From NCBI RefSeq assembly GCF_030734285.1, contig NZ_CP132294.1, forward strand, positions 2,170,001-2,234,000: a DNA stretch of 64,000 bases, in the 5' to 3' direction. This document shows positions 1-64,000 of the stretch, piece after piece. A program made the translations under genes and the position numbers. This DNA comes from Natronococcus sp. AD-5. GTDB lineage: Archaea; Halobacteriota; Halobacteria; Halobacteriales; Natrialbaceae. Within the stretch, counting starts at the first letter, position 1. The number at the start of each line of letters is the position of its first letter. The notes beneath the pieces are model-generated. The model was not told the DNA's origin. It was given only the letters and a program-made list of their open reading frames with translations, and made no database searches.

Positions 1-375
1 GAGGAGAACGAGTTGCCGTCGGCGGACGTTCGCTCGAACCCGAAGCGCTTCTACGTCGGCTACGACGGCGACGACCGGATCGGGGTCGGCGGCGTCGAGC
101 GCTACGGAACCGCCGGGCTCCTCCGGTCGGTCGTCGTCGAGCGGTCGGCGCGCGGAGGCGGGTACGGAACGGCGCTCTGTGCGGCGCTCGAGTCGGCCGC
201 TCGAGACGAGGGGGTCGAAACGCTGTACCTGCTCACGACGACCGCTGCCGGATTCTTCGCGTCCCAGGGGTACGCGGAGATCGAGCGCACCGAACCGCCC
301 ACCGCCGTTCGGGAAACCGCGCAGTTCGGGGAGCTTTGCCCGGCGACGGCGACCTGCATGCGAAAACGCCTGTAG
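1..375 (+). CDS. ArsN2-like GNAT N-acetyltransferase, 5' end cut by window
   Basis: The frame is open from base 1 and continues upstream of the window, so the true start is missing; a TTG at 13 is internal. About 124 codons remain. The visible part has the GNAT core: the LRSVVVE strand, then an acetyl-CoA binding loop RGGGYGTAL, then YLLTTTAAGFF. The end (CPATATCMRK) is typical of the ArsN2 branch often found with arsenic-resistance genes. No ars genes are visible downstream, so an arsenic role rests on family resemblance only. The next gene starts 68 bp later on the same strand but is unrelated. Confidence 0.75.
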   Translation, partial: EENELPSADVRSNPKRFYVGYDGDDRIGVGGVERYGTAGLLRSVVVERSARGGGYGTALCAALESAARDEGVETLYLLTTTAAGFFASQGYAEIERTEPPTAVRETAQFGELCPATATCMRKRL

Positions 376-443
376 CCTCTGGTACGAGCGGAACGTCGGT
401 TTGCACAACGTTTTTCGTGTCCTGCGTTGGCATAGAGCACATT

Positions 444-860
444 ATGGCTACCGCGACGACGCGATCGACCGAATCGGGGACGGACGGCGTGCGACGGGAC
501 CCACAGCGGAACCCGGCGACCCAGTTCGGCGCGGCGCTGGTGGCGCTCGGCGTCATCGACGCGAGCGGCGTGCTGTCGAACGACGAACGGCTCCTCGGGA
601 TCTTTCGTATCCCGCCGTCTCTCAACGTCGTCCACGTTCTGACGGGTCTCCTCGGGCTGGTTTTATCTCGCTACGTAGGCGGCGGAACGCTGTTCAACAA
701 GGTCGGCGGACTCGTGTACGCGATCGTCGCGCTCGGCGGCGTGCTCAGCGTCCTGGCCGGACGCGACGGCGTCAATTGGCCGACCAACGTCCTTCACCTC
801 GTTCTCGCCGCCGTCGTCGGATGGACCGGCTTCGAGGGTGGCAAACGACGACCCTCGTGA
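444..860 (+). CDS. DUF4383 family membrane protein
   Basis: 138 aa. I chose the ATG at 444 because the frame upstream of it is not coding-like. A charged cytoplasmic N-terminus (about 25 residues) is followed by four hydrophobic segments: about 26-43, 55-75, 80-103 and 112-132. The loop after the first segment (LLGIFRIPPSLNVVHVLTG) and the later VNWPTNVLHLVLA are the conserved patches I associate with DUF4383, a family of unknown function. It ends 7 bp before the convergent DUF302 gene. Membrane location is clear; function is unknown. Confidence 0.7.
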   Translation: MATATTRSTESGTDGVRRDPQRNPATQFGAALVALGVIDASGVLSNDERLLGIFRIPPSLNVVHVLTGLLGLVLSRYVGGGTLFNKVGGLVYAIVALGGVLSVLAGRDGVNWPTNVLHLVLAAVVGWTGFEGGKRRPS

Positions 861-867
861 GCCGCGT

Positions 868-1878
868 TCACTTGGATCGGTCGACCGATCCCAGCCGCCC
901 CGGCAGGTTGGCCGCGGTGGTGCGTTGCCCGCCGCTCGGCGGAAGCGGGGGCTGCCGGCTGTAGACCGTCGCGTCCGGGACGCCCTCGGTGAGCGCGTTC
1001 CAGAGCAGGAGCTCCATCTCCTGCAGGATCTCTCTGAGATCGGGATCGTCGAAGAACGCCAGTAGCGTTGAGGGCCGGACGGTTCGCACGTGCGTCTCGG
1101 CGTCCGCTTCGGTGATCGTCACCGACAGCGGAACGAAGACGGCGACATCGGGGTCGATCGCGAGCGCCTTGTGTGCCTGACCCGGGTTCCCGACCAGCAG
1201 CGTGTCGCCGACCTCGCCGAGGACCTTCTGTCCGCGGCGATCCAGGGCGTCGCGCAGCTCTGCTTCGACCTGGTCTCGCGGGAGCGGACTCGAGACGTGG
1301 ATGCTGTACTCGGCGTCGACCAGCGTGAGCACGAGGTTGAGCGCCCCCTTGATCCGCGCTCGAGTTTGCTCCTCGCCGGGCGCGAGCGGGGGCTCCTCGC
1401 TGCGGAGTTCGGCGTCGGGAACGCCCGCCGTGAGCGCCCGCCAGAGGGCCGCCTCGGTCTCCCGAATGACCCGTCGGAGGCCGTCGTCGGTAAACAGCGC
1501 GAGCAGCGTCGTCGGTCGAATCGCGCTCACCCGCGTCTCCCCGTCGAGGTCGTAGACGATCACCGACAGCGGCACGAACGCGCCGAGCCCCGGATCGATC
1601 TCCATCCCCGCCTCCAACTGCTCCCGGTCGCCAACGCAGAGGATTTTGAACTCGGGGTACTCGAGGTTGTAGTGGTGATGAATGTCCTGAACGTCTACCT
1701 CCGCCAGTATCTCGAGCCCTTCCTCCGCGAGGGACTCGCGGAGGGCCGCTTCGGCATCCGAAACGGAGACGGGCGTCGCGACACGGATAGCCGTCTCGAT
1801 ACCGAGACGATCGATCACCGGGTGGAGCCCCTTCTTGACCAGCTCGCGAACGAGCTGATAGGTGTCCTTGTCTGTCAT
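868..1878 (-). CDS. Tandem DUF302 domain protein
   Basis: 336 aa from the ATG at 1878; a GTG two codons upstream would also work. Two similar halves each carry a DUF302-type core: FKILCVGDREQLEAGMEIDPG.GAFVPL in the first half and LLVGNPGQAHKALAIDPDVAVFVPL in the second, each followed by a TRVSAIRPTTLLALF-like stretch. DUF302 is a soluble fold of unknown function, often seen singly (about 130-150 aa) in redox or stress contexts. Here it is an internal duplication with a linker near residue 165-175. No signal peptide or membrane segment is visible. The ligand and reaction are unknown. Confidence 0.75.
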   Translation of the reverse strand: MTDKDTYQLVRELVKKGLHPVIDRLGIETAIRVATPVSVSDAEAALRESLAEEGLEILAEVDVQDIHHHYNLEYPEFKILCVGDREQLEAGMEIDPGLGAFVPLSVIVYDLDGETRVSAIRPTTLLALFTDDGLRRVIRETEAALWRALTAGVPDAELRSEEPPLAPGEEQTRARIKGALNLVLTLVDAEYSIHVSSPLPRDQVEAELRDALDRRGQKVLGEVGDTLLVGNPGQAHKALAIDPDVAVFVPLSVTITEADAETHVRTVRPSTLLAFFDDPDLREILQEMELLLWNALTEGVPDATVYSRQPPLPPSGGQRTTAANLPGRLGSVDRSK

Positions 1879-2238
1879 TGACACGCACTAGTTAGCAACA
1901 GTCCGAACGAGTGTATTAGTGTTTCCTTCGTTCACGGTCGAACGGGAGAGTTTCGAATGTCCGACACCGGTCGTTCTCGAAGGGTGATCGGTTTCCACCG
2001 AATCATCGTATACGTAAGGAACACCGTCTCACCCGTCTACGGCGCCTTGCTCCTGATCCAGCAACTCGCGCGGATGGACGAGGAGATGCGCCGGTCCGCA
2101 ACTAGCACCCTCCCGACGCGCCTCGCAACGGAGCTCTGGCAGGCACGAACTGGCCGGGCACCGGGGCGATCCCCGGCGAACGGCCTGGTAACTGCCCCAC
2201 GGCTCACGTAAACTGTCGCGTGGGTCCGCAAACAGTAA
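1879..2238. other. Intergenic gap of 360 bp
   Basis: An 84-codon frame can be read on the plus strand (1957-2211), but it has no recognisable motif and its composition is not that of the neighbouring acidic proteins. I see no RNA gene. The left part must hold the promoter of the DUF302 gene (an AT-rich stretch near 1910-1925 on the minus strand). Confidence 0.4.
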
Positions 2239-2457
2239 TTACTCTCTACGCGTCTTCACTGCGGTCCCCGAGAGGTTGACCCACGGCATGCCCTCCGCCA
2301 TCTCCTCGTAATCGAACGACGCACCGATCACGGCGTCGGCACCGAACTCTTGCGCCTCCGCCCGAATGTCGGCGATCGCCTCCGCGCGACCCGCTTCCGT
2401 GTTGAAGGTATGCTTTGATTTGCTTAAATTCGGTAGTACCGACTCACGCGCGACCAT
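2239..2457 (-). CDS. YbjQ/UPF0145-like C-terminal half, probably truncated
   Basis: 72 aa from ATG 2457, starting 7 nt after the stop of the broken eamA gene, so the two were probably co-transcribed. Residues about 25-68 (EAIADIRAEAQEFGADAVIG, then SFDYEE and LSGTAVK) match the second half of the YbjQ/UPF0145 pentamer-forming family, normally about 105-110 aa. The first 20 residues (LPNLSKSKHTF region) do not match the family's N-terminus and use AT-rich codons unlike the rest. This suggests replacement or loss of the N-terminal half. It may be a fragment rather than a working gene. Confidence 0.5.
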   Translation of the reverse strand: MVARESVLPNLSKSKHTFNTEAGRAEAIADIRAEAQEFGADAVIGASFDYEEMAEGMPWVNLSGTAVKTRRE

Positions 2458-2464
2458 CACCAAT

Positions 2465-2726
2465 CTATCGAGTGATTAAGACGATACTGAGACCTGCGAA
2501 CGCGATTCCAGTAAATTTCGTTATCGTAACATCGTCTCCGAGAACGACTATACCGATGATGGCCGCGACGACGAAGTACATGGCACCGAGAGTAGAGACC
2601 ATTGTCGTTGACCCTTGGGAGAATCCGATGTACATCGAAATGAGGCCGGTTCCAGTGAACAATCCAGCCGCGCCAGCAAGCAGCCCTCCTCTCGCAGTAA
2701 CGGCGAGCGATGCATCTGAAACGACG
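2465..2726 (-). pseudogene. 3' part of single-domain EamA (DMT) transporter split by IS
   Basis: Codes for TVVSDASLAV, then GLLAGAAGLFTGTGL, GSTTMVSTLGAMYFVVAAII and a final hydrophobic segment ending IVLITR. This is the second half of a short EamA-family drug/metabolite-type transporter. It has no start codon of its own. Joined to the segment 4072-4238 it gives one continuous 142-aa protein with four to five membrane helices. The reading frame is clean on both sides, so the disruption looks recent. It is probably not functional as it stands. Confidence 0.8.
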
Positions 2727-2900
2727 GTGAATCACCCCGCCCTCAAGGGGCGGGGCTTCCCGTTTCTACGACGTGACTTGCAGACACGCGCTGGAAAGTA
2801 GCGGTGTCCACAGCGGTCACAGTCTCCACGGGCGTTGATTCGGGCCATCCCAGCCCTAATTCAGAAAAACCACTCTGCAAGACGTTCATCGCCGCATTCG
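2727..2900 (-). ncRNA. Predicted omega RNA / sense-overlapping RNA of tnpB
   Basis: In IS605/IS1341 elements the RNA partner of TnpB overlaps the 3' end of tnpB and the right end, and sense-overlapping transcripts of this kind have been described in Halobacterium. By position, the equivalent RNA would cover roughly this interval and end in the 2735-2755 hairpin. Its guide would then be read from the flanking eamA sequence starting at 2726. This is inferred from family architecture; the 5' end is a guess. Confidence 0.35.
2735..2755. repeat. Right-end hairpin of the IS element
   Basis: Perfect 8-bp stem CCCCGCCC / GGGCGGGG with loop TCAAG (plus-strand reading). It lies immediately inside the proposed right end. 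The same loop occurs in the left-end hairpin. Confidence 0.8.
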
Positions 2901-3984
2901 CGTCCCTATCTGTCTCGAATCCACACGCTGGACACGAGTGTTCACGAACCCACACTGGCTTTGCCGTCTCCACACCGCACTTCGCACACTCCTTTGTTGT
3001 TCCTCGTGCCCCGACTTGAACGACGTGCGTACCGTGCAAATCGCCCTTGTATTCGAGCAAGGTGATGAATTGTCGCCACGCTACATCCTGCTTGTTCCGA
3101 GCGTTTCCATCACCCTGAAGCATTCCAGCTACGTCGAGGTCTTCCACGAATACGGCGTCGTACTCTGTGACGAGCCACGTTGTCAACTTGTGCTGGTAGT
3201 CAAGCACTTTCCGACGAATCTTTCGCTTCACCTTGGCGACTTTCTGACGTTGTTTCTCGTAGTTCTGGCTTCCGTGTTGCTTCCGCGAGAGTTTTCGTTG
3301 CTCGCGGCGGAGTCGCTCGTACTCCTCTTCGAGGTCGAGCCAATCCACGGTCTTCCCGTCCGACGTGTGGATGTAGTTCAGAATGCCAAGGTCGATGCCA
3401 ACGCTGTTACTCGCATCGAGAGTGTCCAGTGCAGGTTTCTCTCGAACGTGTTCGTCGTCGGTTTCGAGACTGAACGTGACGTACCACTCACCTGTTATTT
3501 CCTTCTTGAACGTGACTTCTTTGATAGTTGTGTGGTCGGGGAGTGGGCGGTGATAGCGGATTTTCATCCAGCCGATTTTGCTGAAGCGGACGTAGGCAAA
3601 CCCGTCTCGGCCCCTCTTGTTATCGAGGTCGAAGCCTGACTGGTTGTACGTGACACTTCGGTAATCGCTGGGTGCTTGCCGTTTGAGCCGACCGACTTTG
3701 TGCCCCTTGTCTTTCTTCTTACGAAGGTTGGAAAGGTTGCAGTGGAATCGTGCAACGGTGGCTTGCGCGGCTTTCGAGTGGAGTTCACCGAAGACGGGCC
3801 ACTTGCGTTTCCACTCAGGGAGTTTGTTATTTTGCGCGTACTCGCTCGGCTTGTCGTCTTCTGGACTGTTCGTGTAGTCCCATCGGACGTGATTGTAGAG
3901 TTGGCGATGAACGTCGAGGTGATGTTCGGCAGCCATCGCTACCTCGTCGCTTGGGTAAGCGCGGTAACGGTGGCTGTGTTCCAT
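2743..3984 (-). CDS. tnpB: RNA-guided endonuclease TnpB (OrfB), intact
   Basis: 413 aa, close to the usual 400-430. An N-terminal helix-turn-helix/WED-like region is followed by a split RuvC nuclease domain. Candidate catalytic residues are all present: D198 in VGIDLG, E281 in VFVEDLDV and D361 in TDRDANAA. A C4 zinc ribbon uses C333, C336, C351 and C354. TnpB cuts DNA guided by an RNA made from the element's right end; it is not itself the transposase. No tnpA is nearby, so movement would need TnpA supplied in trans. The gene's 3' end overlaps the right-end hairpin. It looks fully functional. Confidence 0.9.
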   Translation of the reverse strand: MEHSHRYRAYPSDEVAMAAEHHLDVHRQLYNHVRWDYTNSPEDDKPSEYAQNNKLPEWKRKWPVFGELHSKAAQATVARFHCNLSNLRKKKDKGHKVGRLKRQAPSDYRSVTYNQSGFDLDNKRGRDGFAYVRFSKIGWMKIRYHRPLPDHTTIKEVTFKKEITGEWYVTFSLETDDEHVREKPALDTLDASNSVGIDLGILNYIHTSDGKTVDWLDLEEEYERLRREQRKLSRKQHGSQNYEKQRQKVAKVKRKIRRKVLDYQHKLTTWLVTEYDAVFVEDLDVAGMLQGDGNARNKQDVAWRQFITLLEYKGDLHGTHVVQVGARGTTKECAKCGVETAKPVWVREHSCPACGFETDRDANAAMNVLQSGFSELGLGWPESTPVETVTAVDTATFQRVSASHVVETGSPAP

Positions 3985-4050
3985 CGCTGTCTATTGAGTA
4001 TGGAATGTGTCGATTTAATGGTTTGTATCTGGGTTGCCTATCGGATTCAT

Positions 4051-4071
4051 CCTCGGGGTCAAGCCCCGAGG
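4051..4071. repeat. Left-end hairpin of the IS element
   Basis: Perfect 8-bp stem CCTCGGGG / CCCCGAGG with loop TCAAG on the plus strand. It sits directly against the 5' fragment of eamA. Confidence 0.8.
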
Positions 4072-4238
4072 TATTCTCCTGTACCGCTGATAAATCCAAG
4101 TGCAAGAAGACCCGCTACGAGATACGAGATCGCGGCGGCAGTCCTCGGATCAATGGACTCCGACGCAGCGTTGCCTAAGATTATCCAAATCCCCCACGAC
4201 GTCATTGTAATTAAGCCGAACAAAATTCCCGAATCCAT
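4072..4238 (-). pseudogene. 5' part of single-domain EamA (DMT) transporter split by IS
   Basis: From ATG 4238 (an ATG at 4253 gives five more residues), the frame reads MDSGILFGLITMTSWGIWII, then NAASESIDPRTAAAISYLVA and LLALGFISGTGEY. This is the N-terminal half of the short EamA family. It runs into the IS left end, where it meets a stop. A TATA-like TTTAAATA lies about 20 bp upstream of 4253 on the minus strand. Together with 2465-2726 the gene would be 429 bp including the stop, an exact multiple of three. Confidence 0.8.
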
Positions 4239-4447
4239 TTCAGTAAATCCCATCAGTGAGGGCCTCGTGTCACTATTTAAAGAAACACCACGTTTATTGT
4301 GGCCGATGTTTAAATACTCGCTGCTAAAGGTTGTTGTTCCGCGTCTAAACAAGGTCCAGTGTGAACGTTTTGGTAGAAGATACGGACGAATAAGTCGATA
4401 ATCTTGTTGGACGGATGATTTTTCACACCTCGAGACAAGAACAGTCC

Positions 4448-6211
4448 ATGAGCGACGATGGTGACCTCACGGCGGAGGTACGACGGCTCCGTTCGGAGGT
4501 CGAAGCTCTCCAACAGCGCGTCGCTACGTTGGAGGAGGCGACCGAAATCGGACCGGCAGCCGACGCGTCTCGATCTGAGGCCGGGGAGTCACCCGTCGAA
4601 TCCGACATCGCTCCGTCGTCGGACGAGGCGACCACTCCGGGTGAGAATCGCGATCGAACTCGGAATTGGGAACGCGATTTCGGAATGAAGTGGTTAGGGC
4701 TGATCGGCGGCGTAGCGCTGGTCGTCGGCATCGTCTTCTTCGTCCGTTTGGCCATCGAAGCCGGAGTACTCGGGCCACACGGGCGCGTGATGATCGGCAC
4801 CATCGGCGGGCTAGCGCTCGTTGGCGGCGGTCGATTCGCTGCAGAGAGACAGGGCTACGTTCGATGGGGGCGTATTACGGCTGGCGTCGGCCTCGCGATC
4901 ACGTACTTCAGCCTCTATGCGGCGTACGGGTTCGAGGAGTACCGAACCGCCATCGGGACGCCGTTGTGGATCGTCCTGCTGGCGTTGACCGTCCTCGTCG
5001 CCGGTACCGTCGTGATGTCGGTTCGGGACCGCGCTCCGGTCGTCGCCGGTGAAGCGTTCTTGCTGGGCTACGTGACCGCCTATCTCAGCCTCGACGTCGA
5101 AACGTTCGTCGTGACACCCGCCTACGCATTACTCCTCGCGGTCGGACTCGTCGCCATCGCTTGGGTTCGGCCGTGGAGCCGGCTCGTCGCTGCCAGCGTG
5201 CTCCCCACTTACGGCGTCATCTGGGCCTGGATCGTCGATCTCGATCCAATTGCACCCCTCGTCGCTGGCGTCGTCGTCGCCGCCTTCGGGATTTACCTCG
5301 TCGGCGGGTACGTACTCCGAGCGAGCGAGTTGGACGACCGATGGCGCCGCCTCCAGATCCGATCGTGTCCCGTACTCAATGCTGGGACTGCCGCGTTGGT
5401 GCTCGAACTGACGGCTCGAGAGTGGTTCCCGGACGTCTCTATCGAGGGGGTCGCAGTCGGTGCCGTCGGGTTTACCCTCGTCGGCGTCTATGCGTTCACC
5501 GCCCGGCGACCAGTTCGGCGAAATGAGACGGCTGGAACGCTCGCAGTTGTCCTGGTAGCGAGTAGCGTCGTCATAGCAGCCGAAACGTTCACCGCAACTG
5601 TTGGTCTTCTCGCGGTAGTCTGCAGCGCGGTTGCTATCGCTTCGCTCGTCGATGCCGAAGCGTTCCGAACCGGTGCCCACATCGTCGCCATCGGGACCGT
5701 CATCAAGATCCTTATCGTGGATTCCAGGGCGCTTCCTGCGGTCGATCCCGCAGATCCGCTGACGGTCGCGACTGGCAGGGCCGCCACGTTCGCGTTGGGG
5801 ATCGGTGTTTTCTACGGACTCGCGCGGCGGTTCCGTAAGGAAAGTCCACCGCTGTCGAACACCGATCGGAAACTCACGCTGGCTGCTCCGTACGCGTGGG
5901 CCGGCACCGGGCTCACGATCGTCATTCTGGGATTGGAGCTCTCGGATGTCGGTGTCTCGATCGCCTGGGCGGTATTCGGGCTCGTTCTCGTGGGAGTCGG
6001 CCTCATCACTGCCGTTCGCGGTCTTCGACTTCAGGGTGTCACCGTCTTCGGTCTCGTGACCACGAAGGTATTCCTGTACGATACGCAGGATTTAGATATG
6101 TTCGCTCGAACGCTTTCGTTCCTCGTTCTCGGGGGGATTCTTCTGGCTGCTTCGTACGCGTATGCACGGTGGCAAGGTGAGGATCCGCTACATCGTCTCA
6201 CCGAGGATTGA
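4448..6211 (+). CDS. DUF2339 family multi-spanning membrane protein
   Basis: 587 aa from ATG 4448; an ATG at 4415 in the same frame is less likely because its extra codons are not haloarchaeal-like. Residues about 8-35 form a heptad-like coiled coil (EVRRLRSEVEALQQRVATLE), followed by an acidic linker to about 75. Then come roughly 14-16 hydrophobic helices to the C-terminus. The motif KWLGLIGGVALVVGIVFFVR at the first helix and the late TTKVFLYDT are characteristic of DUF2339, a family of unknown function. No partner gene is evident; it is transcribed alone, convergent with glmS. Confidence 0.8.
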   Translation: MSDDGDLTAEVRRLRSEVEALQQRVATLEEATEIGPAADASRSEAGESPVESDIAPSSDEATTPGENRDRTRNWERDFGMKWLGLIGGVALVVGIVFFVRLAIEAGVLGPHGRVMIGTIGGLALVGGGRFAAERQGYVRWGRITAGVGLAITYFSLYAAYGFEEYRTAIGTPLWIVLLALTVLVAGTVVMSVRDRAPVVAGEAFLLGYVTAYLSLDVETFVVTPAYALLLAVGLVAIAWVRPWSRLVAASVLPTYGVIWAWIVDLDPIAPLVAGVVVAAFGIYLVGGYVLRASELDDRWRRLQIRSCPVLNAGTAALVLELTAREWFPDVSIEGVAVGAVGFTLVGVYAFTARRPVRRNETAGTLAVVLVASSVVIAAETFTATVGLLAVVCSAVAIASLVDAEAFRTGAHIVAIGTVIKILIVDSRALPAVDPADPLTVATGRAATFALGIGVFYGLARRFRKESPPLSNTDRKLTLAAPYAWAGTGLTIVILGLELSDVGVSIAWAVFGLVLVGVGLITAVRGLRLQGVTVFGLVTTKVFLYDTQDLDMFARTLSFLVLGGILLAASYAYARWQGEDPLHRLTED

Positions 6212-6308
6212 CCGGCAGAGAAGGACCGTTTATCGGTACGATATCGAACGTCGAGGAGAAATTCTACGGATAAAGCAGGTCGAGCGCTTGGGCCAAATCC
6301 CGGGCGGT

Positions 6309-8099
6309 TCACTCGACGGTCACGCTCTTCGCCAGATTCCGCGGTTTGTCGATCGATCGACCCAGCCGGTTGGCGACCCAATAGGAGACCAACTGCAACT
6401 GAATGTTCGCCAGCACCGGCGTTAGCTGCGGATGGGTCGAGGGCACCTCGAGGACGTGATCAGCGTACCGCCCGACCCGCTCAGGCGCGTCGGTTATCGC
6501 GACGACCGGCGCCTCGCGGGCCTCGACCTCTTTGACGTTGCCCAGCGTCTTCTCCAGGCTCGCGCCCTCGGTCAACAGCGCAAAGACCGGCGTCTCCGCG
6601 CTCACCAGCGCTAGCGGCCCATGCTTCAACTCACCGGCGGCGAATCCCTCGGCGTGCTTGTACGTGATTTCCTTCATCTTCAGCGCGCCCTCGAGGGCGA
6701 CCGGCGCGGCGTACTCCCGGCCGATGAAGAAGTAGGCGTCGGCGTCGACGTACGCGTCGGCGACGTCACGCGCCTGCGAGGAATCTAAGACCTTCTGTAC
6801 CTGATCCGGCAGTTCGCGCAGCGCCTCGAGAAATCCTGGATCGGCCTCACCAGTCAGCGCGCCTGCGACGAGCGCCAGCGCGACCTGCTGGCTCGCAAAG
6901 GTCTTCGTCGCCGCGACGCCGATCTCGGGACCGGCCCGGATGTAGCAGACGTGGTCACACTCGCGGGCGGCCGAACTGCCCACTGTATTCGTCAGCGCGA
7001 GTGTCGTCGCCCCAGCGCCGTTCGCTTCTCGAAGCGCGCGCATCGTGTCTGCCGTCTCACCGCTCTGGGTGACACCAACGACGAGCGTCCCCCCGTCGAC
7101 CGGTACTGCGTCGGCAGTGTACTCGCTGGCAAGGAACGACTGCGTCGGGACGCCCCGCTCGCGCAACAGGCGAGCGCCGAAGCGCGCAGCGTGATACGAG
7201 GTCCCGCAAGCGACGAACTGCACCGTCCCCGTGGGCTCGAGCTCGGCGACTTCCTCGAGCGTAATCGCCCCCTCGAGTTGGTCGACGCGACCGCGCAGAC
7301 ACTGGCGGATCGCCCGCGGCTGCTCGTGGATCTCCTTTTTCATGTAGTGGTCGTAGCCACTTTTGGCCGCGTCCTCGGGATCCCAGCTGATCGTCTGCAC
7401 CGACGTCTCGACGACGGTTCCCGTCTCGTCGGTCACCGTGACGCCGTCGGGGGCGATCGTCGCGAACTCGCCGTCGTCGAGGTAGATCACCCGATCGGTG
7501 TACTCGATGAACGCAGGGACGTCGCTGGCCAGATAGTGACCGTCGTCGCCGACTCCCAGCACGAGCGGTGACTCGTGACGCGCTGCATACACCGTCTCGC
7601 TCCCCTGGAACACTGCCGCGACGGCGTAACTGCCTTCTAGCTGCGCTACCGCCTCTCGAAACGCGGTCTCGCGGTCGGCGCCCGCTTCGAGGGCTTCCTC
7701 GATCAGGTGCGGCACCACCTCGGTATCCGTGTCGCTCTCGAACGTGTGCCCCCGCGCAGCGAGTTTGTCACGCAATTCCTGGTAGTTCTCGATGATTCCG
7801 TTGTGGACGACCGCAACCCGCCCGTCTTCGTCGGTGTGGGGATGAGCATTAGCGTCCGACGGCGGCCCGTGGGTGCTCCAGCGCGTATGGCCGAGGCCGG
7901 CCGCACCGCTGACGCTGCCGTCGGGCAGCGCCTCCTCGAGTGCTTTCACTTCTCCCTCGCGTTTGTGGACAGCGATCGAACTATCCGCGAGCGCGACGCC
8001 CGCCGAGTCGTAGCCGCGATACTCGAGCCCCTCGAGGCCGGTGAGCAAGACGTCGAGCGTCGAGCCGTCGTCGCCCGTATAGCCGATTATCCCACACAT
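6309..8099 (-). CDS. glmS: Glutamine-fructose-6-phosphate aminotransferase (isomerizing)
   Basis: 596 aa. It makes glucosamine-6-phosphate from fructose-6-phosphate and glutamine, the first step of amino-sugar synthesis. The start is fixed by MCGIIGY: Cys2 is the N-terminal glutaminase nucleophile and must follow the initiator Met. Glutaminase domain about 1-215 (GYDSAGVAL, TRWSTHG, HNGIIENY). Two SIS domains follow, about 280-420 (CGTSYHAARFGA, TQSGETADT) and 450-590 (EGALKMKEITY). The end, DKPRNLAKSVTVE, is the canonical C-terminus. A ROK kinase gene lies 152 bp upstream on the same strand. The leader upstream of 8099 is discussed in the findings. Confidence 0.97.
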   Translation of the reverse strand: MCGIIGYTGDDGSTLDVLLTGLEGLEYRGYDSAGVALADSSIAVHKREGEVKALEEALPDGSVSGAAGLGHTRWSTHGPPSDANAHPHTDEDGRVAVVHNGIIENYQELRDKLAARGHTFESDTDTEVVPHLIEEALEAGADRETAFREAVAQLEGSYAVAAVFQGSETVYAARHESPLVLGVGDDGHYLASDVPAFIEYTDRVIYLDDGEFATIAPDGVTVTDETGTVVETSVQTISWDPEDAAKSGYDHYMKKEIHEQPRAIRQCLRGRVDQLEGAITLEEVAELEPTGTVQFVACGTSYHAARFGARLLRERGVPTQSFLASEYTADAVPVDGGTLVVGVTQSGETADTMRALREANGAGATTLALTNTVGSSAARECDHVCYIRAGPEIGVAATKTFASQQVALALVAGALTGEADPGFLEALRELPDQVQKVLDSSQARDVADAYVDADAYFFIGREYAAPVALEGALKMKEITYKHAEGFAAGELKHGPLALVSAETPVFALLTEGASLEKTLGNVKEVEAREAPVVAITDAPERVGRYADHVLEVPSTHPQLTPVLANIQLQLVSYWVANRLGRSIDKPRNLAKSVTVE

Positions 8100-8196
8100 C
8101 AGGCCGTTCTCCCCGTCCCACGAGACAGGTCCGGTCTGTAGAGAGTCCGTTCCATCAACGTACGAGGCTAGCACAGCGACCGCATATTTGTTTCGG

Positions 8197-8205
8197 TTAT
8201 ATTAT
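8197..8205 (-). promoter_or_regulatory. Probable TATA box of glmS
   Basis: Minus-strand AATATAACC, about 27 bp upstream of 8174, so transcription should begin about 75 nt before the glmS ATG. Position and sequence fit a haloarchaeal TATA element; there is no experimental support. Confidence 0.45.
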
Positions 8206-8250
8206 GTGTCCTGGGAGAGGTATCATAATAAGAGACAGAATTCGGAAATA

Positions 8251-9234
8251 TTAGTTAGAACGATCGGTGGAGCGTGCTGAGGGCGCTTGCGCAGCAACGA
8301 GACCCAGCGATCCGTAAAGTCCGATATCGTCTCCGAGAGGCGTGAGTTGGATCGCGGGCCGATCGACGAAGAGGTACTCATCGAGATAGCTATCGATCCC
8401 CTCGAGGAGCCACTCCGCGTTGTTGAGCGCCACCCCGCCGCCGAGGGTGATGAGCCCGGGGTTGAACGCATTACAGATCGCCGCGATCCCGACGGCGTTG
8501 TACCGGCTTACCTCCGCCAAACACGCCTGGGAAAACGGATCTCCCGCGTCGGCCGCGTCGAAGACGTCCGGCGCGGCGATGTCATCGCCGGCTGCAAGCG
8601 CCCGCCGGAGCTCGCTCTCACTCTCTTCGCCGGTCCACGAATCGTCGGTTCGGAAGCGATGCCGTACGTACCCCGGGATGCCACGCCCGGAGCAAAACGC
8701 TTCCCACGCACCGGTGACGCCGGTACTTTCGAGGTCGCTTTCAGGAGCTACGGGGATGAGGCCGAACTCGCCGGCTTGAGCGCCGTCACCGCGCAGGGGT
8801 CGTCCCTGCTCGACGACGCCACCGCCGATACCCGTTCCAACGGTCAGATGAACGATGCAGTCGTGGCCGTCCCGTGCTCCGAAGTACCACTCCCCGATCG
8901 CTGACGCGGTGCAGTCGTTCTCGAGGGAGACCGGCAACTCGTACCGTTGTTGGAGCGGATCCCTGACCTCGAGGCGATCGATGACGTCACCGGCTGGGGT
9001 ATCGAGTTTCCGGATGCTTCCCGTGTCGGTATCGATCAATCCCGGGGCTGAGATCGAGACCGCGTCGAGTGCCGCTGTGGTCCGCAAGTCGTCGATCGCG
9101 GCACAGAGCTGGGCCACGAGCTGCCGCGGCCGTGTCGGCTCGACGGTAACATCAGTCAGAAACTCGCCGGCCGCCGTGGCGACAGTATAGCGAAAATTCG
9201 TGCTGCCGATACTGACGAGTCCGATGAAATCCAT
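8251..9234 (-). CDS. ROK family sugar kinase, zinc site lost
   Basis: 327 aa, full length for the family. N-terminal phosphate-binding region GLVSIGSTNFRYTVA. Candidate catalytic Asp in SLENDCTASAIGEW. Then the VGTGIGGGVV loop and the C-terminal ITLGGGVALN. ROK enzymes usually bind zinc through a His in ExGH and a CxCGxxGC cluster. Here the first reads GEFGLIP and the second is replaced (VTGAWEAFCSGRGI), so the structural zinc is probably absent. Its position upstream of glmS suggests an amino-sugar or glucose substrate, but this is inference. It may share transcription with glmS, although glmS has its own likely promoter. Confidence 0.85.
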   Translation of the reverse strand: MDFIGLVSIGSTNFRYTVATAAGEFLTDVTVEPTRPRQLVAQLCAAIDDLRTTAALDAVSISAPGLIDTDTGSIRKLDTPAGDVIDRLEVRDPLQQRYELPVSLENDCTASAIGEWYFGARDGHDCIVHLTVGTGIGGGVVEQGRPLRGDGAQAGEFGLIPVAPESDLESTGVTGAWEAFCSGRGIPGYVRHRFRTDDSWTGEESESELRRALAAGDDIAAPDVFDAADAGDPFSQACLAEVSRYNAVGIAAICNAFNPGLITLGGGVALNNAEWLLEGIDSYLDEYLFVDRPAIQLTPLGDDIGLYGSLGLVAAQAPSARSTDRSN

Positions 9235-9649
9235 ACAGAAGACGGTTCCCTCCGTTACTTAGGAATGCCCCTTGATCACGGTCCAGTGCTGCCACCTGAG
9301 GAACTCTCCCCGGTCCGATTGCTGCTCTCATTTTGGCAGTCCAAGTCGTGCGGCGTGAGGTCGATAGTACTGTGGCTTCTGTAACTGATTGGGCTCGAAA
9401 ACAGGGTTCTCACTGTCGATTTCGTAAGTCTCCGCGACCCGGTCTCGATAGGACGCAATACCGGTCGGGCCATCTGGATCACAGGTCGCCGGTCGTCAGG
9501 TACTCGTATCGATTCCGTCATCGCCCGATTCGGAACTCGTACGCTTCCTACTCACAAACATTTGAAAGCGTACCAATTGAGACGAATACCCGTGGCTCTC
9601 TGAAACGAGTAACTTCGACCGGAAAACGCGCTCCCACACGTCCCGAACC
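9235..9649. other. Intergenic gap of about 415 bp
   Basis: No reading frame here looks like a haloarchaeal gene. The right part (from about 9540) is low in GC and contains two stops in the frame of the downstream Usp remnant, at 9563 and 9578. It is probably decayed sequence. The left end holds the promoter of the ROK kinase. Confidence 0.4.
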
Positions 9650-9931
9650 CGGTCGTCCGTCGCGATCGTATATCCAGATACATCAGCAGAACGTGCGGTC
9701 GAAGAGGTCGAACGGAAGTGCCGTGAAGAAGGAATCGACGCGATTACAGAAATCCGAAAGGGAGAGCCATCACAGGAAATTTTGGCTTATAGCGAGGAAA
9801 ACGATATCGACGTCATCGTAGGGGGTACTCACGGGAGATCCGGACTGGACCACGTTACAATTGGAAGCGTCGCAGAACGAGTTGTTCGCGGCGCGCCGAT
9901 ACCCGTTTTGACGGTTCGATCGGAAAACTGA
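9650..9931 (+). pseudogene. Universal stress protein (UspA) C-terminal remnant
   Basis: The frame codes for SAERAVEEVERKCREEGID, then EIRKGEPSQEILAYSEEND, IDVIVGGTHGRSGLDHVTIG and SVAERVVRGAPIPVLTVRSE. This is the second half of a UspA domain with its GxxHG...GSV(A)ERVV nucleotide-binding motif. There is no start codon in frame, and stops lie just upstream. The N-terminal half (ATP-binding D and first strands) is missing, so this is a truncated remnant. Codons are less GC-biased than those of neighbouring genes. Confidence 0.75.
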
Positions 9932-9988
9932 GAGAATGCTGGCGCTGGTATTCGGACGATTCTCAGTCGGATTCAGAAATGAGTGACA

Positions 9989-11161
9989 TCAATACCCGAG
10001 ATCGAACGTCCAGTTCGTGACGAGCGCGAGGAACGTGAGCGAGAACAGGCCGGCGAGGATGAGAAATGCCGTGGCCCAGCCCAACAGGTCTGCAAACAGA
10101 CCCATCCCGACCGAGCCAGCGGAGCCGACGACGGTGTACACCGTGCGGACGAGACCGAAGCCGGCACCCCGTTCGGTGTCCCCAAACTGATCGAGAAAAC
10201 GCGGGTCGAGCGCCGCGAAGAAACTCGAGCCCAGCCCGGCTAACAGCACGGCGACGCCGACCGCCGCGAGGCCCGTCCCGACCACCATGCCAAAGAGCCC
10301 GATCGCCCCCGCGAGCATCGCTGCGCCGATCGCGAGATCCCGTCCGTATCGGTCCGAGAGTTCACCGAGCAGAAACTGTCCGACGGTCCGCACGACGAAA
10401 AACGCCGAAAAGGCCGTGCCGGCGAGCGTCGCCGAATAGCTGTGGTAGTCGATCAGAAACGTCGGGAGGAACGTGAGCATCCCTTGGACGATGAACGTCC
10501 CGAGCATCGCGATCGCGAGCGTAAAGGCGATCGGCGGTCTCGAGACGAGATCATAGAGGGCAGAGAGTTCAAAGCGCTCGCGCATCGGTTGACCGGGTCG
10601 TCGCGGTTCGGTCGGGCGCACCCGCCAGGCGAACAGCGCGAAGACCGGGATTCCCACGCCGAGGGCAAGCGCAACCGCTGGCCGCCAGCCGTACCGGGTA
10701 CCGACCCAGGCTGCCGCGACGGGGGCGACCAGTCCCGCGAGCGGGCCGCCGATCGAGTGGATTCCCACCGCGCGTCCGAGTTCGTCGTACGTCCGCGATA
10801 ACAGCGTCGTCGCGACGGCGTAGTGGAGCCCTGCGACCAACCCGAGCAAGATAGCGAAGATGACGAACACAGGGAACGCCGGTGCGAACGCCAGCAACAG
10901 ACTCGCGATCGCCGTCCCGCCGACGGCAACGAGAATGACTGGTTTCTCCCCGTAGCGGTCGCCGAGGACGCCGCTCGGGAACTGCGAGAGCCCGTACGCG
11001 AGCCACATCCCCGACAGGGCGAATCCGATCTGCGTGTTCGAGACGCCGAAGTCGCCGGCGATGAACGGTATCACGGGGCTGATCGCCATACGGGCGAAGT
11101 AGGTCACGAAAAAGGCGAGCAAACAGAGTACGAGAACCGTCGTCCGATACTGCCAGCGCAT
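9989..11161 (-). CDS. MFS transporter
   Basis: 390 aa, twelve predicted helices in two sets of six. After helix 2 comes GVLGDRYGEKPV, matching the family loop-2 motif GxLxDRxGRR. The equivalent in the second half is GELSDRYGRDLAIG. The central loop (about 185-205) is basic and proline-rich. It belongs to a general MFS group, possibly organic-acid or nitrate/nitrite-like; the sequence does not tell me the substrate. It stands alone, with about 230 bp of empty sequence upstream. Confidence 0.85.
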   Translation of the reverse strand: MRWQYRTTVLVLCLLAFFVTYFARMAISPVIPFIAGDFGVSNTQIGFALSGMWLAYGLSQFPSGVLGDRYGEKPVILVAVGGTAIASLLLAFAPAFPVFVIFAILLGLVAGLHYAVATTLLSRTYDELGRAVGIHSIGGPLAGLVAPVAAAWVGTRYGWRPAVALALGVGIPVFALFAWRVRPTEPRRPGQPMRERFELSALYDLVSRPPIAFTLAIAMLGTFIVQGMLTFLPTFLIDYHSYSATLAGTAFSAFFVVRTVGQFLLGELSDRYGRDLAIGAAMLAGAIGLFGMVVGTGLAAVGVAVLLAGLGSSFFAALDPRFLDQFGDTERGAGFGLVRTVYTVVGSAGSVGMGLFADLLGWATAFLILAGLFSLTFLALVTNWTFDLGY

Positions 11162-11431
11162 TAGTGGAGACGTCTACCACTTCGCGAAGGCACACATAAG
11201 TACGCTGAATCGCCGGCGGGAACGGAAATGCAGACCGGTGACGGGTAAGGATCTGTACAAAGGCGACGAGGCGGCCCGATCCCGGCTCGGTATCTCGAAT
11301 CATCGGCAGGGCCGTTGCGGAGGACCCATCCGAAGATGACGCGAAAGTGATCGTTCGCCGAGTAGATCAACGTGGTCTTCGCATGACTGCCGAGCTACGG
11401 AAGACGGCGACCGAACCCACTGAAACGGCTG

Positions 11432-11638
11432 CTAATTAGCGTTCTCCATACCACTCTGGCACGTTTCCCTGCTAGCTCGCGATTCGACACGCTCGATCTC
11501 CGCCTCGACGAGTGACCAGTCTTCACGGGTCGATCCGTTGTCGTTCTCGTCCGGAACGCGCACTCGATAATCGCTCCGTACGAGCGCTTCCCTGCCGGGC
11601 GCGACAGCGTGAGCGGACGTCTTTTCCGACTGGAGCAC
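11432..11638 (-). CDS. Possible small acidic protein or remnant
   Basis: 68 codons with haloarchaeal-like codon choice in the second half (RVRVPDENDNGSTREDWSLV, then EAEIERVES). I recognise no family. The N-terminal 20 residues are not convincing, so this may be the tail of a lost gene. It overlaps nothing else on either strand. Confidence 0.25.
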   Translation of the reverse strand: MLQSEKTSAHAVAPGREALVRSDYRVRVPDENDNGSTREDWSLVEAEIERVESRASRETCQSGMENAN

Positions 11639-11668
11639 GGTCGACGGCCGGACCGCGAAAATGCCCGC

Positions 11669-12148
11669 GTGCGCACCCTAGATGTAGAGTCTGAGGTCAT
11701 CGTCATCGACCTTCGCGAGACCCGAACTGCCGGCCCCATTATCAGCGCGGTAGATCGAACGCTGCGCGGACTCGCGGCGGAAGCACCGACTTCGGTCATC
11801 GGTGCTGTCGCAACCAGTATCGCCGCGTTCGGCCGAGAGCGCCCGATCCGGGCCGCGAGTCCGGTCGTCCTCCCCGCGAGTCTCGGCTCGCTGAGCGCGG
11901 TGGCGCCCACGGGGGCAGTCTCGAACGCGGTCGTTGCACTCCACCCGCTGCTGGCCGTGCTCTCCTGGTTCGGCCTTCGCTCGACGGCGACTCTCGAGGG
12001 GCTCCGCGAAACGCGAACGGTGCGCCTGCTCTGTGCGGCGTTCGAACCGCCGGGGCCGCCGGAACGGCCGGCAGCCGATTCCTGCCGCGATCCGGTCGAT
12101 GGATTCGGTGCCGACGCCGAAGCCGATACCGGCGACACGGCACGCTGA
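11669..12148 (+). CDS. Conserved-looking haloarchaeal membrane protein, function unknown
   Basis: About 159 aa from GTG 11669; a GTG at 11609 is possible but adds basic residues atypical of haloarchaea. Layout: a short soluble start with VIVIDLRETRTAGPIISAVD, one or two hydrophobic segments (about 50-100, ending HPLLAVLSWFGLR), then LRETRTVRLLCAAFEPPGPP and an acidic tail. The motif LRETRT occurs at both ends of the protein. Codon use is typical of real genes. I do not recognise a named family. Confidence 0.5.
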   Translation: MRTLDVESEVIVIDLRETRTAGPIISAVDRTLRGLAAEAPTSVIGAVATSIAAFGRERPIRAASPVVLPASLGSLSAVAPTGAVSNAVVALHPLLAVLSWFGLRSTATLEGLRETRTVRLLCAAFEPPGPPERPAADSCRDPVDGFGADAEADTGDTAR

Positions 12149-12241
12149 CGGCATCACCGGTGAATGGTCGCTTGCGCAGCAGAACTCGCTTCTCGAGCCA
12201 GCTTTCAGAAACGACCACCGTCGAGAACTGCAAGGACTTAA

Positions 12242-12973
12242 TTACGACGTCCGAACCCGTCCGACGGTCCGGACCAGCCGTCGTCGGACCGGTGGCCGCT
12301 CGAGGACCCACCAGCCGACGCCCCCACCGACCGTCCCCGCGAGCGCGAGGAGTGCGCGCCCGTTACCGCCGCTCACGAGAACCGCGAGCGCCGCGATGGC
12401 GATGGCCACGACGAACGCACGGCCGGGACGCCCCTTCGTGAGCCACACGAGGACTGCGAGATACGCTACGCCGATCGCGAGCGACGCGAGGACGTCCACG
12501 AGGTAGTGCACGCCGAGCGCGAGTCGGGAGAGGCCGACGAGCGGGACGAGCATCCCCGCGGCGGCGATTCGCGCGCGCCGTCGTCCGATCGTCGCCCACA
12601 GTCCGACCGCCCCCCACGCGATCGTCGCGGCCATCGTGTGGCCGCTCGGAAAGCCGTACTCGCTCGTATCGACGGCCCGGAGGGCTGTCGGCGGCCGCGA
12701 CAGCGAAAACGACGATTTCACGAGGACGACGAGCGCCAGCCCACCTAAGATAGTCGCGATCACGAACGCCGTTCGATCCGAACAGAGCGAGCTTTCCGTA
12801 CCCGTTTCGGGGGACCGCCGCAGCGTGTCGGTCACGTCGACGAGGTACAACAGCGCCAGCAGCGGAACGATGACGAGCAGGTCGCCGGGGAGCGAGAGGA
12901 GGTTGAAGACCGGAATCGTCCACTCCGGCAGCGTCTCCCGGAGCAGTTCCGTCGCGCCGACGCCGCGATTCAT
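12242..12973 (-). CDS. PAP2-family membrane phosphatase
   Basis: 243 aa with six or more hydrophobic segments. The three phosphatidic-acid-phosphatase motifs are in order: KSSFSLSRP (KxxxxxxRP), FPSGHTM (PSGH, with the catalytic His) and SRLALGVHYLVDV (SRxxxxxHxxxD). The family removes phosphate from lipid phosphates or polyprenyl diphosphates at the membrane. Haloarchaeal members may act on isoprenoid lipids; the substrate cannot be read from sequence. The gene is convergent with the preceding membrane protein. Confidence 0.9.
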   Translation of the reverse strand: MNRGVGATELLRETLPEWTIPVFNLLSLPGDLLVIVPLLALLYLVDVTDTLRRSPETGTESSLCSDRTAFVIATILGGLALVVLVKSSFSLSRPPTALRAVDTSEYGFPSGHTMAATIAWGAVGLWATIGRRRARIAAAGMLVPLVGLSRLALGVHYLVDVLASLAIGVAYLAVLVWLTKGRPGRAFVVAIAIAALAVLVSGGNGRALLALAGTVGGGVGWWVLERPPVRRRLVRTVGRVRTS

Positions 12974-13180
12974 GGGTGCACGTGGTCAGCCATCTGACTA
13001 AACACTCTCGTTTCAGATCGTACGAACGTGACGACAACCCGCATCGGCGCGAGCCGTTCGGCCGTACCGTCGATACTGCCACCCAATCGGCGGGCGGTTA
13101 GAAACGCCGCGCTCGTTTCCGGTTCCACGGCCGCTGCCCGCGTCCCGCCTCGTGCGGAAACGAACGAATCGAGGCCCGGC

Positions 13181-13978
13181 TCAGAACGGGAACAGCGAGT
13201 CGGCCTCGAGGTCGCGCTCGAGCAGTTCGATCTCGTGACCGTCCTGGTCCTTCGTGAACGCGTACATGTTGTCGTTGCTCGCGGGGTCGCGGTAGTCGTC
13301 GGCATCGCGCACCATGAGTTGGTCCCAATCCTCCTCGAGGTCGTCGACGCGGACGCAGAGGTGGCCCCAGGCGTCGCCCGTGTCGTAGCTGCGGCCGTCG
13401 TAGTTGTAGGTGAGCTCGACCGACATGGCCGCGTCGGCGGCGTCGGTCGGCTCGACGAAGTAGTTCGCGAAGGTGTCTGCCTCCCAGCGGCCGACCTCGT
13501 CGTACTCGAACTTGCGGGTCCAGAAGCCGAGCGCCTCGTCGGCGTCCTCGACGCGGATCATGGTGTGGTCGAGCGACCACAGCGCGCCCTGGTCGGGGTC
13601 GCGCTGGACGATCTCGACCTCGTGGCCGTCGGGGTCCTTGACGAACGCGTAGCGACCGCCGCAGGACTCGGGATCGCGGTAGTCCTCGACGCCCTCGTCC
13701 ATCAGCTGCTGGTAGTAGTCCTCGAGTTCCCCCTCCGGCACTCGAACCGCGATGTGACCCCAGGCGTCGCCGACCTCGAGGTCGTCCTCGCCCTCGTTGT
13801 GGGTGAGCTCGAGCATCGCCTCCTCCTCGTGCATCTCCTCGGGGCCGAGGTAGACGATGGTGAAGCCGTCGCCCTCGTGGCGGTCCTTCTCCTCGTACTC
13901 GAGGTGGGTCTGGTACCAGTCGAGCGATTCCTCGAGGTCCGCGACGCGAAGCATGGTGTGATCGATCGTACCGTCCAT
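13181..13978 (-). CDS. Two-domain VOC (glyoxalase-like) protein
   Basis: 265 aa from ATG 13978, which begins MDGTIDHTMLRV. Two tandem VOC domains: about 1-125 (DHTMLRV ... GHIAVRVPEGELEDY ... FVKDPDGHEVEIVQR) and about 130-262 (DHTMIRV ... GHLCVRVDDLEEDW ... FTKDQDGHEIELLER). Each domain has a first-strand His and a late Glu in the DGHE(V/I)E motif, as in glyoxalase I metal sites. The likely activity is lactoylglutathione-lyase-like or thiol-adduct isomerisation with the haloarchaeal thiol gamma-glutamylcysteine. The thiol is inferred from haloarchaeal biology. The protein is very acidic. Confidence 0.85.
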   Translation of the reverse strand: MDGTIDHTMLRVADLEESLDWYQTHLEYEEKDRHEGDGFTIVYLGPEEMHEEEAMLELTHNEGEDDLEVGDAWGHIAVRVPEGELEDYYQQLMDEGVEDYRDPESCGGRYAFVKDPDGHEVEIVQRDPDQGALWSLDHTMIRVEDADEALGFWTRKFEYDEVGRWEADTFANYFVEPTDAADAAMSVELTYNYDGRSYDTGDAWGHLCVRVDDLEEDWDQLMVRDADDYRDPASNDNMYAFTKDQDGHEIELLERDLEADSLFPF

Positions 13979-14145
13979 ACGCGAAGGAACGACCGCACAG
14001 CGCAAAAGGTTGTGGAAGTCGGCCGATTCGTCGATGATCGAACCGTCGACGGGACAGCTAGCCGACAGGTGAGGAATCGAATCCGAGGCGCGAACGTACC
14101 GATCCGACCGAGACGCGGTTCGCTGGACGGTGATAAATCAGCCGC

Positions 14146-15903
14146 TCATCCGGCGTCTTCCGTCCGGTCGTCGACCGGAGCGCTCGAGTCCGACCTCGAT
14201 CCCGACTCCGCCGCCGGTTCGTCGGACTCGGGCGGAGCCGTCGAGCTCGCGGCGGGTTTCCTCGGTCCAGCCGGTCCCTCTCGCGAGGCGTTCACCGCCA
14301 CCGGGTCGACTCCCTTGCGACGGGCGTCCAACTCGGAGAGGCCGTAGACGAGGGCGACGAGCGCCAGCACGCCGATCGGCAGGAGGACGAACGGCGTGAT
14401 CCGGGTGACGCCCCACACGAGCAACAGCGCGGTCGCCACGAGTCCGACCGTCCCCGCGTAGTAGAGCTGGGTCCTGACGTGGTCGATGAGGTCCGCGCCG
14501 GTGAACGTCGACGAGAGCACCGTGGTGTCCGAGATGGGGGAGGTGTGGTCGCCGAAGATGGCCCCGGAGAAGACCGCCCCGACGATCGCGGCGACCATCG
14601 TGTGGTCGTTCGCGAGCCCCCACGCGACGGGGATCGCGATCGGCGTCAGGATCGCCATCGTCCCCCAGGAGGTCCCGGTCGAGAACGCGATGAACGCCGC
14701 CGTCAGCAGGACGACCGCCGGCAGCACCGCCGCGGGGAGGAACTCGCCCACGTACGTCGCGACGTAGTCGCCCGTCTCGAGGGCCGCGACGACCTCGCCG
14801 ATCCCCCACGCGAGCACGAGGATCGAGACGGCGGTGAGCATGATGCCGAAGCCGCTGATCGTCGTGTCAGTCGCCTCGCGGAAGTCAAAGATGTCGTAGA
14901 CTTTCCCCAGGACGAATCCCGAAACGACCATCGCGAACGAGCCGTAGATCAGCGCCGCAGCGTAGTCGGCGTTCGTCACCGCGTCGTACAGGCCGGCCCC
15001 GGACTCGTACCCCGTCAGTAGAGCCGCACCCACCGTGACGACGATGAGTACGGCGACCGGCACGAAGAAGTTCACCAGCCGGGGGTTCGCGGCCGCGGGT
15101 TCGCCGAGGTCGGCCTCGACGTCCTGCATCGGCTGAGCGTCCTCGCGGTACACTTTCCCGGTCCGCCAGGAGCGGTGCTCGGCGTCGAGCATCTCGCCGT
15201 AGTCCCGTCGGGTGGCGACGATGATCCCAACCATCACGATGGCGAGGATGGCGTACATGTTGTACGGGATGGAGTTGAGGAAAATCTCGAACGCCGAGGG
15301 GGGGTTTTCCAGCCCGAGCTCGTTGTACGCGTCGGCGATGAGACCGAGCTGGAACGCGACCCACGACGAGATCGCCAGTGTCGCGACCGGCGCCGCGGTC
15401 GAGTCGACGATGTACGACAGCTTCTCGCGGGAGATCCGAAGCTGGTCGGAAACGTCTTTCATTGCGCTCCCGACGATGGCCGTGTTGGCGTAGTCGTCGA
15501 AGAACAGCAGAATACCGAGCAGCCAGGCGGCCGCTCCCGCCCCGCGCGGAGTCTCGATCTTCGAGAGCGCCCAGTCCCGGACGGCGTAGGAGCCGCCGAG
15601 GTTCCAGATCATGGCGACGCCCGACCCGAGCAACAGGGTGAACAGCAGGATCTGGGCGTGGAATCCCTCGTCGGCGATGATCGCCGCGACGATCCAGTCG
15701 AACGTCGGAACCAGGCCGAAGCCGGACGTGACGACGCCGCCGAGCCAACCCGACGGATCCGCGAGGGGATCGGGACCGCCGGCGTACAGGACGCCGCCGG
15801 ACCAGATACCGAGGAACAGCGACAACACTGCTTTTCGCGTGATGATCGCCAGTACGATCGCCAGCAACGGAGGCATGAGCGAGAGTGCACCGAACTCAGA
15901 CAT
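14146..15903 (-). CDS. nhaC: NhaC-family Na+/H+ antiporter
   Basis: 585 aa with about 12-13 helices. Family signatures: FFDDYANTAIVGSAMKDV in the first half, STGTSWGTMAILTPIAIPV and GAVFSGAIFGDHTSPISDTT in the second. It exchanges sodium for protons across the cytoplasmic membrane, important for a salt-in halophile. The last 50 or so residues form a hydrophilic acidic tail with Ser/Pro/Asp. Its start at 15903 is preceded by an AT-rich stretch (AGTATAAATAC near 15926-15936 read on the plus strand) that could be the TATA region. A second NhaC relative lies at 24883. Confidence 0.9.
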   Translation of the reverse strand: MSEFGALSLMPPLLAIVLAIITRKAVLSLFLGIWSGGVLYAGGPDPLADPSGWLGGVVTSGFGLVPTFDWIVAAIIADEGFHAQILLFTLLLGSGVAMIWNLGGSYAVRDWALSKIETPRGAGAAAWLLGILLFFDDYANTAIVGSAMKDVSDQLRISREKLSYIVDSTAAPVATLAISSWVAFQLGLIADAYNELGLENPPSAFEIFLNSIPYNMYAILAIVMVGIIVATRRDYGEMLDAEHRSWRTGKVYREDAQPMQDVEADLGEPAAANPRLVNFFVPVAVLIVVTVGAALLTGYESGAGLYDAVTNADYAAALIYGSFAMVVSGFVLGKVYDIFDFREATDTTISGFGIMLTAVSILVLAWGIGEVVAALETGDYVATYVGEFLPAAVLPAVVLLTAAFIAFSTGTSWGTMAILTPIAIPVAWGLANDHTMVAAIVGAVFSGAIFGDHTSPISDTTVLSSTFTGADLIDHVRTQLYYAGTVGLVATALLLVWGVTRITPFVLLPIGVLALVALVYGLSELDARRKGVDPVAVNASREGPAGPRKPAASSTAPPESDEPAAESGSRSDSSAPVDDRTEDAG

Positions 15904-16151
15904 ACGTCACTGTTCGTCACTCTTCAGTATAAATACTGCCGTACGGTTCGCTCAAATCGAGGCAAAGACGGTGTTATTCGACCATCGGCTACTGAATTGT
16001 AACCCACCGTGATGCAATCGCGCAATCGACGATACTGCTCGGATCCCTCCGTAGTCGGTTCGAGGCCGTCGATCGACGGCCGTTCGAGCGACTCACGGGA
16101 GACGATTCCGGATTCGAGAAGTTGATTCGGCGAGCGCTCGGGGCATACGGG

Positions 16152-17264
16152 CTATCGCCGCAGGATCAGCTTCAGCACGTCCTCGTCTTCGAGCGCGTGA
16201 TCTTTCCCGACCTGCTGTTCGTCGTGGGCCGCGCTGGGACCGCTGACGCGGGCGAAGCGGAACCGCTCTTCCATCTCGCCGCCGAGTTTCTGGATGGCTT
16301 CGCCGACGGTCGAACCCGCCTCGATCACCAGCGGCTCCTCCCAGTCGACGCCGCGGCCGGGTTTGTCCATGTAAACGCGGATCAGATCCAGATTGTTCCA
16401 GATGCGATCCTTGAGGGCCTCGAGCCCCTTCTCCTTCTCGGCGCTGATGAACGTGACCTCCTCGGGGTCAAGGTCGCGCTCGCGGAGTTGCTCGTCGACG
16501 GTCTCCTTGTAGCTCGGCTCGATCAGGTCGACCTTGTTGACGCAGGTGATCGACGGAATGTACTCCCGGTTCTCCATCAGGCCGTCGATCAGCCGGTCGA
16601 TGGTGACGTTCTCCTGGAGGTTGAGGTCCGCGTTGACGTATCCCTGGTCGCGAAGGACGTCCGAGATCGTTCCCTCGTCCAGATCCTGATCGGTGCTCGA
16701 GGTGATCTTGATCCCGTCTTTGATCTTCGGACGCACCGTCACCCGCGGCGGCTTCCGATCGACGCGAATGTTGATGTCGTAGAGTTCCTCCTGGAGTCGG
16801 TCGTACTGGTCGATCTCGAACACGGAGAGCACGAAGACGATCAGGTCGGCGTTCCGGACGACCGCGAGCACTTGCTGGCCGTCACCGCGGCCCGAAGCGG
16901 CGCCCTCGATCAATCCGGGAACGTCGAGCATCTGGATGTTCGCCCCGCGGTGCTCGAGCATCCCCGGATTGACGTCGAGCGTCGTGAACTCGTAGGAGCC
17001 GGTCTCGCTCTCGGCGTTGGTCAGCGAGTTCAGCAGCGACGACTTGCCGACGCTCGGAAAGCCGACCAGCGCGACGGTTGCGTCGCCGTGCTTCTGGACG
17101 GAGTAGCCGCCGCCACCGCCCGAACCCGACTGCTGGTTCTCGAGTTTCTCCTTCTTCTCCGCGAGCTTTGACTTCAGCCGGCCGATGTGGGCCTCGGTCG
17201 ACTTGTTGTAGGGCGTGTTAGCGATTTCCTCCTCGATCTCCTCGATCTCCTCCTCGAGCCCCAT
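16152..17264 (-). CDS. DRG/OBG-type GTP-binding protein with TGS domain
   Basis: 370 aa. I chose ATG 17264 (MGLEEEIEEIEEEIA), because upstream codons belong to promoter sequence. An N-terminal helical region about 1-45 is followed by a Ser/Gly linker. The GTPase domain has G1 VGFPSVGKSS at 67-76, G3 DVPG and G4 NKVD, with the DRG insertion between G3 and G4. A C-terminal TGS domain covers roughly the last 80 residues and ends LKLILRR. Archaeal DRG proteins are single-copy, ribosome-associated GTPases of the developmentally regulated GTP-binding class. No co-transcribed partner is visible. Confidence 0.93.
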   Translation of the reverse strand: MGLEEEIEEIEEEIANTPYNKSTEAHIGRLKSKLAEKKEKLENQQSGSGGGGGYSVQKHGDATVALVGFPSVGKSSLLNSLTNAESETGSYEFTTLDVNPGMLEHRGANIQMLDVPGLIEGAASGRGDGQQVLAVVRNADLIVFVLSVFEIDQYDRLQEELYDINIRVDRKPPRVTVRPKIKDGIKITSSTDQDLDEGTISDVLRDQGYVNADLNLQENVTIDRLIDGLMENREYIPSITCVNKVDLIEPSYKETVDEQLRERDLDPEEVTFISAEKEKGLEALKDRIWNNLDLIRVYMDKPGRGVDWEEPLVIEAGSTVGEAIQKLGGEMEERFRFARVSGPSAAHDEQQVGKDHALEDEDVLKLILRR

Positions 17265-17327
17265 TTGTCTGTATCCAACCGGTCGTATCGAAAAACACTT
17301 TCGACCCTTCCACGGCGCGAGACGTAG

Positions 17328-17773
17328 GCGTTCGGGGAGTTTCGCGATAGAAACAGCGTTGGAACGTTCCTCCGACCGCTCGAGTACAAGTGCGACCGCG
17401 ACGGAACGCGCTTCGTCGCGGTCGATCCAGCCGGAACGACCAAAGAGTGTGCGGCCTGCGGCGTCCCGACGGAGAAGCCGCTGTGAGTCCGCGAACACTC
17501 GCGTCCATCGTTCGGGTTCGCGGCGGACAGAGATCGGAATACAGCGTAGAACATTCGTTCTCGCGGTATCGAGCAGGGAGGTGCGGGACGCTCCGAATCA
17601 CCGTCCTCAGAATCACAGAGCGACTCCGATGGGCTGCGAAAATCGCTGAGCGATTTTCGCACGCCTGTGGAAACTGCGCTCCCGACGGGGATCACGTCGG
17701 TTCCTGCAAAGCGCGTCGTGGAAGCGGGAAGCCCCACCCGACTCGCTCGCTTCGTGAGGGAGGGGTAGTTCAC
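17328..17773 (+). pseudogene. Decayed IS1341-type tnpB C-terminus with right end
   Basis: One continuous frame matches the last third of TnpB: LEYKCDRDGTRFVAVDPAGT, then TKECAACGVPTEKPL, a TGA, VREHS, FGFAADRD, a TAG, and a tail ending GSPTRLA. Both stops stand where relatives have Trp codons, one mutation each. Two zinc-ribbon cysteines are changed (to Arg and Phe). The N-terminal two thirds and the left end are absent. The right end survives: GGGAAGCCCC, a weak stem, GGGGT and TTCAC at 17769-17773, parallel to the intact element. Confidence 0.8.
17635..17661. repeat. Perfect 12-bp inverted repeat
   Basis: TGCGAAAATCGC, a three-base loop TGA, then GCGATTTTCGCA. It lies inside the decayed tnpB frame, about 110 bp before the right end. 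It could fold in RNA of either strand. Confidence 0.8.
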
Positions 17774-17874
17774 TTCCACGGACATAATCCGGCACTACCA
17801 CTCGATTCCGATACCATTGACAATGAGAATTCGACACACATATACCGCGCGCGAAAGATCGTTCGAATATACGA

Positions 17875-18078
17875 ATGCCAGAACCGTCGCAGCTGCGCGA
17901 TAGCACGCAGATCGTGCTTCCCCGCGAAACGGTCGAGGGGCTCGAGCCGCAGCTCGACGACGAGTTCACCGTAACCGTCTTTCCGGAGGGCGAGGACCAC
18001 TACCGGATCATCGGGAGCCCCGTCGAGATCAAAAACGCCAGCGAGTACCTCGCCCGCCGCGGGATCAACGTTCCCTGA
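17875..18078 (+). CDS. Small conserved haloarchaeal protein, AbrB-like at most
   Basis: 67 aa. The first half, STQIVLPRETVEGLEPQLDD, followed by EFTVTVFPE, has the strand pattern of a SpoVT/AbrB swapped-hairpin DNA-binding fold but lacks a clear signature. The second half (YRIIGSPVEIKNASEYLARR) is the most distinctive part. I have the impression of a conserved haloarchaeal family without an assigned function. A TATA-like ACATATACC lies about 33 bp upstream. An imperfect inverted repeat TTCGAATATACGAA immediately precedes and touches the start codon. Confidence 0.65.
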   Translation: MPEPSQLRDSTQIVLPRETVEGLEPQLDDEFTVTVFPEGEDHYRIIGSPVEIKNASEYLARRGINVP

Positions 18079-18129
18079 TCGGGACCGATGGTTCCACGAC
18101 GAATGCTGATCGCCGAGTGCAGGACCCGC

Positions 18130-19422
18130 CTACCGTTCGGGGTGGATCGAGGCGTCGAACCCGCCGCGAACCAGCGGCTTCGCGATGTGCCGGCGCGCAC
18201 AGGGCGGGACCTCGTACCACCCCTCTTCGAGGTCGCGCTCGAGCGCCGCCGTCGCCTTCTTCGCGGCGCTCGTTCCGCAGTCCCGACAGCGATAGCCCTG
18301 GTTCCGGCCGGCACTTTTCATCGTGCGCTCGCAGTCGGGACAGGTCGGCGTCACGCGCTCGGTCGTCACGAGGTCCCGGACCGCCACCTTCTCGAGTTTG
18401 AGCGTCCCGCGTGAGACCTCGCCGCAGGCCGTGATCCGGTCGCCGACGCGAAGCGCGCGCACGCGGTCGCGGAACCGCTTCGTCGGCTCGAACGCGGCGC
18501 ACTCGAGCGCCGGCGGTTCCCCGCCACCGTCGCCGCTCTTCGCCCCCTCGAGCGTCACGAACACGTGTCCGCCCCGCCTGGTCTCGGGCTCGCTCGCGAC
18601 CCGGCCGTCGACGCGGTAGGCGCGGCCGTCTCGAACGGCCTCGAGCGTTTCGTCCCGGAGGTGGACGTCGGTTCCCTGGTTCGTCACGAACAACTGGCTC
18701 GAGGCGACGGGTTCGCTCTCGATGCGGTCGGCGACGGCCCGGACGGCGTCGGGATCGTCGCCCCTGATCCCGTAGAGGATCGGTCCCGGCGTGTGCGGCA
18801 CGCAGACGGTGTCGTCCTCGCCGCGGTCGACGGTGTCCCAGACTCTCGGATATCCCCGGTCCGCCGCGGCGAAGACGCTCTCGTGACCGACGTCGCGCGG
18901 GGTGCCCCACCGTTCGGGACCGCGGTAGGAAATGTGCTCGTAGGTCCAGTCCTCGAGCGCGCGCCAGGCCCCGATCGCGGCCAGGGCGCCGATCCGGCCG
19001 CGGCCGTTGCCGGCGTGCCACGCGCGGTACCCGTGGCGGTCGATCAGCGCCGTCGCGTCGGCGCGCTCGAGGAGGGTCCGGAATGCGCGGCGAGCGAACG
19101 AACGGACGTCGTCGGGCGCTTCGTTCGGTCCGTGATCGGCGACGACCAGGCCCGGGTGCGTCCGGTCGTCGGCCGTCTCCGCGAGCGCCTCGAGGCGCTC
19201 GCGGGCGATCGCGAACGCCCGGTCGGGATCGCAGTCGGTGTGGATCGCCAGCGCGGCGTTACCGCGAGTCTTGTACTCGACGGCGGGATTGAGCCGGACG
19301 AGCAGTAGCCGCGAAACGTCCGCCCCCGCCCGTCGCAGCCGCTGTGCGATCTCGTTCGCGGCGTACGTCGTACACATCCCGCGCTCGCGGGAGTCGGTAT
19401 CGTCGAGCCCGACGACGGTCAT
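18130..19422 (-). CDS. tiaS: tRNA(Ile2) 2-agmatinylcytidine synthetase
   Basis: 430 aa. It adds agmatine to C34 of the isoleucine CAU tRNA so that it reads AUA; this is an archaea-specific essential enzyme. The start at 19422 gives MTVVGLDDTDS, the characteristic N-terminus containing the Asp-rich catalytic kinase site. A central FLD/TCKD region follows. An OB-fold stretch (RVASEPETRRGG, then HVFVTLEG) precedes the C-terminal zinc ribbon CPDC...CRDC. Length matches the family. A TATA-like CTTTTATAG lies about 65-75 bp upstream. It is divergent from the HTH gene at 19583. Confidence 0.95.
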   Translation of the reverse strand: MTVVGLDDTDSRERGMCTTYAANEIAQRLRRAGADVSRLLLVRLNPAVEYKTRGNAALAIHTDCDPDRAFAIARERLEALAETADDRTHPGLVVADHGPNEAPDDVRSFARRAFRTLLERADATALIDRHGYRAWHAGNGRGRIGALAAIGAWRALEDWTYEHISYRGPERWGTPRDVGHESVFAAADRGYPRVWDTVDRGEDDTVCVPHTPGPILYGIRGDDPDAVRAVADRIESEPVASSQLFVTNQGTDVHLRDETLEAVRDGRAYRVDGRVASEPETRRGGHVFVTLEGAKSGDGGGEPPALECAAFEPTKRFRDRVRALRVGDRITACGEVSRGTLKLEKVAVRDLVTTERVTPTCPDCERTMKSAGRNQGYRCRDCGTSAAKKATAALERDLEEGWYEVPPCARRHIAKPLVRGGFDASIHPER

Positions 19423-19553
19423 CGTGGGTGCTTGCCGGGCGAGCGAGTAACCGCTTTCGGGACGGCCGCCGCCGGTGCGAACGGCTATAAAAGTATACTG
19501 GCGATAGTACGGCGAATCGCCACCCCGCATCCGGATATCCCTGGGGCAACGCT

Positions 19554-19560
19554 CATATAG
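19554..19560 (+). promoter_or_regulatory. Probable TATA box for the HTH regulator
   Basis: CATATAG centred about 26 bp before the ATG at 19583, the spacing of a leaderless haloarchaeal transcript. It supports that start codon over the out-of-frame ATG at 19561. Confidence 0.5.
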
Positions 19561-19582
19561 ATGGAATCACTTACGTTCCTCT

Positions 19583-20548
19583 ATGTCCCGCCCCGCACTG
19601 GTCGGCAACGTCACCGCGATGTTAGAGGACGCGGGATTCGTGGTCAGCGACCGGTGTGCGATCCGGCCGAAAAGCTTCGACGTCGCCGCGCGGCGCGGCG
19701 ACGACCTGTTACTCGTGAAGATCCTCGGGAACATCGACGCGTTCAACGAGGAGACCGGTCACGAGATGCGCCGCCTCGGAACCTACCTCCAGGCGACTCC
19801 GCTCGTCCTCGGCCTGCGCAGCCGCGACGAAGATCTCAAACCCGACGTCGTCTACTTCCGACACGGCGTCCCCGTCCTCAGCCCCGACACGGCGTACAAC
19901 CTGTTCGTCGAGAACGTCCCGCCGCTGATCTACGCCGCACCCGGCGGGCTCTACGTCAACATCGACGGCGACCTGCTCGCCGACGAGCGCGAGGACCGCG
20001 ACCTGAGCCTCGGCCAGCTCGCGAGCCAGCTCGGCGTCTCCCGGCGCACCGTCTCGAAGTACGAGGACGGCATGAACGCCTCCGTCGAGGTCGCGATGGC
20101 CTTAGAGGAGCTGTTCGACGCGCCCCTGACCAGCCCCGTCGACGTCCTCGAGGGCGCCGACGAGGTCCACGAGAGCGAGTCGACGCCGGACGATCCGGCG
20201 GCCGACCCGACCGACGAACGAGTCGTCGCCGTCTTCACGCGGGCCGGCTACCAGGTCCATCCGACCGTTCGCTCGCCGTTCAAGGCGGTCAGCGAAGACG
20301 AAGACGACAGCGGCGTCGTCCTGACCGGACACTCCGAGTTCACGAAGGCCGCCGAGAAGCGCGCCCGGATCATGAGTTCGATCGGTCGCGTGACTCGCAC
20401 CCAGTCCGTGTACATCGTCGACCGCGCGAAACGCGAGTCAGTCGACGGGACCGCGCTCGTCGAACGCGAGGAGCTCGAGGAGCTCCGCGACGCGGGCGAC
20501 CTTCGGGCGGTCATCCGGGAGCGCGCGGAGCACGAAGAGGCGGCCTGA
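19583..20548 (+). CDS. Archaeal HTH (Cro/C1-type) transcriptional regulator
   Basis: 321 aa. The N-terminal half (1-130) is a nuclease-like alpha/beta region ([34 protein letters not shown]). A Cro/C1 helix-turn-helix follows at about 145-180 ([20 protein letters not shown], then EDGMNASVE). The C-terminal domain, about 205-320, has [20 protein letters not shown] and VYIVDRAKR. This architecture matches the archaeal putative HTH-type regulators of about 310-325 aa found across Euryarchaeota. Target genes are unknown. It is divergent from tiaS with a 160-bp shared intergenic region. Confidence 0.85.
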
Positions 20549-20672
20549 TTCTCCGCGGCCGTTCCGCAGTGTTCACGCGCTGAACGGCGCTGTTGCTCGT
20601 CGTTACGGCGTAACTCGGAGATACCGTGACTGGTGAGACGAATCGCGAAGAGAAACGCTCCGCAGTCGGCTG

Positions 20673-20918
20673 TCAGGCGTAGGTTTCCTCGAGGTACTCG
20701 ACGATGTCGTCGCTCTCGTGCATTCCTTCGACGCCCTCGGCCTCGTCGGTGATGACCGGAACGCCGGTCTGACCGCTGACGCGCTCGACCTCGGTGCGAT
20801 CCCCGTGAGATCGGGGCACCTCGATCACGTCGTAGTCGATCTCGAGGTCGTCGAGCTTCGTGCGGACTTTCGCACAGTACGGACAGCCGGGGAGTTCGTA
20901 CAGCGTAATAGCAGCCAT
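20673..20918 (-). CDS. Glutaredoxin-like thiol oxidoreductase
   Basis: 81 aa from ATG 20918. Thioredoxin fold with the active-site motif C12-P-Y-C15 in LYELPGCPYCAKVR, the cis-proline in TGVPVI, and the C-terminal GMHESDDIVEYL. A cytosolic disulfide reductase; haloarchaea use gamma-glutamylcysteine rather than glutathione, so the physiological reductant is probably different (general knowledge). Single gene, convergent with the HTH gene and separated from the permease upstream by about 70 bp. Confidence 0.9.
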   Translation of the reverse strand: MAAITLYELPGCPYCAKVRTKLDDLEIDYDVIEVPRSHGDRTEVERVSGQTGVPVITDEAEGVEGMHESDDIVEYLEETYA

Positions 20919-20989
20919 AGCGGGCAGTATACGATAGACGGTCAAGAGATCACCGGTTGGATAACGGGTTGCCGCAACCGCCGACGCGG

Positions 20990-22471
20990 TCAGAACGTGA
21001 CGGACCCCGCCTCGACCGAGAAGTAGACGACGAAGTAGACGATGAACGCGAGCGCCAGTAGCCACTGACCGAGAGAGACGTCCTCGCGCTCGCCCATCGA
21101 CGCCTTGAGCAGCGGGTAGCTGATGATCCCGGCGGCGAGTCCGTTCGCGATCGACGTCGTCAGCGGCATGATCGTGATCGTCAATCCGGCGGTGATCGCC
21201 CACGCGGGATCCTGCCAGTCGATGTCGGTGACGCCCTGCAGCATGATGATCCCGACGACGACCAGCGCCAGGTAGGTGGCGTACTGGGGGACCGCCTGCA
21301 TCAGCGGGACGACGAACAGCGCGAACGCGAACAGCGCGCCGACGACCAGCGCCGTGAAGCCGGTCCGGCCGCCTTCCTCGACGCCGGCCGAGGATTCGAT
21401 GTACGTCGTCACGGTCGAGGTACCCATCATCGCGCCGAACGTGGTACCGATCGCGTCGGCCATCAGCGGCTTCTCGATCTCCGGTAGATCACCCCGCTCG
21501 TCGAGGAAGCCGCCGATCTGCGAGACGCCGATGAGCGTCCCCGCGGTGTCGAAGAAGTCGACGAAGAAGAACGTGAACACGACCAGCGCGAAGACGAGCG
21601 GATCGTCGCCGATCATTCCCAGCCCGTCGACGAAGCCCCAGAACAGCGGCGTGAAGTCGTACTGGACGGAGCCGAGCATCGAGAGGAAGCCGTCGTTCGT
21701 CACCTGGTCGTAGGAGCCCTCGGGCGTGAGTATCCCGGGCGAAACCGCGCCGGCGAGCGTGAGCCCCCAGCCGGCAACGGCCGTCGTGACGATGCCGATG
21801 ATGATCGACCCGCGCACGCCGCGAGCGTACAGCAACAGCGTCAGGGCGAGCCCCGCGAGCGAGAGCGCGGCAACCGGACTCTGGAGAACGTTGCCGAGCG
21901 TAACGAGCGTTGCATCGTCCGGGACGACGAGTTCGATCTCCTGCAGTCCGAGAAAGAGCAGAAACACGCCGATACCGGCCCCGACTGAGAACTTGACCGG
22001 CTCGGGGAACAGTTCGATGATGTAGCGGCGCGCGCCGACGGCGGTGAGCGCGATGAAGACGATTCCCTCGACGAAGACGGCCGCGAGCGCGAGTTGCCAC
22101 GGAACGCCGAGGAGAACGACGACGGTGAACGTGAAGAACGCGTTCAGCCCCATCCCCGGCGCCAGTCCGAACGGCCTGTTCGCGTAGAACGCCATCACGA
22201 GGATGGCGACGATCGAGGCGAGGATCGTCACGACGGCGATCATCTGGATGATCTCGCCCTCGCCGTAGACCGTTCCGTTGATAGTCGCCTCGCCCTGGAA
22301 CTCGCCGGTTTCGTGGTTCCAGAGGATCGCGCCGCTCAGGATCGCCGGGTTCACCACGATGATGTACGCCATCGCCAGGAACGTCGTGACGCCGGCGAGC
22401 GTTTCCGTCCGCAAGTCCGTATCGTACTCGTCGAATCCGAAGTACTCCGCGACTCTGTCGGAAGCCCCCAT
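20990..22471 (-). CDS. NCS2-family (AzgA-type) purine permease
   Basis: 493 aa, about 13-14 helices. The start at 22471 gives MGASDRVAEYFGFDEYDTDL, then RTETLAGVTTFLAMAYIIVV NPAIL, the hallmark of the AzgA/hypoxanthine-adenine-guanine branch. Further signatures: GLAPGMGLNAFF, FFFVDFFDTAGTLIGVSQ, the binding-site region GTSTVTTYIESSAGV and GGRTGFTALVVG. It should import purine bases by proton symport. No purine-salvage gene is adjacent. The upstream 200 bp are shared with the divergent RCK gene. Confidence 0.93.
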   Translation of the reverse strand: MGASDRVAEYFGFDEYDTDLRTETLAGVTTFLAMAYIIVVNPAILSGAILWNHETGEFQGEATINGTVYGEGEIIQMIAVVTILASIVAILVMAFYANRPFGLAPGMGLNAFFTFTVVVLLGVPWQLALAAVFVEGIVFIALTAVGARRYIIELFPEPVKFSVGAGIGVFLLFLGLQEIELVVPDDATLVTLGNVLQSPVAALSLAGLALTLLLYARGVRGSIIIGIVTTAVAGWGLTLAGAVSPGILTPEGSYDQVTNDGFLSMLGSVQYDFTPLFWGFVDGLGMIGDDPLVFALVVFTFFFVDFFDTAGTLIGVSQIGGFLDERGDLPEIEKPLMADAIGTTFGAMMGTSTVTTYIESSAGVEEGGRTGFTALVVGALFAFALFVVPLMQAVPQYATYLALVVVGIIMLQGVTDIDWQDPAWAITAGLTITIMPLTTSIANGLAAGIISYPLLKASMGEREDVSLGQWLLALAFIVYFVVYFSVEAGSVTF

Positions 22472-22675
22472 GTTGGATGCACGAGCATAACCAGACCGCT
22501 CAGTTAAAGTTTCCCGTCTTCGATCGCGGTTTTGTAAGCACGTTTGTGGATATATTCCGGTAACCGCGGTCGCGAACGGGGTTACCAAACGACGCATCCG
22601 ATGGATCCGCTCTCGTCCGCGAGACGAGCCGGATCGAACGAACGTATTTGACCCCCGAGCACGTACCTGCGTACC

Positions 22676-23338
22676 ATGCGATTTGTCATCGTGGGGTACG
22701 GACGAGTCGGATCGCGGACGGCGCGCATCCTGAACGAGGAGGGACACGACGCCGTCATCGTCGACAAGGATCCCGACCGGGTCGAACGCGCCCGGAACGA
22801 CGAGTTCGAGACGATCCGGGGCGACGGCGCCGACGAGGAGGTGCTGCTCGAGGCGGGGATCGATACCGCGGACGCGGTCGGCGCGTTCACGCCGGACCTC
22901 AACGCCAACTTCGCGGCCTGCATGGTCGGCAAACACCACGACTGTCGCACCGTCATGCGGATCGACGAGGACTACCGCGAGGACATCTACGAGAAGTACG
23001 CCGAAGACGTCGACGAGATCATTTACCCCGAACGGCTCGGCGCGGCGGGCGCGAAAACGGCCATGCTCGGCGGGGATTTCAACGTCGTCGCCGACCTCGC
23101 TACCAACCTCCAGCTGACCGTCCTCGAGATCCGCGACGGATCGCCCGCGGTCGGGAAGCGGATAAGCGAACTCGAGCTCCCCGAATCCGCGCGGATCTAC
23201 GCGCACGGTCGTGCGCGCGAGTCGCTGACGATTCCGCTCCCGGGAACCGAACTGGACGTCGGCGACGAGGTCGCTATCATCACCGAGACGGATAGCGTCG
23301 AAGACGTTCGGGCGGCGCTGTTGCCCGCGTCCGCTTGA
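22676..23338 (+). CDS. TrkA/RCK-type potassium regulatory protein
   Basis: 220 aa. The RCK_N Rossmann domain starts FVIVGYGRVGS (GxGxxG at 7-12) with the acidic VDKD at the end of strand 2, typical of NAD binding. A linker at 115-135 carries AAGAKTAMLGGDFN. The RCK_C domain covers about 140-220 (LTVLEIRDGSPAVGKRISEL, then PLPGTELDVGDEVAI). It should bind NAD(H) and gate a potassium channel or Trk/Ktr-type transporter, but no membrane partner is encoded nearby. A TATA-like CGTATTT precedes it by about 30 bp. Confidence 0.9.
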   Translation: MRFVIVGYGRVGSRTARILNEEGHDAVIVDKDPDRVERARNDEFETIRGDGADEEVLLEAGIDTADAVGAFTPDLNANFAACMVGKHHDCRTVMRIDEDYREDIYEKYAEDVDEIIYPERLGAAGAKTAMLGGDFNVVADLATNLQLTVLEIRDGSPAVGKRISELELPESARIYAHGRARESLTIPLPGTELDVGDEVAIITETDSVEDVRAALLPASA

Positions 23339-23486
23339 TCGGCGAGAAAGGGGGATGGAAGCAGGTATCGCGTGGGCGCGGCCAAAGTGGGGGGACGGGG
23401 TTCGTACAGTCCGCGCCCGTTATCTTCATCGGAGTCACCCGTGATAAAACTGCGTCAGACGGCCGAATGACGCGAGCCGGGCCGAC

Positions 23487-24539
23487 TCAGCCGTCGTTCT
23501 CGAGTCGGAAGACGAGCACGTTCTGGTGGACCATCGACGGAACGAACGAGAACGGATAGCCGTAGACGTGGAGATCCTTCGTCGGGTCGTACCAGACAAG
23601 GTTCGCCGCGAGCGAAAGCGACGCGGTCGATTCGATCGCCCGCGCGAGGTCCGCCGACAGGAACTCGTAGGACTGGTCGCGGTACATGTCGCCGATGAAG
23701 ACGACCGCGTGGCCGTCCGGCGCCACCGCGTCGGCGAACCGGTCGAACTTCTCGGCCAGGTCGGCGAGCCACTCCGCTTTCGTTCGGGTCGCGTCCTCGG
23801 TCTCGGCGCCGTCCCCGTCCCCGTCTCCGGCGTCGGCTTCGTCCGCATCGAACGTACCGAGTTTGCTCTCGCGGATCTCGCGCGTATTGCGGGTCTGCTC
23901 GAGTTCGTCCATGTGCCAGTACGGCACGTCGGTCAGCAGGAGATCGACCGAATCGGCGGGGACGTCGTCGATCAGGTCGGCGCAGTCGCCGCGGCGCATG
24001 TCCTGTTCGGCGAGGGGCGGCTCTCCGCGGGCGCACCGCTCCTCGTTCTCGCGCTCGAGGACGTCCCCGTAAACGTCGACCCAGCGCTCGTTGCGCTCGA
24101 ATCCGATCGCCTCGCGGAGCCCGGTTCCCTCGTGTTCGCAGAAGCTCGCGCCGAGCAAGGTGCCGCCGACGCCGGCGAACGGATCGAGGACGGTGTCGCC
24201 GGCCTTGCTGAACCGGCCGATCAGCTCCGCACAGAGTCGCGGCGGCTTCTGTCCGCCGTGTTCGCTCCGCAGGTCGTGCTGGACGTCCGGCGGGTACCCC
24301 TCCGCGATGACGGATTTCGTCGCGTACTTCCACTCCTTGCCGGTGAGGTCGTTGACCCGGTTGCGCTCGTCGTAGATCCCCCGCCCCTCGACGTAGCGCT
24401 GGTGGTCGGCGAGGCGGTCCGTGTCGATCACGTCGCCGTCTTCGACCGGCAAGGATTCGTCTCGAGCGCGCTCGGCGTCGAATCCGCCGTCGTCGTCCGT
24501 GAACAGCCGACTCTGGCGGTGCCTGTCCCCGTCGTCCAT
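23487..24539 (-). CDS. Solitary DNA N4/N6 methyltransferase-like protein
   Basis: 350 aa from ATG 24539. Order of elements: N-terminal acidic segment, a conserved block (NDLTGKEWKYATKSVI, QHDLRSEHGGQKPP), SAM-binding motif I DPFAGVGGT at 119-127, then the catalytic motif IV as TDVPYW at 203-208 instead of the usual DPPY. An acidic Asp/Gly insertion follows, then a C-terminal beta-sheet region with WYDPTKDLHVYGYP. Motif I precedes IV, the reverse of beta-class enzymes. There is no restriction endonuclease or specificity subunit next to it. DNA is the probable substrate; an RNA substrate is not excluded. Confidence 0.8.
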   Translation of the reverse strand: MDDGDRHRQSRLFTDDDGGFDAERARDESLPVEDGDVIDTDRLADHQRYVEGRGIYDERNRVNDLTGKEWKYATKSVIAEGYPPDVQHDLRSEHGGQKPPRLCAELIGRFSKAGDTVLDPFAGVGGTLLGASFCEHEGTGLREAIGFERNERWVDVYGDVLERENEERCARGEPPLAEQDMRRGDCADLIDDVPADSVDLLLTDVPYWHMDELEQTRNTREIRESKLGTFDADEADAGDGDGDGAETEDATRTKAEWLADLAEKFDRFADAVAPDGHAVVFIGDMYRDQSYEFLSADLARAIESTASLSLAANLVWYDPTKDLHVYGYPFSFVPSMVHQNVLVFRLENDG

Positions 24540-24610
24540 GCGTAGTGTGCGAGTGCTCGCCCGGCGCACTTAAAATGGCGTTCCTCGAGCGAGACGAGGA
24601 CGGCGGTCGG

Positions 24611-24886
24611 CTAGCCCGTGTAGGAGCTCTCGCCGACGACCTCGACGAACTCGCCGCGACCCGTCGCGGTCGCGTCGTCGAACTCAGTCACCCGGACGCG
24701 GACGCGCTTTTCGACCGTTTCGGGCCCCGCACCCTCGACGATCAGGTGGGTGTCGCCGACGTAGACGTGGCCTTCGTTCCGACTGTTCGACTCCGCGACG
24801 AAGACGTCGAGTTCGTCGCCCACGGTGAGCGACGGGGTCGTATCGCGGAACTTCCATCCTTTGAGGTACTTTCTGATGAAACTCAT
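24611..24886 (-). CDS. TRAM-domain protein
   Basis: 91 aa. After a basic start (IRKYLKGWKFRD) comes a TRAM beta-barrel: VGDELDVFVAESNSRNEGHV, then YVGDTHLIVEGAGPE and a strand pair RVRVRVTEFDDATATGRGEF. TRAM domains bind RNA, and stand-alone archaeal TRAM proteins act as RNA chaperone-like factors. Its ATG overlaps the stop of the upstream antiporter gene by 4 bp (ATGA), so the two are probably translated together. The functional link is unclear. Confidence 0.85.
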   Translation of the reverse strand: MSFIRKYLKGWKFRDTTPSLTVGDELDVFVAESNSRNEGHVYVGDTHLIVEGAGPETVEKRVRVRVTEFDDATATGRGEFVEVVGESSYTG

Positions 24887-26454
24887 ATTCGTGCCACCTC
24901 TTCGCTCTCGCGGTCGATAACGTACTCGCGGCCGAAGCCGGTGAGCGCCGCTACGATGAAGACGGCGACCAGCAGCCAGCCCTGGAAGACGAACGGGACG
25001 ACGTCGATCGGCGTCACGAGCATGTCCGCGGTGAACCAGTCGTACTCGCCGGGCAGTTCCTGCATCGCCGAGTAGCCGGCGAGGACCCCGCCGGACCACG
25101 GGAAGATGTAGCCCAATGCGGCCGTCTGGCCGTCCAGGATGTTCGCCCGCCGGTAGCCGTTCAGGTTGAACCGCTCGCCGATCTTCGAGATGTACGGTCC
25201 GATCGCGACCTCCGCCGCCGTGTTGATCGTGATGACGGCGTTGATCAGCGCCGCGGAACCGACCATCGTGAGTTCGGCGTTGCGGACGTTCGTCGCGAGG
25301 TGATCGATCGACCAGTCCAGGATCGCCTGGAAGGCGCCGCCGCGGATCATGATCTGGGCCGCGGCGATGATCAGCAGGACGAGGATCGCGAGTTCGAAGA
25401 ATCCGGCCGCGCCGTTGATCAGGCTGCCGCCGACGCCGACGAGGTTGGGATCGTCGACGATCGTCAGGATCGGCAGGAACTCGAGCGGCTCCGCGAGCGG
25501 CGCGTTCGGGGGCGCGTTGAACATGACGATGTCGCCGAGCGAGAGCAGCCCCAGCGCGAGGCCGGAGACGGCCGCGACGACGATGCCCCACGAGATCGCC
25601 TCGACGATGTGACGACCGGCGACCGCCGTGCCGATCACGACGCCCATCGAGAGCAGGTGCACCAGCCCGACGGGTTCGCTCTCGGCGACGAGCAACTGCT
25701 GTGCGTTGCCCCCGCCGTCGAAGCCGGGCATGAACTGGCCGGCGACGAGGTAGCCGCCGAGCGCGATGAGCGCCGCGATGATCACGTACTTGAACCGCGA
25801 GGCGACGACCCCGCCGATGTCCGAATCCTGCGTGACGGCGCTGACGATCGTCGTGTCGCTGACCGGCGCGAGGTTGTCCCCGAAGATCGATCCCGAGAGG
25901 ATCGCGCCGAACAGCAAGATGGGGTTCGCGCCCAGCAGGAGCCCCGCCGGGAAGAACAGCAGTACGAACGCGATCGCGGAGCCGTACCCCGTCCCGATCC
26001 CGGTCGTGAACAGGGCCGAGAGGACGAACGTGAGTGCGGGGAACAGCGTCGCGCCGATCCCGCCGACGTCGGCCAGCCAGACCAGTCCGTCGACGAAGCC
26101 GCCGTCCTGGAGCAGTTGGGCGAACATTCCGGCCCAGATCCAGGCGACGATCGCCGTCACCGCGACGGGCTGGGTCATCCCCTCGAAGATCGTGTTCGCG
26201 TACGTCTTCCAGTTCCCGCGGACGAAGAACATCCCGAGGATCAGCCCGAGCAAAATGCCGACGACCAGCCCGCCTTCGTCGGAGATCCGCCAGAACGCGG
26301 TCTGGAGAACCGCCCAGACGATGAAGAACGCGATCGGGAACGCACTCATTCCCCGGCCGCCGTAGAACGTTATTCGTGGCTCGTCGTCCTCGGTTCCCGC
26401 GACGAACGACTCACTCGGATCCGAATCACCCGGCCCGCTGTTATCGGTACTCAT
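24883..26454 (-). CDS. NhaC-family Na+/H+ antiporter, second copy
   Basis: 523 aa with about 12 helices after a 30-residue acidic N-terminus. Signatures: TGIGTGYGSAIAFVLLFFPA, ILSGSIFGDNLAPVSDTTIV, and later MVGSAALINAVITINTAAEV. It diverges clearly from the copy at 14146, so this is not a recent duplicate, and substrate could include other small solutes exchanged with sodium. It is the first gene of a two-gene unit with the TRAM protein (4-bp overlap). Start at 26454, 350 bp from the divergent gene. Confidence 0.88.
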   Translation of the reverse strand: MSTDNSGPGDSDPSESFVAGTEDDEPRITFYGGRGMSAFPIAFFIVWAVLQTAFWRISDEGGLVVGILLGLILGMFFVRGNWKTYANTIFEGMTQPVAVTAIVAWIWAGMFAQLLQDGGFVDGLVWLADVGGIGATLFPALTFVLSALFTTGIGTGYGSAIAFVLLFFPAGLLLGANPILLFGAILSGSIFGDNLAPVSDTTIVSAVTQDSDIGGVVASRFKYVIIAALIALGGYLVAGQFMPGFDGGGNAQQLLVAESEPVGLVHLLSMGVVIGTAVAGRHIVEAISWGIVVAAVSGLALGLLSLGDIVMFNAPPNAPLAEPLEFLPILTIVDDPNLVGVGGSLINGAAGFFELAILVLLIIAAAQIMIRGGAFQAILDWSIDHLATNVRNAELTMVGSAALINAVITINTAAEVAIGPYISKIGERFNLNGYRRANILDGQTAALGYIFPWSGGVLAGYSAMQELPGEYDWFTADMLVTPIDVVPFVFQGWLLVAVFIVAALTGFGREYVIDRESEEVARI

Positions 26455-26806
26455 CGTAGCACACGACAGTAATACTCGAACTATACCGGATAAATGTTAT
26501 CGAATGTCGACCGATAGACCGCTGACAGTATCGGACGTAATCTACTCACCGCAGCTCGGCGCCCCAGGTCGATTCGCCGATCACCGCGTCGCAGCCGCGC
26601 TCTCGAGTCGAGTCAAATTTTAACGCCGGTCGATCGACGGGACGAGACGCGTCGACGCTCGTCGGTTCCATCGCACTTCTCGTCGCTGCCACCCTCGGCC
26701 TGTGGGTTGGTGCGCGCCGGCTCGTGGGCGCGGTCGGCTGAGGAGCGGGTCCGGTAACACCGGGGTTATCGCGAGCCTCTTGGACGTCCAGCGTGTACGA
26801 CGAGCC
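26455..26806. other. Intergenic gap of 352 bp
   Basis: Between divergent genes. A plus-strand frame ending at 26741 contains a single hydrophobic stretch (TLVGSIALLVAATLGLWVGA) without a start codon. It may be the tail of a lost membrane protein. Nothing else is convincing. Both promoters must lie here. Confidence 0.35.
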
Positions 26807-27871
26807 ATGAACACGCTCGTCGACGGCGAGTGGCGGACCGACGCGTACGAGGCGGCCGGCGACGACGGGTCGTTCGAGCGCCAGGAGACGACGTTCCGGG
26901 ACTGGATCCGCGACGATCCCGACGCCGAATTCCAGCCGGAAGCGGGACGCTACCATCTCTACGTCTCGTACGCGTGTCCGTGGGCCCACCGGACGCTCGT
27001 AACGCGCGCGTTGAAGGGCCTCGAGGACGCGATCTCAGTCTCGGTCGTCGACCCGTACCGCGACGAGGACGGCTGGCAGTTCACGCCCGACAAGGAGGGG
27101 TGTACGCGCGATCACGTTCACGACGCCGACTACTTGCGCGAGCTGTACGTCCGGGCCGACCCCGACGTCACCGCCCGCGTGACGGTGCCGGTCCTCTGGG
27201 ACGCGGAGACGGAGACGATCGTCAACAACGAGTCGAAGGAGATCATGCGGATGCTCGATACCGAGTTCGACGAGGTCCTCGCGAGCGAAGCGAGTGAGGG
27301 CTCGTCAGGCGAGGGAAGCGAGTCTGACGGTGTTGCCTCGCGAGACGTCGACCTCTACCCCGAGGGGTACCGGGAGAAAGTCGACCGCATCATCGACGAG
27401 ATCTACGAGCCGATCAACAACGGCGTCTACCGGGCCGGGTTCGCGACCAGACAGGAACCCTACGACGAGGCGGTCGACGACCTCTTCGCAGCGCTCGACC
27501 GCTGGGACGACGTCCTCGCGGACCAGCGCTACCTCGCCGGCGACCGGCTCACGGAAGCCGATATCGCGATGTTCACGACGCTCGTCCGGTTTGACAACGT
27601 CTACCACACCCACTTCATGTGTAACGTTCAGTTCATTCGCGAGTACGAGAACCTCTGGCCGTACCTCCGGGATCTGTACCAGACGCCGGGGGTCGCACAG
27701 ACCGTGAACATGGACCACATCAAAGAACACTACTACACGACTCACCCGGACGTCAATCCCCACCGGATCGTCGCCCGCGGTCCCGACCCGGCGTTCGACG
27801 CGCCGCACGATCGGGACGAACTACCCGGATCGCCGCCGTCGGCGCTCGAGGCGGCGAGCGCGGACGACTGA
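26807..27871 (+). CDS. Glutathionyl-hydroquinone reductase-like (GST omega/ECM4 family)
   Basis: 354 aa from ATG 26807. The N-terminal thioredoxin-like domain contains YVSYACPWAHRTLV, whose Cys is the catalytic residue of the Xi-class/ECM4 family. The all-helical C-terminal GST domain carries NNGVYRAGFATRQEPYDEAV, YLAGDRLTEADIAMFTTLVR and FDNVYHTHFMCN, all family hallmarks. It reduces S-thiolated hydroquinones; in haloarchaea the thiol would have to be another low-molecular thiol. A 20-residue Ser/Glu/Gly insertion near 160-180 is unusual and probably a disordered loop. Full length. Confidence 0.88.
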   Translation: MNTLVDGEWRTDAYEAAGDDGSFERQETTFRDWIRDDPDAEFQPEAGRYHLYVSYACPWAHRTLVTRALKGLEDAISVSVVDPYRDEDGWQFTPDKEGCTRDHVHDADYLRELYVRADPDVTARVTVPVLWDAETETIVNNESKEIMRMLDTEFDEVLASEASEGSSGEGSESDGVASRDVDLYPEGYREKVDRIIDEIYEPINNGVYRAGFATRQEPYDEAVDDLFAALDRWDDVLADQRYLAGDRLTEADIAMFTTLVRFDNVYHTHFMCNVQFIREYENLWPYLRDLYQTPGVAQTVNMDHIKEHYYTTHPDVNPHRIVARGPDPAFDAPHDRDELPGSPPSALEAASADD

Positions 27872-28093
27872 TCAGGACTCGCTCGGCGGCCGGCCGGACT
27901 CGCGGCGCCACTTCTCGAAGCTGTGCTCCTCTTCGTCGGGCGCGAGGAAGGCCCGCCAGACGAGCCACCCGAGGACGAACAGCGGCAGCAACGGTAGCAG
28001 GACGATCACGACGAGCGCCGCGGCGACGTACCCGAGTGCGGACATCTGACTGTTCGGTCCGTAGCCCGTCGACTCGGACACCCTCGTTGACAT
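27872..28093 (-). CDS. Small single-pass membrane protein
   Basis: 73 aa from ATG 28093, or 57 aa from an internal ATG at 28045. One hydrophobic segment (LGYVAAALVVIVLLPLLPLF VLGWLVWRAF) is followed by an acidic cytoplasmic tail (DEEEHSFEKWRRES). The stop touches the stop of the convergent gene. It resembles a class of short haloarchaeal membrane proteins of unknown function with an LLPLLP core. I cannot assign a role. Confidence 0.6.
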   Translation of the reverse strand: MSTRVSESTGYGPNSQMSALGYVAAALVVIVLLPLLPLFVLGWLVWRAFLAPDEEEHSFEKWRRESGRPPSES

Positions 28094-28198
28094 GTGCGAC
28101 GGTAGAACCGTCCCGATATTCCCTCTTTCGGTCTCGAGAACGCCGGCGACGAGGGTCGGTCCTGCTCGGAGAGCGGACGGTTCCTCCTCGGTCGGAGA

Positions 28199-28999
28199 TC
28201 AGGGCGCCTCGAGTCCGTCCCGACCCGCCTCGTCGTCCGCGAGGACTTCCGCGGCGTCGTCTCGCGGCTGGTAGCCGAGTTCGAGCATCGTCTCCGAGAG
28301 CGAGAGGAACCGCTCGGCGTTGCGGGAGATGCCGTGGGCGGTCAGGGGCGTTCGCCGAAGCGACTCCGTCGCGGCCGCGCGGATGACCCGCCGGCAGTCG
28401 CCGGGACTGAGCCACATCGCGCGGGCGTAGCGCTCGCCGGCGCCGTCGCGGTCGGCGACCTCCTCCCGGAGCTCGTCGCGGGTGAGCAGCCAGCCGATTC
28501 GGAGGGAGACCACGTCGAGTCCGTGGCGCGTCGCGTAGTAGTGGCCCATCGCCTCGCCGAACACCTTGGTGACGCCGTAGTAGGTGTCGGGCGCCGGCGG
28601 GCTGTCCGGTCGGATCACGTCCGGATTGCCGACCGTCGACTCGGGCCGGATCGGCGAGACGGTGTTGTCCATGTTGACCGCGTGGTTCGAACTCGCGAAG
28701 ACGACCCGCTCGAGGTCGTTCTCGACGGCGGCCGCGTAGGCGTTGTAGACGCCCTCGACGTTCGGTCCGGAGACCTCGTCCCACTCGGCCCGCGGGGAGG
28801 GGTTCGCCGCGAGGTGGATCAGCACGTCCTGGCCCTCGAGGGCGTCGACGAACGTCTCGCGGTCGCTGATCTCGATCGGCGTGGTGTCGAGGTCCGCCGA
28901 CTCGCTGTGGGAAAAGAGCGCGAGGTCGTGGTCCGGAAACGCCTCGATCGCCTGCCTGCCGACGTTCCCGGAGGCGCCGGTGATCGCGATCTTGGTCAT
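28199..28999 (-). CDS. Extended SDR / NAD-dependent epimerase-dehydratase family (Azf-like)
   Basis: 266 aa from ATG 28999. N-terminal ITGASGNVGRQ (GxxGxxG), VLIHLAANPSP after strand 4, SSNHAVNMDN around the catalytic Ser/Thr position, and YYGVTKVFGE with the catalytic YxxxK. The overall pattern resembles haloarchaeal Azf-type NAD-dependent sugar dehydrogenases (glucose-6-phosphate or uronate dehydrogenase group). Substrate assignment is tentative. It is divergent from the MFS gene at 29163, with which it could share a role in sugar handling, but nothing proves that. Confidence 0.75.
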   Translation of the reverse strand: MTKIAITGASGNVGRQAIEAFPDHDLALFSHSESADLDTTPIEISDRETFVDALEGQDVLIHLAANPSPRAEWDEVSGPNVEGVYNAYAAAVENDLERVVFASSNHAVNMDNTVSPIRPESTVGNPDVIRPDSPPAPDTYYGVTKVFGEAMGHYYATRHGLDVVSLRIGWLLTRDELREEVADRDGAGERYARAMWLSPGDCRRVIRAAATESLRRTPLTAHGISRNAERFLSLSETMLELGYQPRDDAAEVLADDEAGRDGLEAP

Positions 29000-29162
29000 A
29001 AAGGAGGCCGACACCAGCCAGGAGGAAATAGGTCGGGCCGGCGCGTTCCGGTCCGACGGCGCGCTCGCCGTTCGGCGGCCGGGCCGTCGGACGTCGAGCC
29101 GTCGCGGTCGGACCGGGGGGTGAGCGGAACGCATAAGCCGAACTCGACGAATAACAGCGGTC

Positions 29163-30410
29163 GTGAACGGCAACGACCGGTCGATCGTCGGCTACGTCAT
29201 GGTCGGCCACGCGATGGTGCACACGTACGAGCTGTCGATCCCGATCCTGATGACGATCTGGCTGCTGGAGTTCTCGACCACGGCGGCCGTGCTCGGCGTC
29301 GCGGTCGCGATCGGCTACGGACTGTTCGGCGTCGGCGCACTCCCGGGTGGCCTGCTGGTCGACCGGTTCGGGTCGCGGACGCTGATCAGCGGCTGCCTCG
29401 CCGGAATGGGACTCTCGTTTCTCATCCTGAGCCTCGCGCCGGGCGTCGTCGGCGTGACGGTCGCGCTGGCGCTCTGGGGCGCCGCGGCGAGCGTCTACCA
29501 CCCCGCGGGGCTCACGCTCATCAGCAACGGCGTGGAGGAGCGCGGCCGGGGATTCGCCTACCACGGGATGGCCGGGAACGTCGGTATCGCCGGCGGCCCG
29601 CTCCTGACGGCCGTCCTGCTGCTCGCATTCGACTGGCGGGTCGTCGCGGCCGTCCTCGCGGTCCCGGCGCTGGTCGCCGCCGTCGTCGGCGTGACCGTCG
29701 AGTTCGACCCCACCGCGGCGGTCGAGTTGACCGACGGCGGCGACCTGCGGGGCGTCCCGAACTCCCTCGCCGAGTTCGCCGGCGAGACGCGGCGTCTGTT
29801 CACCCTCGGCTTCCTGCTGGTGTTCATCATCGTCTCGTTCAACGGGCTGTACTACCGGGGCGTCCTGACGTTCCTGCCCGACCTGCTCGATAGCTTCCTG
29901 ACGGCGGCCGTCGGCGACGTTCGCCTCGGCGTCTTCGATTCCGACGGACCGATCGCCGAGGAGCTCGACCTCGCACAGTACCTCTACGCCGGACTCCTGA
30001 CGGTCGGTATCGGCGGCCAGTACCTCGGCGGTCGACTCACCGACGCGATCGAACCCGACCGCGGCCTGGTCATCATGCTGACCGCACTCACCGCTATCGC
30101 GCTCCTTTTCGTTCCCGCCGCTCACGCGGGGCTGTGGGGGCTGGTGGCCGTCAGCGTCGCGCTCAGTTTCGCCCTGTTCGCCATGCAACCGCTCACGCAG
30201 GCGACGATCGCGAAGTACTCGCTCCCGGAGTCGCGGGGCCTCTCGTTCGGCTATACCTACCTCGCCATCTTCGGGATCGGCGCCCTCGGGGCCGCGATCG
30301 TCGGCGCGGTGCTCACCTACGCGTCCGCGTCGGTCATGTTCGTCGTGCTCGCCGGCTTCTCGGCGATCGGGTGCCTGCTGGCGGTTTCGCTCGTGACGAC
30401 GCAGCGGTAG
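29163..30410 (+). CDS. MFS transporter
   Basis: 415 aa from GTG 29163. Twelve hydrophobic helices with the loop-2 motif GGLLVDRFGSRTLISG and the second-half counterpart QYLGGRLTDAIEPDRG. A hydrophilic loop of about 50 residues separates helices 7 and 8 (FLTAAVGDVRLGVFDSDGPI). This resembles FSR/fosmidomycin-resistance-like MFS exporters in the PAGLTLIS and MAGNVGIAGGPL patches, but the substrate is unknown. Confidence 0.82.
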   Translation: MNGNDRSIVGYVMVGHAMVHTYELSIPILMTIWLLEFSTTAAVLGVAVAIGYGLFGVGALPGGLLVDRFGSRTLISGCLAGMGLSFLILSLAPGVVGVTVALALWGAAASVYHPAGLTLISNGVEERGRGFAYHGMAGNVGIAGGPLLTAVLLLAFDWRVVAAVLAVPALVAAVVGVTVEFDPTAAVELTDGGDLRGVPNSLAEFAGETRRLFTLGFLLVFIIVSFNGLYYRGVLTFLPDLLDSFLTAAVGDVRLGVFDSDGPIAEELDLAQYLYAGLLTVGIGGQYLGGRLTDAIEPDRGLVIMLTALTAIALLFVPAAHAGLWGLVAVSVALSFALFAMQPLTQATIAKYSLPESRGLSFGYTYLAIFGIGALGAAIVGAVLTYASASVMFVVLAGFSAIGCLLAVSLVTTQR

Positions 30411-30469
30411 CCCCGACGAGGCCGCGAGCGGAGCACGACTTTTGGCCGCTCCCCGCCTACCCGCGCACA

Positions 30470-30760
30470 ATGATCTCGTCCGCGACCCTGGAGGACGCCC
30501 TCGCCACGTACAACGAGTACCGGAGCCCGATGGCGACGGCCGAACTCCTCGAGACCGGCGGCGACGCGTTCGTCGTCCGGTTCGAAGGCCCGTTCTGCCG
30601 GATGTGCTGCGACTACGACTACTTCGAGGACCTGATCTACGAACTCGAGGAGCACGGCGAGGATCCCGACGCGCTCGAGGTCGCCGAAATCGAGTGCGCG
30701 GGCGAGGAGGCGTTCGTCGTGACGTTCGCGGGCCGCGAGCCGGCGGAGAACGCTACGTAG
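30470..30760 (+). CDS. Conserved haloarchaeal protein with Cys-rich patch
   Basis: 96 aa from ATG 30470, 59 bp after the MFS gene. The core VVRFEGPFCRMCCDYDYFED has three close cysteines, and a fourth follows in EIECAGEEAF; together they could bind a metal. Strongly acidic, soluble. The start gives MISSATLEDALATYNEYRSP. I recognise it as a haloarchaeal-type hypothetical, without function. Confidence 0.7.
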   Translation: MISSATLEDALATYNEYRSPMATAELLETGGDAFVVRFEGPFCRMCCDYDYFEDLIYELEEHGEDPDALEVAEIECAGEEAFVVTFAGREPAENAT

Positions 30761-30763
30761 GAT

Positions 30764-31081
30764 CGACGACCGGACCCCGATCGCGGGCGTACTCGAGGAG
30801 CGCGACGGCGAAGACGAAGCCGCCGAGCGAGAGCGTCATCGCCCCCATCCCCGGCGCCGGGCAGTTCCGCCGACCGATTCGGTCCGCGACGGAGCCCGTC
30901 GGCACCTCGAGTGCGATCACCGGTATCGCCGAGATCGAACCGAGAATTCCGATCCGGGTGGAGGTCAGTTCGTTCCAGAGCGAGAACAGCGTGAAGATCG
31001 ACCAGAGAAACCCGACCGAATCCGTCGCCTGGTAGGGTTGTATTTGAGAACCGTCGACCGCGGGACCGATCCTTCGACCAT
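30764..31081 (-). pseudogene. MFS transporter N-terminal remnant with frameshift
   Basis: From ATG 31081 the frame gives MVEGSVPRSTVLKYN. A one-base difference near 31033-31037 then shifts the frame, and the sequence continues as YQATDSVGFLWSIFTLFSLW, ELTSTRIGILGSI and EVPTGSVADRIGRRN. These are helices 1-3 and the loop-2 motif of an MFS protein. The gene breaks off after helix 4 (about 100 residues of an expected 400). It is both frameshifted and 3'-truncated. Confidence 0.75.
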
Positions 31082-31176
31082 GACGTGTTCCGCAACAGCA
31101 CATATAGAATACGTAATACGTTCGAAGCCGCAGAAGGGTGTCTCCCGGGACGTCGACGGTGCGACGGCGAGGTGAA

Positions 31177-32454
31177 CTACTCGGGGACTGGTAGCGGCAG
31201 CGCTCGGTGCCGACGCGGCGGCACGAGGTAGTTCGCGCGCCGGCGGACCCGCAGATACTGGAGAATGCCGTTGTTAAACCGGGAGTCGATCGCGCCGTCG
31301 GTGAGGTCGCTCCCCGTCATCGCCTCTCGAGTGGCGACGAAGTCGGCGATCGACCGCTGGTGCGAGAGGAAGTGGACTCCCGCCCGGTCGCCGTCGGTCG
31401 AGTTGACGTCCCGCCGGAGGATGATCGGGTCGCCGTCCTCTCGAGCGCGGCCGGCTTTCTGGGCGTGCCCGACCAGCCCGTTCCGCGCGTCCGCTTCGAC
31501 GTCCTCGATGCAGTCCTCGACGCCGCTCGAGTCGCCGAGATTGTGGCCGGCGTCCTCGACGCGATTCTCGTCGGCGTGGGCCGGACAGAACAGTTTGGCG
31601 ACGCGCTGGTCGCGGCTGTCCTGCTCGTACCACTGGTGCAGGGAGAGGTCGATCTTCGAGAGGTGGGTCGTCGTCCCGCCCTCGAACGGGCCCGCAGAAA
31701 TCGTCACGCGATCCTCGCTGGCCTGGTTGCGCTCGAAGCCCGACTTGAATCCCATGAAGAACGGGGCGTCGTCGGGAACCGGCTCGGTGTCCGGGATGCC
31801 GCGGATGCCCGCCTGGTTCTCCGCCGGGAGCCCTTCGCCGACGAATCCCGTCCGGCGGTCGGTCACCTCGAGCACCTTCTCAAAGGTTCCCTCGACCGAG
31901 ACGTCGTTTATCTCCTCGAGTTCGCCGGCCAGCGCCTCCTCGGCGCTCAGGACGACGCGGCCGTGGTCGCTGGCGAGGTGGAGCAGGGCGTCGTGGGCGT
32001 CGAGGTCCGGATCCTCGATCGGGACGAGCGGTTCGGGCTCCGGTAGCTCGAGGTCGCCGGGGAGGTCGTCGTCGAACCGATCGAAGTAGGCCGGCCCGTA
32101 GCCGACGGTGAACGCGAGGCCGTCGTTCCCGCGTCCGTATGCTCGCTCGAGGGTCGTGAACGCGTCCTCGAGCTGCTCGCGCTCGGCGTCGTCGGGACCG
32201 TCGCCGACGTACTCGAGGCCGAGCAGGAGGTGGTGTTCGGGCGGCCTGACGTTCCCGTGATCATCCCGGTCGAGGAACTCGTTCCAGGCGTGCTGGCGGT
32301 CGGGGAGCTCCCCGGGATCGAGGTCCGCTTGCGGAACGTCGGCCCCTTCCTCGCGGCTGGTACAGGCGGCTAGTGCGCCCGCACCGCCGACGGCGACGGC
32401 GCTCCGAACGAACGCTCGACGCGAGAGATCTGGGTCCGGACCGGGCATACGCAT
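31177..32454 (-). CDS. Tat-exported lipoprotein, Dyp-type-peroxidase-like (DUF7405-like)
   Basis: 425 aa from ATG 32454. A twin-arginine signal (LSRRAFVRSAVAVGGAGALA) ends in a lipobox LAAC, so the mature protein should be lipid-anchored outside the membrane. The body carries TVGYGPAYFDRF, DRRTGFVGEGLPAENQAGI, FMGFKSGFERNQASEDRVTI, NGLVGHAQKAGRAR and HFLSHQRSIADF, with a basic tail RRRANYLVPPRRHRALP. The overall layout resembles Dyp-type heme peroxidases, but the usual GxxDG motif is not clear (GIRGIPDT), so heme binding is uncertain. Divergent from the SRPBCC gene. Confidence 0.75.
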   Translation of the reverse strand: MRMPGPDPDLSRRAFVRSAVAVGGAGALAACTSREEGADVPQADLDPGELPDRQHAWNEFLDRDDHGNVRPPEHHLLLGLEYVGDGPDDAEREQLEDAFTTLERAYGRGNDGLAFTVGYGPAYFDRFDDDLPGDLELPEPEPLVPIEDPDLDAHDALLHLASDHGRVVLSAEEALAGELEEINDVSVEGTFEKVLEVTDRRTGFVGEGLPAENQAGIRGIPDTEPVPDDAPFFMGFKSGFERNQASEDRVTISAGPFEGGTTTHLSKIDLSLHQWYEQDSRDQRVAKLFCPAHADENRVEDAGHNLGDSSGVEDCIEDVEADARNGLVGHAQKAGRAREDGDPIILRRDVNSTDGDRAGVHFLSHQRSIADFVATREAMTGSDLTDGAIDSRFNNGILQYLRVRRRANYLVPPRRHRALPLPVPE

Positions 32455-32563
32455 TCCTGAGCCGTGCGTCCTCAAGGGAATTCCGGTCGCGCAGGGGGAC
32501 GCACTCGCGTCGCGCTCGCGGCGACCGACACAGTCATCCCGCCGGGGATAGATATATGCTAGC

Positions 32564-33004
32564 ATGAACCAGGTAGAGGTGTTCGAGGAGATCGACGCGC
32601 CGCCGACGGTCGTCTGGGAGGTCCTCCTCGAATTCAGCAACGACCCCGCACTGAACCCGTTCGTCCGATCCGTGGCGGACGTTCCGGTCGTCGGCGAGCG
32701 GCTCCGCTCTCGGACCCCGTCGTCCGGGACCCGTCCCGGCGCCATCCAGCCGGAGATGGTCGCCGTCGAGGAGAACCGGCGACTCGTCCGGTTCGGACGG
32801 CTGTTTCTCCCGTTTACCTTCGACGGTTACCACGAGTTCCACCTCGAGCCGATCGACGGCGGCTCGCGCACGCGGCTCCTCCAGCGCGAGACGGTGCGCG
32901 GCGCGCTCGTCCCGCTGCTGTTCGACGAACGGCGGTTCGAGCGCGGATTCAGGGAGATGAACGAGACGATCAAGGAGCGCGCCGAAGCGCGGGTGGCGGC
33001 CTGA
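32564..33004 (+). CDS. SRPBCC-family ligand-binding protein
   Basis: 146 aa. Start MNQVEVFEEIDAPPTVVWEV is the classic SRPBCC/polyketide-cyclase beginning (hydrophobic-ligand helix-grip fold). A GERL turn, the strand RLVRFGRLFLPFTFDGYHEF and the long C-terminal helix (FERGFREMNETIKERAEA) complete the fold. Probably binds a small hydrophobic molecule; no ligand is predicted. It starts 110 bp from the divergent lipoprotein gene. Confidence 0.85.
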   Translation: MNQVEVFEEIDAPPTVVWEVLLEFSNDPALNPFVRSVADVPVVGERLRSRTPSSGTRPGAIQPEMVAVEENRRLVRFGRLFLPFTFDGYHEFHLEPIDGGSRTRLLQRETVRGALVPLLFDERRFERGFREMNETIKERAEARVAA

Positions 33005-33026
33005 GGCGGGGCGGTTCGCCGCCCGA

Positions 33027-33674
33027 TCAGTACAGGCTCGCGATCCCCTCGAGCGACTCGATCTCGTACGTCGGCGCCGTCGATAGCTCGTACCCCCGGC
33101 GGTGGTCGCGACGGACGAACGCCGAGTCGATGCCGAGCGCGTCGGCCGCGGCGACGTCGACGCGGCTATCCCCTACGTAGAGCGGATTGTCGACGTCGAG
33201 ATCGGCGATCGCCCGCTCGAGGTAGTACGGCTCCGGCTTCTTCCGTTCGATCCCCTCGAGCGTCGGCTCGCGGCCGTACCAGGCGTCGAACGGGGCGAAC
33301 GAGCAGTGATCGAGGATGTTTCCGATCGTCTCGTGCTGGTTGTTGCTGACGATCGCCGTCGGCGCGTCGAGGCGCTCGAGCGTCGACACGTCCTCGTACG
33401 GGCGTTTTCGTCCGGCCCGGATCTCCTCGAGCTGGGCCTCGATCGCCGCGCGTTCGCGCGCCTGCCACAAGGTCGACGGCTCGAGGTCGTACTCGCCGGC
33501 GATCCTTCGAAGGGAGGCGACGTCGGGACGGAGCAACGTCTCGATCTCGTCGCTCGTCGGGTTCTGCGCGCCGACGTCCGCGAAGGCGGCGTGCATCGCC
33601 TCGACCAGCACGTCGCGGGCCGTCGGCGTCGTCAGCACGCCGTCGTTGTCGAACACGAATGCGTCGTACTCCAT
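33027..33674 (-). CDS. HAD-superfamily hydrolase (phosphoglycolate phosphatase-like)
   Basis: 215 aa from ATG 33674. HAD motif I is FVFDNDGVLTTP (DxD), motif II TAIVSNNQ, motif III Lys within RKKPEPYY, motif IV YVGDSRVDVAAAD. A helical cap domain lies at about 18-85. The family dephosphorylates small phospho-compounds in the cytosol; phosphoglycolate phosphatase is the closest general label but the substrate is not determined. Convergent with the SRPBCC gene (22-bp gap). Confidence 0.88.
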   Translation of the reverse strand: MEYDAFVFDNDGVLTTPTARDVLVEAMHAAFADVGAQNPTSDEIETLLRPDVASLRRIAGEYDLEPSTLWQARERAAIEAQLEEIRAGRKRPYEDVSTLERLDAPTAIVSNNQHETIGNILDHCSFAPFDAWYGREPTLEGIERKKPEPYYLERAIADLDVDNPLYVGDSRVDVAAADALGIDSAFVRRDHRRGYELSTAPTYEIESLEGIASLY

Positions 33675-34092
33675 TTCTCGGTGTGACCGACTAGGGCTCG
33701 CAGGGTTTTCGTCGTTTTGCCCGTCGCGGGCGCGTAGCGTACACATGCGAACGACTGCTCACCTCGTTTCTCCCAGTTCGGCTATGGGACGTCGATCGGC
33801 ACAGGCGCGCATTTCCGACGGGCGAGGAGGGTGTACGTACCAGCGCGCCTCGTGGAGACGGGGTTCGGTACGGCCCACGATCGCTGCCCGCAGTAAGGAC
33901 GAGGTTCGCGAACGGGGCCGCTTCGAGTTCAGACCCGATCAGAACCAAACCCGGTAATCGGAGCCGCGCCGCGGCCGTCCGCGTCCGGAAGTTGAAGTAC
34001 GGGCGGGCGGCCAGTGGCAGCGATGTCCCACGAGACAGGCGTCCGTCACGCGAGAACCGAGCCGTCCGATCGATCGCGCAGCGGGGTCGCCG
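33675..34092. other. Intergenic gap of 418 bp
   Basis: Between divergent genes. Frames here are open but have basic, low-acidity composition atypical of haloarchaeal proteins. No RNA structure or repeat stands out. Probably two promoters plus decayed sequence. Confidence 0.4.
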
Positions 34093-34590
34093 ATGGGGCT
34101 TAGAGCCCTCGTCGCGTACGGGCGACCGGATCGGCTCTACGACCTGCGCTACAGTCACTGGGGCGGCGAGGACCTCGCGCTGGCGTCGCGGATCACCCGA
34201 GAGACCCCGCTGGCCGACGGCGCCGTCGAGCCGTCGCTGCTCGCCGACTCGATCACGCGCGACCGAATCCTCACGGACTTCCTCGATCCCTGCATCTACG
34301 AGGCGTTGTACCTCGCCGACCTCGGCGAGAGCGTCGAATCCTACCGCGTCTGCTGGCTCGAGTGGAGCGACGGCCACGACGAGGACCGCGGCGCGATCGT
34401 CGAACTCGCGCCGGGAGCCGACGACCGCGAGTTTCGGACCTGGTTTCGCGCGACGAAGACCGTCCTCGGAGACGTCGTCGAGATGGGCCGGCTCTCGAGA
34501 CGGGCCGCACGGACGTACCTCGAGGCGCGGATCTGCGAGGAGTACGACGGTATGCCGTACACGTACAGCAGTGACGATCTCGACGGGTAG
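34093..34590 (+). CDS. DUF6735 family haloarchaeal protein
   Basis: 165 aa. Start MGLRALVAYGRPDRLYDLRY, then SHWGGEDLALASRITRETPL, is the family hallmark. A later block RTWFRATKTVLGDVV and the end CEEYDGMPYTYSSDD complete it. The family is confined to haloarchaea and has no known function. Soluble and acidic. Convergent with the MutS homolog with a 7-bp gap. Confidence 0.75.
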   Translation: MGLRALVAYGRPDRLYDLRYSHWGGEDLALASRITRETPLADGAVEPSLLADSITRDRILTDFLDPCIYEALYLADLGESVESYRVCWLEWSDGHDEDRGAIVELAPGADDREFRTWFRATKTVLGDVVEMGRLSRRAARTYLEARICEEYDGMPYTYSSDDLDG

Positions 34591-34597
34591 CCCCCGC

Positions 34598-36424
34598 TCA
34601 CTCGGTCCAGCGGGCGTCCGCCAGCGTCCGCTGGACGACCTCGTTGCCGACCGCCTCCCCGAGCGTCTCGAAGCCGGCGCGCTCGCCCCGGTCGCTCGCG
34701 TTCGCGACCAGCCGCGAGACGATGAACTCCGGCGTCGAGCGCCCGACCGTGCCGAAGCGGGGCTGGTAGTCGACGAGCAACTCGAGTTCCGGATCGAGCC
34801 CCTCCGCGAAGATGCCGTCGACCCGCGCCGCCGGCGGCAGCGGCTCGAGGTCGTCCGCGAGGTGGGTGACGAACACCCCCAGCGCGTCGCGGTCGACGGT
34901 CAGCGTCACGAGCCCGTGCAGCAGGTCGGCCGCGCTACCCGGCTCCGTGATCGCCTCGAACTCGTCGACGAGCATCAGCGTCTTTCCGTCCGCCGAGAGC
35001 GGCGGCACGATCGACTTCAGCGTCGACTCGAGGACGCCCGCGTTGAAGCTGGCGTGCCGCCGGTGGAAGACCAGCGAGTCGACCGGCGTCACCTCGGCGC
35101 GATCGGCGGGGACCGGCAGTCCCATCGTCGCCAGCAGGACGACCTGACACAGCGTCTCGAGCAGCGTCGTCTTCCCGCCGCTGTTGGCCCCGGTCAGCAC
35201 CGCGACGCGTTCCTCGCCGGGCGGCGCCTCGATGCTCTTCGGGACCGACGTCACGCCGTGGTCACCGAGCGCGTAGGTAACGGGCTGAACCGATTCCTCT
35301 TCGTAAGCCGCGATCGTGAGGTTGCGCGCGTTGACGACCGAGACGGCCGCCGTTCCGTCGTCGCCCGATCGCGGGCGCTGCCCGCGAGCGTCCGTCGAGG
35401 CGCCTGGCGCCTCGCGCTCGACGAACGACGGTCTGGTACAGTCGTACGCCAGCGCGAACCGGGCCAGCGAGAGGTGGAACGCGATCTCGTCGACCGCCTC
35501 GACGGCCCGGTCGACCGCCTCGCGGGCGCCCTCGAGCGTCGCCTCGAGTTCGCTCGCGACGGCTCGCTCGCGCTCGTCGACCGCTTCGGTGAGGTCCCGC
35601 CGGAGCGTCCGGAGCGTCCCCCCGACGAAGTCCGTCGCGTCGGCCGCGTCGGTCGGCATCGCCTCGTGGACCCGGTCGATGGTCACGTCCGTCTCGCCCA
35701 GGAGGTGGTCCTCGAACGCCTCGCGGAACTCCCCGACGTCGCGAACGCCGTCGTTCCGCAGGTCGTCGATCAACTCGAGCGCGTTCGCGTCCATGTCCTC
35801 GACCGCACCAAGGGCCGTCCGGAGCCGGTCGAGTTCCTCGTCCGCCCCCTCCCTCACGCGAGTCCCGTCGAGCGCGGCGAGCGCCTCGGCGGCCTCCGCG
35901 AGCGTCTCGCGCTCGAGGTCCGCGACGGCGGCGAAGGGGCCGGAGTCGACTCCGGCCTCGAGCAGCGCGAGGGCGGCGTCCACGGCCGCGCGCTCGGTGC
36001 CGTCGCGCTCGTCGTAGCGGTCGTACGCCTCGAGGACCGCCTGGCGATCGGCCGCGGCGAGCGCGTCCCAGGCGTCCCGCGCCGCGAGCACGTCGTCGAG
36101 TCGATCCTCCATCGCCTCGCGTCCGGTCAGCGGCGTGAGCACGCGGATCCGGTCGGCCGCGCGCTCCGTGACGGCGTGGTCGACCGCCAGCTCGAGCAAC
36201 TCCTTGTACGCCGAGCGAGCGTCGCCCGTCGCCAGCGTATCCATTCCGTCGCCGCCCGTCGCTCGGCGCAGGATGCGCGTGGCTCGGCCTCGGGCGAGGC
36301 CGGCGTCCGAGAGCGTGCGCACGTCGCCGCTCTCGATCGCCCGGATCGCTCGCTCCCTGCCCAGTTCCGCGACCAGCGTCTCCCGCGTCTTCGGCCCCAC
36401 ACCCCAGTACTCCTCGAGTCGCAT
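34598..36424 (-). CDS. MutS homolog (archaeal MutS2/MutS5-like ATPase) with N-terminal HhH
   Basis: 608 aa from ATG 36424 (another ATG at 36457). An N-terminal helix-hairpin-helix (YWGVGPKTRETLVAELG) takes the place of a mismatch-recognition domain. A long helical core/clamp region of about 100-340 follows, then the MutS ABC-ATPase domain: Walker A TGANSGGKTT at 411-420, Walker B TLMLVDEFE at about 482-490, and FVTHLADDL after it. No C-terminal Smr nuclease is present. This resembles MutS-I/II family DNA-junction or recombination proteins rather than mismatch repair MutS. Divergent from the R2lox-like gene. Confidence 0.85.
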   Translation of the reverse strand: MRLEEYWGVGPKTRETLVAELGRERAIRAIESGDVRTLSDAGLARGRATRILRRATGGDGMDTLATGDARSAYKELLELAVDHAVTERAADRIRVLTPLTGREAMEDRLDDVLAARDAWDALAAADRQAVLEAYDRYDERDGTERAAVDAALALLEAGVDSGPFAAVADLERETLAEAAEALAALDGTRVREGADEELDRLRTALGAVEDMDANALELIDDLRNDGVRDVGEFREAFEDHLLGETDVTIDRVHEAMPTDAADATDFVGGTLRTLRRDLTEAVDERERAVASELEATLEGAREAVDRAVEAVDEIAFHLSLARFALAYDCTRPSFVEREAPGASTDARGQRPRSGDDGTAAVSVVNARNLTIAAYEEESVQPVTYALGDHGVTSVPKSIEAPPGEERVAVLTGANSGGKTTLLETLCQVVLLATMGLPVPADRAEVTPVDSLVFHRRHASFNAGVLESTLKSIVPPLSADGKTLMLVDEFEAITEPGSAADLLHGLVTLTVDRDALGVFVTHLADDLEPLPPAARVDGIFAEGLDPELELLVDYQPRFGTVGRSTPEFIVSRLVANASDRGERAGFETLGEAVGNEVVQRTLADARWTE

Positions 36425-36580
36425 AGCCAATACGTTCGAGTCGACCGTCTTGAACACTGTGCCATCCGACCGCTACCGATGATCGACGACGATCAGCGCG
36501 CAAAGCGATCGTCGCCCGCTCGCTCTTTTTCGACTGTCGACGGCGGTACAATTTTTCCGGCACCGGTCGTGGAGTGTGAT

Positions 36581-37471
36581 ATGTCCACTGATCGCGCGCA
36601 GTCTGGACTCGATCACGACCGGCGTTCGTTTCGCTACTACCGACACGCGGTCGAACGACACTGGGACCCCCACGAGATCGACCTCGAGCCGGATCGCGAG
36701 GCGATCGCCGACGTTCCCGAACCCGCGTTCGACGGCCTCCGCGAGACGCTCGCGCTGTTCGGCGCCGGCGAGGAGGCGGTGACCGAGGACCTCTCGCCGC
36801 TCGGCGTCGTCCTGGAGAACGCCGCCGATCAGCTGTTCGTCACGACCCAGCTCTACGAGGAGGCCAAACACGCCGACTTCTTCGATCGCTACTGGCGGAC
36901 CGTGATCGCCCCCGAGGAACAGCGCCGAGACCTGGAGCCGTCCGCTCCGACGGACGACCGGTGGTTCAACGCGCCGTACGACGAACTGTTCGAGCGCAAC
37001 GAGACGGCGATGCACCGGCTGCTCGTCGAGGATACGCCCGAAAATCGCGCGCTCGCGTACTGCCACTATCACATGGCGATCGAAGGGATTCTCGCCCAGA
37101 CCGGCTACTACGGCGTTCAGCGGAATTTCAGCGGCGACTTCGAGGAACTGCCGCGACTGCCGGCACTCGTCGAAGGGTTCTCGAGCATCCGAAGCGACGA
37201 AGGCCGCCACGTCGGCTTCGGAATGTGGAAACTCAAGACGCTGGTTCGGGACGAGGGCGTTGCCCCCCGACTCGTCACCGATACCGTCGGCGAACTCGCG
37301 ATGCTCACCCAGCGGATCGTCGGCGGCGCCACCGAAGAAGGCGCGTCCGGCGTCGGCGAGGATGAACTGATCGGTTACGCCGCCGAGAAACACGCCCAGC
37401 GGATGGAACAGATCGTCGACGCTTCGGCCGAGATGCCCAGCGTCGAGGAACTCGTCAGTCTGGACCGATAG
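36581..37471 (+). CDS. R2-like ligand-binding oxidase (R2lox-type, ribonucleotide reductase small-subunit fold)
   Basis: 296 aa from ATG 36581. Ferritin-like four-helix bundle with carboxylate-bridged dimetal ligands: an early Glu in GAGEEAVTEDL (E64, E65 or E69), E94 and H97 in YEEAKHADFF, E168 in HYHMAIEG, and E207 and H210 in SDEGRHVGFG. Length near 300 and the helical pattern fit R2lox rather than classical NrdB, and no nrdA is nearby. R2lox proteins have a Mn/Fe or Fe/Fe cofactor and a Tyr-Val crosslink; Tyr163 or Tyr160 beside the ligands could serve. Natural substrate is unknown. Confidence 0.85.
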   Translation: MSTDRAQSGLDHDRRSFRYYRHAVERHWDPHEIDLEPDREAIADVPEPAFDGLRETLALFGAGEEAVTEDLSPLGVVLENAADQLFVTTQLYEEAKHADFFDRYWRTVIAPEEQRRDLEPSAPTDDRWFNAPYDELFERNETAMHRLLVEDTPENRALAYCHYHMAIEGILAQTGYYGVQRNFSGDFEELPRLPALVEGFSSIRSDEGRHVGFGMWKLKTLVRDEGVAPRLVTDTVGELAMLTQRIVGGATEEGASGVGEDELIGYAAEKHAQRMEQIVDASAEMPSVEELVSLDR

Positions 37472-37513
37472 CGGTCAGCCGCCCGCGAGCAGTACCGTTT
37501 CGCGGCCGGTACG

Positions 37514-38098
37514 TTATTCTCGTCGGGGGGTTCGTCCGGCGACGCAATCCGCATCGATTCCCGTCAGCCGTCGCACGTCCTCGAACTCGGCGTCGCGAAG
37601 GAGGTGATCGAGGTCGTCGGGACGACCGGCGTGAGGGGTGAGCGCGACGATAACGGTCCCCCCGGGCCGCAGGACCCGACGGATCTCGCGCAGCCCCGCT
37701 CGCCGGTCCGGCCAGACGTGTAGCGAGTTGATCGAAAACGCGTCGTCGAAGGCGTCGTCGTCGTCGAACGGGAGCGCCTCGACCGAACCGTACCGGAGGT
37801 CGACCCGGCCCGCGTCGATCGTACCCGCGTTTCGCCGTCTCGCCCGGTCGACCATCGTCTCGGAGTAGTCGACGCCGGCGACGCGACCGTCCGCGACGAC
37901 GCCGGCGGCGCGTTCGATACCGGGCCCGGGTCCGAACCCGACCTCGAGCGCTGAATCCGTCGTATTAAGGTCGAGCGCGTCGACAACCTGCGCCGCGACG
38001 TCGTCGTTCGTCCGGGCCATCAACGCGCCGCCGATCCGCCCGAGCACGCCGGACGGACGGGAAAACATCCCGTCCAGGACGCCGCCGAGCATCGCCAT
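37514..38098 (-). CDS. Class I SAM-dependent methyltransferase
   Basis: 194 aa from ATG 38098 (ATG 38092 is equally good). UbiE/MenG-like: motif I LEVGFGPGPGIERAAGVVAD, motif II VAGVDYSETMVDRARRRNAG, then RYGSVEALPFDDD, and FSINSLHVWPDR before REIRRVLRPGGTVIVALTP. Probably methylates a small molecule. Standing alone and divergent from purF. Confidence 0.85.
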   Translation of the reverse strand: MAMLGGVLDGMFSRPSGVLGRIGGALMARTNDDVAAQVVDALDLNTTDSALEVGFGPGPGIERAAGVVADGRVAGVDYSETMVDRARRRNAGTIDAGRVDLRYGSVEALPFDDDDAFDDAFSINSLHVWPDRRAGLREIRRVLRPGGTVIVALTPHAGRPDDLDHLLRDAEFEDVRRLTGIDADCVAGRTPRRE

Positions 38099-38223
38099 AT
38101 CGATACGTCTCGTCGGAGAACGATACTCGTGTTCCCGCGAGAGGGGACGGCGCCCGCTCTGATAACCACGTACGTGTATAACATCAGGTGTCGGAAACGG
38201 GGTTGCAGGCACAAACACGGGGA

Positions 38224-38232
38224 TTTTTATCC
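38224..38232 (+). promoter_or_regulatory. Probable TATA box of purF
   Basis: TTTTTATCC centred about 27 bp before ATG 38255, consistent with a leaderless purF mRNA. It supports 38255 over the internal ATG at 38294. Confidence 0.5.
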
Positions 38233-38254
38233 GCTCGAGACGCTACGGTCGACC

Positions 38255-39766
38255 ATGACTGATGGGCGGGGCGAGACTCCCCGGCGAACAGGAATGACCG
38301 AAAAGTGCGGCGTCGTCGGCGTCTCACTGGACGGTCGAGACGCGGCACGACCGTTGTACTACGCGCTCTACGCACTCCAGCACCGCGGCCAGGAGTCCGC
38401 GGGAATCGTCACCCACGACGGCTTCCAGCAGCACAGCCACGTCGACATGGGGCTCGTGGGCGACGTCTTCGAGGAGTCCGACCTCGATCCGCTCAACGGG
38501 TCGGCCGGGATCGGCCACGTCCGGTATCCGACGGCCGGCTCCGTCGATTCCTCCTGTGCACAGCCGTTCTCCGTCTCGTTTAAGAGCGGCTCGCTCGGCC
38601 TCTCGCACAACGGGAACCTCGTCAACGCCGACGAGATCCGCGACGAACTCGCCGCGGTCGGCCACGCGTTCACCAGCGACGGCGACACCGAGGTGATCGC
38701 CCACGACCTCGCGCGAAACCTGCTCGAGGAGGACCTCGTCCGGGCGGTCAAGCGCACGATGCAGCGGATCCACGGCTCCTACTCGCTGACGATCAGCCAC
38801 GACGACACCGTCCTCGGCGTGCGCGACCCGGAGGGGAATCGCCCGCTATGTATCGGGGAACTCGAGGACGGCTACATCCTCGCCTCCGAGTCGGCGGCGA
38901 TCGACACCCTGGACGGGGAACTCGTTCGCGACGTTCGCCCGGGAGAGCTGGTCGTCCTCCGGGAGGACGGCCAGGGGTTCGACTCCTACCAGCTGATCGA
39001 GCGCGAAAACACCGCCCACTGCTTCTTCGAGCACGTTTACTTCGCCCGCCCGGACAGCATCATCGACGACACGCTCGTCTACGAGGCGCGCCGGAACCTG
39101 GGCCGCAAACTCTGGGAGGAGAGCGGCGTCGAAACCGACGTCGTGATGCCGGTCCCCGACTCCGGGCGGGCGTTCGCCTCGGGGTACGCCGACGCCGCGA
39201 GCGAGACGACCCCCGACGGCGAGCCGCGCAACGAGGACGACGACGGCGTCGAGTTCGCCGAGGGGCTGATGAAGAACCGCTACGTCGGACGGACGTTCAT
39301 CATGCCGACACAGGACGAGCGCGAGCGCGCGGTGAGACTGAAGCTCAACCCGATCAAGTCCACGATCGAGGGCAAGACCGTCACCGTCATCGACGACTCG
39401 ATCGTGCGCGGGACGACCTCGACGCAGCTCGTGCAACTCCTCAAAGACTGCGGCGCCGAGGAAGTCCACGTTCGCATCGGCGCGCCGCCGATCGTCGCCC
39501 CCTGCTACATGGGGATCGACATGGCCACCCGCGAGGAGCTGATCGCCTCGGACAGGACGACCGAGGAGATCCGGGACACCATCGACGCCGACAGCCTCGC
39601 GTACCTCTCGACCGACGCCGTCGCCGACGTGCTCGACGAAGAGCGCATCGACCTCTGTCTGGGCTGCGTGACCGGCGAGTACCCCTACGACATCGAGGGA
39701 GAGGAGACCGATCGCGACGTCGCTCGGCCCGAACTCGAGGGGCGAACGATGCACGCGGACGATTAG
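38255..39766 (+). CDS. purF: Amidophosphoribosyltransferase
   Basis: 503 aa from ATG 38255. First committed step of purine synthesis: PRPP plus glutamine to phosphoribosylamine. The N-terminal Ntn glutaminase domain has KCGVVGVSL; Cys18 would be the nucleophile after removal of a 17-residue propeptide. Then YALQHRGQESAGIVTHDG, GHVRYPTAGS and LSHNGNLVNA. The phosphoribosyltransferase domain carries VVMPVPDSGRAFASGYA and the PRPP loop VTVIDDSIVRGTTS. A C-terminal iron-sulfur ligand remnant, CLGCVTGEYPYD, is present. About 40 acidic residues near 325-345 form a haloarchaeal insertion. Confidence 0.97.
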   Translation: MTDGRGETPRRTGMTEKCGVVGVSLDGRDAARPLYYALYALQHRGQESAGIVTHDGFQQHSHVDMGLVGDVFEESDLDPLNGSAGIGHVRYPTAGSVDSSCAQPFSVSFKSGSLGLSHNGNLVNADEIRDELAAVGHAFTSDGDTEVIAHDLARNLLEEDLVRAVKRTMQRIHGSYSLTISHDDTVLGVRDPEGNRPLCIGELEDGYILASESAAIDTLDGELVRDVRPGELVVLREDGQGFDSYQLIERENTAHCFFEHVYFARPDSIIDDTLVYEARRNLGRKLWEESGVETDVVMPVPDSGRAFASGYADAASETTPDGEPRNEDDDGVEFAEGLMKNRYVGRTFIMPTQDERERAVRLKLNPIKSTIEGKTVTVIDDSIVRGTTSTQLVQLLKDCGAEEVHVRIGAPPIVAPCYMGIDMATREELIASDRTTEEIRDTIDADSLAYLSTDAVADVLDEERIDLCLGCVTGEYPYDIEGEETDRDVARPELEGRTMHADD

Positions 39767-39775
39767 TTACCCGCA

Positions 39776-40183
39776 CTACCAGAGCCCGGGAACGAGGCGA
39801 TACGGCGTCCGGCTCGCGTACTCGACGTAGGCGTCGCCCAACGTGTCGCGGAGGGCCCGCTCTTCGACGCGGATACGGTAGCCGTAGCCCGCGAGCCCGG
39901 CGAGCGTCACGACGACGATGCTCAGCCAGTTACCGACGGCGATACCGACGCCGACGAGCGAGAACAGGGCACCGGTGTAGGAGGGGTGGCGAATCCACCG
40001 GTACGGCCCCGAGTCGATCACCTCATCGTCCTCGTCGACGGTAACCTCGAGGGAGAACCCGTCTCCGAGCGTTCGGACGGCGTACTGCCGGACGGCGACG
40101 CCGAGCAGGATCGTTCCGAGCCCGGCCCAGAAGGCGACCGTCGGACGAACTCGAGCGAGAGATGCCGGTGATACGGACGTCAC
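39776..40183 (-). CDS. ICMT/PEMT-like membrane methyltransferase, N-terminally short
   Basis: 135 aa from GTG 40183. Three to four hydrophobic helices. Family motif GPYRWIRHPSYTGALFSLVG, then VEERAL and YASRTPYRLVPGLW at the end, as in isoprenylcysteine carboxyl methyltransferases and related proteins that bind SAM in the membrane. Haloarchaeal relatives usually have one or two more helices at the N-terminus. Upstream sequence holds another decayed-looking frame, so the gene may be truncated. Substrate unknown. Confidence 0.65.
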   Translation of the reverse strand: MTSVSPASLARVRPTVAFWAGLGTILLGVAVRQYAVRTLGDGFSLEVTVDEDDEVIDSGPYRWIRHPSYTGALFSLVGVGIAVGNWLSIVVVTLAGLAGYGYRIRVEERALRDTLGDAYVEYASRTPYRLVPGLW

Positions 40184-40212
40184 GAGAGTCGTCGCACGCC
40201 GTCGGCGATAGC

Positions 40213-40512
40213 CTACTCGAACGCCGTCCTGAGCGCCGCCCCGGCGCATTCCCGGATGTCGACTCGGCAACCGTCGTCCGGGAACGGGTCTGCGAGTCGG
40301 CGCATATTCGCGGAATCGTGAATCGCGACGTCGTCTGCTGAGCGCACTCGAGGAGGGAAGATCGATGCGCAGATCGCCCACAGATACCCGTTGGCGGAGA
40401 CGGTCGACGCACTGCAGTCGCCCCCGGTCGCGACAGCGGGAACGTCGTGTTGGTTCCGCGAACGGTGGTCGTGGTCGTCCTCCGGTACCGAGACGAGGAC
40501 CGGCGGAGAGTC
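40213..40512 (-). pseudogene. Open, coding-like frame without a start codon
   Basis: About 99 sense codons up to a TAG at 40213-40215, with high-GC third positions and an acidic composition: VPEDDHDHRS, DCSASTVSANGYLWAICASI, VRSADDVAIHDSANMRRLAD, DDGCRVDIRECAGAAL. There is no ATG, GTG or TTG at a useful position (one ATG lies 34 codons from the end). Upstream it runs into the DUF420 gene. It looks like the C-terminal part of a lost gene. I recognise no family. The remaining parts of the 40184-40510 interval hold nothing else. Confidence 0.35.
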
Positions 40513-41074
40513 AGTACGCGACGTGCAACAGCAGGTAGACGACGATCCCGAGAGTAAAGGAGATCAGCCACAGGCTCGCGGCGATCCGGCCGACGCGGGC
40601 GTGGTTCGTCCGGGGTAACTCCTCGAGCGGGTACGCGCCCGCCAACAGGAGGACGTAGTAGAGCAGCGGGATACAGACGATGGCGAGGAAGATGTGAACG
40701 GCGAGCACCGGCAGGTAGACGAACTGTTCGACGCTAGCGGGGCCGGGAAACTCCTGCGGCCCGCCGGTCGCGACGAGCCGGTACAGATAGAGCGCGAGGA
40801 AGGTCGCGAACAGTCCGAAGGAGGCGAGCATCGCGACGCGGTGGCGGTCGATACGCCCGCGACGGATGGCCCGCCAGCCGAGCGCGATCGTCCCGATGGC
40901 TATCGCGCTGATCGCGACGTTGACGTGCGGGATCAGGTCCAGAACCCACCGGGGCGCGACGGGCACCGTCGACTGCGGGACCCGTCCGCCCGCCGCTGCG
41001 AACACGACCGCCAGCGAAACGACGCTCAGCAGGACGGTGAGCGGCCGAATGTGCTCTCGAGGGACGTACTCCAT
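40511..41074 (-). CDS. DUF420 family membrane protein
   Basis: 187 aa with five helices. Conserved histidines lie near helix ends: LIPHVNVAISAIAI, RHRVAMLASFGLFATFLALY, VHIFLAIVCIPLLYYVL and NHARVGRIAASLWLISF. DUF420 proteins resemble cytochrome oxidase-associated heme/copper-type membrane proteins and often sit near respiratory genes; none is adjacent here. Function unproven. Confidence 0.85.
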   Translation of the reverse strand: MEYVPREHIRPLTVLLSVVSLAVVFAAAGGRVPQSTVPVAPRWVLDLIPHVNVAISAIAIGTIALGWRAIRRGRIDRHRVAMLASFGLFATFLALYLYRLVATGGPQEFPGPASVEQFVYLPVLAVHIFLAIVCIPLLYYVLLLAGAYPLEELPRTNHARVGRIAASLWLISFTLGIVVYLLLHVAY

Positions 41075-41302
41075 GTTCGGATGTTCGGCTGTGCGGAGAA
41101 AGGGATTGCTGTCTCGGCGGGTACGTAGTGGCGTCGTCCCGAGACGGAGCGACCGCTGGCGGCTCGAGTACCGCGTACCAGTGAGCGACCGAGCTATCGC
41201 TGTTTGGCGTAGTTTCCGAAAGGATTGTGCGTGGGTGATGTCCGCGAAGGGAGATCACCTGCATCGTTGTTGAACGCTCGACGGCGATGCCGCCTCGCGT
41301 CT

Positions 41303-41319
41303 CGCGGACTTCGTCCGCG
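41303..41319. terminator. Hairpin just downstream of tRNA-Leu
   Basis: CGCGGAC, loop TTC, GTCCGCG: a perfect 7-bp stem starting 8 bp past the tRNA 3' end. It could help 3' processing or termination; no T-run follows, so the terminator label is tentative. Confidence 0.35.
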
Positions 41320-41326
41320 CTTGCGA

Positions 41327-41411
<85 letters not shown>

Positions 41412-41652
41412 TCGCGGTCTCTGTCTCTTACTGCACTCAATCGTATCCAGTGTGATTATAAAAGCCCTTTCCTTTGAATCGGCGCCTGCGGTGGGGTCAC
41501 ATGGAATATTCCCCCAGGGGACGACAGTGCTCGGTTCGCAGTGGTCGTTACTACCGGTTCGTGTCCCGCCCGTCAACCCATCGGTCCGGTCGAGCGACAC
41601 GGAGCGTTCCGACTACCGTATAGTTGAAATGCGACAGATTCCAACGTACAGT

Positions 41653-42180
41653 ATGGCTAAGTACTCGACCGGTTCGTCCTCCGGCGGCGGCGGGACGAAC
41701 TGCGAACTCTGCGGCGCGGAGAGCGACTCGCTTCGGCGCGCGCAAGTCGCCGGGGCCGAACTCGAGGTCTGTCCCGACTGCGCACCGCACGACGACGCGC
41801 AAAAGCGCCGCGGCGGTAACCGGAGCGGATCCCGCTCGCAGGACGCGGGCGGCGACCAGGACGAGCCCAGCCGAAAGCAGAAGGCCGCTCAGAACGTCGC
41901 GAAGGCGAACCCGATCTGGGACGGCGACTCCGAACACTGGGAGAAGGAGGGGACCAACTACGACGACGATCCGCTTCCGTACCTCGTCTCCGACTACGGA
42001 TCGGTGCTGGTCGAGGCCCGCCGGGACGCCGGCTACCAGCGCGAGGAACTGGCTGAGGCACTCGGCGTCCCCGAGACGGACCTCCTCGCCATCGAGCAAG
42101 GCCGCGCGACCCAGGCCGGCGTCGGCGGCGGCCTGATCGACGCGCTCGAGGACCACCTCGACGTAACGCTCGCCGAATAG
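41653..42180 (+). CDS. Archaeal multiprotein bridging factor 1 homolog
   Basis: 175 aa from ATG 41653. A short flexible start is followed by a zinc ribbon with C17, C20, C40 and C43 (NCELCG ... VCPDC), a charged linker rich in Gln/Lys/Asp, and a Cro-type HTH at about 117-172 (DYGSVLVEARRDAGYQREEL, AEALGVPETDLLAIE). aMBF1 is a conserved archaeal protein; archaeal members associate with ribosomes or transcription machinery rather than bridging TBP as in eukaryotes. Single gene following the tRNA. Confidence 0.92.
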   Translation: MAKYSTGSSSGGGGTNCELCGAESDSLRRAQVAGAELEVCPDCAPHDDAQKRRGGNRSGSRSQDAGGDQDEPSRKQKAAQNVAKANPIWDGDSEHWEKEGTNYDDDPLPYLVSDYGSVLVEARRDAGYQREELAEALGVPETDLLAIEQGRATQAGVGGGLIDALEDHLDVTLAE

Positions 42181-42317
42181 CGGCCGTTCCGAGGCGATCG
42201 GTTCGGCTTCGCGTCGGTCGAGCGTCTGCGCGGATCCATCACTCGAGCGCGGTCGCGGCGAGTGCCACACCCCGTTCGGCGAGCAGCTTTTTGGTACCGG
42301 ACGACGGAGTGAGAGCG

Positions 42318-43553
42318 ATGAGCGGGCAACGGGCAGCGGCGGAACCGTACACCACGCGGTTCGAGACGGAAGTGGCGGCGATCGACGGCCGACAGGTCTG
42401 GCTCGAGACGAGTTACTTCTACGGCGAGAGCGGCGGCCAGCCGGCCGACCGCGGCACCGTCGGCGATCACGAGGTCGTCGACGTCCGGTTGGTCGACGGC
42501 GATCCGGTTCACGTCCTCGCCGAGGAGCCGTCGTTCGGCGCGGGCCGAAACGTGCTCTGTTCGGTCGACTGGTCGTTCCGGATGTACTGTATGCGCGCCC
42601 ACACCGCCAGCCACGTCCTCTACGGCGCCGGTCGGCGGCTCCTCGAAGACCTCGGCTACGGCGGCTTCGACATCGGTTCGGAGAAGGTCCGGGTCGACCT
42701 CGAGACGAGCACGGGGATCGACGACGAGACGCTGGTCGAACTGGAGGAACTCGTCAACCGGGCGGTCTGGGAATCGCGTCCCGTCTCCTGGGAGGACGTC
42801 GCCGTCGCCGAGGCGCGCGACCGCGAGGAGATCGCGTTCAACGACGCGACCGAGGACGGCGCGTTCCAGGAGGGCCGAGTCCGGATCGTCACCGTCGGCG
42901 GCGAGAACGATAACGGCACCGCGACGGCGAACAGCGCCGACGATTCGCGGAAGCCGTGGGACGTCGCCGCCTGTGGCGGCACCCACGTCCGCAACACGCG
43001 CGAGATCGGCCCGGTAACCATCCTCGGCCGGTCGAACCCCGGCGAGGGGCTGACCCGGGTCGAGTTCGCCGTCGGGCCGCGCGCCATCGACCGCCGCGGC
43101 GTCGAAAAGCGCGTCGCGTTCGACGCGAGTCGGGCGCTCGGCGCGCCGCTCGAGTCGGTCGCCGACGAAGTGGATCGTCTTCGAGACGAGCGGGACGAAC
43201 TCGCCGACGCGGTCCAGTCGCTTCGGCGGGAACTCGTCGACGCGCGACTCGAGCGGGCGGAGCCGTTCGAGCGCGAGAGCGAGGAGTGGCTCGCGACGAC
43301 GGTCGACGGCGTCGAGTCGAACGAGGCGGCGGAGATCGCGGCGGACGCCGCGGGCGAACTGGCCGACGTCGTCGTACTCGTCGGTCGCGATACTCCCTAT
43401 GCGGCCGTAGCCGCGAACGGGACCGTGGCCGCCGACGCGGTCATCGAGGAGTTGACGAGCGAGTTCGGCGGCGGTGGCGGCGGCTCGGAACGCGTCGCGC
43501 AGGCGGGCGGGTTCGACGCCGCGGCGGGCGACGTCATCGCGGCGCTGAAGTGA
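42318..43553 (+). CDS. alaX: Alanyl-tRNA editing protein, AlaX-L type
   Basis: 411 aa from ATG 42318. It hydrolyses mischarged Ser- or Gly-tRNA(Ala) in trans. A beta-barrel domain (YFYGESGGQPADRGTVG) leads to the editing site: H95 and H99 in HTASH, C219 and H223 in CGGTHV, which together bind zinc. A C-terminal coiled coil (about 295-330) and a DHHA1-like domain ending GGGGGSERVAQAGG are as in the long AlaX form and AlaRS. A 20-residue acidic Asn/Asp/Ser insertion sits just before CGGTHV. Confidence 0.92.
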   Translation: MSGQRAAAEPYTTRFETEVAAIDGRQVWLETSYFYGESGGQPADRGTVGDHEVVDVRLVDGDPVHVLAEEPSFGAGRNVLCSVDWSFRMYCMRAHTASHVLYGAGRRLLEDLGYGGFDIGSEKVRVDLETSTGIDDETLVELEELVNRAVWESRPVSWEDVAVAEARDREEIAFNDATEDGAFQEGRVRIVTVGGENDNGTATANSADDSRKPWDVAACGGTHVRNTREIGPVTILGRSNPGEGLTRVEFAVGPRAIDRRGVEKRVAFDASRALGAPLESVADEVDRLRDERDELADAVQSLRRELVDARLERAEPFERESEEWLATTVDGVESNEAAEIAADAAGELADVVVLVGRDTPYAAVAANGTVAADAVIEELTSEFGGGGGGSERVAQAGGFDAAAGDVIAALK

Positions 43554-43652
43554 CGTTTCAGGATCGACGATGGTGTCCGGAATAGAACGGATCGCCCCCG
43601 AAGTTGAGTGTTGGTGGCCTATCATTTTTGACCGCGGGATCATAGAGTACCT

Positions 43653-44138
43653 ATGGTTTCCGAATCCCTCCGGACGGAGTTTCCGAACGTCGCAGCGGGA
43701 GCGAAACAGGTGTCGGTAGCCGACCTCGGGACTGAGTCGACGTTCGTCGTCCTCCTGTTGATGCAGAGTTCCGGCAGCGGCACGTGTCGTCAGCAGGCCC
43801 GCGAGATCGCGGCCGAGTACGACGAGTTCCAGCGGCGAAGCGCGACGGTGGCGGCGATCGTTCCGGGGAGCGCCCCGAAAGTTCGATCCTGGCGGCGACT
43901 CGTCGACCCCCCGTTTCCGGTTCTGGCGGACCGCGAGGCCGCCCTCGCCGAAGCGTTCTACCAGCGAACCCAGTACGGCCGCCTCGGACGGTTCGTCTCG
44001 TCGATCGGACGGATGCCGATGACGGTCGTCCTGGACTACCGCGACGGCGGGCCCTCGGTCGGGTACACCTACGAGGGTGCGACGTCGTTCGATCGACCGC
44101 CAGTTCGCGAACTCCTCGCCGCTCTCGACGAGAGTTAG
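43653..44138 (+). CDS. Peroxiredoxin-like (AhpC/TSA-type) protein, Cys context unusual
   Basis: 161 aa. Thioredoxin fold with STFVVLLLMQSSGSGTCRQQ, where one Cys stands at the position of the peroxidatic Cys but the usual PxxxTxxC is replaced by SSGSGTCRQQ. A downstream FPVLADREAALAEAF and YTYEGATSFDRPP are AhpC/TSA-like. No second Cys is visible, so it would act as a 1-Cys type if it is active. Substrate unknown. Confidence 0.7.
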   Translation: MVSESLRTEFPNVAAGAKQVSVADLGTESTFVVLLLMQSSGSGTCRQQAREIAAEYDEFQRRSATVAAIVPGSAPKVRSWRRLVDPPFPVLADREAALAEAFYQRTQYGRLGRFVSSIGRMPMTVVLDYRDGGPSVGYTYEGATSFDRPPVRELLAALDES

Positions 44139-44287
44139 GAGTGATCGGTCGGTTGCGCTCCGGCGACGGTACCGGTGGACGCCTCGCTCGAGAAACGGGC
44201 GGCCGCGTCCATCGCTCGAGTCGCCGCGATCTGTTGTAGCCGCTGACAACTTACTCGGCACCTAGTGAATTTATTATGAATGGAAAA

Positions 44288-44298
44288 CAACTATGTAA
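44288..44298 (+). repeat. Direct repeat copy 1, CAACTATGTAA
   Basis: Exact 11-bp copy, 104 bp upstream of copy 2. It lies in the AT-rich region before gntP. Confidence 0.75.
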
Positions 44299-44391
44299 GT
44301 AGTAATAAAACCATGAACGATTGTAGTTATTCAGCGGATTTTATCCATGCTATAGCCAGGTGATTCGAATGTTTGTCCACGAATTGTTCCG

Positions 44392-44402
44392 CAACTATGT
44401 AA
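44392..44402 (+). repeat. Direct repeat copy 2, CAACTATGTAA
   Basis: Exact 11-bp copy placed directly before the TATA box, where a bound regulator would block or assist TFB/TBP binding. Confidence 0.75.
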
Positions 44403-44404
44403 TT

Positions 44405-44413
44405 AAATATAAA
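44405..44413 (+). promoter_or_regulatory. TATA box of gntP
   Basis: AAATATAAA centred about 26 bp before ATG 44435, the haloarchaeal leaderless spacing. Confidence 0.6.
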
Positions 44414-44434
44414 ACGTTCTGGTAGAATTGTGTG

Positions 44435-45871
44435 ATGGTAGTACATATGGCAATCGCCAATCCACTGATCGTATTCGCGATCGGGTTAATTGCGGTTATC
44501 GCATTGCTCGTCTGGTTGAAGTTACCTGCAGTCCTCGGACTTCTCATCGCCTCGCTGATCGTCGGTGCTGCGACGGCCGCGGTACCGTTCGGCGAGGTAC
44601 CTGCGGAGATCGCCGGCGGATTCGGTGAGACGATGACGGGGATCGGTATCCCCATCCTGATGGCAGCAGTCATCGGAAAAGGGATGATGGAGAGCGGCGC
44701 CGCGGAACGCATCGTCCGCTCGTTTCAATCCACGACCGGTGAAGACAAGTCGTATCTCGCGCTGTGGGGGAGCAGTAGCGCGCTGTCGATTCCGGTGTTC
44801 TTCGACAACGTCTTCTACCTGATGGCCCCCCTGGCCCGCTCGATGCGAGCCCGTACGGGGCGTGACTACGCGCTCTTCCTCTGCGTGGTCGGCGCCGGTG
44901 CGGCGACGACCCACGTCTTCGTCCCGCCGACGCCGGGACCGCTCGCGGTGGCGGCGGAACTCGGTGACGCGGTCGATCTCGGCGCGATGATGATCGGCGG
45001 CGTCCTCATCGCGATCCCGACCGCGGCCGTCTCCGGAATTCTTTACGGCAGGTGGATCAACGCTCGTCTCGACGACATTCCGCTGCGGGAGACGATGGGA
45101 TCGACCGCGGAGGAGGTTCACGAACTGGCGGAACGATCCACCAGCGAACTGCCAGGGATGTTCGAGGCCTCGCTCCCGATCATCCTCGCTGTCGTTCTGG
45201 TCGCGACGAACACCACCGTCAACTTCCTAGTCGACCTGGCCGAAGAAGGCGTTGCACCCTTCGACGCGATAGGGGGTGCACTCGAGTCGTTCGTTCCGGT
45301 CGCGAGTTTCCTCGGCGATCCGAACTTCGCGCTGACCGCGGCCGCGCTCGCCGCCGCCGTGACGTACCTGCGCGTTCGCGCGATCAGCCAGGACGTCTGG
45401 ACGGACGAACTCGTCGAGTCGCTTAAGAGCGGCGCCCACATCGCCGCGATCACCTCCGCCGGCGGCGCGTTCGGCGGCCTGCTCGCGGCCTCCGGCATCG
45501 GCGAGTACATCACGGACCTGGTCGCCGTCGGCGCCGGCGGGGGCGTGACCGTACTTGTCTCGGCGTGGCTCATCGCCGCCGCGATCCGGATCGCACAGGG
45601 ATCCGCCACCGTCGCGATGATCACCACCGCGGGGATCATGGCGCCACAGGTGCCCGACCTGGCCGTTCATCCCGTCTACCTCGCGCTCATCATCGGCGCC
45701 GGCGGAAACATCTGTTCGTGGTTCAACGACAGCGGCTTCTGGCTGGTCAAAGAGATCGGCGGACTCACGCAGACGGAAACGGTCAAGATCTGGACGGCGC
45801 TGACGACGATCATCTCGGTGACGGCGTTCATCATCATCGTCACCGTCTCGTCGATCATGCCGCTGGCCTGA
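44435..45871 (+). CDS. gntP: GntP-family gluconate:H+ symporter
   Basis: 478 aa from ATG 44435; ATG 44447 is a second option. The upstream start agrees with the TATA spacing. About 12-14 helices. Family features: FFDNVFYLMAPLARSM, THVFVPPTPGPLAVAAELG, AGGAFGGLLAASGIGEYI, QGSATVAMITTAGIMAP and NICSWFNDSGFWLVKEIGGL. It should import gluconate or related sugar acids. First gene of the sugar-acid module: KDPG aldolase, glucose dehydrogenase and gluconate dehydratase lie downstream on the same strand. Confidence 0.92.
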   Translation: MVVHMAIANPLIVFAIGLIAVIALLVWLKLPAVLGLLIASLIVGAATAAVPFGEVPAEIAGGFGETMTGIGIPILMAAVIGKGMMESGAAERIVRSFQSTTGEDKSYLALWGSSSALSIPVFFDNVFYLMAPLARSMRARTGRDYALFLCVVGAGAATTHVFVPPTPGPLAVAAELGDAVDLGAMMIGGVLIAIPTAAVSGILYGRWINARLDDIPLRETMGSTAEEVHELAERSTSELPGMFEASLPIILAVVLVATNTTVNFLVDLAEEGVAPFDAIGGALESFVPVASFLGDPNFALTAAALAAAVTYLRVRAISQDVWTDELVESLKSGAHIAAITSAGGAFGGLLAASGIGEYITDLVAVGAGGGVTVLVSAWLIAAAIRIAQGSATVAMITTAGIMAPQVPDLAVHPVYLALIIGAGGNICSWFNDSGFWLVKEIGGLTQTETVKIWTALTTIISVTAFIIIVTVSSIMPLA

Positions 45872-45942
45872 TCGGCACCTACCGTTTCGCCGCCCTTTTC
45901 GCGTCCTTCTCGACGGAATCGTCGCAACTCGAACTCGAGCGC

Positions 45943-46272
45943 GTGTACCGACGGCTACGGAAACGCTCGAAGACGGAACGCCGCGAGTTAACGAGTGAAC
46001 CCGTAATCGATAGTACGGCGCGACGACCGCACCACTACGGGGGCTTTCGCAACGCCGTCATCCAGATCGCACTCCACCGAGCGACGGGGACGCCGATCGA
46101 GGCGACCGTCGCGGGGACGTCGCTCGGCGATAGAGACCTGCCGTCGACGCTGCCGATCGAGAACGCCTTCGAGATTCAGGTCGACGACGAGCGGTACGCG
46201 ATCGGCGGCTCCGGCGCGTTCCTCGAGGACTTCGAAGCCGACTCGGTCGCGATCCGCCCCCTCGAGGAGTGA
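45943..46272 (+). CDS. Unknown protein between gntP and KDPG aldolase
   Basis: 109 aa if translation begins at GTG 45943; the frame is open all the way from the gntP stop, so the start is uncertain. Body: basic helix (RRLRKRSKTERRELTSEP), then TARRPHHYGGFRNAVIQIAL, GTSLGDRDLPSTLPIENAFE and a strand-rich acidic end. No family recognised. Typical haloarchaeal codon use. It is inside the sugar-acid module and may be co-transcribed with gntP, so a role in sugar-acid metabolism or its control is possible. Confidence 0.55.
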   Translation: MYRRLRKRSKTERRELTSEPVIDSTARRPHHYGGFRNAVIQIALHRATGTPIEATVAGTSLGDRDLPSTLPIENAFEIQVDDERYAIGGSGAFLEDFEADSVAIRPLEE

Positions 46273-46396
46273 AACGTTCTTGGGAGGGCGCGGCGAACGT
46301 CGTCGTGATGAACTACCGCTTGCTATCGACGGAACCGCGCGGGGACGCGCCGGGCGCGTCGGATCGCTCGACAGACCCCCGTACGCGGAGGGGACG

Positions 46397-47050
46397 ATGA
46401 CTGAGGCCGACGCGATCGAGGATCGCATCGTCGAGAACGGCGTCCTCGCCGTGCTTCGCGGCGTCGACGAGGAGCGGATCGTCCCGGTCGCTCGAGCGAT
46501 GTACGAGGCGGGCGTCGGCGGGCTCGAGGTCACGGCCGACGACGCGCGAACGTACGAGAAGATCGCCGCGATCGACCGCGAGCTCGCGGACACCGACGCG
46601 GTCGTCGGCGCGGGGACCGTCCTCGACGCCGCGACCGCCCAGTCGGTGATCGACGCGGGCGCGGAGTTCGTCGTCTCGCCGCACACCGACGCCGAGGTCG
46701 TCCGCGTCTGCAACCGCCACGGCGTGCTCTCGGCGCCCGGCGTTATGACGCCGACGGAGGCCGTCACCGCGATCGACGCCGGCGCGGACGTCCTCAAGAT
46801 GTTCCCCGCCTCGACGGTCGGACCGGGGCACATCGGCGCGCTGCGGGGGCCGCTGGGCGACGTCCCCGTCATCCCGACCGGCGGCGTCGACCGCGACAAC
46901 GTCGGCGACTACTTCGACGCGGGCGCCGTCGCCGTCGGCGCCGGGAGCTCGCTCGTCGACTACGAGGCGATCGCCGACGGCGATATGGACCGGGTCCGCG
47001 AGACCGCCGCGGCGTTCGTCGAGGCCGTCGAGGACGCGCGGGACGCGTAG
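46397..47050 (+). CDS. KDPG/KHG aldolase, bacterial (Eda) type
   Basis: 217 aa from ATG 46397. Class I aldolase that cleaves 2-keto-3-deoxy-6-phosphogluconate to pyruvate and glyceraldehyde-3-phosphate. Conserved residues: E44 in GGLEVT, G-A-G-T-V in VGAGTVLD, SPHTD, APGVMTPTE, the Schiff-base K134 in VLKMFPAS, and IPTGGVD. Length matches Eda. Central enzyme of the Entner-Doudoroff route here; unlike the dihydrodipicolinate-synthase-type KdgA common in archaea, this is the bacterial family. Confidence 0.93.
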   Translation: MTEADAIEDRIVENGVLAVLRGVDEERIVPVARAMYEAGVGGLEVTADDARTYEKIAAIDRELADTDAVVGAGTVLDAATAQSVIDAGAEFVVSPHTDAEVVRVCNRHGVLSAPGVMTPTEAVTAIDAGADVLKMFPASTVGPGHIGALRGPLGDVPVIPTGGVDRDNVGDYFDAGAVAVGAGSSLVDYEAIADGDMDRVRETAAAFVEAVEDARDA

Positions 47051-47293
47051 CGCCCGGATCGAAGCCGAAACCCGCGAATCGACCGCCTGCCCGATGCGGT
47101 CGTTCGAGTACCTTCTCGCGGTCGAGGTACCTATCGGCGCCCTCGAGCCGACGGCGCGTCTCACCGACCCCGTTTCCGGGTAGCGACCGCGGCGCCGCTC
47201 CGGGTTCGATCGTTACTGGCGCTCGTCGATCGCCGTTCAAATGTTTACTACAGATAGGGTAATCTTTTGTTCCTCGGGCCCCACCGTCGAACC

Positions 47294-48361
47294 ATGAAGG
47301 CGATCGCAGTCGAACCGGGAGCCGGCGAACCGACCCTCGTCGAGAAACCCTGTCCCGAACCGGCGCGGGGAGAAGCGCTCGTCCGCACGCTTCGCGTCGG
47401 CGTCGACGGAACCGACCACGAGGTTATCGCGGGCAACCACGGCGACCTCCCGGCCGGTGCGGACCGACTCGTCCTCGGCCACGAGGCCGTCGGCGTCGTC
47501 GAGGACCCGAACGGCACCGACCTCGAGGAGGGGCAGTACGTCGTTCCGACCGTCCGCCGGCCGCCCAACGGCACCAACGAGTACTTCGAGCGCGGCGAAC
47601 CGGACATGGCCCCCGAGGGCGAGTACGTCGAGCGCGGCATCGTCGGGGAACACGGCTTCATGACGGAGTACTTCACCAGTCCCGCCGAGTACCTCGTCCC
47701 GATCCCCGAGCGCCTCGCCTCCCTCGGTTTCCTCGTCGAACCGATCAGCATCTCCGAGAAGGCCATCGAACACGCCGTCGCCTCCCGCTCCGCGTTCGAG
47801 TGGAAGCCGGAATCGGCGCTCGTACTCGGCAACGGCTCGCTCGGCCTGCTGACGCTCGCGATGTTCGAGTCGGTGCTCGAACTCGACCGCACGTACTGTC
47901 TCGGGCGGCGCAGCCGACCCGACCCGTCGATCGACATCATCGACGAACTCGGCTCGACGTACGTCGACTCGCGCGAGACGCCGGTCCCCGAGATTCCCGA
48001 CGAGTACGAGTCCGTTGACATCGTCTACGAGGCGACCGGCTACGCCAAGCACGCGTTCGAAACCGTCGACGCGCTCGCGCCGAACGGCGTCGGCGTCCTG
48101 CTCGGCGTCCCCGAACCCTGGTCGTTCGAGATCGACGGCGGGCGGCTCCACCAGGAGTTCGTCCTCCACAACAAGGCGCTGGTCGGCTCGGTCAACTCCC
48201 ACCGCGGCCACTTCGAGGCGGCCATCGACACGCTCGAGGGGTTGCCGACGTGGGTGACCGACGACCTCGTCACCGGCGTCTACGGGCTCGACGAGTACCG
48301 AGCCGCGTTCGAGGCCGGCGACGACGTCGTGAAGACGGCGGTCGAGTTCTCGTCGGTGTGA
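47294..48361 (+). CDS. gdh: Glucose 1-dehydrogenase (zinc MDR family)
   Basis: 355 aa from ATG 47294. Oxidises glucose to gluconolactone with NAD(P). Matches haloarchaeal Gdh throughout: first-shell zinc residues D38 (VGVDGTDHEVI), H63 and E64 (LVLGHEAVG) and E149 (FLVEPISISEK). The dinucleotide-binding fold contains VLGNGSLGLLTLAMF; later patches are GVPEPWSFEIDGG and LVGSVNSHRGHF. The structural zinc lobe lacks its Cys set, as in haloarchaeal Gdh. Feeds gluconate to the dehydratase downstream. Confidence 0.95.
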   Translation: MKAIAVEPGAGEPTLVEKPCPEPARGEALVRTLRVGVDGTDHEVIAGNHGDLPAGADRLVLGHEAVGVVEDPNGTDLEEGQYVVPTVRRPPNGTNEYFERGEPDMAPEGEYVERGIVGEHGFMTEYFTSPAEYLVPIPERLASLGFLVEPISISEKAIEHAVASRSAFEWKPESALVLGNGSLGLLTLAMFESVLELDRTYCLGRRSRPDPSIDIIDELGSTYVDSRETPVPEIPDEYESVDIVYEATGYAKHAFETVDALAPNGVGVLLGVPEPWSFEIDGGRLHQEFVLHNKALVGSVNSHRGHFEAAIDTLEGLPTWVTDDLVTGVYGLDEYRAAFEAGDDVVKTAVEFSSV

Positions 48362-48453
48362 GCGACGGTTCGACGTTCTGCTACCGTTCGTCAGCCGGAC
48401 AGTGCGTCTCGAGATAGAAACTATTACACGATCACGAGTGACTGTTATTCACC

Positions 48454-49692
48454 ATGGGAGTCGATTACTCGAAGCTACACGACCCGAACGCGGAGTATAC
48501 GATGCGAGAGCTCTCCGCTGAAACGATGGGCGTCACGGGCGAGCGCGGCGGCGGCCGCGACGTCGAGATCACGGACGTCCAGACGACGATGATCGACGGC
48601 AACTTCCCCTGGACGCTCGTCCGCGTCTACACGGACGCCGGCATCGTCGGCACCGGGGAAGCCTACTGGGGCGCCGGCGCGCCCGAACTCATCGAGCGGA
48701 TGACGCCCTTCCTGCGGGGCGAGAACCCGCTCGACATCGACCGCCTCACCGAGCACCTCGTCCAGAAGATGTCCGGCGAGGGCTCGATCGGCGGCGTTAC
48801 CGTGACCGCGATTTCGGGCATCGAGGTCGCGCTGCACGACCTCGCGGGCAAGATCCTCGACGTCCCCGCCTACCAGCTGCTCGGCGGCAAGTACCGCGAC
48901 GAGGTTCGCGTCTACTGCGACTGTCACACCGAAGAGGAGGCCGACCCGGTGGCCTGCGCCGACGAGGCGGAACGCGTCGTCGAGGAGCTCGGCTACGACG
49001 CCCTGAAGTTCGACTTGGACGTCCCCTCCGGCCACGAGAAGGACCGCGCCAACCGGCACCTGCGCGCGCCGGAGATCGAGCACAAGGCCAGCATCGTCGA
49101 GGCCGTCACCGAGCGCGTCGGCTCGCGCGCGGACGTCGCCTTCGACTGTCACTGGACGTTCTCGGGCGGCAGCGGCAAGCGCCTCGCACAGCGCCTCGAG
49201 GAGTACGACGTCTGGTGGCTCGAGGACCCCGTCCCGCCGGAGAACCACGACGTCCAGCGCGAGGTCACCCAGAGCACCTCGACGCCGATTACGGTCGGCG
49301 AGAACGTCTACCGCAAGCACGGCCAGCGCCGCCTGATCGAGGAACAGGCCGTCGACATCATCGCGCCCGACATGCCCAAGGTGGGCGGGATGCGCGAGAC
49401 CCGGAAGATCGCCGACCTCGCGGACATGTACTACGTCCCGGTCGCGATGCACAACGTCGCCTCGCCGATCGCGACGATGGGCGGCGCCCACGTCGCGACG
49501 GCCATCCCGAACTCGCTGGCCGTCGAGTACCACTCCTACGAACTCGGCTGGTGGGAGGACCTCGTCGAAGAGGACGTCATCGAGGACGGCTACATCGAGA
49601 TCCCCGAGGAACCCGGCCTCGGCGTCACGCTCGACATGGACGTCGTCGAAGAGCACATGGTCGAGGGCGAAGAGCTCTTCGACGAGGCGTAA
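48454..49692 (+). CDS. gad: D-gluconate dehydratase, enolase superfamily
   Basis: 412 aa. Mandelate-racemase-like subgroup. N-terminal capping domain to about 160, then a TIM-barrel with the Lys in ALKFDLDVP, metal ligands Asp in VAFDCHW, Glu in WLEDPVPPE, Glu in ITVGENVYRK, and a late His in AMHNVASPIATMGG. Converts gluconate to 2-keto-3-deoxygluconate. The genes around it (gdh, KDPG aldolase, gntP) support the assignment to gluconate rather than galactonate. An AT-rich AACTATTA lies about 32 bp upstream of the start. Confidence 0.92.
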   Translation: MGVDYSKLHDPNAEYTMRELSAETMGVTGERGGGRDVEITDVQTTMIDGNFPWTLVRVYTDAGIVGTGEAYWGAGAPELIERMTPFLRGENPLDIDRLTEHLVQKMSGEGSIGGVTVTAISGIEVALHDLAGKILDVPAYQLLGGKYRDEVRVYCDCHTEEEADPVACADEAERVVEELGYDALKFDLDVPSGHEKDRANRHLRAPEIEHKASIVEAVTERVGSRADVAFDCHWTFSGGSGKRLAQRLEEYDVWWLEDPVPPENHDVQREVTQSTSTPITVGENVYRKHGQRRLIEEQAVDIIAPDMPKVGGMRETRKIADLADMYYVPVAMHNVASPIATMGGAHVATAIPNSLAVEYHSYELGWWEDLVEEDVIEDGYIEIPEEPGLGVTLDMDVVEEHMVEGEELFDEA

Positions 49693-49777
49693 TCCTCGTC
49701 GTGCTCGCTGCGCTTTTTCGGCAGTAACTGGGAACCGTCCCGGTTGTCCCGCTCGGGCGCCGGTCCTCTCGAGTCGG

Positions 49778-50884
49778 TCACTTCGAACCGGTCAAGCGGC
49801 GTAATCGCGGGAGACGGATTTCGCCGGGCTCGTAGAGCCCCAGTTCGAGGATCGCGAGATAGACGGCCAGGGAGCCGAAGAAGGTCGCGGGGGTCAGTAC
49901 GAGATGCCACAGGAACGTGTCCGTAACCGCGTATCCCGTCGCGTCTAGCGCTTTACCCGCATGCTCGAGGACGTATAACACTGCGGGGTGGACGACGTAG
50001 ATGCCGACGGCGTAGTTACCCCACGACGGTAACGAGGTGTGCTTTCCGAGATCCGGTCGCGAGAGGAGAAAGAGGAACAACGAGAGCGTGAACAGCGCCG
50101 TCGCGATCGTGTAACTCGCCGTGTAGACGCCGTCCGCGAACGTTTCGCCCGGGATCACGTAGCCCAGGACGTATCGTTCTCCGAGGTGGACCGCGCCGAA
50201 GAGGAGGGTCGCAGCGAGGTAGCGCGTGCTTCGCTCCGGACGCGGCCGCCAGTCGGCGGCGCAGAGGGCGTAGCCGAGGCTCGTGTAAAAGAACCCGAAG
50301 AACAGCGCGTCTCTGACCTCGAACGGGACGCCCACGAACATCGTGTAGCTCGCCCCCAGGAGACCGACGACGTGAAAGCCGAGCGAGACCGGCAGCAGGT
50401 ACTCCGTCCCGTCGACCCGCACGAAGAGGTACACGAAGACGAGCGAAAACGCGAGCGCGGGGAGGAACCACAGGATCACGGATATCGAGTTCCCGTAGTA
50501 GAGCAGTTCGGCCGGGGAAACGAACTCGGCCAGTTCGCTCACGACGCTGCTCGCGACGTCCTCGTTTTTGGCGCTTGCGCGAACGGCAGTTCCCGCGAGA
50601 AACACCGGGAACGCGAGCAGCAGTCCGACCGCGTAGAGCGAGGCGATGGTGGCAACTCGCCGAACGAGATAGGCGGTCGGATCGCGACGAGTGATTTTGA
50701 GCGCGAAAAAGTACCCGGACGCGATGAAAAAGAACGGGACCGCGAACCGCGCGGCCGTTTCCGTTACGAAATTCACCATATTGCCGTAGCCGTTGAGTCC
50801 CCTGAACGGGTCCGTGTGGATCGTGACGACGAACGCCATCGCGATGATTCGCATCGAGTCGATACTGTAGATTCGATCAGCCAT
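49778..50884 (-). CDS. Acyltransferase-3 family integral membrane protein
   Basis: 368 aa with ten or so helices. N-terminal SIDSMRIIAMAFVVTIHTDP carries the family R/H pattern (the His is the proposed acyl-transfer residue), then AVPFFFIASGYFFALK and late GNYAVGIYVVHPAVLYVLE. These proteins add acyl groups to sugars, polysaccharides or lipids at the membrane. No polysaccharide gene cluster is adjacent; the substrate is unknown. Confidence 0.87.
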   Translation of the reverse strand: MADRIYSIDSMRIIAMAFVVTIHTDPFRGLNGYGNMVNFVTETAARFAVPFFFIASGYFFALKITRRDPTAYLVRRVATIASLYAVGLLLAFPVFLAGTAVRASAKNEDVASSVVSELAEFVSPAELLYYGNSISVILWFLPALAFSLVFVYLFVRVDGTEYLLPVSLGFHVVGLLGASYTMFVGVPFEVRDALFFGFFYTSLGYALCAADWRPRPERSTRYLAATLLFGAVHLGERYVLGYVIPGETFADGVYTASYTIATALFTLSLFLFLLSRPDLGKHTSLPSWGNYAVGIYVVHPAVLYVLEHAGKALDATGYAVTDTFLWHLVLTPATFFGSLAVYLAILELGLYEPGEIRLPRLRRLTGSK

Positions 50885-51092
50885 CGTTCGCGCGAAATCG
50901 GAGGTGAATATGGTCTTCTCGGGACGGGAGCGTCACGTCCGGGCCGACGGGAGCGACTGGCGACCCGGCCACCCGCCTCGCTTCGAGCGCCCGCGTCCGC
51001 GGCCTCGGTAGTGGCGTCGGTCGGACTCGTCGCGGGAGCGTCGACCCGGCGAACTCGCTTTCGCTACCGAGACGAACGTCCCGAAGATACGT

Positions 51093-51197
51093 CAGGCGGG
51101 GGAGACGACACCAGTCGATCGATCCCCGACGACTGACGGGGGTACAGCGGTCCTCGTTGCCGATAACCCCGTAATCGCGAAGCGGTGGATACTCCAT
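51093..51197 (-). pseudogene. N-terminal remnant of a GH15-like glucoamylase/trehalase
   Basis: From ATG 51197: MEYPPLRDYGVIGNEDRCTP, VSRRGSIDWCRLPRL. This is the N-terminal signature of glycoside hydrolase family 15 proteins (DYGxIG ... GSIDWxCxPR). After about 35 codons the similarity stops, and the following sequence has no GH15 features. A deeply truncated remnant of about 5% of the original gene. Sequence between 50885 and 51092 shows nothing else. Confidence 0.7.
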
Positions 51198-51330
51198 AGC
51201 GGTGTTCTGGTATCGTCACACAACGATCCGCAAACGGTGCTACTGGGAGGTAGAACGGCGGGACGGCAAAAACGTACGCCAGCAGTCGCCGGGTTCTCGA
51301 GCGACCGTCCGGAGAGGTTGCCAGTGGGAG

Positions 51331-51338
51331 TTTTATTT
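51331..51338 (+). promoter_or_regulatory. Probable TATA box of the HtrA-like protease
   Basis: TTTTATTT centred about 28 bp before the GTG at 51362, which decides that start over GTG 51350. Confidence 0.5.
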
Positions 51339-51361
51339 CACTCCTCGGAGTGACAAGGTCC

Positions 51362-52453
51362 GTGACTCAAAACGATATCACGCGCAGACGACTGCTCGGC
51401 GTCGCCGGCGGGGCCGTCGCCGTCGGCACCGTCGGCGGATCTACCGCGGCGGAGACCGGCCGGAGCGCGATCGAGCGTCCCGACGGCGCAGTTCGGACGC
51501 AGGACGAACGATACACGGATATCTACGAGGAGACGATCGATTCCGTCGTTCTCGTCAACGTGTTCGGCGGCGACGAGGTCCCCGGCGGACTGGGATCCGG
51601 GTTCGTCATCGACGACGGGCACGTGGTGACGAACGATCACGTGGCCGGCGACGCGTCGGAGGTCGAACTCCAGTTCCGCGACGAGCAGTGGCGATCGGCG
51701 TCGGTCGTCGGATCGGACGTCCACAGCGACCTGGCCGTCCTCGAGGTCGACGACCTCCCGGACGCCGCCGTCGGGTTGTCGTTTTCGGACGCCGAACCGA
51801 CGGTCGGTCAGGAGGTGCTGGCGCTCGGCAATCCGCTCGGTCTCGACGCCTCGATCTCGCAGGGGCTCGTCAGCGGGGTCGACCGCTCGCTGCCGAGTCC
51901 GACCGGGTTCTCGATCCCGGCGGCCATCCAGACCGACGCGCCGGTCAACCCCGGGAACAGCGGCGGTCCGCTCGTGAGTCTCGAGAGCGACGTTCTCGGC
52001 GTCGTCTTCGCCGGCGCCGGTCAGACGATCGGCTTCGCCATCTCCGCGGCGCTCGCGAACCGGGTCGTCCCCGCGCTCATCGACGACGGCGAGTACCAGC
52101 ACGCGTACGTCGGAGTGAGCGTCCTGCCGGTCGGGCCCCTGGTCGCCGAAGCGAACGATCTCGAGGACCCCCGCGGCGTCCTGATCGTCGACGTGATCCC
52201 GGACTCGCCCGCGGACGGCGTCCTCGAGCCGGCGGACGGAGTCGAGTCGATCGACGGCGGTCCGGTCCCGGTCGGCGGCGACGTGATCATCGCTATCGGC
52301 GACCGGGAGATCCCGAATCAGGAGCGGCTGTCCTCGACGCTCGCGCTCGAGACGTCACCCGGCGAGACGGTCGACGTCGAGGTCGTCCGCGACGGGGAGC
52401 GCGAGACCGTCGAGCTGACGCTCGAGCCCCGGCCCGACGTGGACGTCCCCTGA
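51362..52453 (+). CDS. Tat-exported HtrA/DegP-type serine protease with PDZ domain
   Basis: 363 aa from GTG 51362. Twin-arginine signal ITRRRLLGVAGGAVAVGTVG. The trypsin-like domain has the triad: His in VTNDHVAG, Asp in HSDLAVLEV, Ser in NPGNSGGPL. A PDZ domain covers about the last 110 residues (AYVGVSVLPVGP, IVDVIPDSPADGV, GDVIIAIGDREIPN, VEVVRDGERETVELTL). Probably an extracytoplasmic protein-quality protease. No lipobox. Single gene. Confidence 0.92.
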   Translation: MTQNDITRRRLLGVAGGAVAVGTVGGSTAAETGRSAIERPDGAVRTQDERYTDIYEETIDSVVLVNVFGGDEVPGGLGSGFVIDDGHVVTNDHVAGDASEVELQFRDEQWRSASVVGSDVHSDLAVLEVDDLPDAAVGLSFSDAEPTVGQEVLALGNPLGLDASISQGLVSGVDRSLPSPTGFSIPAAIQTDAPVNPGNSGGPLVSLESDVLGVVFAGAGQTIGFAISAALANRVVPALIDDGEYQHAYVGVSVLPVGPLVAEANDLEDPRGVLIVDVIPDSPADGVLEPADGVESIDGGPVPVGGDVIIAIGDREIPNQERLSSTLALETSPGETVDVEVVRDGERETVELTLEPRPDVDVP

Positions 52454-52543
52454 TTCGCTCGACGCGGCCGCGGGGTCCGTGCGAGCGGCGAACAGGCGCA
52501 CGCAGGTGCAGCGATTACGGGCGAAAGCGTCCTCGCGTGTCCT

Positions 52544-53500
52544 ATGACGGAGATCGGTCACAAACTCATCTGCGAGGAGCACGGTCCGAACGATCTCGCC
52601 GAGTACGCCCAGCTCGCGGACCGGTCGGCGTTCGACTACGCGATGATCTCCGATCACTACCACCCGTGGACATCGACGCAGGGCGAGAGTCCGATGGTCT
52701 GGAACGTGATCGGCGCCATCTCGCGGGCGACCGACGACCTGCGTCTCGGTACTGCCGTCACCTGCCCGATCATGCGCATCCACCCGGCGATCGTCGCGCA
52801 GGCGGCCGCCACCGCCGGCGCGCAGCTCCCCGGCCGATTCTTCCTCGGCGTCGGCACCGGCGAGAATTTGAGCGAGCACATCCTCGGCGATCGGTGGCCG
52901 GAGCACGCGGTCCGACTCGAGATGCTCGAGGAAGCGCTCGAAATCATCCGCACCCTCTGGAACGGGAAGACGACGAGCTATCACGGCGAGTACTACACCG
53001 TCGAGAACGCCCGTATCTACACCCTTCCGGACGAACTGCCGCCGATCCCCATCGCGGCTGACGGCCCGAAGGCGGCGCGAAAGGCCGGCGAGATCGGGGA
53101 CGGACTCATCGCGATTTCTCCCGACGAAGAACTGATCGGGGCGTTCGAAGACGGCGGCGGGGAGAACAAACCCCGGTACGCCGAGGTCAGCGTCTGCTAC
53201 GCCGAAGACGAGCGGGAGGCGATCGAGACGGCCCACGAGGTCTGGCCCCAGGCGGCGCTACCCGGGGAACTCATGTGGGAGCTTCCGACGCCCGCCCACT
53301 TCGAGCAGGCGACCGAAGCGGTTTCCGAGGAAGATATCGCGGAGATGGTCGTCTGCGGCTCCGATCCCGACGAGCATATCGAGGCGATCCGGGAGTTCGT
53401 CGACGCCGGGTTCGACCACGTCGCCGTTCACAACGTCGGCTCGAACCAGGCCGAGTTCGTCGAGTTCTACGAGGACGAAGTGTTACCGGCGGTGCAGTAA
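52544..53500 (+). CDS. F420-dependent LLM-class oxidoreductase (G6PD-like group)
   Basis: 318 aa, TIM-barrel of the luciferase-like family. Motifs: FDYAMISDHYHPWTSTQGES, LRLGTAVTCPIMRIHPAIVA QAAAT, FFLGVGTGENLSEHILGDRW and PIPIAADGPKAARKAGEIGD. The pattern matches the TIGR03557-type F420-dependent glucose-6-phosphate dehydrogenase relatives. Coenzyme F420 occurs in haloarchaea; the real substrate is not known and glucose-6-phosphate is not assured. Confidence 0.88.
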   Translation: MTEIGHKLICEEHGPNDLAEYAQLADRSAFDYAMISDHYHPWTSTQGESPMVWNVIGAISRATDDLRLGTAVTCPIMRIHPAIVAQAAATAGAQLPGRFFLGVGTGENLSEHILGDRWPEHAVRLEMLEEALEIIRTLWNGKTTSYHGEYYTVENARIYTLPDELPPIPIAADGPKAARKAGEIGDGLIAISPDEELIGAFEDGGGENKPRYAEVSVCYAEDEREAIETAHEVWPQAALPGELMWELPTPAHFEQATEAVSEEDIAEMVVCGSDPDEHIEAIREFVDAGFDHVAVHNVGSNQAEFVEFYEDEVLPAVQ

Positions 53501-53542
53501 TCGACCGAACGCGACCGACGCGACGGGTCGGCGCGAAGCGCG

Positions 53543-53746
53543 CTACGACGTCTCGTCCGCTTCGCCCTCCGCCTCCTCGAGGTCGTCGGGTTCCTCGTCC
53601 GATCGCGGTGCGTTCTGGGTCCCGAGATCATCGTCGCCGTCGTCGACCTCGTCCGGATCGCGGTCGACGCGCTCGAGTTCCTCCTCGATCTCGGCTTCGC
53701 GTTCGGCCTCGTACTCGTCAGCGCGGTCGGTGTTATCTTCGGCCAT
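53543..53746 (-). CDS. Small highly acidic protein
   Basis: 67 aa from ATG 53746. Over half Asp/Glu, no hydrophobic core (AEDNTDRADEYEAEREAEIE, EELERVDRDPDEVDD), likely disordered. Real-gene status rests on codon use and its position between the LLM gene and secE. Function unknown. Confidence 0.55.
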   Translation of the reverse strand: MAEDNTDRADEYEAEREAEIEEELERVDRDPDEVDDGDDDLGTQNAPRSDEEPDDLEEAEGEADETS

Positions 53747-53862
53747 GACACGCTCGTATTGGGGAGCGAGCGGTTTGGTCATCCGGCCGTCGAGTGCAAC
53801 GTCGGGGCCGGTCGCCGCTCGATCGTTCCGCGCTACGAACACGACAACCGACACGAAAGACA

Positions 53863-53870
53863 GATAAAAG
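53863..53870 (+). promoter_or_regulatory. Probable TATA box of secE-spt5
   Basis: GATAAAAG centred about 28 bp before ATG 53895, matching a leaderless secE transcript. Confidence 0.5.
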
Positions 53871-53894
53871 ACGCCGCGCTGTGAACAGACAAAT

Positions 53895-54080
53895 ATGGAC
53901 GTTCCCTACGACCTCACCTCGTACGTGCGGGTGTTGAAGATGGCGACGACACCCACGACCGAAGAATTCGTTCAGGTGTCGAAAATCGCCGGTGCGGGGA
54001 TCCTGCTCGTCGGATTCCTCGGGTTCCTCATCGGCGGTCTCATGCTGCTGCTGACCGGCGACGCCGGTGGTGCCTTCTAA
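53895..54080 (+). CDS. secE: Preprotein translocase subunit SecE
   Basis: 61 aa. An amphipathic helix ([20 protein letters not shown]) followed by one transmembrane helix ([20 protein letters not shown]), the minimal archaeal SecE/Sec61-gamma layout. It clamps SecY in the membrane. The stop TAA overlaps the ATG of spt5 by one base, so the two are co-translated, a conserved archaeal pairing. Confidence 0.95.
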
Positions 54081-54517
54081 TGGGCATCTATGCAGTCAAG
54101 ACGACGGCGAGCCAGGAGCGAACCGTCGCCGACATGATCATCAACCGCGAGGAACCCGAGATCCACGCCGCGCTCGCGCCCGACTCGCTGACCTCCTACG
54201 TGATGGTCGAGGCCGACGGCGACGCCGTCCTGAACCGCGTGCTCGAGGACATCCCGCACGCGCGCAGCATCGTTCCCGGTCAGTCGGACATCTCGGAGGT
54301 CGAGCACTTCCTCTCGCCGAAACCGGACGTCGAGGGGATCGCCGAGGGCGACATCGTCGAACTCATCGCCGGCCCGTTCAAGGGCGAGAAGGCCCAGGTC
54401 CAGCGGATCGACGAGGGCAAGGATCAGGTGACAGTCGAACTGTACGAGGCGACGGTTCCGATTCCGGTGACGGTTCGGGGAGACCAGATTCGGGTACTGG
54501 ATAGCGACGAACGGTAG
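54080..54517 (+). CDS. spt5: Transcription elongation factor Spt5 (NusG)
   Basis: 145 aa. NGN domain about 1-85 ([32 protein letters not shown]) and KOW domain about 88-140 ([20 protein letters not shown]). Binds the RNA polymerase clamp, with Spt4 made elsewhere, and promotes processivity. TAATG junction with secE. Confidence 0.96.
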
Positions 54518-54620
54518 TTCGTCGGACCATGCGAACGGGCGCGATGCGCCCGTGAGCAGACAGTGACGAGCGCTAACGCGCTCGCCCGGTTCGAACGTCG
54601 AGTCGCGACCCCACTTCTCG

Positions 54621-54908
54621 TTACCGGCGCAGTTCGTCCGCGAGCGCCTGCGTATCCGCCACCGATTCGATCTCCTCGAGCAGCGCCTCGCGGTTCCGGA
54701 CGTCCTCGGAACTGGCGCCGTACGCGCGGACGTACTCGGCGCGGCTGTGTTCGGTGAAGGTGTGTCGGATCGCGAGATAGCCGTCGGGGACGATGGTGCC
54801 ACAGACTTCGCACTCGCGGCGTTCGTGTTCGGTCGCCTGATGGACGACGGCCGACTCGACGTCCTCGAACACTGCACCACAGCCACCAATGCCGCATTCC
54901 CAAGCCAT
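54621..54908 (-). CDS. Small C2H2/CxxC zinc-finger protein
   Basis: 95 aa from ATG 54908. MAWECGIGGCGAVFEDVESA, then VVHQATEHERRECEVCGTIV and a late IRHTFTEHSRAEYVRAYG: two candidate zinc sites (C-x4-C...H-x4-H and C-x2-C...H-x4-H) followed by a helical tail. Typical of haloarchaeal zinc-finger proteins of unknown function. Divergent from the PHP gene. Confidence 0.75.
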   Translation of the reverse strand: MAWECGIGGCGAVFEDVESAVVHQATEHERRECEVCGTIVPDGYLAIRHTFTEHSRAEYVRAYGASSEDVRNREALLEEIESVADTQALADELRR

Positions 54909-55072
54909 TTGATAGGAGAATCGCGGGGCCGACCTAATGGTCTTTTCGCAGTGAATTATATTCCAACTAATACTTCTCTCGAACACCAGCCGCTCGACGC
55001 CGTCACCGGACCGGTTTCGCGCACATCGAATCAGAATCCATAACTCGGCGCTCGTAAAAGGGCCACGTACTC

Positions 55073-55837
55073 GTGAGCGACGGAGTGGAGGTTCGAGTCG
55101 ACTGTCACGTGAAGGTCCTCAACGACGCCGTCGTCGAGCGCGCCAAACGTGTCGGACTCGACGCAATCGTCTACGCACCGCACTTTACCCGCCTCCCGGA
55201 GATCCGGGAGCGAGCGGCGGCCTACTCGAGCGCCGACCTGCTGGTCATCCCCGCCCGAGAGGTCTTCACCGGCTCCTGGCGGGATCGCAAACACGTCGTC
55301 GCGATCGGACTCGAGGAACCGATTCCGGACTTCATACCACTCGAGGTGGCGATGGCCGAGTTCGACCGCCAGGAGGCGGCGGTGCTCGTCCCGCATCCCG
55401 AGTTCGCCACCGTGAGCGTGACGGAGCCGGACCTGCGGACGTACGCGAAGACGATCGACGCCGTCGAGATTTTTAACCCGAAGCACTTCCCCTCGCACAA
55501 TCAGCGCGCGCGGGAACTCGCGGAGACGCTGTCGTATCCGCCGTTCGCGTCCTCGTACGCGCACCTGCCGAGCTCGGTCGGCGTCGCCTACACGGTCTTC
55601 GAGACGCCGATCGCGTCCGAGGCCGACTTCGTCGACGCCCTCGAGGACGGCGTCACCCGCCGCGTGGTCTACGACAACGGGACCAAACGGCTCCGCACGT
55701 CCGTGGGCGAACTCGCCCACCTCTGTTACGAAAACACCTGGGAGAAGGCCGACCGGCTCTTCCTCTCGGGAATCGAACCGACCCATCCCGATCACATCGC
55801 CTACGACGGACGATTCGACGATGTCGCCGTGTACTGA
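55073..55837 (+). CDS. PHP-domain phosphoesterase-like protein
   Basis: 254 aa from GTG 55073. VRVDCHVKVLNDAV, YAPHFTRLPEI, LVIPAREVFTG, VEIFNPKHFPSHNQRAREL and SYAHLPSSVGVAYTVF follow the PHP beta-barrel order, but the first metal motif reads DCHVK instead of DxHxH, so metal occupancy may be reduced. Related archaeal proteins are annotated as PHP-associated or TrpH-like phosphoesterases. Substrate unknown. Confidence 0.7.
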   Translation: MSDGVEVRVDCHVKVLNDAVVERAKRVGLDAIVYAPHFTRLPEIRERAAAYSSADLLVIPAREVFTGSWRDRKHVVAIGLEEPIPDFIPLEVAMAEFDRQEAAVLVPHPEFATVSVTEPDLRTYAKTIDAVEIFNPKHFPSHNQRARELAETLSYPPFASSYAHLPSSVGVAYTVFETPIASEADFVDALEDGVTRRVVYDNGTKRLRTSVGELAHLCYENTWEKADRLFLSGIEPTHPDHIAYDGRFDDVAVY

Positions 55838-56029
55838 CGGCATCCGCTCTCGAGCACCGGACACGCTTCGAGGTGTCTCTCCTCTCGATCCCGGTCGGTC
55901 CTCGAGGGCCCCAGCGCGGAGGGCTCCCGTCGTCACACGCGTCGTGAACCGGGGGGCAGTAGCAGGCACTACCGGCATCCCGACGGCTTACGTACGACCC
56001 GCAGGTAAGACACGTCCGATACGATTCTC

Positions 56030-57421
56030 ATGAAACGACGAGCGCTCAGCGCGATTTCGGCCGCGGTCGTACTGACGCTCCCCTGGGCCGTCGTGTGGGG
56101 AGCGACCGATCTGCTCCCCTGGCTCGCGACGGCGGTCGTCCCGGGGATGGCGTACGAAGCGCCGGCTGCGATCCGAACGCTGCCGACGCTCGAGACGGTG
56201 ATCGTGACCGGACTCGCCGTCCTCGGCTCCGCGTTCCTCCTCGCGTGGGCCGCCGAAACCGCCGAGAAGGACGTGCCCCAGGCGTTCGCGATCGCGGTAC
56301 TCGCGGTACTCGCGGTTGCGCCCGAGTACGCGGTCGACGCCCTCTACGCCTGGAACGCGGGCCAGTTCGCAGGAACCGAACGCGGCGTCGAGGCGGGCAA
56401 CCTCGCGGTCGCCAACATGACCGGCGCGAACCGAATCCTCATCGGTATCGGGTGGGCCGGCATCGCCCTCTTTACGATCTTCCGCCGGGGCGCGGCGTCC
56501 GATCCCGCGGTCGAATCTCGCTCCGGGTTCCTCTCCGACGCCGTCGTCCTCGACCGGGATATCGGTCTCGAGGTCGTGTTCCTGCTGCTCGCGACGATCT
56601 GGGCGTTTTTCGTTCCGCTCAACGGTGGCATCGACATCGTGGACATGCTGATTCTGGTCGGACTGTACGTCCTCTACATCGCGGTGATCCTCCGCGGAGA
56701 GGTCGAACCCGACATGGACCACGTCGGCGTCCCGGCGTACCTGCAGCGCTTCCCGAAACGCCGTCGAATCGCCACCGTCCTCGTCCTGTTCGCCTACTCC
56801 GGCGCGATGATCTTCACGGCCGTCGAACCGTTCGCCCACGGTCTCGAGTACCTCGGCGAGGGGATCGGGATCCCGTCGTTCTTCATGATCCAGTGGATCG
56901 CACCGCTGGCGTCCGAAGCGCCGGAACTCATCGTCGTCGTCTACCTGGTGAACAAGGCCCGGTCGACCGCGGGGTTCAACGCGCTCATCTCGTCGAAGCT
57001 CAACCAGTGGACGCTGCTCATCGGCACGCTCGTCGTCGTCCACTCCCTCGCGCTGGGTCGGTACGGCGTGCTCGCGTTCGACTACAAGCAGATGGCCGAG
57101 ATCTGGCTGACCGCCGCCCAGTCGTTCTTCGCCATCTCCCTCCTGATCAGGTTCGAAATCTCTGTCAAAGAGGCGCTAACGCTGCTCGTACTGTTCACCT
57201 CGCAGGTCCTGCTCGAGTTCCTCATCATCCGCGATCTCGTCGCGCTTCCGCTCTCGAGTACCCAGCTCCTGCTCGCGTACAGCGTCGTCTACGTTTTTCT
57301 CGGGACGGTGCTGTTCGTGTCCCGCCGGCAGTCGTTCGGCCGCCTCCTCCGCCGAACGGCGGGCACGGTGGGCACGGCGATGTCGATCGGCCGGACCAGG
57401 TCCCACGGGACCGACGACTGA
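56030..57421 (+). CDS. CaCA-family sodium/calcium exchanger-like protein
   Basis: 463 aa, about 11-12 helices. Two alpha-repeats: VAPEYAVDALYAWNAGQF ... NLAVANMTGANRILIG in the first half and APLASEAPELIVVVYLV ... ALISSKLNQWTLLIGTL in the second, including the conserved acidic residues in PE(Y/A)xxx and SExPE. A central cytoplasmic loop is short. It exchanges cations across the membrane; exchange of calcium for sodium is the usual activity. Confidence 0.88.
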   Translation: MKRRALSAISAAVVLTLPWAVVWGATDLLPWLATAVVPGMAYEAPAAIRTLPTLETVIVTGLAVLGSAFLLAWAAETAEKDVPQAFAIAVLAVLAVAPEYAVDALYAWNAGQFAGTERGVEAGNLAVANMTGANRILIGIGWAGIALFTIFRRGAASDPAVESRSGFLSDAVVLDRDIGLEVVFLLLATIWAFFVPLNGGIDIVDMLILVGLYVLYIAVILRGEVEPDMDHVGVPAYLQRFPKRRRIATVLVLFAYSGAMIFTAVEPFAHGLEYLGEGIGIPSFFMIQWIAPLASEAPELIVVVYLVNKARSTAGFNALISSKLNQWTLLIGTLVVVHSLALGRYGVLAFDYKQMAEIWLTAAQSFFAISLLIRFEISVKEALTLLVLFTSQVLLEFLIIRDLVALPLSSTQLLLAYSVVYVFLGTVLFVSRRQSFGRLLRRTAGTVGTAMSIGRTRSHGTDD

Positions 57422-57526
57422 GCGGGCCTGATTCAATCCGTCGCCCTCGAACGCGTTCGATCGTCTTCGCGGCCAGTTCGTCGCGCTCGCGTACGAGCGC
57501 ACGGCCGCGAGCGCGATCGATCCGAC

Positions 57527-58003
57527 CTACCGATCGCGCTCGGCCGACTCGTCGGTCGTCTCGAGCCGCGAGAGCGTCCGCTCGATCCGGTCCCAGTGAC
57601 TGCCGCGCCAGAAGTGCTGGCCGCAGTTCCGACAGCGCCAGACAGCGGTTTCGGCGGGATCGGGCGCGTACCCGGGCGTCGACGCCGCGGCGTCGACCGG
57701 TTCGAGCGGGCCGTTACAGCGCCCGCAGAAAGCGGGCTCGTCCTCGAGGGTGAGGTCGAGTCCGACCGCCGAGAGTTCGGCGAGCTGGGCCTCGACGTCT
57801 CGCGACTCGAGCAGGATCGACGCCTCGGCGCGGCTCGCGAGCTGGACGTCGCGGGTGACGATCGTCCGCTCGTCGTCCCGGGCGACCGCGAGGAGCTCGT
57901 CGTCGGCCTCGAGGTCGCGGTCGCCGGCGTAAGCGGCGTCGTGACCGCACATCCGCAGGTAGGCGACGAGCCCGCCGCACATGACGTCGAGGAGGAGTCG
58001 CAT
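57527..58003 (-). CDS. Mut7-C RNase-domain protein
   Basis: 158 aa. PIN-like Mut7-C fold: LLLDVMCGGLVAYLRMCGHD, then LAVARDDERTIVTRDVQLAS and a zinc ribbon of CGRC...CRNC ending WRGSHWDRI. Archaeal Mut7-C proteins are probable ribonucleases. Its stop lies downstream of polX on the same strand; the gap between them (58004-58028) is only 25 bp, so they may be one transcript. Confidence 0.85.
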   Translation of the reverse strand: MRLLLDVMCGGLVAYLRMCGHDAAYAGDRDLEADDELLAVARDDERTIVTRDVQLASRAEASILLESRDVEAQLAELSAVGLDLTLEDEPAFCGRCNGPLEPVDAAASTPGYAPDPAETAVWRCRNCGQHFWRGSHWDRIERTLSRLETTDESAERDR

Positions 58004-58028
58004 AGGTGGTAAAACGAGCCGGCGGACG

Positions 58029-59780
58029 TCAGTGCAGGAACTCGCGCAGCTCCTCGAGCTCCCAGGTGTTGATCACGTCCGCGGGCTCGGCCCAGCCGCG
58101 GCGGGCGGTGTGGACGCCCCAGCGCACGTACTCGAGCGTCGAAGGCTGGTGGGCGTCAGTGTTGACCGCGATCGCCGCGCCCGCCTCGAGTGCGGCCTGG
58201 ACGGCGCTGCCCCAGAGGTCGAGCCGCCGGGGGTTGCTGTTGACCTCGAGCGCGGTACCGTGTTCGGCGGCGGCTTCGCCGAGCGCGGTCGCGTCGAACT
58301 CGAGGCCGGAGCGCTCGTTGAGCAGTCGACCGCTCGGGTGGCCCAGCACGTCGATCGCCGGGTTCTCGACCGCGCGAACGAGCCGGTTCGTCGCCGTCTC
58401 GGCGTCCTGGCTGAGCGCGCTGTGGGTCGAGGCGACGATCACGTCGAGCGCGTCGATCACCTCGTCGCCGAGCCCGATCTCGCCCTCGGCGTCGATGTTG
58501 GCCTCGATCCCCGCGAGAACCTCGACGTCGGCGGCGGCGTTGACCTCGCGGATGGCTTCGACCTGTTCCAGGATTTCGGTGTCGGTGAGCCCCATGTCGG
58601 CGACGACGCCCGGCCCCTCGGCGTGGTCGGCGATTCCGAAGTAGTCGTACCCCCGCTCTTCGGCCGCCTCGACCATCGCGTCGATCGAGGTGTTGCCGTC
58701 GGACCACTCGGTGTGGCTGTGGAGGTCGCCCCGGATATCATCGCGGGCGAGCAGGTCGGGGAGTTCGCCGGTCGCCGCGGCCTCGATCTCGCCGCGGTCC
58801 GTGCGGAGTTCCGGCGGGATCCACTCGAGGCCGAGCGCCTCGTACATCCCTTCCTCCGTCTCGCCGGCGACTCGCTCGCCGACGCGCTGGCCGGCGTCCG
58901 GATCGTCGATCTCCGAGACGTCGAAGGCGCCGTACTCGTTCAGCTTCATCCCGCGATCGATCGCGTAGTTGCGCAGCGTGACGTTGTGGTCCTTGCTCCC
59001 CGTGAAGTACTGCAGGGCGGAGCCGAACTCGTCGGGGACGATCACGCGGAGGTCGACCCGGATCTCGCCGATGCGAACGCTCGCCTTCGCGGGCCCGGAC
59101 TCGATCTCGTCGTCGACGGAGTCCCAGCCCACGAACGCGTCGATCGCCTCCTCGGCCTCGGTCGTCGACGCGAGCACGTCCACGTCGCCGATCGTCTCGC
59201 GCCACCGGCGGATCGATCCGGCGACCTCGCAGTGCTCGACCGCGTCGACCGACTCGAGGAAGGCGAGGACGTCGTCGGCGAGCGGCCGGGCCTCGCCGAG
59301 CAGCTGGCGCTGGCCGATCGTGCGGGCGAACTCGATGTTCTCGCGGATGTTCTCCTCCGTCTTGGGTCCGAACCCCGTGATTTCCTGAATCTCGCCGGCC
59401 TCGGCGGCTTCCTCGAGGTCGTCCAGCGTCTCGATCCCCAGCTCCCGGTAGAGCTTGCCCGCCGTTTTGGGTCCGACCCCCTCGATGCGGGTGATGTCGG
59501 CGATGTCGATGGGCAGCTCCGCCCGGAGCTCCTCGAGTTCCTCGATCTCGCCGGTCTCGACGTACTCGACGATCTTCGAGGCGATGGCGTCGCCGACGTG
59601 GTCGATGTTCTCGATCTCATCGACGTCGCCAGCCTCGACGTGGCCGGCGATCGGCGTCGGATGCGCGCGGATGCTCTCGGCCGCCCGGCGATAGGCCCGG
59701 GGCTTGTACTCGACGTCGTCGGCCTCGAGCAGGTCGGCGAACTCCTCGAACCGACCCGCGAGTTCGGCGTTGGTCGTCAT
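58029..59780 (-). CDS. polX: DNA polymerase X family protein with PHP domain
   Basis: 583 aa from ATG 59780. N-terminal helix-hairpin-helix and Pol-beta-like domain to about 330: EGVGPKTAGKLYRELGI, GFGPKTEENIRENIEFA, GSIRRWRETIGDVDVLASTT (catalytic Asp pair in GDVDVL) and LQYFTGSKDHNVTLR. C-terminal PHP phosphoesterase domain about 340-583: LHSHTEWSDGNTSID, YFGIADHAEG, AGIEANIDAEGEI, STHSAL, LGHPSGRLL, NSNPRRLD, VNTDAHQPS. It is a gap-filling polymerase plus 3'-5' exonuclease or phosphoesterase for base-excision repair. Overlaps the start of DUF5788 by 4 bp. Confidence 0.96.
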   Translation of the reverse strand: MTTNAELAGRFEEFADLLEADDVEYKPRAYRRAAESIRAHPTPIAGHVEAGDVDEIENIDHVGDAIASKIVEYVETGEIEELEELRAELPIDIADITRIEGVGPKTAGKLYRELGIETLDDLEEAAEAGEIQEITGFGPKTEENIRENIEFARTIGQRQLLGEARPLADDVLAFLESVDAVEHCEVAGSIRRWRETIGDVDVLASTTEAEEAIDAFVGWDSVDDEIESGPAKASVRIGEIRVDLRVIVPDEFGSALQYFTGSKDHNVTLRNYAIDRGMKLNEYGAFDVSEIDDPDAGQRVGERVAGETEEGMYEALGLEWIPPELRTDRGEIEAAATGELPDLLARDDIRGDLHSHTEWSDGNTSIDAMVEAAEERGYDYFGIADHAEGPGVVADMGLTDTEILEQVEAIREVNAAADVEVLAGIEANIDAEGEIGLGDEVIDALDVIVASTHSALSQDAETATNRLVRAVENPAIDVLGHPSGRLLNERSGLEFDATALGEAAAEHGTALEVNSNPRRLDLWGSAVQAALEAGAAIAVNTDAHQPSTLEYVRWGVHTARRGWAEPADVINTWELEELREFLH

Positions 59781-60217
59781 CGTCCCCTCCGCGCGCCGGC
59801 GCCGTCCTCCTGCCCGAGCGCCTTCTTCAGGAAGGACATCCAGCGTTTGGTGTCGGCGGCCTGCTTGGCCTGCTGTTCGCGCTCGAGATCCGTCGGGCCG
59901 AGGTTCTCGAGGGCGTTCAGCGCCCGGTCGATGCCGATGATGCCGCTGGCGAGTTCCTCGCCCTCCTCGCGGCTGATCTCTCCCTCCTCGATGGCCTCGA
60001 GGCGCTCGACGCGCTCGCGTCGCAGATTCCGTTTCGCCTGCTCGACGCGTTCGCGCTCGCCGGGCGGGACCGTCTCGCGGCGCTTGATCTCGAAGACGAA
60101 CGTCCGGAGGTCGATCTCCTCCCCCTGGACGGTGATCGTCTCCGGGATGTCCGCGCCGACGGTCGCGCCCTCGCGCTCGACGCGCTCGAGCAGTTGCTTG
60201 CGCTCGTACTCTTGCAC
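59777..60217 (-). CDS. DUF5788 family protein
   Basis: 146 aa from GTG 60217 (MQEYERKQLLERVEREGATV). Body: VQGEEIDLRTFVFEIKRRET, then GIIGIDRALNALENLGPTDL and KRWMSFLKKALGQ. A helical, charged haloarchaeal family of unknown function. Its stop overlaps the ATG of polX (ATGA), so a link to DNA repair is a reasonable guess from position alone. Confidence 0.8.
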   Translation of the reverse strand: MQEYERKQLLERVEREGATVGADIPETITVQGEEIDLRTFVFEIKRRETVPPGERERVEQAKRNLRRERVERLEAIEEGEISREEGEELASGIIGIDRALNALENLGPTDLEREQQAKQAADTKRWMSFLKKALGQEDGAGARRGR

Positions 60218-60311
60218 ACACGGAACTGCGGGTCGAGACGCTAAAAAACGTCCGTCGATTCGCAGCGGCAAACCCCAAATCCCTTAGCGATGCCACACCT
60301 ATGCCCGGTCA

Positions 60312-61235
60312 ATGGCCACGTGCGACGTGTGTGGGAAAAAAGAGAACATGCCCTACAATTGCCGGCATTGTGGGGGAACCTACTGTTCGGAGCACCGGCT
60401 GCCGGAGAATCACAGCTGTTCCGGGCTGCAAAACTGGAACGACCCGAGCGGGGTCTTCGACAGCGGGTTCGACGACAGCGTACAGAACGGCGAACGGTCG
60501 ACGGCCTCGAGTCTGATGGATAAACTCCCCGTCGACACCGGAGCGGGCGGTCCGCTGGCGTACTTCCGCGGGAACGCGACGTACACGTTCCTCGCGCTGA
60601 TGTGGATCACGTTCCTCTTCCAGTGGATCGCGATCCTGATCGGCGGAATGTCGCTGCACAGCACGCTGTTCACCCTCTCGACGGAGAACCCCGAGTACGT
60701 CTGGACGTGGTTCACCTCCATCTTCGCACACAGTCCGATCGGCATCTTCCACATCGTCTTCAACAGCATCGTGATCTTCTTCTTCGGGCCGCTGGTCGAG
60801 CGCTACGTCGGCTCGAAGAAATTCGCGATTCTGTTCATCGTTAGCGGCGTTCTCGCCGGATTCGGGCAGATCGGCATCTCGGCCGCACAGGGCGTCCCCT
60901 CGAGCGTTCTCGGAGCCAGCGGCGCCGCGCTGGCGATCATGGGCGTGCTCACGGTCCTGAACCCGAATCTCAAGGTCTATCTCTACTTCATTCTTCCCGT
61001 TCCGATCTGGCTGCTCGCGGTCGGGACGGCGGTGATCAGCGTTTTCTTCATCGGCACCGGCGGCGGCGGCACTATCGCCCACGGGGCCCACCTCGTCGGC
61101 CTCGTGATCGGTCTCGGCTACGGCGAGTACATTAAGCGGACCAAGAACATTCGGACGCCGAACCAGTTCCAGCTCGGCGGCGGTCCCGGCGGGCCGGGCG
61201 GCCCCGGCGGTCCGGGCGGCCGTCGTCGGTTCTGA
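60312..61235 (+). CDS. Rhomboid intramembrane protease with AN1-type zinc finger
   Basis: 307 aa. N-terminal AN1-like zinc finger: C4, C7, C17, C20, C25, H28, H34, C36. A 50-residue linker follows, then six rhomboid helices. Catalytic dyad: Ser203 in LGASGAALA and His260 in AHGAHLVGL. A late TM ends in a charged strip, and the protein closes with a Gly/Pro-rich tail (GGPGGPGGPGG) and RRRF. It cleaves transmembrane substrates; the finger probably recruits a partner. Single gene, well placed. Confidence 0.93.
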   Translation: MATCDVCGKKENMPYNCRHCGGTYCSEHRLPENHSCSGLQNWNDPSGVFDSGFDDSVQNGERSTASSLMDKLPVDTGAGGPLAYFRGNATYTFLALMWITFLFQWIAILIGGMSLHSTLFTLSTENPEYVWTWFTSIFAHSPIGIFHIVFNSIVIFFFGPLVERYVGSKKFAILFIVSGVLAGFGQIGISAAQGVPSSVLGASGAALAIMGVLTVLNPNLKVYLYFILPVPIWLLAVGTAVISVFFIGTGGGGTIAHGAHLVGLVIGLGYGEYIKRTKNIRTPNQFQLGGGPGGPGGPGGPGGRRRF

Positions 61236-61291
61236 GCCCCGTTCTGCAACCCCGACACTGATTTTCGCTCGCCGCCAACGGTTTCCTATCG

Positions 61292-62083
61292 ATGAACGCG
61301 TCTCGTCCCGACCTCGTCCCCGACGCCTCGCTCGAGCGCGACGACATGGAAGCGCTCCAGCGCGAGATCGCCGCCGCCGCCGCCTTCGAAGACGACTTCG
61401 ACTTCGATCCCGCGACGCTCGGCGACCCGCTCGCGGCGGCTTCGAGCGCCGACGAGCCGCCGATCGTCGCCGGCGTCGACCAGTCCTTTCTCACCGACGC
61501 CGACGGGGAGCAAGATCGCGCCCTGAGCGCCGTCGTCGTCACGCAGGGCGGCGAGGTGCTCGAGCGCGTCCACGCGGTGACGCCGCTCCAGATCCCCTAC
61601 ATCCCCGGCCTGCTCTCGTTCCGAGAAGGCGCGCCGATCCTCGACGCGCTCGAGGCGCTCTCCGTCGAGCCGGATCTCCTCCTCTTCGACGGCAGCGGTC
61701 GGATCCACTTCCGGCAGGCGGGCATCGCGACCCACATGGGCGTCGTCCTCGACGTCCCGAGCGTCGGCGTCGCCAAGAGCCTGCTCTGCGGCCGTCCGCG
61801 CGAGGAGACCGAGAACCTGCCGGCGGGGACTCGCGTCGGTATCGAGGCGAACTCGAGGGTCGACGCGCCCGACTGCACGCTGCTCGGCTACGCCGTCCAG
61901 ACGCGGCAGTACGACTCGCCGAACCGGTACATCAACCCGCTGTACGTCAGCCCCGGCCACCGCGTCGGCCCGGAGACCGCCGCGGACGTCGCCCTGGCGC
62001 TCACCTCGTCGTACAAACTTCCCGAGCCCGTCCGGCTGGCCGACAGCTACGCCGACGAGGCGAAACGGGGGATCGGAGAGTAG
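61292..62083 (+). CDS. nfi: Endonuclease V
   Basis: 263 aa. Deoxyinosine 3'-endonuclease. Acidic N-terminal 50 residues before the nuclease fold. Catalytic residues by family pattern: D63 in AGVDQS, E112 in LLSFRE, D133 in LFDGSGR. Also IPYIPGLLSFREGAPILDAL and the end YVSPGHRVGPETAADVAL. The signature helix reads DGSGRIHFRQAGIATHMG where bacterial enzymes have DGxGxAHPRRxGLASHLG. Acts in inosine repair. Confidence 0.93.
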   Translation: MNASRPDLVPDASLERDDMEALQREIAAAAAFEDDFDFDPATLGDPLAAASSADEPPIVAGVDQSFLTDADGEQDRALSAVVVTQGGEVLERVHAVTPLQIPYIPGLLSFREGAPILDALEALSVEPDLLLFDGSGRIHFRQAGIATHMGVVLDVPSVGVAKSLLCGRPREETENLPAGTRVGIEANSRVDAPDCTLLGYAVQTRQYDSPNRYINPLYVSPGHRVGPETAADVALALTSSYKLPEPVRLADSYADEAKRGIGE

Positions 62084-62283
62084 CACCCGGCCGCGTTCGA
62101 TGGCCGGCCGCCACAGCGGGTGGGCTGAAAGGGCCGAATTATCGTCAACGGGAGCCCGTTTCGACGAGGATACGCCTCCGATTTCGCAATCAACTCTCGA
62201 GCGGGCAGTTCTCTACGGGCTGAATTTACGAAGGGCGCGACAAACCGTCGCTACTTAGGTATCGTCGCTCGAAACGGTCACCC

Positions 62284-63219
62284 ATGGCCATCGCTGAGGA
62301 AGCCGACGATGAGGCGGGGGACGACGGAACCGCCGCAGACGACGTCCGGCGGGAAACGGAGACGAGCACGACCGCCGACGACCGCTACACGCGAAAGCAG
62401 TGCGTGCTGATCACCGGCTGCTCGTCGGGGATCGGACACGCGACCGCTCGATCCTTCCTCGAGCGGGACTGGCAGGTGATCGCGACCGCCCGGAACGTCG
62501 ACGACATCGCCGACCTCGAGGAGGCGGGCTGTACGGCCCTCGAACTCGACGTCACCGACCCCGAGCAGGTCGCGGACGTCGTCGAGCGGACCGTCGAGAT
62601 TGGCGGCGCGATCGACTGCCTCGTCAACAACGCCGGCTACGCCCAGATGGGGCCGCTGGAGGACGTCTCGACGGTCGACCTCCACCGCCAGTTCGACGTC
62701 AACGTCTACGGCCCGCACCGACTCTCTCGCGCCGCGCTGCCGCACATGCGCGCCCAGGGCGCCGGACGGATCATCAACGTCTCGAGCGTCGCCGGCCGGG
62801 TCTCGTTCCCGGGCTCGGGCGCCTACTCGGGATCGAAACACGCCCTCGAGGCGATGAGCGACTCGCTCCGCGCGGAGGTCGACGAGTTCGGCATCGACGT
62901 CGTGCTGATCGAACCCGGGCCGGTCGAGACGGAGTTCACGGACCGCGTCGACGAGGAACTCCCCGAAGATCAGCGCACGCCGGCCTACGAGGCGCTGTAC
63001 GAACTCTACGACGAAGCGCAGCTGATCGGCGGCGGCCAGGGCGGTCCGTTCGCCTCCACCCCGGCGGAGGTCGCGACGGCGATCGTCGAGTCGGCCGTCC
63101 GGTCGGAGCCGCCAGCCCGGTACCCGGTCGGCCCGCTCGGCCAGGTCGGCGTGTACGCTCGGTTCCTCCCCGACCGGCTTCAGGACGCCGTCTACGGAAT
63201 CGTTCGAAAGCTCGTCTGA
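62284..63219 (+). CDS. SDR-family oxidoreductase
   Basis: 311 aa. Acidic N-terminal 35 residues, then the short-chain fold: VLITGCSSGIGHATARSF (TGxxxGIG), NNAGYAQMGPLED, the catalytic Ser in INVSSVAGRVSFPG and the YxxxK in GAYSGSKHALE. A C-terminal helical extension with LFPDRLQD-like region (RFLPDRLQDAVYGIVRKLV) suggests the group annotated as oxidoreductases of broad specificity, e.g. 17-beta-HSD-like. Substrate unknown. It lies 23 bp before the glycerate kinase gene. Confidence 0.88.
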   Translation: MAIAEEADDEAGDDGTAADDVRRETETSTTADDRYTRKQCVLITGCSSGIGHATARSFLERDWQVIATARNVDDIADLEEAGCTALELDVTDPEQVADVVERTVEIGGAIDCLVNNAGYAQMGPLEDVSTVDLHRQFDVNVYGPHRLSRAALPHMRAQGAGRIINVSSVAGRVSFPGSGAYSGSKHALEAMSDSLRAEVDEFGIDVVLIEPGPVETEFTDRVDEELPEDQRTPAYEALYELYDEAQLIGGGQGGPFASTPAEVATAIVESAVRSEPPARYPVGPLGQVGVYARFLPDRLQDAVYGIVRKLV

Positions 63220-63242
63220 TCGCCCGTTCAATCATCGAAAAC

Positions 63243-64000
63243 ATGTTCCACCAACGCAGTCGACACGCGAAAACGCCAGCCCGCGAGACCGCCCTCGCCG
63301 CGCTCGATGCCGGCATCACCGCCGCCCTCCCGGAGACCGTCGTCGACTCGACGGTAGCGCTCGAGGGCGAGACGCTCCGCGTTCGGGACGGCGAGTACGA
63401 CCTCGAGCGGTTCGATCGGATCGTCGTCCTCGGCGGCGGGAAGGCGACCGGCGGCGTCGCGGCGGCGCTCGTCGACCTGCTCGAGTCCCGGATCGACGAC
63501 GGCGTCGTCGTCACGACCGCACCCGACGAGGAGGCGATCGGCCCGGTTACCGTCCGCGAGGGGGATCACCCGACGCCCTCGAGGCGAAACGTCGACGCGA
63601 CGCGGGAACTCCTCGAGCGGGCCGACGCGGCCGGCGAGCGAACGCTCGTGCTCGCGGCGATCACCGGCGGCGCGAGCGCGTTGTGCTGTGCGCCCGCAGA
63701 CGGGCTCTCGCTCGGTGCGCTCCAGGAGACGACCAACGCGCTGCTCGAGTCGGGCGCGTCGATCGACGAGATCAACGCCGTCCGGAAACACTGCTCGGCG
63801 ATCAAGGGAGGTCAGCTCGCCCATCGAGCGGCCCCCGCGACCGTCGTCACGCTGGCGATCAGCGACGTCGTCGGCGACGATCCCTCGGTGATCGGGAGCG
63901 GGCCGACGGTGCCCGACGCGAGTGCGTTCGACGACGCCGTCGCCGTGCTCGAGCGCTACGATCTTCGGGACGAGGTCCCGGCGACCGTCGCGGAGCGCCT
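63243..64000 (+). CDS. Glycerate 2-kinase (GCK/DUF4147 family), 3' end cut by window
   Basis: 252 codons visible from ATG 63243. Start region ARETALAALDAGITAALPET, VVLGGGKATGGVAAALVDLL (nucleotide binding), ERTLVLAAITGGASALCCAP, INAVRKHCSAIKGGQLA and LAISDVVGDDPSVIGSGPT, all hallmarks of class-II glycerate 2-kinase. It phosphorylates D-glycerate to 2-phosphoglycerate, usable for glycerate or nonphosphorylative ED products. The rest of the protein (usually about 440 aa) lies beyond the window. Confidence 0.92.
   Translation, partial: MFHQRSRHAKTPARETALAALDAGITAALPETVVDSTVALEGETLRVRDGEYDLERFDRIVVLGGGKATGGVAAALVDLLESRIDDGVVVTTAPDEEAIGPVTVREGDHPTPSRRNVDATRELLERADAAGERTLVLAAITGGASALCCAPADGLSLGALQETTNALLESGASIDEINAVRKHCSAIKGGQLAHRAAPATVVTLAISDVVGDDPSVIGSGPTVPDASAFDDAVAVLERYDLRDEVPATVAER

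Follow-up and report, generated by a model that had tools for sequence, protein, structure and literature searches.

Candidate operators upstream of the gluconate-permease gene gntP in a sugar-acid gene cluster of Natronococcus

Introduction

How is the gluconate-permease gene gntP of Natronococcus sp. AD-5 controlled, and does a short repeat in front of it take part? A sequence-only reading of the window, the whole 64-kb stretch of DNA analysed here, had drawn attention to two copies of the 11-mer CAACTATGTAA and a TATA box upstream of this gene, and had proposed that the copies form a pair of operators, possibly joined by DNA looping, for a sugar-acid module. The literature searched contains nothing on the gntP promoter or on gluconate control in Natronococcus. 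Our analysis suggests that the gntP promoter heads a sugar-acid cluster of the Entner-Doudoroff type, that the repeat arises from two different elements coinciding locally, and that two sites termed O1 and O2 are the candidate operators; on the aligned sequences, we consider this probable.

The gntP gene cluster

From left to right, the locus encodes an AlaX-like editing protein, a redoxin-like protein, gntP, a remnant of trmB, KDPG aldolase, gdh and gad. The GntP-family permease gene gntP occupies 44447-45871 on the plus strand (GntP_permease, PF02447, E 3.6e-87), and its ATG at 44447 aligns with the ATG of relatives. On the same strand lie kdpgA, encoding a KDPG/KHG aldolase (46397-47050; PF01081, with TIGR01182 above its cut-off), gdh, encoding a glucose dehydrogenase-type enzyme (47294-48361; PF16912, E 6e-96), and gad, encoding a mandelate racemase-type sugar-acid dehydratase of the gluconate/galactonate dehydratase-like kind (48454-49692; PF13378, with NF040790 at E 5e-63, below its cut-off). 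By family, this is the enzyme set of the semi-phosphorylative Entner-Doudoroff pathway of Haloferax volcanii, for which gdh, gad and kdpgA have reportedly been described. Unlike in Haloferax volcanii, the genes here are clustered behind a leading gntP, and relatives have trmB alongside.

The trmB remnant (45997-46272, plus strand) retains only the sugar-binding C-terminal end (PF11495, E 2.1e-10), which matches residues 244-353 of the N. pandeyae protein at 74% identity. The remnant has also lost an internal stretch. In relatives, an intact trmB lies upstream of kdpgA: gntP, intact trmB, kdpgA, gdh and gad follow each other in N. pandeyae (G004), G001 and G007, and G008 and G002 have kept the cluster without trmB. 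The intact protein is 353 residues long in N. pandeyae, where it combines a DNA-binding domain (PF01978) with a sugar-binding domain (PF11495), and 361 residues long in Natrialba asiatica. With its own trmB decayed, the cluster of this strain would depend for its control on a regulator encoded elsewhere.

A gntP this close (E 1e-180) is present in 15 of the 125 family genomes. N. pandeyae carries an additional gene of 688 amino acids on the minus strand between gntP and trmB (L026:5588-7654), which is absent from the window; it looks glucoamylase-like by eye and has no Pfam match at 0.001. In G001, gntP (L014, G001:C43) is broken by a short N-containing inverted repeat, which resembles a sequencing-adaptor end and which we take to be an assembly artefact. 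Known RNA elements gave two matches between 43500 and 49800, both far below their gathering scores and neither within the gntP upstream region.

Conservation upstream of gntP

Invariant columns were counted over 225 upstream columns in six genomes of the genus, with Natrialba and Halostagnicola left out; the gntP loci of Natronorubrum and more distant genomes entered a pattern scan only. Across the whole region, 36 of 225 columns are invariant. The proximal gntP promoter is a BRE/TATA element (44395-44414, plus strand; TATA core AATATAA at 44406-44412) with 12 of 20 columns invariant, which bears out the earlier assignment of this region, TATA box included, as the regulatory region of gntP. 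Further upstream lies O1 (TTACTCGGCACCTAGTGAA, 44251-44269, plus strand), a candidate TrmB-type operator containing a TTACTCG box, with 8 of 19 columns invariant.

The second candidate operator, O2 (ACTATGTAAGTAGT, 44290-44303, no strand assigned), is a one-mismatch form of the palindrome ACTAC-N4-GTAGT, of which G004, G007 and Halostagnicola carry the intact version at the corresponding position. O2 is missing from G002 and degraded in G001 and G008, where its position is our own assignment; it was not seen in Natrialba, which has the same cluster. In the 5.3 Mb of G004, the perfect palindrome occurs once, at gntP.

As a regulon motif, ACTAC-N4-GTAGT was ruled out by the counts of perfect sites against those of a reversed control, and it is at best specific to gntP. 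The perfect form occurs once in G000, the genome to which the window belongs (C2:935466, not at gntP), six times in G007 (one at gntP), twice in G008, and once each in G001 and G002; the reversed control gives 2 in G000, 3 in G004, 2 in G007, 2 in G008, 3 in G001 and 0 in G002.

Boxes upstream of gdh and gad

Conserved boxes also precede gdh and gad. The gdh box (TTACTACAGATAGGGTAA, 47245-47262, plus strand) has 15 of 18 columns invariant in eight genomes, the upstream background being 49 of 160, and the gad box (TTACACGATCACGAGTGA, 48424-48441, plus strand) has 16 of 18 in seven genomes, against 37 of 90; Natrialba and Halostagnicola were left out of both counts. Together with O1, these boxes fit a loose dyad, TTACTMS-N4-SKAGTAA. 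At a threshold of at least 12 of 14 letters, the dyad is found in the 64 kb only at O1 and the gdh and gad boxes, compared with a mean of 0.48 and a maximum of 3 in shuffled sequence, although the dyad was itself derived from those sites. O2 reaches 11 of the 14 letters.

On the scale of whole genomes, the dyad is not enriched in G000 (78 sites against 81 for the reversed control); the corresponding counts are 65 and 40 in G004, 62 and 46 in G007, and 52 and 38 in G008. A related pattern, TTACT-N8-RGTRA, was likewise rejected as a genome-wide motif, its count in G000 being not above the reversed control. By reading, the strongest palindromes beyond the cluster adjoin small membrane-protein-like frames, not sugar genes. 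Palindromes of the form TTACTC-N6-GAGTAA occur at L115:1501 and L107:1501 (G000) and at L111:1501 (G004); at two of these three sites the neighbour is a small membrane-protein-like frame of one and the same kind, close to a metX-like frame, and by reading these are not sugar genes.

Candidate regulators of O1 and the gdh and gad boxes

A sugar-sensing regulator with half-sites of the TACT/AGTA type may bind O1, the gdh box and the gad box. By analogy with Halobacterium and Haloarcula, this would most likely be the core TrmB (G000:C1:1004964), which would release the boxes when sugar is present. The haloarchaeal TrmB motif is TACT-N7-8-GAGTA (PMC4158304), and Table 2 of PMC10817205 gives gdh, gapII, ppsA and a sugar transporter as genes whose promoters TrmB of Har. 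hispanica binds. No exact match to TACT-N7-8-GAGTA was found in the window's cluster. Scored by reading against ACTC-N6-GAGT, O1 and the gad box reach 7 of 8 letters and the gdh box 6 of 8, with 31 sites of 7/8 in the 64 kb. Within the genus, all 8 letters of ACTC-N6-GAGT stand at all four gapII promoters and at three of four ppsA promoters, the fourth scoring 7/8, as would be expected of known TrmB targets; a motif of this type was not found at fbp or at the second ppsA gene. A TrmB of the 28-30% class is encoded in 9 of 9 genus genomes. Because gapII and ppsA carry ACTC-N6-GAGT and the gdh promoter is bound by TrmB in Har. hispanica, we propose TrmB, with modest confidence, as the first candidate for O1 and the gdh and gad boxes.

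The resemblance to the TrmB operators of Halobacterium salinarum (VNG_1451C) and Haloarcula hispanica (TrmBHar) is partial. The TAC..N7..AGT frame recurs in O1 and in the gad box, each departing from it twice, gdh is a bound target in Har. hispanica (Table 2 of PMC10817205), and the gapII and ppsA genes of the present genus carry all of ACTC-N6-GAGT; however, no site in the present cluster matches the published motif exactly. O1 also sits farther out, about 150 bp from the TATA box on its upstream side, than the gapII and ppsA sites, which are about 80 bp from the start, and gntP is not among the Har. hispanica targets taken from PMC10817205.

A less likely reading assigns O1 and the two boxes, or else O2, to another haloarchaeal sugar regulator, GfcR or an IclR-type activator. 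A binding motif for neither was found in the literature searched, and both the TACT/AGTA half-sites (PMC4158304) and the binding of the gdh promoter (PMC10817205) fit TrmB.

Candidate binders of O2

For O2, the candidate binders are the cluster's own TrmB, another TrmB, GfcR and an IclR-type protein. In G004 and G007, O2 reads as a palindrome of TACT/AGTA half-sites (TACT-N2-AGTA), like the TACT-N3-AGTA site of the Pyrococcus/Thermococcus TrmB at malE (PMC4158304), yet its spacing is 2, not 3. The malE site overlaps BRE/TATA, whereas O2 lies about 114 bp upstream.

Could O2 be a former operator of the cluster's own TrmB, now decaying in strains that have lost trmB? Its distribution partly agrees: O2 is perfect in G004 and G007, both with trmB; where the gene has been lost, O2 deviates by one letter or is degraded (the window and G008) or is absent (G002). 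Against this, G001 has trmB and a degraded O2, Natrialba asiatica has trmB and no O2, and the trmB promoter in the five genus genomes with an intact gene carries a different word, GTTGAAAAATG.ATTC... We therefore regard a decaying operator as improbable.

The trmB-promoter word is itself kept upstream of the gene in 5 of 5 genus genomes with intact trmB (L099, L100, L101, L104 and L105) and is a possible autoregulatory trmB site. It resembles a second palindrome, GTTGAAAAAATTCAAC, and differs from O2. This palindrome stands in perfect form before a glycosidase-like gene in G000 and G008 (L148:13595 and L149:13468), in a cluster that also holds ABC transporter genes and a TrmB paralogue, and is likely the operator of that paralogue. 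The paralogue (40%; in G000 and G008) has a recognition helix resembling that of the cluster TrmB, and the G000 copy (G000:C1:1828239) has DNA- and sugar-binding domains according to Pfam; no dyad sites of at least 12/14 letters occur around its cluster. A role of O2 as the site of the cluster's TrmB is disfavoured because a paralogue with a similar recognition helix sits beside a different palindrome, GTTGAAAAAATTCAAC.

The 11-mer repeat

The repeat itself is as first described. Exact matching places CAACTATGTAA at 44288-44298 and 44392-44402, both on the plus strand and 104 bp apart start-to-start, and TTAAATATAAAAC at 44403-44415, the gntP TATA region, directly adjoins the second copy. The likeness of the two copies continues to 24 nt at 83% and includes a TATA-like tail in each. 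The repeat-bearing stretch has 33-38% GC, the flanks 60-75%. A frame of 16 codons begins at 44314, after copy 1.

The sequence-only reading had judged such a pair unlikely to arise by chance, which holds locally but not window-wide. When the 201 bp around the repeat (35% GC) were dinucleotide-shuffled, an exact non-overlapping repeat of at least 11 nt appeared in 14 of 2000 shuffles, whereas of 1276 stretches of the same length in the 64 kb, 57 contain one. The repeat thus exceeds chance moderately: it is uncommon locally (~0.7%), yet expected somewhere in a whole window read by eye.

Two checks proposed with the operator pair, a search for the 11-mer at other sugar genes of the genome and a comparison of upstream sequences in relatives, both went against it. 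Both exact copies in the genome (5.17 Mb, two contigs) are those at gntP, leaving no third at any sugar gene, and sites with at most one mismatch number 19, the same as for the reversed-pattern control. The pair also fails the conservation test, because no relative's fetched gntP locus (L010-L066) holds the 11-mer. Invariant columns amount to 1 of 11 in copy 1 and 3 of 11 in copy 2, against the regional background of 36 in 225, and the 11-mer was rejected as a regulon motif on the same grounds of copy number, absence from relatives and lack of column conservation. Nor does any relative have a comparable direct repeat at 104-bp spacing: their best 24-mers match at 13-17 of 24 positions and are spaced differently, compared with 20 of 24 in the window.

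The aligned sequences of relatives instead indicate that the 11-mer splits the palindrome O2 at copy 1 and shares BRE letters at copy 2. The place of copy 1 is taken by ACTACTCGAGTAGT in N. pandeyae, ACTACTATAGTAGT in G007 and ACTACGGTTGTAGT in Halostagnicola, compared with ACTATGTAAGTAGT in the window. Copy 1 starts at the left end of O2, whose right half (GTAGT) falls outside the 11-mer, and the 3' part of copy 2 overlaps the BRE region. Copy 1 would thus belong, as its left part, to a palindromic operator in degenerate form, and copy 2 would be the BRE/TATA side of the promoter. What survives of the operator proposal is that a candidate operator does sit at copy 1; neither an operator unit consisting of the 11-mer nor a pairing of its two copies is supported. 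The likely operators of gntP, as far as conservation can indicate, are O1 and O2.

The 24-nt likeness might also reflect two promoters in tandem, with copy 1 and its AT-rich tail AATAAAAC forming a second, upstream promoter. The TATA-like tail within the likeness of both copies would agree with this, as would TAAAATACG in G004, TAAATACG in G008 and TTAAATAG in G001 directly after O2; however, there is no clear TATA at the corresponding place in G007 and G002, and TATA-like words are common in AT-rich sequence, which leaves tandem promoters a poor prospect. Least probable of all is that one regulator binds the 11-mer at both copies, possibly looping the DNA between them: the local rarity of the repeat, its lack of further exact copies in the genome and a spacing that would be close to whole turns of B-DNA (about 10) speak for it, and the absence of the 11-mer from the relatives' loci, its few conserved columns and the poorer 24-mer matches at other spacings against it.

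Distance between O2 and the promoter

With O1 and O2 as the candidate operators, the promoter would have the layout O1, about 38 bp, O2, about 114 bp, TATA, at near-constant distances. The O1-TATA distance is 150-155 bp in the six genus genomes. O2 lies 116, 116, 113, 114, 113 and 113 bp from the TATA box in the window, G004, G007, G008, G001 and Halostagnicola, respectively, a count that omits Natrialba and G002, the latter being without O2. In the same genomes and order, the adjacent interval from the redox stop to O2 measures 152, 145, 122, 148, 127 and 115 bp.

The spacer between O2 and BRE/TATA (44304-44397, no strand assigned) is 94 bp long here and 91-94 bp in the six genomes, and its sequence has diverged: pairwise identity is 0.39-0.52, compared with 0.42-0.46 for shuffled partners. 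Over the initial 300 bases of gntP, by contrast, identity is 0.80-0.88 in pairs without G001. The spacer thus keeps its length and not its sequence across six genomes, in two of which O2 is degraded and was placed by us.

The near-constant O2-TATA distance is compatible with DNA looping. A dimeric regulator on O2 would act on the promoter from about 11 helical turns away. That O2 acts on the gntP promoter at a set distance, with a spacer of about 92 bp selected for length and phased looping or a fixed nucleoprotein assembly as the means, seems to us rather doubtful at present.

The promoter is ordinary in kind, and the fixed spacing is the single unexpected result. A repeat noticed by eye is replaced by testable candidate operators for the gluconate-permease gene gntP. 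If the spacing is functional, the relatives would offer naturally varied archaeal promoters whose spacers drift in sequence at a fixed length, and action across about 11 helical turns in archaea would become directly testable.
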